This document shows, one piece after another, positions 1 to 25,599 of a stretch of 25,599 nucleotides of DNA. The stretch lies in NCBI GenBank assembly GCA_017462505.1, contig JAFTQY010000078.1, positions 1-25,599 on the forward strand, in the 5' to 3' direction. The first letter of the stretch is position 1. Each line of letters opens with the position of its first letter. The translations under genes and the position numbers were made by a program. Source of the stretch: Clostridia bacterium (GTDB lineage: Bacteria > Bacillota_A > Clostridia > Christensenellales > Borkfalkiaceae). The notes under the pieces are model-generated. The model ran no database searches and was not told the DNA's origin. It saw only the letters and a list, made by a program, of their open reading frames with translations.

Positions 1-288
1 ACAATTTGCGCTTTCCAAAACCTTATCCAGCCAGCCGTACGCGTCCCCTTTCACGCGCGGGTGCGCGGAAAATAACTGCGGTTCAAATTCCGTGTTTAAG
101 GCATGGACGGAATTGACGAAAAGCCCGCCCTTTACCTTTGCGAGCAGGTTGCCGAACGCTTTACCGTATTCGGAAAAGGACGTCAAAAAGACTTCCGCCG
201 TTTTCACGCCCAAATCGTTTAATAAAGGCAACGCCTCTTCGTTGTTTTTCCGCATAAACAGCGAGGCTGTGGATATCCCCGTTTGCAT
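1..288 (-). CDS. Sugar phosphate isomerase/epimerase-like TIM barrel protein (3' part outside window)
   Basis: This is the first 96 codons of a gene that runs off the left edge. The N-terminus MQTGISTASLFMRKN, followed by a segment reading GVKTAEVFLTSFSEYG and then VNSVHALNTEFEPQLFS, is typical of the xylose isomerase-like/AP endonuclease 2 family. There a first beta strand (GISTASLF), a second strand ending in E-V-F and a third with S-V-H-A form the start of a TIM barrel that usually binds a divalent metal. The substrate cannot be told from this fragment. The start is the ATG at 288, 15 bp after the stop of the [2Fe-2S] gene, with a purine-rich GGAAAGGG just upstream (close spacing). It looks like the last visible member of the luxS-proximal cluster and is probably co-transcribed with it. 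Confidence 0.72.
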   Translation of the reverse strand, partial: MQTGISTASLFMRKNNEEALPLLNDLGVKTAEVFLTSFSEYGKAFGNLLAKVKGGLFVNSVHALNTEFEPQLFSAHPRVKGDAYGWLDKVLESANC

Positions 289-303
289 ACCCTTTCCGTC
301 CGT

Positions 304-495
304 TTAGTTCATAAGGTCGGCAATGGTATCGAGCACCTTTTCATAGCACCCGCCGCAACCCGTCGAACAATGGGTGACGGCTTGCACTTCCTTAAACGCG
401 TTTTCTACGTCCGAAAAACGGCTGTGCTCGTGCAGAGCCTTTTCAATGTCCGCAACCGATACCTGTTTGCAATTGCAAATGATTTTGTTTTCCAT
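304..495 (-). CDS. BFD-like [2Fe-2S]-binding protein
   Basis: A 63-residue protein with the bacterioferritin-associated ferredoxin (BFD) pattern. It has C-N-C near the N-terminus (IICNCKQVS) and C-S-T-G-C-G-G-C about 35 residues later, the spacing of the four Cys ligands in BFD-like [2Fe-2S] domains. Such small domains pass electrons or help iron and cluster handling; the partner here is unknown. The ATG at 495 was chosen over an in-frame ATG at 522 because AAGGAG lies directly upstream of 495 and because 522 falls inside the end of the preceding lipoprotein gene. It sits 19 bp after that gene and 15 bp before the TIM-barrel gene, so it is probably in the same transcript. A redox role next to the nitroreductase is plausible but inferred. 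Confidence 0.8.
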   Translation of the reverse strand: MENKIICNCKQVSVADIEKALHEHSRFSDVENAFKEVQAVTHCSTGCGGCYEKVLDTIADLMN

Positions 496-514
496 AATCT
501 TCTCCTTATATATC

Positions 515-1432
515 CTACACAATGTTTATTATAATATCGTCAGGGCTGTATATTTGCACGTAATCGTCCAGAGTAAATACGTTGTACCACTCGCCCATAA
601 CAGCTGCGCCTTCGTCTGCTCCCGCGCGTTTTTCTAATGCAACCACGTATTTGTCGTCTTGTTTCTTTACCGAAGTAAGATCATAGCGCTCGGCATCGTT
701 GGACGTGCTCAGCACAACGGCAACCATAAAGTATCCCGAAAAGCCCCAGCTTTCATAGCTCGAAGAATACCACGGCTCGTCCTGATATTGCGCCAGCTCT
801 TCCTGCGTGCGCACGACGACGGCGTACGGATATTCTACGTCCGCCCGCCAGTTGTCCGAGCCGTAATTTGTATACGAATCATAGACCTCTTCGGCGGTGT
901 AACGATATTTATCTTTCAATCCGCCGTAATTTTTCAATTCTATTGTAAAATAACATACGCCGTCTTGAACATTCTCTGAGTGCCATAAAGCGATTCCATC
1001 CGTCGTTTCATCACCTTCCTTGGGCGTTCCCCTAAAAAAGACAAACTCATATTCTATTGCCCGTCCATCTCTTTTATAGGAAGATAAGACCTTTTCGCAT
1101 TCAACATATTTATATGTGCCTGCGCCCCCGAAAAAACTACTATACTGTGCACCAACCGCGCCCACGTAATCGTATTTATCCGTCAAATAGGTAAATACTT
1201 CTTGTACGTATCGCTCAAACTCCTCGGGCTCTATCCATCCCTCTATTCTGCAACCTGTGTGATCCGTGTACGTAAAATCAGGTTTTGGTAAATCTGCTAA
1301 GCCCGCTTTTTCTAAGGTAAAATCTTCAAACCAACCCGTTTCTTTCGATACAAACCACGAACACGAGGAAAGCCCAAAACAAGCCCCAAGCGTAAGCACG
1401 AGCGTAACTATTATGGTTAATAGTTTTTTCAT
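515..1432 (-). CDS. Putative lipoprotein of unknown function
   Basis: A 305-residue protein. It begins with a lipoprotein signal peptide: MKK, a hydrophobic stretch, and the lipobox L-S-S-C with Cys at residue 24, so it should be lipidated and anchored outside the cytoplasmic membrane. The mature part is rich in Tyr, Trp, Asp and Glu, with no repeat or catalytic motif that I recognise. It appears to be an all-extracellular alpha/beta domain. A purine-rich AGAGGGGGGAGAGG ribosome binding site supports the ATG at 1432. The stop codon is TAG. It lies 39 bp after the nitroreductase and 19 bp before the [2Fe-2S] gene, in one direction with both. No function can be assigned. Confidence 0.82.
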   Translation of the reverse strand: MKKLLTIIVTLVLTLGACFGLSSCSWFVSKETGWFEDFTLEKAGLADLPKPDFTYTDHTGCRIEGWIEPEEFERYVQEVFTYLTDKYDYVGAVGAQYSSFFGGAGTYKYVECEKVLSSYKRDGRAIEYEFVFFRGTPKEGDETTDGIALWHSENVQDGVCYFTIELKNYGGLKDKYRYTAEEVYDSYTNYGSDNWRADVEYPYAVVVRTQEELAQYQDEPWYSSSYESWGFSGYFMVAVVLSTSNDAERYDLTSVKKQDDKYVVALEKRAGADEGAAVMGEWYNVFTLDDYVQIYSPDDIIINIV

Positions 1433-1471
1433 TGCCTCTCCCCCCTCTTTAATCTTTTCCTTGTTTCAGTT

Positions 1472-1990
1472 TTACTCTACGTAATACACGCGGTTTTCTT
1501 TGCGGGGCTTTTCCTGCGGCTGCATATCCGCATAGCCTACGACGCAGTTGCCGATCCCCTCGTAATCCCCCTCGATACCCAACGTTTTCAAAAATTCTTT
1601 CCATTCGGGCTGTTCAAACGTTTCGCGGGCGCGGTGAATCCAACACGCCCCCAGCCCTAGCGCGTGCGCCGCAAGCAGCATGTTTTCCATCACCAGCGAG
1701 CCGTCGTACAGGTAGGTAGGCACGCTCTTATCCGCAAGCACGACGAGCACCGCGGGCGCGCCGTAAAAGGGGTCTACGCGGTGAAAAGGGTCGCGTACCA
1801 TATTGACCGCGGAAAGCTGATCGCGGATTTCCTTGTTCGTCACCGCCAAAATGATCGGCGCTTGCTTGTTCAAGCCCGACGGCGCTTGCAAGCCCGCCGC
1901 GATGATCTGATCGAGCAATTCCTTAGGTACGGGGTCTGCCTTGTATTTTTTTACGCTCTTGCGCGTCATCATGTTTTGTAATGCGTCCAT
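1472..1990 (-). CDS. Small nitroreductase-family flavoprotein
   Basis: At 172 residues this matches the compact nitroreductase family, FMN-dependent NAD(P)H oxidoreductases that usually act as dimers in the cytoplasm. Visible hallmarks are the N-terminal R-K-S phosphate-binding motif (MMTRKSVKKY), the active-site-lid signature LQAPSGLNKQ, the mid-protein DGSLVMENMLLAAHALGLGACWI helix region, and the C-terminal GNCVVGYA strand followed by a basic tail. The physiological substrate cannot be read from the sequence. AAGGAGAG lies just upstream of the ATG at 1990. The gene is 30 bp downstream of luxS and 39 bp upstream of the lipoprotein gene, which suggests one operon. Confidence 0.9.
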   Translation of the reverse strand: MDALQNMMTRKSVKKYKADPVPKELLDQIIAAGLQAPSGLNKQAPIILAVTNKEIRDQLSAVNMVRDPFHRVDPFYGAPAVLVVLADKSVPTYLYDGSLVMENMLLAAHALGLGACWIHRARETFEQPEWKEFLKTLGIEGDYEGIGNCVVGYADMQPQEKPRKENRVYYVE

Positions 1991-2020
1991 ATTTTCTCTC
2001 CTTATTTATATTCTAAACGG

Positions 2021-2479
2021 TTATTTATATTGCAAGTCGGCAACCGTCCAACCCTGTAAGACGGCAGACATGTCTAAACCAAGCGCCTTTGCGCCCGCCA
2101 AATCGTGGTCGAGATAGTTTCCGCATTCTTCCTTTTTACTGCCGGGAATTTCTCCGTTAAAATCGCGGACGAACGCCATGCTCTCTTGCACGAGCTTAAT
2201 GGCGTTTTCATGGCTAAGGGTATCGCGCACAAGCAGATAAAAGCCCGTTCTGCAACCCATCGGCCCGACGTAGATAATTTGGTCGCCGTACGCGCTGTTG
2301 CGCGCGTAGGTGGCAAATAAATGCTCCACGGTGTGCGCCGCGCTCATGGGGAAATAATCGCCGCCGTTTGGCTTTTTCATACGGATATCGTAGGTCACTA
2401 CGTCCCCGTCGATACGAGAAATATACATGCCCTTTTCCAAGGTATCGTGGTTGATTGTAAAGCTTGCTATTTTTTTCAT
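2021..2479 (-). CDS. luxS: S-ribosylhomocysteine lyase LuxS
   Basis: LuxS cleaves S-ribosylhomocysteine to homocysteine and DPD (the AI-2 precursor) in the activated methyl cycle. All the key residues are present: the HTVEHL metal-binding motif (H49, E52, H53), the catalytic Cys76 in GPMGCRTGFY, and the third metal ligand Cys119 in EECGNYLDHDL. The length of 152 residues is normal. The start at 2479 has AAGGAC upstream. No Pfs/MTAN nucleosidase, which makes the LuxS substrate, is visible in the window. The first 290 bp upstream are repeats, so its promoter is either inside the repeat patch or it is read through from the pseudouridine synthase gene. Confidence 0.97.
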   Translation of the reverse strand: MKKIASFTINHDTLEKGMYISRIDGDVVTYDIRMKKPNGGDYFPMSAAHTVEHLFATYARNSAYGDQIIYVGPMGCRTGFYLLVRDTLSHENAIKLVQESMAFVRDFNGEIPGSKKEECGNYLDHDLAGAKALGLDMSAVLQGWTVADLQYK

Positions 2480-2495
2480 AGTTCGTCCTTATTGA

Positions 2496-2568
2496 ATGAT
2501 TTGCACTGCGTGCATAATTTGGCTATCGCCATGAATTGACTTCGTCATGAATTGCCGACTTTGTCGGC
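2496..2568. repeat. Left array of small stem-loops with ATGAATT linkers
   Basis: Four tiny palindromes follow each other, each preceded by a 7-nt linker close to ATGAATT: ATGATTT + GCAC-tgc-GTGC, ATAATTT + GGC-tatc-GCC, ATGAATT + GAC-ttc-GTC, and ATGAATT + GCCGAC-ttt-GTCGGC. Linkers are conserved, stems differ, and each stem remains self-complementary with a 3-4 nt loop. The unit length is 16-22 bp. Confidence 0.75.
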
Positions 2569-2588
2569 ATTGCGGAAATGTTTATAAT

Positions 2589-2651
2589 CGTCATTGCGAA
2601 CATACGCCACGGGATTGCCGCGCTACGCTCGCAATGACGGCGTGGCGTATG
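2589..2651. repeat. MITE/REP-like palindromic element
   Basis: CGTCATTGCGA (2589-2599) and TCGCAATGACG (2629-2639) are perfect 11 bp inverted repeats. A second, interlocked pair CATACGCCAC (2601-2610) and GTGGCGTATG (2642-2651) shares the middle. TGTGGC/GCCACA (2652-2657 and 2676-2681) extends the symmetry. Related GTCAT-ended elements recur at 6068, 21127 and 22725. Confidence 0.7.
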
Positions 2652-2683
2652 TGTGGCAATCTCATATAAATCTCAGCCACAAT

Positions 2684-2767
2684 GCAAAACAAAGTTTTGC
2701 AATTCATGCCCCTTAGGGGCAATTCATGAACCTTAATTTCAATTCATGCGGCTTTGCCGCAATTCAT
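2684..2767. repeat. Right array of small stem-loops with AATTCAT linkers, 20 bp period
   Basis: GCAAAAC-aaa-GTTTTGC is followed by AATTCAT at 2701, 2721, 2741 and 2761, an exact 20 bp period. The 13-nt inserts between them are GCCCC-tta-GGGGC, a weak GAA...TTC stem, and GCGGC-ttt-GCCGC. The linker is the reverse complement of the one in the array at 2496-2568, so the two arrays face each other across the MITE-like element. The array ends 3 bp before the stop codon of the pseudouridine synthase gene. Confidence 0.8.
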
Positions 2768-2770
2768 TTT

Positions 2771-3841
2771 CTAATTAAACAACGCTCTAAACGCCGCAGG
2801 CACGCTCGCCGTCAGCGTGATCAGCTCCTTGGTAACGGGGTGGATAAATTCCAGCTTGCTTGCATGCAACCCCAGCCTATCCAAAGGGTTTTTGTTGCCG
2901 CTGCCGTATTTATCGTCCCCGACGACGGGGTTACCCAGCGCTTTCATCTGCACACGGATTTGGTTCTTCCTGCCCGTGTCAATCCGTACGCGGAGCAACG
3001 AATATTGCCCGTTTTCTTTTAAAACCTCGTAATGGGTGACCGCCTTTTGCCCCGTCGGGTCACCGGTCGCGTACACGAGGTTGTTCACGTTCTCTTTTAA
3101 ATACGTCGTCAGCGTGTCCGATTTTTTCTCTAAAATCCCCTCGACGACGGCGTAATATTCCCGCGTTTGCACCTGCTCGTTCCAATGCATTTTCAGCATG
3201 GAATGGAGCTTGATATCCTTGGCAAAAAGGAGCACGCCCGACGTTTCCTTGTCGATACGGTGCAGAACGAACGCCCGCGCGTTTTTATCCTGCCTTTGCA
3301 GATAATCGGTGATATACCCGTACGCACATTCCCGTTCCTTATCGCTTTCCACCGAAAGCAAGCCCGCGGGCTTGTCGATCGCCACCAGATCCTCGCTTTC
3401 GTAAATGATTTTCATATCGCGAAGAGAAAAACTCGGTTTTGCCGCCGCCTTTGCCCCGCGCGCCGTTTTTGTGGGTTGCGCCGCCGCAACGCCGTCCTTT
3501 ACGGGGCGTTTGGATAATTTCACCTCGTCGTCTTTTGCGAGCATGAAATTGTACTGCGTGACCACCCTGCCGTTGACCAGCACCTGCTTTCTAACGAGCA
3601 GCGATTTTACGTTGTTGCGCGACGTGTTGCATTTGCGGAGCAAAAACTCCAAAAGCTCGTCGCTGTGGTTGACCTTATACACGGCGGTATAGACGGGCGC
3701 GCCGTTGACGCGTTCGATATTCTCCGCGCGTTTTTCCGTCCGTTTCACGCCGCTTTTTACGCCTTTTTTCGGGCGTTGTGCCGCTACGCCGACCGATTTA
3801 TTGCCCTGCTTTTTTTCGTTGTTTTTAGACTGTATTTTCAT
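2771..3841 (-). CDS. RluA-family 23S rRNA pseudouridine synthase (RluC/RluD type)
   Basis: A 356-residue enzyme predicted to isomerise specific uridines in large-subunit rRNA. From N to C it has a Lys-rich tail (about 1-45), an S4-like RNA-binding domain (about 52-115, with LLRKCNTSRNNVKSLLVRK), a basic Ala/Lys linker, and a RluA catalytic domain with HRIDKETSG, whose Asp (about residue 197) is the catalytic residue, followed by IRVQMKALGNPVVGD. The exact target base cannot be told. The ATG at 3841 is preferred over upstream in-frame ATGs because a consensus promoter (-10 at 3870-3875) sits on top of them, which leaves a leader of about 22 nt with AAAAGG. The stop is TAG. The repeat patch starts directly after it. 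Confidence 0.92.
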   Translation of the reverse strand: MKIQSKNNEKKQGNKSVGVAAQRPKKGVKSGVKRTEKRAENIERVNGAPVYTAVYKVNHSDELLEFLLRKCNTSRNNVKSLLVRKQVLVNGRVVTQYNFMLAKDDEVKLSKRPVKDGVAAAQPTKTARGAKAAAKPSFSLRDMKIIYESEDLVAIDKPAGLLSVESDKERECAYGYITDYLQRQDKNARAFVLHRIDKETSGVLLFAKDIKLHSMLKMHWNEQVQTREYYAVVEGILEKKSDTLTTYLKENVNNLVYATGDPTGQKAVTHYEVLKENGQYSLLRVRIDTGRKNQIRVQMKALGNPVVGDDKYGSGNKNPLDRLGLHASKLEFIHPVTKELITLTASVPAAFRALFN

Positions 3842-3869
3842 TGTGTTTTGCCTTTTCTTTGTTTGTATC

Positions 3870-3898
3870 ATTATAGCACCGCCAACGCCCGTTGTCAA
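3870..3898 (-). promoter_or_regulatory. Consensus vegetative promoter of the pseudouridine synthase gene
   Basis: Read on the minus strand, TTGACA (3893-3898) and TATAAT (3870-3875) are separated by exactly 17 bp. Both hexamers are perfect. Transcription would start near 3863, which fixes the translation start at 3841. Confidence 0.88.
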
Positions 3899-3910
3899 GG
3901 GCGGGAAAGT

Positions 3911-3957
3911 AAAAAAATCCGTCCGCTCGGTTATCTTTTCCCTTGCGTACGGATTTT
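3911..3957 (-). terminator. Intrinsic terminator-like hairpin after the glycosidase remnant
   Basis: AAAATCCGT (3914-3922) and ACGGATTTT (3949-3957) form a 9 bp stem. On the minus strand it is followed by a run of seven T. The 26-nt loop is long for a terminator. It separates the pseudogene from the next promoter. Confidence 0.65.
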
Positions 3958-3971
3958 GTTTTGTCTTTCGC

Positions 3972-5587
3972 TTATTTTTTAAGCATTACTGCGCTGTGGG
4001 CAGGAATTACAAACTCGCAAACGCCCCTATCCACGTCCGTCATGTCCGCGTTTTTGTACACGTCCACGCTTTGCTCCGTTGTCACCGTGATCGGCGCGGC
4101 ATTGTAATTCACCGCAAATTGCGCCACGTCCCCCTCGTATTCAAACGCGCTCGTGAGTACCTTTTCAACGTACAGCGTGCTCTTGTCTTCCAAAACAAAG
4201 CTGTTTTTGCCTACCGTATGCAAAGGCAACGGCTTTACCATTCTGCCAAGGTGCAAAAAGCTCTTGCCGCCCTTTTGCCGCCAAGCGTTGAGATTTTTCA
4301 GCATGGCGTAGGCATGCCCTTTATCCGTATGTATTTTAAAACAGCTACCGCCCCACGCATACCCGATATTCTGCTTGTCGTCGATCACCGCCGTCAGCAT
4401 ATCCCCGCAAACAAAAGAGTGCGCCACGCGGTACGGATAATTGTATTCCTCGTACGAGAGCATCATACAAATTTGATTGCCCATGAAATTGTTCACGTAT
4501 TCGTGGTAGATATACGAATACAGGGGCACGGGCAAGCCGATATAATAGCACAGCTCAAAGCGGTTGTCGCTGAATTGCAATTCGGAAAGGAACGGGTCTG
4601 CCGACGCCGATTCGCAACCGAGCAACACCTGCCCCCGATCGATACGTTTCAACAAAGCCAACGTTTCTTCCGCCTGCCATTTGCCGGGCGCGGGTACGTG
4701 ACCGTGCTTGTCTCTGTAACAAAAATAACTGCCGCCGCCGTGGTTTTGGTCCATCGCCTGTACGTAGTCCACGCCGCTTTGACAAAGCTTGGTCAGCTCC
4801 TTGCCGAAAATCTCTTTGGATTTTTCGCACGCGGGGCACACGTCAAACCCGCGGCGTTGGGACGTGCAGATTTCGCTCTTGATCGTGCCGTCCGTGTCCG
4901 TGCACATGATCGTAGAAAGGTTTTCCCTTTCGTATTCCGCCTCGCGGTTGTATTCTTGTCCCCCGTCTGGGTCAAAATGTTTTCACCGTACAAATAATTT
5001 TGCGGTTCTAATACCTTGCCGAAAATGGAATGGTTCGTCCAAACCTTAACGGTGGGCACTTTGATCGCCGCCGTCTTTTCGTTCCCGCACAAATATACAA
5101 AGCTCACTTCATCGCCGTTGTTGGCTACGCTCGGGATAAATTTATCCCCCGATTTATACGTCTTAACGCCGTTTTCGTCCGTGATTTCCACGTCGCAAAG
5201 TTTCCGTACGAGCGAGCCGCTCGAATAATCGACGGTATAATTGCCGCTTGCGCCGCTTACCGTTACGCCGTGCGCCGCGGTCAGCTCCCCGAGCTTCGTT
5301 TCCGTCGCCCCCGCGTTATCGAGCGCCGCCGTCAACGCAGGCAGCTCCTTTTCCGCACGCACCCACAAAATTTCTTTCGCCACGTTGCCGCAATAATCCT
5401 TTGCCTCGTACACGATTGCGTACGTGCCCGCTTTCTTCGTTTCAAATCTGCCGTTTTTGATATCCAGCATCACGGGCGACGTGGACGCGTAATTATACCA
5501 CGCCGAAACGCTAACCTCGCAAACGCCGCTCACTTCGTCGCGCGCCGCCGCACTCAAAGCCAACATTCTTTTCCAGTTTTTCTTCAT
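3972..5587 (-). pseudogene. Frameshifted, internally deleted secreted glycosidase-like gene (DUF6259-like)
   Basis: Two overlapping open frames form one broken gene. The 5' frame (from ATG 5587, RBS TTAGGAG) starts like a signal peptide (MKKNWKRMLALSAA) but runs straight into the end of an Ig/HYR-like domain (GTYAIVYEAKDYCGNVAKE), so the hydrophobic core and the domain start seem deleted. It reads on to about 4965 and then enters a nonsense Arg-rich tail. The original frame resumes after the run of five C at 4960-4964 and continues to 3972 with MCTDTDG, DYVQAMDQNHGGG and HGHVPAPGKW, which resemble the TIM-barrel part of DUF6259-type glycosidases, then a C-terminal beta domain. The N-terminal half of the barrel is missing. 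One extra base in the C run would join the frames. The stop is TAA. Confidence 0.8.
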
Positions 5588-5625
5588 AAAAAATCTCCTA
5601 AGTTTTTTATTTTTTCACAGTTAAA

Positions 5626-5655
5626 ATTATAACATAGCGGCGCGCGGGTTTTCAA
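5626..5655 (-). promoter_or_regulatory. Likely promoter of the glycosidase remnant
   Basis: On the minus strand TTGAAA (5650-5655) and TATAAT (5626-5631) are spaced by 18 bp, about 40 bp upstream of the ATG at 5587. The promoter looks intact although the gene is broken. Confidence 0.55.
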
Positions 5656-5657
5656 TA

Positions 5658-5886
5658 GTAGATTTTTACCTGTTCCTTTCGCTCTTGTATTGATTTTTTA
5701 CTTTTTTCTCAGCGCGTTTCCCCCCTTTTATTTCCCTATGGGAAATAGTTCGTTCTCTTTTTTGCATTCCGTCCTGACTTTGCCGCAGATTTTCCGCTTT
5801 TACGGCAGTTTTCTCGCCGTTTTCCACGTAAAAGAAGGCTTTTATTGCCTTGTGTTGATTTTTTACCTTCGTATTGAATTTTTACC
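5658..5886. repeat. Four short direct repeats upstream of the glycosidase promoter
   Basis: A near-repeat of TTGATTTTTTACC occurs at about 5658-5670, 5688-5701, 5855-5867 and 5874-5886; a weaker copy (TTGGTTTTTTGACC) lies near 5913. On the minus strand they read GGTAAAAAATCAA. The copy nearest the promoter abuts its -35 box. No coding sequence that I trust is found here. Confidence 0.45.
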
Positions 5887-6067
5887 TTGGCGATTTTGCG
5901 CGAGCATTTTTCTTGGTTTTTTGACCTTGTTTTGCCCGTTCAACGCGGTCACGTCCCCCGCCGTTTGGCTTTTTTGAGGGGTATTTTGTAAAAGAGAAAT
6001 CCGCCGAATAAAATGAAGAATCATTCACCCGTATAACAAGTGTTTTTTATTTTTCGGGCATAGCCTT
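5887..6067. other. Gene-free T-rich spacer
   Basis: Apart from the weak repeat copy near 5913, I see nothing convincing in this stretch. A plus-strand open frame at 5690-5977 encodes a Phe/Leu-rich product with no ribosome binding site and is judged spurious. Confidence 0.5.
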
Positions 6068-6274
6068 GTCATATTGCTCAGCTTGCTATTCGGAATGCCT
6101 GTCATACCGAGCGTAGGCGCGACAATCCCCCCCCGTCATACCGAGAGTAGGCATTAGCCGTAGTCGAGCGTATCTCTTTATAAATCTTCGCCATACTTCT
6201 TCACTTTTCCCTCTTACTTATTACTTTTTCAGATACGCTCCACGCGGTCGTTCCACTCCCTTGGTCGGTATGAC
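6068..6274. repeat. Dispersed non-coding repeat, copy A
   Basis: The stretch begins with GTCATA and ends with CGGTATGAC, and contains two internal GTCATACCGAG starts. It is clearly homologous to 22725-23089. Both contain GCTCAGCTTGCTATTCGG, and both contain an almost identical block of about 65 bp (6174-6240 here) that includes CTTACTTATTACTTTTTC. The ends are inverted repeats. There is no open frame, so it resembles a non-autonomous mobile element (MITE/REP class). Confidence 0.78.
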
Positions 6275-6296
6275 ATCTCTGCTCGGTAGTTTTTAC

Positions 6297-6331
6297 AAAA
6301 AAACGGCGTTTGCAATAATGCCTACGCCGTT
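6297..6331 (-). terminator. Intrinsic terminator of the AAA+/FtsK operon
   Basis: On the minus strand AACGGCG (6331-6325) pairs with CGCCGTT (6308-6302) around a 16-nt loop and is followed by seven T. It lies 15 bp after the stop of the FtsK-like gene and ends the operon. Confidence 0.82.
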
Positions 6332-6345
6332 CCGTTTTTTTGCCA

Positions 6346-8073
6346 TCATCTTTTGAATTTTTTTATAAATTCTTCCTTAGATATATATACCGATCTCGGT
6401 TTTCCGCCCTCGGCTGAGGACGTGTATCCGCTCTTTTCCAGCCACGAGAGCACCTTTGTCCCCTCGGCAAAGGAAAATCCGCACCGCCTTTGCAATAAGG
6501 ACAGAGAAACTTTCCCGTTTTCAACGGCAAATTCCAGCCCCTCTAAAAAGATAGAATCCGCTTTTTCCTGTTCGTTTTCACCGTCAAACAGCATTTCAAA
6601 ATCCTCTTTCGTGAGCAACACCTCTCGCGTTTTTGCGCCGTTGAACGGGGATACGTACCCCCTCTCTTCCATCCATTGCATAATTTTTCCCGCGCGGTTG
6701 TACCCGACGTTACACTTCCGCTGGATCATGGAAAGGGACGCGCTCTGCGCCTCGATCACGCACCGCAACGCCCGCACGTATTCCGCCGCTACGGGAACGC
6801 AAGGCTCTTCTGTCAATTCGGCGAAAAGGTCTACGTCCATGTCCCTTTGCGGTTTCGATACCTGCTCTTCCCCGCCCTTGATGAACGCAACAATGCGCCC
6901 GTCCTCTCGGTAGGGATAGTTTTCCGTCACGTATTTTTCCAAATTGAACGTTTCCGCGCCCGTAACGCAAGCCGCTTGCAACCGCCACGCCTTTTCCCCC
7001 GATCTTAAAAAGAGAAAATCGCCGTACCCAAGCAATTTTTCCGCGCCGCCTTGACCGATCGTGCTCCTCGAATCGCTCTCTTCGTCCACGGCAAAGCCCA
7101 TGCGCGTGGAAAAGTGCTCTTTTAAATCCTCCGTCAGTACGTCCGCGCAGGTGCTCGCCGTAGCGGCAAACACGTGCACGCCGATCACGCCCGATATCCG
7201 CAGCAGCATGCACAGCTTGATTTCAAACCATGCCCGATCCGCCGTCATCAAATCCTGCAATTCGTCGATAACCAACAGCACTATCGGCATTTTTTGTTTG
7301 CCGTATTTTTCCGCGCGTTCGTTGTATTCTCTTACGTCGCTGACGCGCTCTCCCGCCCGTCTTAGCTCGTCAAAGCAATTCAAACGGCGGGTCGCCTCGT
7401 CCAACAGCCACTCTACGGCGCGGCGGATTTCCGCAAGCTCCCTTAACGCCCCGCCCGTGACCAAATGCGGAAAATCGTCGTATTCGGCAAAATCCCACTT
7501 TTTCGTATCCACCACGACCGCCCGCAGCTCCCACGGCGCTTTTGTATAAAACAAACCGCACAGCACGCCGTGCAAATAGGTGCTTTTTCCCGCGCTTTCC
7601 GTGCCCGTGATCAGCACGTTTCCTATATCTTTCAAATCGGCGATCACGCTTTTATGCGCCTCGTTCTTGCCGATCGGCACGGGATACCTGCGCTCTCCCA
7701 CGTTTTCAAACGCGACCTCGCGCGTCAGCTCCCCTAATTCCACAAAAGCCCGCCCCTCGCTGGGCACTTCCACGCGCAGACTGTTTTCTTCCTGATCGAC
7801 CACACAGCGTATCGGCTCGTTGTTTAAATAGATCTCGCATGCCCGCGCCAAGGTCGCCGCGCGCGAATCCGTACACCGCCCTCTGAGCATAAACGCGTAC
7901 GTCGTCACCGACGGCCCGTAAAAAACGGAGAGCGGCTGCGCGTCTATCCCATAACGCCGCGTCAGCTCCATAATCTGTTCCTGTATCTCTTCGCTCTCCA
8001 ACATGTCCTCATAGGGAATACTCTCCTCGCACGCCAACAGCTCGCTCGGCACGTAATATCTTTTATTCGCCAT
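6346..8073 (-). CDS. Soluble FtsK/SpoIIIE-type DNA translocase with tandem gamma domains
   Basis: A 575-residue protein. Residues about 30-130 resemble the FtsK alpha/beta domain (SVFYGPSVTTYAFML). The RecA-like motor follows: Walker A GTESAGKS at 157-164, Walker B LLVIDE with D270/E271, and the family signature DSRSTIGQGGAEKLLGYGD near 335-352. The C-terminus has two consecutive winged-helix gamma-like domains, about 429-492 (SLSMIQRKCNVGYNRAGKIM) and 505-569 (SLSLLQRRCGFSFAEGTKVL); ordinary FtsK has one. There is no membrane segment, so it is not a septal pump of the usual type. The ATG at 8073 was chosen for AAAGGAGG 9 nt upstream. It is the last gene of a four-gene operon, 84 bp after the phosphoesterase. 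The stop is TGA. A DNA-translocating role is well supported; the cellular job is not known. Confidence 0.9.
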   Translation of the reverse strand: MANKRYYVPSELLACEESIPYEDMLESEEIQEQIMELTRRYGIDAQPLSVFYGPSVTTYAFMLRGRCTDSRAATLARACEIYLNNEPIRCVVDQEENSLRVEVPSEGRAFVELGELTREVAFENVGERRYPVPIGKNEAHKSVIADLKDIGNVLITGTESAGKSTYLHGVLCGLFYTKAPWELRAVVVDTKKWDFAEYDDFPHLVTGGALRELAEIRRAVEWLLDEATRRLNCFDELRRAGERVSDVREYNERAEKYGKQKMPIVLLVIDELQDLMTADRAWFEIKLCMLLRISGVIGVHVFAATASTCADVLTEDLKEHFSTRMGFAVDEESDSRSTIGQGGAEKLLGYGDFLFLRSGEKAWRLQAACVTGAETFNLEKYVTENYPYREDGRIVAFIKGGEEQVSKPQRDMDVDLFAELTEEPCVPVAAEYVRALRCVIEAQSASLSMIQRKCNVGYNRAGKIMQWMEERGYVSPFNGAKTREVLLTKEDFEMLFDGENEQEKADSIFLEGLEFAVENGKVSLSLLQRRCGFSFAEGTKVLSWLEKSGYTSSAEGGKPRSVYISKEEFIKKFKR

Positions 8074-8157
8074 ACCCTTATTCCTCCTTTCGCCTTTTCC
8101 AAAGCGGACAAGCGTTACCCCGCCCGTGCGTATCGCCCGCAACGTAAATCATTTGGT

Positions 8158-8688
8158 CTATCCCTGCTCTTTAAAACGGCGGTTATTTTCCACCAGCTCG
8201 TCTATCGTCACGGGTCTAAATCCGTTGACGTCCACCCCCGCGTTGAAAGCGCTATCGTTTGCTTTAAGCAAGCCCCAGTAGGGCATGTTCGTCCGCGCGT
8301 GAGTATGCCCGTGTATCAAATATTTCCCCTCGTAATCCATCATCGGAAAATGACAAAGGGTCGCTTTCCCCTTGCCCGTATTGATCACCGCAAGCCTTTC
8401 CACGCTTTCAAAATACGCGGAAAGCTCCACCTTATCCACCCACGTCCGATCGTGATTGCCCAAAATCAAATGCTTTCTTCCACGCAACCGTTTTAAATAC
8501 GCTTCGGGCGGTTTTTCCGCTTTAAAGAGCAAATCCCCCAAAATATACACGTGATCGTCGCGATGTACCGCGCCGTTCCACCCCTCAATCAAGCTCTCGT
8601 CCATTTCTTCCACCGAGGAAAACGGGCGGGAACAAAGCTTGATCACGTTTTCATGCCCAAAATGCAAATCGCTTGTATAAAAAATCAT
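8158..8688 (-). CDS. Calcineurin-like metallophosphoesterase
   Basis: A 176-residue protein with the full set of metallophosphatase motifs: D7-L-H9 and H12 (DLHFGHENV), G51-D52, G77-N-H-D80, H113 and H126-G-H128-T-H. This is the compact single-domain type (COG4186-like) that hydrolyses phosphodiesters or phosphomonoesters with two metal ions. The substrate is unknown. The ATG at 8688 has AAAAAGGAGG at good spacing; the in-frame extension upstream is Arg/Ala-rich and lacks motifs. The stop is TAG. It lies between the winged-helix gene and the FtsK-like gene, which suggests a nucleic-acid or nucleotide substrate, but that is inference. The 109 bp gap before it contains a GC-rich hairpin (CGTC-ggaaaa-GACG with flanking pairs) that might tune expression. 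Confidence 0.9.
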   Translation of the reverse strand: MIFYTSDLHFGHENVIKLCSRPFSSVEEMDESLIEGWNGAVHRDDHVYILGDLLFKAEKPPEAYLKRLRGRKHLILGNHDRTWVDKVELSAYFESVERLAVINTGKGKATLCHFPMMDYEGKYLIHGHTHARTNMPYWGLLKANDSAFNAGVDVNGFRPVTIDELVENNRRFKEQG

Positions 8689-8797
8689 ATTCTTCCTCCT
8701 TTTTATCGCGGCTTTGCAATAAGGCACAGCGCCCGCCGCGACAGACCGTCTTTTCCGACGTCCCGCCGCGGCGTATCGGCGCAAAGCTGCAAAACCG

Positions 8798-10195
8798 TCA
8801 ATCGTCCTCGCCGCGAAGCACGCGCTTAAAGTTTTCATACTCCGCCTCGGTGATCGTTTCAAAGGTAGCGACTACCTTTTCATACGCACGCCTTTCCGCT
8901 TCGTCCCCACATTCTATCGCCGCCGCAAGTAACACGCGCGCGTGCGTTTTCGCCTCGTCAAAGGTTTTCCCCTCCTCCGAAACGATCTTTTTGAGAACCG
9001 CCTTATAGCGTGCGTCCGTTTCAACGCTTTCGCTCGCGTCCCCTTCCGAATGGATACTTATACACCGTTCCATCGCCGAAAAGAGCCACATAAAGGACAT
9101 GAACGCGCCGTTTTCGTCGCGTAAGCGAATACAGAAATCCTGCTCGTCCTCCCGTATTTTGATCGCATAATCGTCCAAAACGTATTGCATGCGCTTTTGC
9201 AGTCGCTCGTATTGTATCATGTGGCGGCTGCGAAGATAAGCCGTCGTACCCCCCATATCGCCGAGCCAAACGGCGTTATCCTCTACAAAAAGCTCAAAGC
9301 GCATCTGGGTATCGTCGGGATAGCTAATCCCCGAATCCCATATCGCAGACAGGCTGTCCTTGTTGAACGAAAAATCCTTACCGATCGTCCGCGCGTAGCC
9401 TCTAAGCCGCTGGTATATCTCGTATTCCTCTATCGTAAGCTCGATCAACGGATCGATTTCGTATTCGCCGTCGTCGTCCTCGATTTCGTCCGTTTCGTCC
9501 TCTTCGTCCTCGTCGTCGGCTATATTAGGGCGGCGGTTGTGTATTAAATCGCGGAAAAGCTCACGGGTAGAACGCTGCTTGCCGTGCCTATGCGCCGCTT
9601 GCAGCCGTCTTTCCAAATAGGCGTTTCGGATTTTTTCTTCCTCTTCGTCGTCCTCGTCATCCTCGTCGTTTTCTTCCTCGAAAATTTCGCTCGGGACAAA
9701 AGCCGCGCCGTTATGCATGCGCGCCATATAGCTCTTTTTCGCGCCGACGGTAATTTTCGTATCCTCGTCGTCGTCCAAAAAGCTGTATCTCTTCTCTTCC
9801 TTGGCGGGCTTTTCCGCAGGCGGGCGACCGGTAAATTTGAAAAGAAATTCCATTCTCTTTTCCAAAACGCCGTCCTGTACGAGGGTATTTACAAACGCAA
9901 GCGCCTCTTTTTCGCTCATTTCCAGCTCCGCTTGGATCGCGCCCAAGGTCGTTTTTTGCGCCGCTTTACAATATCCCCGCAAAAATGCGTCGATCTTCGT
10001 CTTGGTTTTGGATTTGCCCACGTACGCGTAAACAACGCCCAGCGTATAATCAAAAACGCCCTCTTTTACCAGCTCGAATGCCACCTTTTCCGCGTTCCTT
10101 TCCGTCACGTCAAAGCCCTCTGCGATCGAGGGCAGCGTAACCTCTTTCGCCGTTGTTATGTAAATATATAATTCCTGTTTGAAATCCTTTTTCAT
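8798..10195 (-). CDS. Acidic protein with two N-terminal winged helices, function unknown
   Basis: A 465-residue protein. The first 130 residues are two similar winged-helix-like units (ELYIYITTAKEVTLPSIAEG and IDAFLRGYCKAAQKTTLGAI), each ending in a beta wing. An acidic low-complexity stretch follows (about 165-250, with runs of Asp/Glu such as ENDEDDEDDEEEEK and DDEDEEDETDEIEDDDGE). A C-terminal alpha/beta domain reads RFELFVEDNAVWLGDMGGTT; a distant DUF1828-like relationship is possible but unproven. The upstream protease gene ends at 10198 and overlaps an alternative ATG at 10201 (ATGA). I prefer ATG 10195 because the GGGGGGAG site is 9 nt from it and only 3 nt from the other. The genes are surely co-translated. 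It could be an adaptor or substrate-delivery factor for the protease, or a DNA-binding partner of the FtsK-like motor. Confidence 0.85.
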   Translation of the reverse strand: MKKDFKQELYIYITTAKEVTLPSIAEGFDVTERNAEKVAFELVKEGVFDYTLGVVYAYVGKSKTKTKIDAFLRGYCKAAQKTTLGAIQAELEMSEKEALAFVNTLVQDGVLEKRMEFLFKFTGRPPAEKPAKEEKRYSFLDDDEDTKITVGAKKSYMARMHNGAAFVPSEIFEEENDEDDEDDEEEEKIRNAYLERRLQAAHRHGKQRSTRELFRDLIHNRRPNIADDEDEEDETDEIEDDDGEYEIDPLIELTIEEYEIYQRLRGYARTIGKDFSFNKDSLSAIWDSGISYPDDTQMRFELFVEDNAVWLGDMGGTTAYLRSRHMIQYERLQKRMQYVLDDYAIKIREDEQDFCIRLRDENGAFMSFMWLFSAMERCISIHSEGDASESVETDARYKAVLKKIVSEEGKTFDEAKTHARVLLAAAIECGDEAERRAYEKVVATFETITEAEYENFKRVLRGEDD

Positions 10196-10197
10196 GA

Positions 10198-13074
10198 TCA
10201 TATTCTCCCCCCGTCCGATGGGTCAACCTCGCGGAAAAAACTTTCCAGCTCCTGTTTGTTCATGCTGTTTGCCTTTAACAGCCGTTCCACCAGCCCCTCT
10301 AAAAGAGGACGGTGCTCTTCCATCATTTTCACGGCGCGATCGTACTGCTCCGTCAATATCCCGTTCACCGCACGGTCAAAACGCTGTCTGCTCTCTTCCG
10401 AGCACGCCTCGCCCGCGCCCAACAAAAAGCCCTCCTGCATTCCGTAATCGTCCACGATACGCTTTGCCCAAGCCCGCGCCTGCGCAAGATCGGCGCTCGC
10501 GCCCGTGGTCAGACCCTTTTCGCCGTACGCCAAACGCTCCGCCGCCCTGCCGCCAAAGCATACGCAAATGCGGTCGAGCAATTCTTGGTATGTATAATCG
10601 AACTTTTCCTCGTCGTTTGTAAATTGCATATACCCGCCGTGGCTCCCGCGCGAAATGTTCGTCACGTACGAGGGTATCTCCCCCGTTAAATAATGCGCCA
10701 AACAATGCCCGCATTCGTGATAGGTGGTCTTGCGGATCGCCTCGTCCGACCAAGTCCGCTTTTCGCCGTAGGTAAGAAGCTCAAACGCCTCTTCAAAATC
10801 TTTCAGCGTGGGCACTTTTTCCTTGCAATTGCGCTTGGTCTGTTTGACGAGCTTAGCAAGATCGGCAGGCGATTTTCCCGCCGTACGCTCCACCAGCGTA
10901 CGGATATCCCCGTCCGAGATCTTTACGCCGTATTTATCCATGTAATGGAGCAATATTTCAAAACGGTCGTCCGCCTTGGGCAGCTTGATCTCCACAATAC
11001 GGTCAAAGCGGCGCAAAAACGCCTTGTCCAGCTTTTCAGGCGGAAAATTCGTCGCCGCGATCACAAAGGCGGGGCGTTTGTCGTCTTGACGGAAACCGTC
11101 CATTTCCGAAAGGAACGCGTTTTGTATGCGGTCGCTCGATTCGGCGCTCCCGCCGATGCCCCGCCCGCGCGGTTTACCGAACGTATCGATTTCGTCAATG
11201 AACAAAATTGCGCCGTATTTGCGGGCAAGCTGAAAAACCTTGCGGACGATTTCGCTGCTTTCCCCTACCCATTTCGACTCGAATTCCGTTGCGTTTTTCT
11301 GAATGAAAACGCTCCCCGATTCGTTGGCGATCGCTTTGGCGATCAAGGTTTTCCCCACGCCCGGCTCACCGTAGAATAAAATGCCGCGCGGAATATCGTA
11401 CCCCTTTCGTTTGTATTCGATCGGGTTTTTGAAAATTTCGATAAGCTCCTTGACCTCTTCCACCGTTTCCCTCGCCCCTTTCACGTCCGAAAACTTCACG
11501 TCGGGGATCTCGTGCGCGGCGCACAATTCGCGCTCGTCCGAGGCGTCCACCGCCTTTTCCTTGCGGTAATTGCACGCGGTTGCCGTCACCGTCAAGCCGT
11601 TGCCCTCTTCTTCCACAGCGTACACGGTATCGTGATTGATAACGCAGCTCTCCCTTGCCAACTGCGTCACGGCTTTCGACAGCTCGATCGTCTCCGCGAT
11701 CCCGTTGAGCCAAGCCGAAAAATCTCCGTCCTCTTCCGCGTTGTAAAAGCCGCTGACCCCCTCTTTGTTATAGAGCTTGCGCTCTACGCGGGTCTTTTTT
11801 TGGGTCAGCGAAAAGGCGTAGATGGGCACTTCCTCGTCCCGCTGTGCCTCACGGATCATCTGCAACCCCTTTTTGCACTTCGTTTCGTCTACGCTGATGA
11901 GCGTCGCGTCGTAATCCAAACTGGAAATCCGCGTCCCCTCTTTAACGTAGCAAACGTCCAAGCGAGGACAGCTTTCCACGCGCTCCCGCTCCTCTTCCGC
12001 GCAATAAACCGCCACGCGGTAACGCTCTTCACCGTGGAAATATTGCGTAATTTTTTCGTCCTTGCCGTAATCGAACGAAAGGCGGATATTTTTCAGTCGG
12101 CGCAAGCCGTCCTCGCCCCGTTCGCAAAGCAACGCCGCCGCGTTTTCCAAATGCTCGCTAAGGGTCGCCTCCGCCGCCGCAGAGATATTTCTTGCGTCCG
12201 CCTGTCCCCCTTTGGAAAAGAGCAGGCTACGCGCAAACAAGTCCCCGTCGTAATCGAGCGCCAAATACGGATAGCGGTTCTCTTTCCAATCCTCGCACAG
12301 CTTTTTCGCCTTTAACTGCGCAATGGCGCAAAGATCCCGCCCGCTCAATTTATTGAACGGTATCAACGTGCCTCTTGCAAGGCGTGAAACCATCGCGGGC
12401 GTAAAACGGTGGGTATCCGTATCGGGGTTCACGTCCTTTGTCAACGCGTTCAAAATCGTGCTTTGGGGCAACGTCGCATAATTGTAACGGTATAAGCTCT
12501 CGTACAGCGCGCTCCCTGCGTTGGATGTAATGATGATGATCACGTTGCGGAAATCGATTTCCTCGTCGTGGTATTTATCGTGCAGAAAACCCGTTTCAAA
12601 CAAGGGCTGAAAGCGGTTTTTGACGTTTGCGTGGGACAGATCGAATTCGTTCAAAATGAGTATTCCCGCTGGCATTTTTTTGACCGGCCCTGTGATTTCG
12701 CCCTCCGCCGCCTCTTTATAGCTCTTGTTGATACCGTCGGGGTTGTGCCCCTCCCGCTCGGTGTAGCGGGTACAGTCGATACAGTAACAGGGCAAACCTA
12801 ATTCTTGCGCGGCAATGATCGCCGATTCCGATTTTCCCACGCCCGGCAATCCAAAGGCAAAAATGAGCGCTCGCGGACCTTTTTGCGGATAGGGTTTCGT
12901 GGCGTACGCCGCCAAAATCGCGCTTTTCAACCGATCCGCCGCATAATCCTGCCCGATAATGTCCCTCGTCAACCTTTCCCGCACACATTCTGCGCGCAGA
13001 TAGGTTGCGTACAAATAATCCATTTCATGATTGCTTACAAAAGTTTCTTCCTTTTTTTCGTTGTGTTTCTTCAT
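10198..13074 (-). CDS. Soluble Clp-type AAA+ / classical AAA / M41 (FtsH-type) metalloprotease fusion
   Basis: A 958-residue multidomain protein. Residues about 30-330 are a ClpB-D2-like AAA+ module: Walker A GLPGVGKS at 75-82, Walker B ILILNEFD with N142/E143 (Asn for the usual Asp), then DFRNVIIIITSNAGS as in HSP100. Residues about 350-460 look like a receiver-like alpha/beta domain without clear phosphorylation residues. Residues about 525-770 are a second AAA module: Walker A GEPGVGKT at 569-576, ILFIDEID with D627/E628, a SKWVGESSE pore loop and LRRFDR. The C-terminus is an M41 peptidase with zinc motif HECGH (786-790) and TTGASADL giving the third ligand D862. FtsH's two membrane helices are absent. 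The ATG at 13074 has GGGAGGAAG upstream. It is the first gene of the operon with the winged-helix protein, phosphoesterase and FtsK-like motor. Regulated proteolysis is likely; substrates are unknown. Confidence 0.92.
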   Translation of the reverse strand: MKKHNEKKEETFVSNHEMDYLYATYLRAECVRERLTRDIIGQDYAADRLKSAILAAYATKPYPQKGPRALIFAFGLPGVGKSESAIIAAQELGLPCYCIDCTRYTEREGHNPDGINKSYKEAAEGEITGPVKKMPAGILILNEFDLSHANVKNRFQPLFETGFLHDKYHDEEIDFRNVIIIITSNAGSALYESLYRYNYATLPQSTILNALTKDVNPDTDTHRFTPAMVSRLARGTLIPFNKLSGRDLCAIAQLKAKKLCEDWKENRYPYLALDYDGDLFARSLLFSKGGQADARNISAAAEATLSEHLENAAALLCERGEDGLRRLKNIRLSFDYGKDEKITQYFHGEERYRVAVYCAEEERERVESCPRLDVCYVKEGTRISSLDYDATLISVDETKCKKGLQMIREAQRDEEVPIYAFSLTQKKTRVERKLYNKEGVSGFYNAEEDGDFSAWLNGIAETIELSKAVTQLARESCVINHDTVYAVEEEGNGLTVTATACNYRKEKAVDASDERELCAAHEIPDVKFSDVKGARETVEEVKELIEIFKNPIEYKRKGYDIPRGILFYGEPGVGKTLIAKAIANESGSVFIQKNATEFESKWVGESSEIVRKVFQLARKYGAILFIDEIDTFGKPRGRGIGGSAESSDRIQNAFLSEMDGFRQDDKRPAFVIAATNFPPEKLDKAFLRRFDRIVEIKLPKADDRFEILLHYMDKYGVKISDGDIRTLVERTAGKSPADLAKLVKQTKRNCKEKVPTLKDFEEAFELLTYGEKRTWSDEAIRKTTYHECGHCLAHYLTGEIPSYVTNISRGSHGGYMQFTNDEEKFDYTYQELLDRICVCFGGRAAERLAYGEKGLTTGASADLAQARAWAKRIVDDYGMQEGFLLGAGEACSEESRQRFDRAVNGILTEQYDRAVKMMEEHRPLLEGLVERLLKANSMNKQELESFFREVDPSDGGRI

Positions 13075-13226
13075 AATTCTTCCTCCCAAACACACAGCCC
13101 GATCCGTTTCCCTAACGGACCATATTTTTGCTACTTTCCCCCCACGGCGGCGTTTGAGCTCCCCCTGTGCCCCGCCGTTTTTGCCGACATATTCCGCAAA
13201 AATCGACGTTTTTTGCAATCGAGCGC

Positions 13227-13268
13227 AAAAAAAACAGAGACCCGTCCAAACATGACAAGCCTCTGTTT
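13227..13268 (-). terminator. Strong intrinsic terminator of the small upstream transcript
   Basis: On the minus strand AAACAGAGG (from 13268) pairs with the complementary strand ending in CTCTGTTT (13232-13239). With G-U pairs the stem reaches 15 bp around a 7-nt loop, and eight T follow. It isolates the small unit upstream (13366-13823) from the protease operon, whose own promoter must lie between 13075 and 13225. I could not find a convincing one there. Confidence 0.85.
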
Positions 13269-13365
13269 CCATTTAAGCTGGCGCATCTTTGCTTGTGTTT
13301 ACCGTCGTTAAAACCTGAAAACACTGCGCTACGATGCACGTTATTCCATTGACCGCTCTACGCCG

Positions 13366-13686
13366 CTACGCCGTCATACCGCCGATTGCGTGTAAAGGGG
13401 TGAAACCGCTCAACGCCGAAAAAGCAAACGCTTTGCGTTGCCGCAAAACCGCCCGTTTTTCATACGTTTCCGTATATAAGTGTTTTCTATTGAATTTTTT
13501 CTTTCCTGCTCCCGTTCTTTCTGCCTGTGTCTTTGCCGAATTTCCGAAATTAAGATCAGCCTTTCCGCTAAGCGACGACAAGAAAGCTCCGTTACGCAGC
13601 AATCCCAACAAATTGCCGTTTACCATAATAAGTCCTTTATTGAATTTTGCTTGAAGATATCCGTATTGAATGTTCTTCGTCTTCAT
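13366..13686 (-). CDS. Possible small basic protein of unknown function
   Basis: A 106-residue open frame starting MKTKNIQYGYLQAKFNKG. It is rich in Lys, Arg, Asn and Gly, has few acidic residues and no Cys. No domain is recognised. The ATG at 13686 is preceded by AAGGA at a rather long 11 nt. An in-frame ATG at 13785 is almost at the predicted transcription start and is rejected. Evidence that the locus is real comes from its own consensus promoter (13795-13823), a structured leader and a strong terminator (13227-13268), which form a closed unit of about 560 nt. The last residues overlap a fragment of the GTCATACC repeat family (about 13371), so the original C-terminus may have been replaced. 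The stop is TAG. It could instead be a non-coding RNA locus. Confidence 0.42.
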   Translation of the reverse strand: MKTKNIQYGYLQAKFNKGLIMVNGNLLGLLRNGAFLSSLSGKADLNFGNSAKTQAERTGAGKKKFNRKHLYTETYEKRAVLRQRKAFAFSALSGFTPLHAIGGMTA

Positions 13687-13718
13687 AAGTAAAATTTTCC
13701 TTTTTTCTTTGGTGCTTT

Positions 13719-13786
13719 GCCTGCCGATTTCCCGTCGGCAAGGCGATTTATTTTTTGCTTGACCTTTAAAGGTTTTTAAAGCCAAG
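13719..13786 (-). promoter_or_regulatory. Structured 5' leader with two hairpins
   Basis: The predicted transcript starts near 13788. Its first nucleotides form CTTG-g-CTTTAAA-aacc-TTTAAAG-gt-CAAG (13786-13758), and a second stem GCCT-t-GCCGA / TCGGCAGGC with a bulge lies at 13744-13719, just before the ribosome binding site. A 5'-terminal hairpin often stabilises mRNA. I could not match the whole to a known riboswitch. Confidence 0.55.
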
Positions 13787-13794
13787 TGAGCGCT

Positions 13795-13823
13795 ATTATA
13801 GCACTAAAATCCTTGCTTGTCAA
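13795..13823 (-). promoter_or_regulatory. Consensus promoter of the small transcription unit
   Basis: On the minus strand TTGACA (13818-13823) and TATAAT (13795-13800) are spaced by exactly 17 bp. Both hexamers are perfect. The layout is the same as in the promoter at 3870-3898. Confidence 0.88.
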
Positions 13824-14081
13824 GGGGTTGAAGAAAAAAATTTCTAAAAATTTCCAACTTTTTTTTGGGCGTTTTTTCCCTTTGTTTCCTTTATTATTTA
13901 TAATAATAACTTTGCAAAATTAAACAAAAAAAGACGTAAAATTTTTTTGAACCCTTGCCCCGATTTTTCCCGTTTTATCAAATTTAACGCATAAAATATC
14001 CTTTAAAGGGACTGGCTTTGGAATAATTTTCACGCTTGTTGACTGCCTACGCCTGCCAACGCGCGCACTATCGGCGCAACG
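13824..14081. other. AT-rich gene-free spacer
   Basis: This contains runs of A and T and a perfect small palindrome TTATTAT-tt-ATAATAA near 13891-13906. No gene or clear regulatory site beyond the flanking promoter and terminator is visible. Confidence 0.5.
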
Positions 14082-14111
14082 AAAAAAGCAACCCGCTTGG
14101 GTTGCTTTTTT
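14082..14111 (-). terminator. Intrinsic terminator after the two-TM protein gene
   Basis: GCAACCC (14088-14094) and GGGTTGC (14099-14105) form a perfect 7 bp stem with a 4-nt loop, flanked by A6 and T6, so it can work in both directions. It ends the minus-strand operon that includes the gene at 14128-14877. Confidence 0.92.
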
Positions 14112-14127
14112 AGATATCTTTTTAAAA

Positions 14128-14877
14128 CTATTTTTTATTCGCCGTCAATTTTTTTACCAGCCTAACGCCCTTGTTATAAAACATCGCGCCGTATTTCGGC
14201 TTTATGGCTATATAACCCTTTTGCGTTTGATTATCCACCAAAACAACCGTGATATTACCCAGAGAACGAACGACGTACCGAGTGGTTACATTCTTTTCTA
14301 CTTCCTTGTTCACGCATCTTGCGCAAAAATCTTTCAGCCAGTCCAAATCTTCCTTTTTCCCGTCTTCGCTGAACAGAAAGAGTACAAAGGCAACGTTCTT
14401 GCTTGTATACGCATGAAAAATCATGTTTTCTACTTCTTGGTTTACGCTGTTTTTTAAACCGTTTTGTACGTCCGCAAAGCCCACGAAATAATGAACGTAA
14501 TCGGTCGTCAGCGAAAAAGGGCGTTTGTGCAAATACTCGTCCTTTTCTGTAAAACCGCGTTTTTTACACGCCTCTATTATCCGCGCGCGCGTTATCCCGT
14601 TTAAAATAATATGCTCACCCTTTTTCATTTTCGCAAGACTGCGCGCGCTCGTATATTCCATAATACGGGTAAAATTCGGCAATAAAACCACCAAAACCGC
14701 CATAAGCAACGCGAGCGCAACCATAAACATCGGCACATATATTACCGTCGCAAAATCCTTTTCCATCAAAATAATTGAGGCGACCAACAGCCCCAGTCCC
14801 GACACCATAAAGGCGTAAGCAATCGCCAACAATTTTCTGTATTCTGTTTTTGACATCGGCGGTTTTTGCTTTTTCAT
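14128..14877 (-). CDS. Two-TM membrane protein of unknown function
   Basis: A 249-residue protein. A Lys-rich N-terminus (KKQKPPMSKTEYRK) precedes two hydrophobic helices (about 18-39 and 47-68). A soluble C-terminal domain of about 170 residues ends in basic residues and contains the motifs GEHIILNGITRARIIEAC and TTDYVHYFVGFADV. I recognise no family. The topology suggests a short external loop and a cytoplasmic domain. The start at 14877 is chosen over the TTG at 14931, which would overlap the rRNA methyltransferase gene; upstream there is only a weak purine stretch (GAGAGAGAAG), so the start is uncertain. It lies 35 bp after the methyltransferase stop and is probably co-transcribed. The stop is TAG. 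Confidence 0.75.
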   Translation of the reverse strand: MKKQKPPMSKTEYRKLLAIAYAFMVSGLGLLVASIILMEKDFATVIYVPMFMVALALLMAVLVVLLPNFTRIMEYTSARSLAKMKKGEHIILNGITRARIIEACKKRGFTEKDEYLHKRPFSLTTDYVHYFVGFADVQNGLKNSVNQEVENMIFHAYTSKNVAFVLFLFSEDGKKEDLDWLKDFCARCVNKEVEKNVTTRYVVRSLGNITVVLVDNQTQKGYIAIKPKYGAMFYNKGVRLVKKLTANKK

Positions 14878-14912
14878 CTTCTCTCTCGCGTCCTTTGCGT
14901 CAGTATTTTTGC

Positions 14913-16337
14913 TTATTTTCTCGTCAGACAAACCAGCGTTTCAACGTGCTTGGTCTGCGGGAACATGTCGTACGGTTGGATACGCTCTACCGCGTAATAC
15001 CCGCTGAGCGTTTCGCCGTCTGCCAAATCCGCATACGCAGGATTTTTTACCAGCTCGCCCTCTTTTTCAATCAGTCTGCCGCTCAAAATCCCCAAATCCC
15101 GCGCAAGGGTCGCAGGGTTGCAGCTGATCAACGTCAATTGCGGGATCCCGCTTTCCAACAGCGCAAACAATACGCTACGCGCAATACCCGCGCGCGGCGG
15201 GTCTAAAATCAGGCGCAGCTTTTCGCCCTTTTCCTTTTCCAAAACCGCGGGCAATTCCTTTTCTACGTACCCGCAAATATTCGTCATGTTCGTCAAGCCG
15301 TTCTTTGCTTTGAGCGAATCGGCGCATTTCGACGCCTCTTCTTCCAGCTCGATACCGTACACGCGCTTGGCAACCTTTGCGATCATCGCCGTCAGCAAGC
15401 CGCCGCCCGAATACGCGTCGATCACCACCTCGTCGCCGCCTTGACACACCGTCTTTAACGCGTCCTTATACAGCTTTGTCCGCACGTTTTCGTTGACCTG
15501 TAAAAAGGTAACAGGCCCCGCCTCGTACACAATTCCGTGCTCCTGCGCCTCAAAAACCCCCACCCCGTGTACGAGATGAAACTCTTTTCCAAGGATCACG
15601 TTCGTGTCCGAATCGTTGACGTTAAGATAGAGCGAGAACTCTTTGAAAATCCCCGAAAGCAAGCCCACCAGATAGGGAACGTTGGGCAGATTTCGCTTTG
15701 CGGTGACCAAAGTCACGATAAATTTGCCGCCGATCTCCCGCGCGACGATATGGCGCAAAGCGCCCGCCTTTTTCTCTTCGTCGTACCCTTTGACGGCACA
15801 TTCCGTCATATACCGTTTGACGACGGCAATCAGCTTTTCCGCCCATTCGGGGTGAATGGCGCAGGCGTTGACGGGCACGATACGGTGGCTGTGTTCGGCA
15901 TAGAACCCGACGACGTTGTTGCCGTCCCTGTCCACCCCCACGGGAATTTGCAATTTATTGCGATACCCGTAGGACATGTCGCTTTTAACCGCCGTCGGCA
16001 CGTCGATATTAAGCCCCCCGATCTTGCGCAAAGCATCCTTGACGACCGTCGCTTTGTGGACAAGCTGCGCGCTGTAATCGAGGTGTTGCAGGCAACACCC
16101 GCCGCATTTGGAAAACACGGGACATTTTACGCGGACGCGCTCTTCGGCGGGCGTTAAGACCTCTTCCGCCTTGCCATAGCCCACGTTGCCCTTGATTTTC
16201 AGCACGCGAAAACGGATTTTTTCGCCCGGTAAACAAGCAGGCACGAAGAAAGTAACCCCCTCGTGCCGAATAATCCCTTCGCCGTTCGAGCCGATTCCGT
16301 CGCAAACCGCGCTAATAATGTCGTTCTTTTCAATCAT
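14913..16337 (-). CDS. rlmD: 23S rRNA (uracil-C5)-methyltransferase, RlmD/RlmCD family
   Basis: A 474-residue enzyme of the RumA/TrmA family, which uses SAM to methylate C5 of specific uridines in 23S rRNA. It has an N-terminal TRAM-like beta domain (about 1-65), a [4Fe-4S] motif C72-x5-C78-x2-C81 (CPVFSKCGGC) with a further Cys near 157 (NACAIHP), a Rossmann core with VIDAYSGGGLLTAMIA, then LDPPRAG and the catalytic Cys in SCNPATLARD. In Firmicutes one enzyme often does the work of both RlmC and RlmD, so the exact target is not fixed. AAGGGG precedes the ATG at 16337. The gene lies between two membrane protein genes in the same direction. Confidence 0.94.
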   Translation of the reverse strand: MIEKNDIISAVCDGIGSNGEGIIRHEGVTFFVPACLPGEKIRFRVLKIKGNVGYGKAEEVLTPAEERVRVKCPVFSKCGGCCLQHLDYSAQLVHKATVVKDALRKIGGLNIDVPTAVKSDMSYGYRNKLQIPVGVDRDGNNVVGFYAEHSHRIVPVNACAIHPEWAEKLIAVVKRYMTECAVKGYDEEKKAGALRHIVAREIGGKFIVTLVTAKRNLPNVPYLVGLLSGIFKEFSLYLNVNDSDTNVILGKEFHLVHGVGVFEAQEHGIVYEAGPVTFLQVNENVRTKLYKDALKTVCQGGDEVVIDAYSGGGLLTAMIAKVAKRVYGIELEEEASKCADSLKAKNGLTNMTNICGYVEKELPAVLEKEKGEKLRLILDPPRAGIARSVLFALLESGIPQLTLISCNPATLARDLGILSGRLIEKEGELVKNPAYADLADGETLSGYYAVERIQPYDMFPQTKHVETLVCLTRK

Positions 16338-16400
16338 AACCCCTTACCCCCTATTCCCGTTTAGGTTAGAAGTTTTTCCTTAGAGCCTATTGATCTTTTC

Positions 16401-16922
16401 TTATTTTTTCGTAATTCTGCGAACCAAATTGTTCACCCAAAACCGCCATTTGTACATGGCGTAGTCGTACAGCACGAACAACGCCGTGCCCGCCACCAAA
16501 ATAATCGGTAGGATAAACCGATCGAAGTAAGTAACCCCCGTCGTCAGCACGATAAATTTCCAAATCACCCAAAGGGTAGCGTCAAACCATACCGCCTTGA
16601 TACCGCAGGCAAGCCAACGGTTGATCCGCGTTTTTAATTGCAGCTCGTTGACAAGCGGGTGCAACCCGAAAAACATCGCAAACGGTATAATATCCCAAAA
16701 CCGCGCCGCCGCGAACAAAAAGGATAATATACTGGTCGCTATATACGCCAGAGCGTAGCCCCACCAACTCTGTTTGGCGAGCGGTAACATCAACGCAACG
16801 GTCGCGAGCAAATAGCCCGTAAAAAGCAACACGTCCGAATAAACGCCCAACACCAAAATAATTGTGGATAACGCGCAGGCGAGCGCCGAAAGCGCTATTT
16901 CATACGCCGTTATTTTTCTCAT
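16401..16922 (-). CDS. Multi-pass membrane protein of unknown function
   Basis: A 173-residue, very hydrophobic protein with about five or six membrane helices: 8-27, 30-47, 54-72, 76-90, about 104-125 and 135-155. The C-terminus is short and basic (VRRITKK). Conserved-looking motifs are LLFTGYLLATVALMLPLA and FGLHPLVNELQLK. It resembles the substrate-binding S components of ECF transporters in size and helix density, but no specific family is clear, so this is only an analogy. The ATG at 16922 has a weak GAGAAG site. It is 63 bp before the rRNA methyltransferase gene and downstream of a small terminator (16963-16983). Confidence 0.78.
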   Translation of the reverse strand: MRKITAYEIALSALACALSTIILVLGVYSDVLLFTGYLLATVALMLPLAKQSWWGYALAYIATSILSFLFAAARFWDIIPFAMFFGLHPLVNELQLKTRINRWLACGIKAVWFDATLWVIWKFIVLTTGVTYFDRFILPIILVAGTALFVLYDYAMYKWRFWVNNLVRRITKK

Positions 16923-16962
16923 TTTTTCTTCTCGTTTCGACCCGTATAGGGGTCTTTATCGT

Positions 16963-16983
16963 TAAAAGAGCGCCTTAGCGCTC
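16963..16983 (-). terminator. Short terminator after the J-like gene
   Basis: On the minus strand GAGCGC-taag-GCGCTC (16983-16968) is followed by TTTTAAC. The stem is perfect and GC-rich but the T run is short. It lies 14 bp after the stop at 16997. Confidence 0.7.
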
Positions 16984-16996
16984 CTCGTTTACAACA

Positions 16997-17623
16997 TCAT
17001 CTACAACTGCAACAAATATCAAACAGACAGCTCACGCAAAGATAGGTGTAGCAAAACGAACAGCAATCGGAGCAAACGTTGCCGCCCATCTGTTCTCTAT
17101 CGTCCTGCGGAGGACGGTTGTTGTACGGGTTTTGGTACGCGCCGCCGCCCGAGTACGCCGACTGGTTGTTATACTCGTTTTTGGCGTTCATCTTGGAATA
17201 CGCCGCGCGGTATTTGCTGTTGGACGGATCCATTTGCATAGCGATCTCCAACTGCTTTTTGCTGTCGTTCGTCCAGTTTTTCTTGTAATAGACGACCGCC
17301 TGCAAATAATGCCATTCCGCCGTGCGCTGATCGAACTTGTCCAAAGCGGACTGCGCTTCCGCGATCTTGTCCTGCTTTAACATTTCCGCGATCTCTTCAA
17401 AGGAGCTAAGCCCCGAAGTGTTTTCGCTGCGTTCTTTTCTGGACGCCTTGATTTCCTTGTACGCCGTTTCCAGTTTCGTCAGCATTTTTGCGGCGTTGTT
17501 GCCCGCCTCTCCGTCCAACCATCTGTCCTCGCGGTACTTATCGCGGAGCTCTTGATAACGCACGTCGATTTCTTCGTCCGTCGCTTGTTCGGTCAAACCG
17601 AGAAGTTCGTAATATTCTTTCAT
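16997..17623 (-). CDS. J-like domain protein with Cys-rich tail
   Basis: A 208-residue protein. The first 60 residues follow the DnaJ pattern (YYELLGLTEQATDEEIDVRY then LETAYKEI), but the HPD tripeptide needed to stimulate DnaK is missing (YREDRW at that place). A TPR-like helical region follows (about 75-145, with AEWHYLQAVVYYKKNWTNDS and A-x-x-x-DPSN), then a Gly/Asn/Tyr-rich linker. The last 25 residues hold nine Cys, which may bind metal or be lipid-modified. AGGAGA precedes the ATG at 17623. It is 35 bp downstream of the DUF5685-like gene and forms an operon with it; the two Cys-rich proteins are likely partners. The role is unknown. It is not an Hsp40 in the strict sense. Confidence 0.85.
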   Translation of the reverse strand: MKEYYELLGLTEQATDEEIDVRYQELRDKYREDRWLDGEAGNNAAKMLTKLETAYKEIKASRKERSENTSGLSSFEEIAEMLKQDKIAEAQSALDKFDQRTAEWHYLQAVVYYKKNWTNDSKKQLEIAMQMDPSNSKYRAAYSKMNAKNEYNNQSAYSGGGAYQNPYNNRPPQDDREQMGGNVCSDCCSFCYTYLCVSCLFDICCSCR

Positions 17624-17658
17624 GTTTATCTCCTGTCGGCTTTCGCCGAATTTTTCTC

Positions 17659-18570
17659 TTATTTAGTGTCTACTGTTTTCGTACTTTTATCCGCTTTGCG
17701 GCGCGCCTTTGTCTTTCTGCCGTTGCAGTCGCACCCCGACATGATTTGTTTGGTCATCTGCGGCAACCCGCGAAGAAGAATATTGTCCGACAAATCGCGG
17801 TTATAACGAAATTCTATTCCGCTCAAATTTTCGCGGATATCAAAGAAGATCGCGTGAAAGACAAAGCGCACTTCGTCGGCGTGCTCACCGCTTAAAAGCG
17901 CCTGTTTGCTCGGCGCGTTATACGCCAAGACAAAGGGGTTGTACGCGCCCTTTTTCACGTCCTTATCGTAATCGTCCAGCGCGTCGATCAGGTATATCCA
18001 TTTGCCGACGGCATAGAAAAGGTTGCGGGTGTTTGCCGTCGCCTTTTCCCCCAGCGCGTAATCGGAAAACTGCGCCAAGATCATCGCCGTAGCGTCCGCC
18101 GCGCGGTCGATACTCTCCGTTTTCGCCTTTTCGATCTGTTCTTGCGTAGCAAGATTTTCGCGGACGATCCGTTCGATTTCGGGGTACGCCTTTTTCATGC
18201 GCTTAAACCCTTTTTTGAACCACAGCCGTTTGCCTCTGCCACGATCCCCGTCCGCGATATCGTCGGTATATTTATAATACACCAGCGCGGTGTTGAGCGC
18301 ACCAAGCCGTCTTGTCAGCTCGTCCACGTTCGCCATTTGACGGGAGCGGATACAATGGGTCAGACAATGCTGTTTTTCTATCTTTACGTCTTCCCCTAAG
18401 ATATTATGCATGATAACGGACAAAAAGGTGACGTCGTAGGAAAGCCCCATGCGCGCCGTCTGCCCGCACACCTGTCCGATGCCCTTGCACACGCCGCAAT
18501 ACATAGCGCGATATAACACATCGTCTTTCATATATAAATACGGCTTGTCCGCGCGTACGTATCCGAACAT
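17659..18570 (-). CDS. DUF5685-like protein
   Basis: A 303-residue, mostly helical protein. It begins MFGYVRADKPYLYMKDDVLY and has YCGVCKGIGQVCG and KQHCLTHC near residues 28-72, which looks like a metal-binding Cys set. I recognise it as the DUF5685 type found in Clostridia; the function is unknown. Two Asp clusters, YKYTDDIADGD (about 102-112) and LIDALDDYDKD (about 193-203), sit on predicted helices and recall the two metal-binding Asp motifs of all-alpha isoprenoid synthases. The C-terminus is basic (RKTKARRKADKSTK) after another C-D-C. The gene has its own promoter (18621-18649) and is followed after 35 bp by the J-like gene. The start at 18570 has GGAAGG upstream. Confidence 0.82.
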   Translation of the reverse strand: MFGYVRADKPYLYMKDDVLYRAMYCGVCKGIGQVCGQTARMGLSYDVTFLSVIMHNILGEDVKIEKQHCLTHCIRSRQMANVDELTRRLGALNTALVYYKYTDDIADGDRGRGKRLWFKKGFKRMKKAYPEIERIVRENLATQEQIEKAKTESIDRAADATAMILAQFSDYALGEKATANTRNLFYAVGKWIYLIDALDDYDKDVKKGAYNPFVLAYNAPSKQALLSGEHADEVRFVFHAIFFDIRENLSGIEFRYNRDLSDNILLRGLPQMTKQIMSGCDCNGRKTKARRKADKSTKTVDTK

Positions 18571-18620
18571 TTTCCCTTCCTTTGCGCGTTTTTCTTCTTA
18601 CAAAGTCCACGCCTATTTTC

Positions 18621-18649
18621 AGTATACCCGTTTTCGCCGTAAAACGCAA
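18621..18649 (-). promoter_or_regulatory. Likely promoter of the DUF5685/J-like operon
   Basis: On the minus strand TTGCGT (18644-18649) and TATACT (18621-18626) are separated by 17 bp, about 50 bp upstream of the ATG at 18570. Confidence 0.6.
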
Positions 18650-18661
18650 CGAAAACGCCCC

Positions 18662-18705
18662 GTCTATCCGCCGTCTTCACAAGAAAAGACGGGATTTTTC
18701 ACATG
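18662..18705 (-). terminator. Possible terminator-like hairpin after thrC
   Basis: On the minus strand CCCGTCTT is followed by two alternative complements (GAAGACGG, and AGACGGGG further on), giving competing stems. No good T run follows on the minus strand. Termination is plausible but weak. Confidence 0.35.
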
Positions 18706-18728
18706 CTTAACAAATTTTTCCTTGTTTC

Positions 18729-20267
18729 TTACTTGTCTTGGGGTACGGGCACGATCTTGCCGTCCGCTAATTCCAAAATCAGCGCCGCCATGTCGTCCAA
18801 GTTATTTTTTACTTTCGTCTTAAAACGGGGGGTGCGGTAACGGAGCTCCATCAGGCTCTTGGGCGGTTTCATCGCCGTCAAAAGGTGCAATCTCTTGATC
18901 CCCTTAAAGCTGTCCTTAACGTCGTTACCCGAAAGCGCGTACAGCACGTCCTGCGGGAATTTGTACGGGTTCGCCGTCGAAAGCACGACCACGGGGGTCT
19001 TGTCCTTTTCGTCGATCTTCTCGCGCGCCTCTTTCCATTGCATGTACACCGCCAAAGCCACGCCCGTATGCGTGTCCATCGCATAGCCGTACTCGTCGAA
19101 AATTTCGTACATAGCCTCTACCGTGCCGTCCTCGCTGGCAAAGCCGCCGAAAAATTCCTCGTCCAAAATCGCCTTTTCCTGCGCCGTGATCGAATATTCC
19201 TTTTCGTCCTGCAATTGCTGCATACGCTTTGCCGTAAGCTCTGCGTTTCTGCCGCTGATCTCAAAGAGCAGACGTTCCAAATTCGACGACACCAAAATAT
19301 CCATCGACGGGGACATGGTGCGGAAGAAATTGCGTTTTACGTCGTATACGCCCTTTTTGAAAAATTCCGCCAAAACCTTGTTTCTGTTCGACGCGCAAAC
19401 GAGCTTTCTAACGGGCAAGCCCATCTGTTTTGCGTACCAGCCCGCCAAAATATCCCCGAAATTCCCCGTGGGTACGACGAAGTCGATCTTGTCCCCCATT
19501 TGGATCTGACGGGAAGTGATCAAATCGAGATACGCCGAGAAATAGTAGGCGATCTGCGGCGCAAGCCGCCCGAAGTTGATCGAGTTCGCGCTGGATAACC
19601 GCGTTTTCTTTTCCGCGAGCTTTGCGTTGAAATCCTCGGACGCGAACAGGCGTTTTACCGCGCGTTGGCAATCGTCGAAGTTCCCCTCGACCGCCGCCAC
19701 GAACACGTTGTTCCCGTCCTGCACGGTCATCTGCAAGCGTTGCATTTTCGCAACCCCCTCGTCGGGATAGAACACGGCAACCTTCGTGCCTTTTACGTCG
19801 CGGAAACCCTCCAACGCCGCTTTGCCCGTATCCCCGCTCGTCGCCGCCAAAATCAAAATTTCGTCGTCGATACCCGTGATCTCACAGCTCTTTTTCAAAA
19901 GGTAGGGAAGAACGGTGAGCGCCATATCCTTAAACGCGCAGGTAGGGCCGTGGAAAAGCTCCAACACGTACAGACCCGTTTCGCCGTCCACCTTGACAAG
20001 GGGCACGGGGTCGTCGCCCGTGAACGTGGAATATGCCTTTTCGCAGATTTCTTTGAGATAGTCCGCGCCCAGCTCCTCCGCGAGATATTTGCCAAGCACG
20101 AACGCCGCGCGTTCGGGATAGCTCATCTCTGTCATGCTTTCCATTTCTTCCACGGTGATCTTAGGAAAAGTTTCGGGAACGTACAAGCCGCCGTTTTTTG
20201 CCAATCCTTGCACGATCGCCTGCGCACCCGTTACTTTTTCTCCGCCTCTTGTGCTGATAAAATACAT
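18729..20267 (-). CDS. thrC: Threonine synthase
   Basis: ThrC converts O-phosphohomoserine to threonine and phosphate with PLP, the last step of threonine synthesis. The 512-residue protein belongs to the long (class I, E. coli/yeast-like) group. The N-terminus MYFISTRGGEKVTGAQAIVQ is characteristic. The PLP lysine is K113 in FHGPTCAFKDMAL. The Gly/Ser phosphate-binding loop is AATSGDTGKAAL. VPTGNFGDILAGWYAK is the usual conserved segment. AGGA lies upstream of the ATG at 20267. No other threonine-pathway gene is adjacent. A hairpin in the leader (20304-20334) might be regulatory. The stop is TAA. Confidence 0.96.
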   Translation of the reverse strand: MYFISTRGGEKVTGAQAIVQGLAKNGGLYVPETFPKITVEEMESMTEMSYPERAAFVLGKYLAEELGADYLKEICEKAYSTFTGDDPVPLVKVDGETGLYVLELFHGPTCAFKDMALTVLPYLLKKSCEITGIDDEILILAATSGDTGKAALEGFRDVKGTKVAVFYPDEGVAKMQRLQMTVQDGNNVFVAAVEGNFDDCQRAVKRLFASEDFNAKLAEKKTRLSSANSINFGRLAPQIAYYFSAYLDLITSRQIQMGDKIDFVVPTGNFGDILAGWYAKQMGLPVRKLVCASNRNKVLAEFFKKGVYDVKRNFFRTMSPSMDILVSSNLERLLFEISGRNAELTAKRMQQLQDEKEYSITAQEKAILDEEFFGGFASEDGTVEAMYEIFDEYGYAMDTHTGVALAVYMQWKEAREKIDEKDKTPVVVLSTANPYKFPQDVLYALSGNDVKDSFKGIKRLHLLTAMKPPKSLMELRYRTPRFKTKVKNNLDDMAALILELADGKIVPVPQDK

Positions 20268-20303
20268 TTTTTTGTCCTGCCTTTTTCGGATTTTTTAACG
20301 CGC

Positions 20304-20334
20304 AAAGCAGGCAGCAACCCGTGCCGCCTCGCTT
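20304..20334 (-). promoter_or_regulatory. Hairpin in the thrC leader
   Basis: On the minus strand AAAGC-g-AGGCGGCA-cgggt-TGCTGCCT-GCTTT forms a stem of about 13 bp with one bulge and one G-U pair, about 40 nt upstream of the thrC ATG. On the plus strand the same hairpin is followed by a T run. It lacks T-box sequence elements. Its role is unclear. Confidence 0.4.
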
Positions 20335-20445
20335 TTTTTAGCGCTCTTCATTTTTTCCGCCTTATTGTATTCTCTTTAATTATATTCTCTTGTGCTATTG
20401 TTTCTATACGCGGCGTAACCGCCGAGGGCTAAGGCAGAGCCTTAA

Positions 20446-20475
20446 CAAAAAGCCGAACGGAAAGACCGCTCGGCT
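20446..20475 (-). terminator. Intrinsic terminator of the small P-loop gene
   Basis: On the minus strand AGCCGAGCGG-tcttt-CCGTTCGGCT (20475-20451) is followed by TTTTTG. There is one mismatch in a 10 bp stem. Two further small palindromes lie next to it: TAAGGC-aga-GCCTTA and CGGCG-taac-CGCCG (20410-20445). Confidence 0.85.
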
Positions 20476-20517
20476 AATCCTCCCTATATTTCCTTGCGCG
20501 CCATGGGCGCACGGTCA

Positions 20518-20925
20518 TTAAAGATACTTCGTTACAAAATCGGGAAGTTCTTCTTTTTCCGCGGAAACGGAAACGGTGATAACGAGATTGTTGGTTTTGG
20601 AAACTTTGTCCAGCATATAGAAGAAGGACGCTAATTCCTGTACGGGTTTGCCTGCGATACGAACTACGCCGTCAATGTATACGTATTCGTTGTCGTGGTT
20701 GCCTGCGATAACGCCTTTGATAAAGCCGCAAAGCGCCGCCTCGCCCGCTACGTCGTATTCGCTGGTGTCGATAAAGCGAATTTCGCGTTCCAAATCATAC
20801 ATACCGCGCTTGCTGTCGGTAATAAAAATCATGTGACCTTTGGCTTGGGGTACAGTCGAGTTTGCGGCGTCAATCATCAATTTCGTCTTGCCGGTACCCT
20901 TTGCGCCGTAAATAACTTTAATCAT
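20518..20925 (-). CDS. Small P-loop NTPase of unknown function
   Basis: A 135-residue single-domain protein. It starts with a Walker A motif G7-A-K-G-T-G-K-T14 directly after the first beta strand (MIKVIY), and has a plausible Walker B YVYID at 81-85. Between them lie ITDSKRGMYDLEREIRFID and a short acidic helix. No other domain follows, so it is much smaller than RecA, PilT or AAA proteins and resembles a minimal ATPase or regulator. GGGAGGA precedes the ATG at 20925. It has its own promoter (20988-21015) and terminator (20446-20475), so it is a single-gene unit. Function unknown; annotations of similar proteins as PilT-like rest only on the P-loop. Confidence 0.85.
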   Translation of the reverse strand: MIKVIYGAKGTGKTKLMIDAANSTVPQAKGHMIFITDSKRGMYDLEREIRFIDTSEYDVAGEAALCGFIKGVIAGNHDNEYVYIDGVVRIAGKPVQELASFFYMLDKVSKTNNLVITVSVSAEKEELPDFVTKYL

Positions 20926-20987
20926 AATAAAATCCTCCCAGATTTTGTCTTACTTACCCGATGAAAATGGGTGTTTTTTTTCGGTTT

Positions 20988-21015
20988 ATTATAGTTTAAC
21001 AGATTTTGCACACAA
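20988..21015 (-). promoter_or_regulatory. Promoter of the small P-loop gene
   Basis: On the minus strand TTGTGT (21010-21015) and TATAAT (20988-20993) are spaced by 16 bp. An AT-rich stretch that may act as an UP element lies just upstream (21020-21090). The leader of about 55 nt contains ACCC-attttcatc-GGGT. Confidence 0.68.
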
Positions 21016-21126
21016 TTTCAAGACCTTTTTGAAAAATTTTTGCCCAATTTTAGAAAAATTTTTAGGAAATAGCTAAAAATATGCTTTTTTTGCTTGGCAT
21101 TCCTTAATTGTTCACCGTTTTTACAG

Positions 21127-21271
21127 GGGTACGCCACGAGATTACTTCGTCACTATCGCTCCTCGTAATAACATAAAAGACTGTCATCGCGAGAACGTGG
21201 AAACGTTCGTGGCGATCTCGGCTTTGATTTATACGGGATTACCACAGTCGCTTTCGCTCCTTCGCAATGAC
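21127..21271. repeat. Dispersed palindromic repeat (GTCATyGCGA family)
   Basis: GTCATCGCGA at 21183 and TCGCAATGAC at 21262-21271 are near-perfect inverted ends. The adjoining TACGCCACGAGATTAC (about 21130-21145) matches the core of the element at 2589-2651. No open frame. Together with the P-loop gene leader it accounts for the gene-free stretch 20926-21315. Confidence 0.7.
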
Positions 21272-21273
21272 AA

Positions 21274-21300
21274 AGAGCCGACGGGGTTTCCGTCGGCTCT
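21274..21300 (-). terminator. Terminator-like hairpin after the aminotransferase gene
   Basis: AGAGCCGACGG (21274-21284) and CCGTCGGCTCT (21290-21300) form a perfect 11 bp stem with a 5-nt loop, 16 bp after the stop. On the minus strand only TTTGTC follows, so the T run is weak. Confidence 0.7.
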
Positions 21301-21315
21301 CTTTGTGGATATCTT

Positions 21316-22515
21316 TTATTTCAATTCGGAAACGAAACGGGCGATACGCGCCAAGCCTTCGTCTATGTCCTGTTCGGAAAGGGCATACGAAAGCCGTACG
21401 CAATCGTCTGCGCCAAAGGACACCCCAGGTACGGTCGCTACCTTTTCACCCTCTAACAGCGCGTCCGCAAATTCGATCGAATTCGTGATCGCTTTGCCCT
21501 GATAGCTCTTGCCGAACAAACTGCCGATCACCAGCATCACGTAGAACGCCCCGTCGGGTTCTACCGCGCTCACGCCGTCGATACCGTCGATCAATGCAAG
21601 CAATTTTGCTCTGCGCTTATCAAACACGCTTACCATCGCCGCAACCTCTTCCTCGGGCGCGCTCAACGCCTCGATCGTCGCGTACTGCGAAATGGAGCTT
21701 GCGTTCGACGTTGCGTGGCTCTGGAACGAGTCGATGGCTTTCGCTACGTCCTTGGGCGCAGCCAAATATCCGATACGCCAGCCCGTCATGGCATAAGATT
21801 TCGATACGCCGTTGACCGTCACCGTCAGCTCTTTCATCTTCTCGCTGACCGCCGCGATCGAGAACGCTTTCACGCCGTTATAGCACAGCTTTTCGTAGAT
21901 CTCATCCGCCAAAACGAAAATTTCCGCCTCTTCGCAAACCGCCGCAATCGCGCGCACCTCTTCTTCCGTGTACACCGCGCCCGTGGGGTTGGACGGGGAA
22001 TTGAAGATCAGCATTTTGGTCTTGGGCGTGATCGCCGCTTTCAGCTCCGCCGCCGTGAATTTATATTTGTTTTCCTTTTTGCAGGGCAACGTCTTTACCA
22101 CGCCGCCGCAAACCTTTACCACTTCGGGATAGGTCAGCCAGTAGGGCTCGGGAATGATCACCTCGTCGCCGTCGTCCAAAAGGGCGTAGCATGCGTTGAA
22201 AATGGAATGCTTTGCGCCGTTGGAAACGATGATTTGGGAGGGCTCGTAATCCAGCCCGTTGTCCTTTTTAAATTTTTCGCAAATGGCTTTGCGCAGAGGC
22301 AGCAAGCCCGACGACGGCGTGTATTTGGTATGCCCCGCGTCCAGCGCCGCTTTCGCCGCCGCAATGATATGCTCGGGGGTGTTGAAGTCGGGTTCGCCCA
22401 CGCCGAAGGACACTACCGATTCGCCCGCCGCCTTCATCGCCTTCGCCTTAGCCGAAATCGCCAGGGTCAGCGAGGGGGAAATGGTAGCCACTCTTTTGGA
22501 AACTCTGTTTTTCAT
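21316..22515 (-). CDS. Class I aspartate-type aminotransferase
   Basis: A 399-residue PLP-dependent transaminase, most like aspartate/aromatic aminotransferases of the AspB type. Evidence includes the N-terminal segment VVSFGVGEPDFNTPEHI, the NSPSNPTGAVYT loop, ADEIYEKL with the Asp that contacts the PLP nitrogen, the PLP lysine K239 in NGVSKSYAMTGWRIGY, and the C-terminal Arg in VRLSYALS that binds the substrate carboxylate. It probably interconverts aspartate and oxaloacetate with glutamate/2-oxoglutarate, but specificity cannot be read. GGAGAG precedes the ATG at 22515. It is a single gene with a weak promoter candidate at 22563-22591. Confidence 0.93.
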   Translation of the reverse strand: MKNRVSKRVATISPSLTLAISAKAKAMKAAGESVVSFGVGEPDFNTPEHIIAAAKAALDAGHTKYTPSSGLLPLRKAICEKFKKDNGLDYEPSQIIVSNGAKHSIFNACYALLDDGDEVIIPEPYWLTYPEVVKVCGGVVKTLPCKKENKYKFTAAELKAAITPKTKMLIFNSPSNPTGAVYTEEEVRAIAAVCEEAEIFVLADEIYEKLCYNGVKAFSIAAVSEKMKELTVTVNGVSKSYAMTGWRIGYLAAPKDVAKAIDSFQSHATSNASSISQYATIEALSAPEEEVAAMVSVFDKRRAKLLALIDGIDGVSAVEPDGAFYVMLVIGSLFGKSYQGKAITNSIEFADALLEGEKVATVPGVSFGADDCVRLSYALSEQDIDEGLARIARFVSELK

Positions 22516-22562
22516 ACGTTTATCTCTCCGTAGTTCTTGTTCTTGTAATTATTAACTCTCTT

Positions 22563-22591
22563 ATTTTACCTTTTTTTCAAAAAGAAAGCAA
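22563..22591 (-). promoter_or_regulatory. Candidate promoter of the aminotransferase gene
   Basis: On the minus strand TTGCTT (22586-22591) and TAAAAT (22563-22568) are spaced by 17 bp, about 48 bp before the ATG. The -35 box is a weak match. Confidence 0.45.
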
Positions 22592-22724
22592 CCGCAAACG
22601 CGTCCGTTTTCGCAAATTCTTGCAAAATAATCGAAAATTTTATTGTTTTTTGTAATTTTAATTCGTTTTTTCGATTGTGATAATCGGCAAAGATAATTTT
22701 CGTCACCACTATCCACTACGCATT

Positions 22725-23089
22725 GTCATTGCGCTCAGCTTGCTATTCGGGATGCATTGTCATACCGAGCGAAAACGCGACAATCCCCGTCATACCGAGC
22801 GGAGCAACCTTTTTGCGTAGTCGCGCGTATCCCCACCTCTTTGTCATACCGAGCGGAGGCGTTAGCAGTAGTCGAGTGTATCTCAATCCTCTCCTTTTTG
22901 TCATCGCGAGCCGTTAGGCGCGGCGATCTCTTTATAAATCTTTACCGCACTTCTTCACTTTTCACTCTTACTTATTACTTTTTCAGATACACTCCACTCG
23001 CTTTCGCTCGGTCGGTATGACAAAGTAAGATCGCCATACACACGCTCGTTCGGTTTGGCTACACCAAATCGCAGGCTGAGCGGTATGAC
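22725..23089. repeat. Dispersed non-coding repeat, copy B (composite)
   Basis: This starts with GTCATTGCGCTCAGC and ends with CGGTATGAC. It contains at least four internal GTCATACCGAG or GTCATCGCGAG starts and looks like several nested or tandem copies. The part 22925-22990 is almost identical to 6174-6240 of copy A. No open frame that I trust. It fills most of the gene-free stretch 22516-23166 between the aminotransferase and LysR genes. Confidence 0.78.
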
Positions 23090-23118
23090 ATTTCTTTTTC
23101 GCGGTTTTTCTTTATATC

Positions 23119-23158
23119 AAAAAGGGGGCGGGAACGCGTCGCGTTCCCGCCCCTTTTT
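23119..23158 (-). terminator. Strong intrinsic terminator of the LysR gene
   Basis: A GC-rich perfect palindrome (GGGGCGGGAACGCG with CGCGTTCCCGCCCC) with a minimal loop is flanked by A5 and T5, so it can act on both strands. It lies 8 bp after the LysR stop. Confidence 0.9.
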
Positions 23159-23166
23159 CGTTATTT

Positions 23167-24069
23167 CTATATTTTATTTTCCGTCTGCTTTGCGGACGTT
23201 TTTTTACGGCGTTTTTGTAAAAAACGCAACAGGTATTCGTAAAAATCCTCGGCAAGCTCCGACGGGGTCGGGCTTTCGTGTAAACCTACGATCAATTCGC
23301 GGCTGCAAACGGGGTCGGTGATCGGCAACAGCACCATATCCCCCGATACGTGCCCCCACGAATACTCGGGCCAGAACCCTACGCCCGCGCTTGCGCCGAT
23401 GATATTCCGCACCGCCACGGGGGAGTCCGATTCAAACGAAACGCGGGGCTTAAAGCCCGCGTAGGCACAAAACCGATCGCACACCGCGCCGAACATACGC
23501 GAGCCAGCCAGGTTGACAAACCCTTCGTCCTTGACTTCCTTTAAGGCGATCTCACGGCGGTCTGCATAGCGGGAATTTTTAGGCACGGCAAGAAAGATTT
23601 GCTCTTCCATGACGGTGCGGCGTAAAAAGGCGGGCAACGCGGGAAAATCCGCCGTGTTCATAGTCAGGGACACGTCGCAGTCCGTTTCCGCCTCGTTTTG
23701 TATCAGCTGAAAAATCGCCTCGGGACGGCGTTTTTTATAGCTGACGACCGCGTCCGTCACCGCGGTAGACGCCGCCAAAACGTTCAGCTTGACCGTATGC
23801 CGCTGTTCCTTTTTCAACAGCTCCAACTCCCCCTGTATACCGTCTATCTGCGCCAGAACCCCTTCCAGCTTGTTTTTCAGGTGTTCACCGTACACCGTCG
23901 GGAAAATATTTCTGCCCTTTTTATAAAAAAGGGGTACGCCAAATTCCTCTTCCAACTGCTTGATCGCCTTGGTGAGCGCAGGCTGAGCTATATGTATCTC
24001 TTCCGCGGCTTTCGTGACGTGCCCCAGCTTTGCCACCGTATAAAAATACCGAAGTTTTGCAAGTTCCAT
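23167..24069 (-). CDS. LysR-family transcriptional regulator
   Basis: A 300-residue regulator. The N-terminal winged helix-turn-helix is typical (LRYFYTVAKLGHVTKAAEEI, then IAQPALTKAIKQLEEEFGVPLF), with a linker helix to about 90. An effector-binding domain follows from about 95 to 285, with the two-lobed alpha/beta layout of the family (for example FLAVPKNSRYA and GASAGVGFWPEYSWG). The C-terminus is basic. The inducer is unknown. AAAGGAAAGAG lies before the ATG at 24069. It is divergent from the SemiSWEET/SGNH operon and shares a 165 bp intergenic region with it, so it most likely controls that operon and itself. The stop is TAG. Confidence 0.94.
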   Translation of the reverse strand: MELAKLRYFYTVAKLGHVTKAAEEIHIAQPALTKAIKQLEEEFGVPLFYKKGRNIFPTVYGEHLKNKLEGVLAQIDGIQGELELLKKEQRHTVKLNVLAASTAVTDAVVSYKKRRPEAIFQLIQNEAETDCDVSLTMNTADFPALPAFLRRTVMEEQIFLAVPKNSRYADRREIALKEVKDEGFVNLAGSRMFGAVCDRFCAYAGFKPRVSFESDSPVAVRNIIGASAGVGFWPEYSWGHVSGDMVLLPITDPVCSRELIVGLHESPTPSELAEDFYEYLLRFLQKRRKKTSAKQTENKI

Positions 24070-24115
24070 ATCTCTTTCCTTTTATCGGTTATACCATCGG
24101 CGAAACGCCATTTTA

Positions 24116-24130
24116 ATAACCGTTCGTTAT
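24116..24130. promoter_or_regulatory. Candidate LysR operator (T-N11-A dyad)
   Basis: ATAAC-CGTTC-GTTAT is a perfect 5 bp dyad that contains the LysR-type T-N11-A signature. Its centre (24123) is about 65 bp upstream of the predicted plus-strand start (about 24188), the classic recognition site position. It also lies just after the predicted start of lysR (about 24137), which suits autorepression. Confidence 0.65.
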
Positions 24131-24143
24131 CAATTTCATAATA

Positions 24144-24172
24144 ATTATATATTTTACATTATCCTTTGTCAA
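24144..24172 (-). promoter_or_regulatory. Consensus promoter of the LysR gene
   Basis: On the minus strand TTGACA (24167-24172) and TATAAT (24144-24149) are spaced by 17 bp. It overlaps the plus-strand promoter at 24153-24181. Confidence 0.85.
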
Positions 24173-24181
24173 GCGTATAAT
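24153..24181 (+). promoter_or_regulatory. Promoter of the SemiSWEET/SGNH operon
   Basis: TTTACA (24153-24158) and TATAAT (24176-24181) are spaced by 17 bp. The in-frame ATG at 24180 lies inside the -10 box and cannot be the start of the gene. Confidence 0.8.
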
Positions 24182-24233
24182 GGTATCAAACGAAAAAAGG
24201 GCGGGCTATCGCCGCCGCAAAGGAGAAAAAATT

Positions 24234-24602
24234 ATGGTAACGGTTTTTGAAAGCGTCATGCTGATCTGTTTCGGCATTTCTTGGCCGATCTCGGTTTATA
24301 AAAGTATCACTTCCAAATCCACAAAAGGCAAATCGGTCGTATTTACGGCGGCAATCATTTTAGGGTATATCGCAGGGATCGCAGGCAAGATCGTCGGCAG
24401 CAACTTTAATTACGTGCTCGCGCTCTATATCCTCAATCTCGCGTTTGTCAGCGTGGATTTTGCGTTGTATTTCGTCAATCGTCACCGCGAACAGCACGAG
24501 CAGAACAAGCCTTTTTCGCCCCGCAAAAAGCAAAACAAAGCCGCTTCTGCCGTCAAGAACGCCTACGCCGCAAACGGAAATCTTGCGGCAAAGGAGGTAT
24601 GA
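24234..24602 (+). CDS. SemiSWEET-like (PQ-loop) membrane protein
   Basis: A 122-residue protein with three membrane helices (about 5-22, 35-54 and 60-82), as in bacterial SemiSWEET sugar carriers, which work as dimers of three-helix units. The PQ-loop signature is seen as ISWPISVYKSITSKSTKGKS: the helix-1 proline and the basic K-S-T-K-G turn are kept, while the Gln is changed. A basic hydrophilic tail of about 40 residues (from NRHREQHEQ) is longer than in typical SemiSWEETs. The substrate is unknown; sugar is only a family-based guess. The ATG at 24234 has AAAGGAG upstream. The next gene starts 1 bp after the stop and its ribosome binding site is inside this gene, so the two are translationally coupled. 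The stop is TGA. Confidence 0.82.
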   Translation: MVTVFESVMLICFGISWPISVYKSITSKSTKGKSVVFTAAIILGYIAGIAGKIVGSNFNYVLALYILNLAFVSVDFALYFVNRHREQHEQNKPFSPRKKQNKAASAVKNAYAANGNLAAKEV

Positions 24603-24603
24603 G

Positions 24604-25161
24604 ATGAGAACGGAAGCGATAGAAAAAGCCGCTATGTATCACGCGATCAACGATATCACACTCCACGGTGAGATCGTGATTTTTGGGTCAACGTTTATGG
24701 CAAATTTTCCCTTTTACGAACTGTCTAAAAAATATCTGCTCTCTAATGCGGTGTATAACCGCAGTATCCGAGATTTGACCTTAGAAGAAGCGGACGAGAT
24801 CTTATCCGAATGCGTATTAGAACTGAAACCGTCCAAGATCTTTCTTGCGCTTGGTGAAAAGGATGTAAACTCCCCGTCCGCCGTCACCGTTTACGGAAAA
24901 ATCATCAAAAAAATTCAGACGAAATTGCCTACTGCAAAGGTGTACGTTCTTCCTGTCGAAAACCACGAAAACATACCTACCGTGTCCGAGTTTAATCACA
25001 AATTGCGCGAGCTTTGTAACCGCGCGGACGTAACGTTTTTGGACGTGCCCAACCAAAATTCTTCCCCCGTTCTCTTGTATGAAAAACTGTTCAAGCGTTT
25101 GCATTGCTTTTTTCGGGATAAACACCTGACCTTTGCCGAAGCGTTTGCACTCGCCGATTGA
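24604..25161 (+). CDS. SGNH/GDSL-fold protein with degenerate active site
   Basis: A 185-residue protein that follows the SGNH hydrolase layout. EIVIFGSTFMANFPFYEL (23-40) is block I, but GDS has become G-S-T. NRSIRD (52-57) is where block II usually has Asn-Arg-Gly. KPSKIFLALGEKDVN (75-89) is block III, with E-K-D in place of the T-N-D that carries the oxyanion Asn. Near the end FRDKHLT replaces D-x-x-H, so the catalytic Asp is out of register. Ser and Asp of the triad and the oxyanion Asn all appear lost, which suggests a non-catalytic or altered function. AAGGAGG is 6 nt before the ATG, inside the SemiSWEET gene. The tight coupling points to a shared process. Confidence 0.78.
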   Translation: MRTEAIEKAAMYHAINDITLHGEIVIFGSTFMANFPFYELSKKYLLSNAVYNRSIRDLTLEEADEILSECVLELKPSKIFLALGEKDVNSPSAVTVYGKIIKKIQTKLPTAKVYVLPVENHENIPTVSEFNHKLRELCNRADVTFLDVPNQNSSPVLLYEKLFKRLHCFFRDKHLTFAEAFALAD

Positions 25162-25182
25162 TAACGAGAAACAAATAGACGT

Positions 25183-25210
25183 AAAAAAACCGCTCGTTGA
25201 GCGGTTTTTC
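25183..25210. terminator. Bidirectional terminator between convergent genes
   Basis: AACCGCTC-gtt-GAGCGGTT (25188-25206) is a perfect 8 bp stem with A runs on the left and T runs on the right, so it can stop the plus-strand operon and the minus-strand prfA transcript. Confidence 0.92.
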
Positions 25211-25221
25211 ATTTTTTCATA

Positions 25222-25599
25222 TCAGTCCTCTGACGAGGCAAGCAGCGCCTCTCTGTCGGCGATAGCAAGCGCCTCTACCATGCTGTCGATATCCCCCGTC
25301 ATAAATGCGTCTAAGTTGTACTGACTAAGCCCGATACGGTGATCGGTAACGCGGCTCTGCGGGAAATTATAGGTGCGGATACGCTCGCTGCGATCCCCCG
25401 ACCCTACCATACTGCGGCGGCTGTCCTCGCGCGCCTTGGCGTTCTGCCCGTTATAAAAATCGTACACGCGCGAACGCAATACCTTAAACGCGCGCTCCTT
25501 GTTTTTAAGCTGTGAACGCTCGTCCTGGCAGGTGACGACGATCCCCGTCGGGAAATGGGTGATACGCACCGCGGACGCCACCTTGTTGACGTTTTGAAC
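25222..25599 (-). CDS. prfA: Peptide chain release factor 1, C-terminal part (5' end outside window)
   Basis: The last 125 codons of RF1, which releases the finished protein at UAG and UAA codons. It is RF1, not RF2, because of [16 protein letters not shown] and [15 protein letters not shown]. The visible start aligns without gaps to the catalytic loop: [15 protein letters not shown] corresponds to G-Q-H-V-N-K-T-D-S-A-V-R-I-T-H in ordinary RF1. Thus the codon just before the catalytic Gln is GTT (Val) instead of Gly; the first Gly of GGQ lies just outside the window. [21 protein letters not shown] follows as usual. The gene's own stop is TGA, which RF2 reads. The neighbouring gene would normally be prmC, the RF methylase, but it is not in view on this side. 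Confidence 0.93.

Follow-up and report, generated by a model that had tools for sequence, protein, structure and literature searches.

Energy-dependent proteases and DNA pumps are each well known from textbooks, and the window analysed here, i.e. the whole 25,599-nucleotide stretch of a Clostridia bacterium contig (JAFTQY010000078.1) and probably all of that contig, raises the question of whether a single bacterial operon may bring the two together. A first-pass annotation had singled out a run of four genes, all on the minus strand; the corresponding open reading frames (P0001-P0004) are indeed present, and their junctions measure exactly what had been claimed, with a 4-bp overlap between P0001 and P0002, 109 bp between P0002 and P0003 and 84 bp between P0003 and P0004. 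The genes and their boundaries are the following:

13227..13268, minus strand: upstream isolating terminator, -22.5 kcal/mol, z -5.3 in the surrounding stretch
10198..13074, minus strand: P0001, 958 aa, a soluble AAA+ zinc protease with Clp-type AAA, receiver-like, FtsH-type AAA and M41 domains
8798..10201, minus strand: P0002, 467 aa
8158..8688, minus strand: P0003, a 176-aa calcineurin-like phosphoesterase
6346..8073, minus strand: P0004, 575 aa, a soluble motor of the FtsK type (alpha, beta) that carries two gamma domains
6297..6331, minus strand: downstream terminator, -18.8 kcal/mol, z -3.5 in the surrounding stretch

Both terminators had been proposed beforehand and both fold, each with a T tract, as judged from the folding energies of the surrounding stretches; a simple consensus scan for terminators lists neither of them. 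The frame of P0001 is open as far as 13272, and the ATG at 13074 has GGAGG 7 nt upstream. No minus-strand promoter-like site appears in a consensus scan between the upstream terminator and P0001, from which we infer that one transcript spans the four genes. Within the window, scans for Rfam families and tRNAs returned no matches. The most likely reading of the operon is DNA-directed AAA+ proteolysis, whereby the gene products would assemble into a complex and act in concert; we put the probability that the operon encodes one such unit at about one half.

The protease is the component whose nature is clearest. The AAA+ and M41 families assigned to P0001 in the first-pass annotation are borne out by a profile scan (AAA_2 6e-20, AAA 4.5e-44, Peptidase_M41 6e-32), and P0001 is soluble, as had been supposed, insofar as hydropathy finds no 19-residue window above 1.6 in it, nor in P0002 or P0003. 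The domains of P0001 are arranged in this order:

12379..12855, minus strand: first ATPase domain (Clp-type, AAA_2), residues 74-232
11653..12021, minus strand: receiver-like (CheY-fold) domain, residues ~352-474, with Asp396 at the phospho-acceptor position
10984..11382, minus strand: second AAA domain (FtsH-type), residues 565-697
10243..10752, minus strand: M41 peptidase domain, residues 775-944, with HECGH at 786-790 and Asp862

Conservation and a midpoint-rooted tree were derived from 91 distinct proteins with a minimum length of 900 aa, which left out L094, L126 and L149, for example, as too short. The catalytic HExGH and Asp are conserved in all 91 of these long family members. The Walker A motif of the AAA_2 domain is intact and the Walker B Asp is replaced by Asn, a change present in 2 of the 91 compared proteins, P0001 included, which may weaken the first ring. 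Judged by sequence, P0001 looks like an active, soluble unfoldase with two rings, a receiver-like domain separating them and a zinc peptidase as part of the chain, and the union of a Clp-type ring, a receiver-like domain, an FtsH-type ring and M41 in a single soluble chain looks like a new architecture.

The receiver-like domain had gone unnoticed in the first-pass annotation. Its (beta-alpha)5 fold and the aspartate at the end of beta3 are those of CheY-like domains, and the phospho-acceptor Asp is found in 80 of the 91 compared proteins; the profile alignment places fgsee at the site of YycF vddE, i.e. the acidic pair after beta1, and the 15 rows returned by Foldseek for the model of this domain include KRas and the p190RhoGAP pseudoGTPase, both GTPase-like.

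P0001 can be compared with several known systems. It resembles FtsH in carrying an AAA domain and an M41 peptidase with HExxH and the third-ligand Asp (identity of some 35% across 47% of P0001), but has neither the membrane anchor nor FtsH_ext (no PF06480 match and no hydrophobic stretch), scores 302.9 bits against an equivalog cut-off of 600, and adds a Clp-type ring and the receiver-like domain. With HSP100/Clp and ClpP it shares the Clp-type AAA_2 and the combination of a two-ring unfoldase with a peptidase, whereas in P0001 the peptidase is a covalently attached M41, the second ring is FtsH-type, a receiver-like domain is inserted and the profile scan finds no Clp_N match (Clp_N matches the long relative L154 at 6e-5, and L127 has no match at 1e-4). 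The anti-phage system IetAS, whose IetS is a subtilase, has in common an AAA ATPase of broadly the same type that works with a protease; however, IetA matches residues 507-750 of P0001 only, the peptidase of P0001 is an M41 on the same chain, and there is no subtilase among the four window genes. The two-ring unfoldase p97/Cdc48 serves proteolysis at DNA-protein crosslinks together with SPRTN, and Cdc48/p97-type proteins head the PDB matches for the AAA parts of P0001; the window operon differs in having the protease in the same polypeptide and a DNA motor in the operon, and the resemblance is one of analogy only. In the MoxR-vWA-FtsH ternary conflict systems, as they appear in the passages that Kaur et al. 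2020 (PMC7159879) devote to them, the two AAA domains are both of the FtsH type, with the first one inactive, and the partners are MoxR and vWA proteins. Going by those passages, a double-AAA protein, an FtsH-type second AAA and conflict-type neighbourhoods are common to both, whereas the first AAA of P0001 is Clp-type and retains its Walker A, and the nine window proteins scanned include neither a MoxR nor a vWA family. Neither the architecture of P0001 nor a conserved gene set pairing an energy-dependent protease with a DNA pump was found described in the open-access full-text literature searched, a body outside which most subscription papers lie and in which absence is not proof.

The putative pump is P0004. 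Its earlier label, an FtsK/SpoIIIE translocase with tandem gamma domains, holds up (FtsK_gamma 1e-32 in two stretches, FtsK_SpoIIIE 1.5e-23, FtsK_alpha 4e-5), and like FtsK/SpoIIIE it has alpha, beta and gamma domains; unlike them, it is devoid of the N-terminal membrane part (no PF13491 match; 126.4 versus 1566 equivalog bits), has two gamma domains and shares its operon with a protease. The motor motifs are intact (GTESAGKST and VIDE, Walker A and B), FtsK structure 2iut aligns to residues 26-487, and hydropathy gives four 19-residue windows above 1.6, with a maximum of 1.78 at residue 287, within the motor part. FtsK reads KOPS, and the two gamma domains of P0004 are not equally conserved:

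6613..6780, minus strand: gamma domain 1, GYNRA recognition-helix motif retained, as in FtsK structure 2iut
6376..6549, minus strand: gamma domain 2, recognition helix diverged, GYNRA not kept

A separate FtsK of chromosomal size (frames of 1,044-1,360 aa) occurs in 7 of 8 relatives searched, G002 having the operon copy alone, and 4 of the 6 genomes searched for them have FtsH-sized frames alongside the protease fusion. A comparison of P0004 with viral contigs (3 stretches) yielded no relative, and its matches in 157 phage records, all below 60% identity, are read as generic FtsK similarity.

The two remaining products are smaller and less easily classified. P0002 had been described as a winged-helix acidic protein, a label with which a structure model of modest confidence (pLDDT 65.6, a poor model built from an alignment of 4 sequences) agrees: it predicts two winged helices at about residues 7-123, an acidic low-confidence stretch at about 130-255, a fold at about 257-384 that may resemble DUF1828 and type III secretion chaperones, and a helical tail. 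At this modest confidence, the acidic stretch would be a linker from the pair of winged helices to the DUF1828-like domain. Nothing reaches a cut-off when P0002 is compared with family profiles; DUF1828 itself (PF08861, gathering score 22 bits) scores 32.8 bits in L189 and 18.3 bits in L084, and has no match in P0002 or in L243. A likeness of the C-terminal part of P0002 to YbjN-like neighbours was considered and found unsupported (2.9% in profile comparison). P0003 is a calcineurin-like phosphoesterase, as previously annotated (Metallophos 8.5e-6); it matches the phage family phrog_547 with an E of 1e-47, and its one PDB match is the hypothetical protein aq_1665.

Whether these four genes belong together can be judged from their relatives. 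The protease family was scanned with one genome per species and a motif-specific query piece, and the best 80 of 96 confirmed stretches were kept; records among these 80 are mostly from Clostridia and nearly all metagenome-assembled, with non-Clostridia titles that include Dysgonamonadaceae, Tannerella, Deltaproteobacteria, Deferribacteraceae, Treponema, Anaerolineaceae, Synergistaceae, Opitutaceae and Pirellulales. One named strain, Syntrophaceticus schinkii Sp3 (L154), has the architecture as well. Of the 82 loci (L081-L162), 75 of the 80 from genomes yielded a fusion ORF and the two viral ones yielded none; in L086, L115, L118, L147 and L158 the picker took a longer opposite-strand ORF, and the L086 genome does hold a fusion. 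Aligning whole P0001 to viral contigs gave at least 600 stretches in at least 80 loci, nearly all in the FtsH-like half, and the M41-specific piece gave 2 relatives among 21 stretches, with no fusion ORF by profile. Within the order of G001, 27 of 396 genomes carry the window-type protease at E<=1e-110.

The genomic contexts of this family separate along the tree, with clostridial groups that have RyR/TrkA-like, YbjN-like and Card1-like neighbours and a 32-member sister clade in which 22 proteins are encoded at most five genes away from a kinase or PP2C gene; for L127 the neighbours were confirmed as FHA-kinase, PP2C and kinase/beta-propeller. Over 94 distinct loci, counted to at most five genes per side and many of them cut by contig ends, the partners were kinase or PP2C (23), YbjN-like (15), RyR/TrkA-like (13), Card1-like (6), P0002-like (3) and FtsK (3), the RyR, TrkA, YbjN and Card1 names coming from matches below the Pfam cut-offs (RyR 0.006, TrkA_N 0.006, YbjN 0.04, Card1 3e-5); one Card1-like neighbour matches PADLOC CARF4 at 3e-34. 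Altogether 84 of the 91 proteins lie outside the window clade and, where a neighbour is recognised, have mostly other partners.

The window clade itself has seven members (the window, L083, L084, L243, L248, L252 and L254; support 1.00 in the tree of 91 proteins), whose proteases are shorter at the N-terminus. In six of the seven loci there is an overlap of 1-17 nt between the protease gene and its follower. This follower is clearly P0002-like in the window, L083 and L084 (35% and 26% identity to P0002 in the latter two); in L243, L248 and L254 it has the P0002 layout, with a winged-helix-like start, an acidic stretch and a weak profile match mostly in the acidic part, and L252 is the exception with no P0002-like neighbour. 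A phosphoesterase, from different sequence clusters, is present in five loci (the window, L083, L084, L248, L254), and an FtsK motor lies within three, namely the window, L084 and L254, the last with a gamma domain. L084 reproduces the window order plus one gene: protease, P0002-like protein, double phosphoesterase, ADP-ribosylglycohydrolase (PF03747 4e-70) and FtsK with two gamma domains. In L248 the gamma domain resides inside the P0002-like protein, and the stretch examined in L243 and L252 has neither motor nor gamma domain. The L083 locus, from genome G001, runs from protease through P0002-like protein, phosphoesterase, a 143-aa protein and ASCH to a gamma-domain gene that the contig end cuts off after its start, and a second G001 contig holds the end of ASCH, a 152-aa protein consisting of two gamma domains, and unrelated genes beyond it. 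The gamma gene begins without a motor in both contigs and ends without one in the second, so that G001 seems to keep the FtsK-gamma domains only; the two versions differ, the first going directly to the second gamma domain, and hence may be strain variants. Besides the window's own proteins, the best relatives of P0002 (P0071, 45% identity) and of P0004 (P0072) are both assigned to a 16,754-bp contig of source lgn; they probably share that contig, which makes a further locus with both likely.

The interpretation offered in the first-pass annotation is partly supported, and comparable gene sets are found again in related gut bacteria: the protease, the winged-helix acidic protein and an FtsK-type reader or motor do tend to group, as seen in the L084 order, in P0071/P0072 and in fusions between P0002-like and FtsK parts, but the motor is not invariant (three of seven clade loci). 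With the motor in three loci and gamma domains elsewhere, the core appears to be the protease and a P0002-like protein, usually accompanied by FtsK-gamma domains, the motor being frequent and replaceable.

A second set of loci bears on the same question. P0002-like proteins are found in 17 of 396 genomes of the order of G001 at E<=0.01, many of these matches being weak and all resting on a four-row P0002 alignment. In two genomes (G398, G240) the P0002-like part is fused to an FtsK motor, and several other P0002-like proteins follow a VirD4-type ATPase (T4SS-DNA_transf 3.9e-50) in a cassette whose order is often ClpP (CLP_protease 5e-62), then N2, a 540-aa protein without Pfam match, then the ATPase. 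N2 occurs in 36 of 396 genomes at E<=1e-50, six genomes of this search having supplied rows of the query alignment. The 42 rows at E<=1e-40 led to 38 fetched loci (four second fragments in G153 and G241 being left out) to which L106 was added; no N2 ORF was picked in L214 and L227, and L198 and L232 are one locus, which leaves 37. The next same-strand gene after N2 is VirD4-like in 30 of these 37, as opposed to none of the 514 other genes of the same loci, and the N2-VirD4 junction is an overlap in 27 of 31 listed (one locus counted twice). ClpP lies at most three genes upstream of N2 in 20 of the 37 loci, and an FtsK/P0002 fusion lies within three genes of it in one (L188). Six (L199, L219, L220, L223, L224, L230) have neither VirD4 nor FtsK; three of the genomes concerned (G258, G306, G368) carry a VirD4-like gene elsewhere, with a follower that is at best weakly P0002-like. 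P0002-like matches above 100 bits stand beside VirD4 in five N2 loci (L189, L191, L193, L200, L209), three of which trained the P0002 profile, and the rest are weak; the count within three genes is 20 of 37 at a 15-bit threshold, which acidic stretches can reach, and is given no weight here. A window-type protease lies near the N2/VirD4 cassette in L204 and L106. That N2 might be a dead Clp-type AAA was unsupported by profile comparisons (probability 2% or less), and the VirD4 and P0004 profiles compare weakly with each other (2.5%).

A P0002-like adaptor and a pump are thus seen both with the ClpP cassette and with a P0001-type protease, i.e. one kind of adaptor and pump with two different proteases, and this is our main reason for regarding protease, adaptor and pump as a system; the ClpP-N2-VirD4 cassette and the window cassette may serve the same purpose. 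We tentatively propose, while regarding it as somewhat more apt to fail than to hold, a new class of systems coupling proteolysis to a DNA pump, in which a P0002-like adaptor joins a hexameric FtsK/VirD4 pump to an ATP-dependent protease (ClpP with N2, or P0001-type); the complex would track on DNA, strip and degrade bound proteins and be controlled by a receiver-like switch. In the window, P0002 would serve as adaptor: its winged helices, together with the P0004 gamma domains, would bring the complex to DNA, and its DUF1828-like domain, with a predicted fold that may be similar to that of secretion chaperones, would pass substrates on to P0001. The P0004 motor would move DNA or track along it and dislodge bound proteins, P0001 would unfold and degrade them, the receiver-like domain might gate P0001, and the phosphoesterase could be an accessory that perhaps clears a nucleotide signal or adduct. 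The motor is missing in some clade members, and DNA translocation therefore cannot be essential to every version. Of the DNA-associated machine originally envisaged, the recurrent grouping of protease, P0002-like protein and FtsK reader or motor stands, the motor has proved replaceable, and the moving or pumping of DNA with removal of bound protein keeps its conjectural character.

In a different account, possible though rather unlikely, this is regulated or stress proteolysis and DNA is a docking place only: the winged helices and gamma domains would bring the protease to promoters or to the nucleoid, where regulators are degraded, and the motor would be secondary. The gamma-only gene in the place of the motor in G001, the gamma domain within the P0002-like protein of L248, the receiver-like domain of the protease and the kinase or PP2C genes near 22 of 32 sister-clade proteins all fit it; however, the motor motifs of P0004 are intact and pumps recur beside P0002-like proteins. 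Somewhat more doubtful is a role in anti-phage or anti-plasmid defence, with the DNA reader or motor gripping invading DNA, the protease destroying phage or host proteins and nucleotide-handling accessories acting in signalling or damage control. Such a role would agree with the patchy presence of the protease and of P0002-like proteins (27 and 17 of 396 genomes), although patchiness also fits niche adaptation, and with the protease relatives beside Card1/CARF-nuclease-like (6 of 94) and RyR/TrkA-like (13 of 94) genes, although these and the YbjN-like neighbours are the matches below the Pfam cut-offs mentioned above. A TIR-TPR protein in L106, the matches of the DUF1828-like part of L189 to the PADLOC candidate PDC-M24B (4e-7) and of the L084 phosphoesterase to PDC-S10 (1.5e-7), and the ADP-ribosylglycohydrolase, ASCH and acetyltransferase accessory genes at relatives' loci point the same way; against this, no known defence system is matched in full by any of the four window proteins, the IetA, SspH and mad8 matches cover the generic ATPase part, and the four genes include no recognised toxin or nuclease family.

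Two further explanations are far less probable. That an ordinary protease operon simply adjoins an unrelated FtsK gene is suggested by those members of the clade whose examined stretch lacks an FtsK motor (L083/G001, L243, L248, L252), but is hard to reconcile with the L084 gene order, the P0002-like/FtsK fusions, the probable shared contig of P0071 and P0072 and the gamma domains retained at the end of the G001 operon, and we consider it very improbable. Coupling proteins with accessory DNA-binding proteins are known from conjugation, as in TcpA/TcpK and TraD/TraM, and the VirD4-family match in relatives (T4SS-DNA_transf) and the winged-helix partner might likewise indicate a conjugation or mobilisation module with an FtsK/VirD4-type coupling protein. 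Nevertheless, the relaxase PF03432 is found in 4 of 20 relatives' genomes and on none of the locus contigs (modest evidence, as the contigs are fragments), Rep_trans PF02486 in 0 of 20, 72,556 plasmid records contain no match to P0002 at E 1e-3, and no secretion-channel family is present among the nine window proteins scanned; with contigs fragmentary and the channel search confined to window proteins, this lowers rather than excludes a conjugative role, which we rate as the most improbable reading of all. If the preferred reading of DNA-directed proteolysis by one complex is correct, the operon would represent a bacterial counterpart of the p97/SPRTN-type clearing of DNA-bound proteins, or else a new defence principle; the protease family is of interest by itself, spanning as it does several phyla and distinct neighbourhood types and bearing a testable regulatory domain.

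Each of the two intergenic gaps holds a feature that is absent from the first-pass annotation:

8689..8797, minus strand: hairpin in the 109-bp gap between P0002 and P0003, -56 kcal/mol, z -5.0, without T tract
8078..8152, minus strand: 24-codon ORF beginning MIYVAGDTHGR in the 84-bp gap, resembling a phosphoesterase start

The core of the hairpin occurs once in the window. The short ORF resembles, by eye, the starts of the L083 and L187 phosphoesterases, and looks like the beginning of a second phosphoesterase gene whose remainder is absent.

The gap preceding the FtsK gene, together with the intergenic and flanking regions of the operon, holds the following features of the window:

8078-8152, minus strand: 24-codon ORF beginning MIYVAGDTHGR, between the phosphoesterase and FtsK genes
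8689-8797, minus strand: highly stable hairpin (-56 kcal/mol, z -5.0) between the winged-helix and phosphoesterase genes
13795-13823, minus strand: sigma-70-type promoter match (12/12 to consensus, with TG extension)
3972-5587, minus strand: two mutually overlapping ORFs downstream of the operon

Read by eye, the 24-codon ORF resembles the phosphoesterase starts of L083 (a protease locus of the window's clade) and L187, and it looks like a second phosphoesterase gene that has been largely deleted. The hairpin has no T tract, and a search across the window found no second copy of its core. The strong terminator ahead of the operon lies about 530 nt downstream of the promoter-like site, which could serve a small gene or a leader controlling the operon via read-through. 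The overlapping ORFs gave weak matches to Ig-like (3e-4) and DUF6259 (3e-6).

Genes neighbouring relatives of the protease and the N2/VirD4 cassettes were also recorded:

L254 12332-13249: protein of 305 aa, encoded 5' of the protease gene
L106 10647-13103: TIR domain with many TPR repeats, immediately 3' of the protease relative
L200 1381-6375, L191 13719-17000 and L203 1735-7605: large surface-type proteins, each upstream of an N2/VirD4 cassette

The sole Pfam match of the 305-aa protein is a weak HTH (0.019), and its N-terminal part looked macro-domain-like by eye. At L106, a RyR/TrkA-like gene occupies the upstream side of the protease relative, the TIR-TPR gene being downstream. The three surface-type proteins carry a Hint-like region, assigned by eye, at the C-terminal end.
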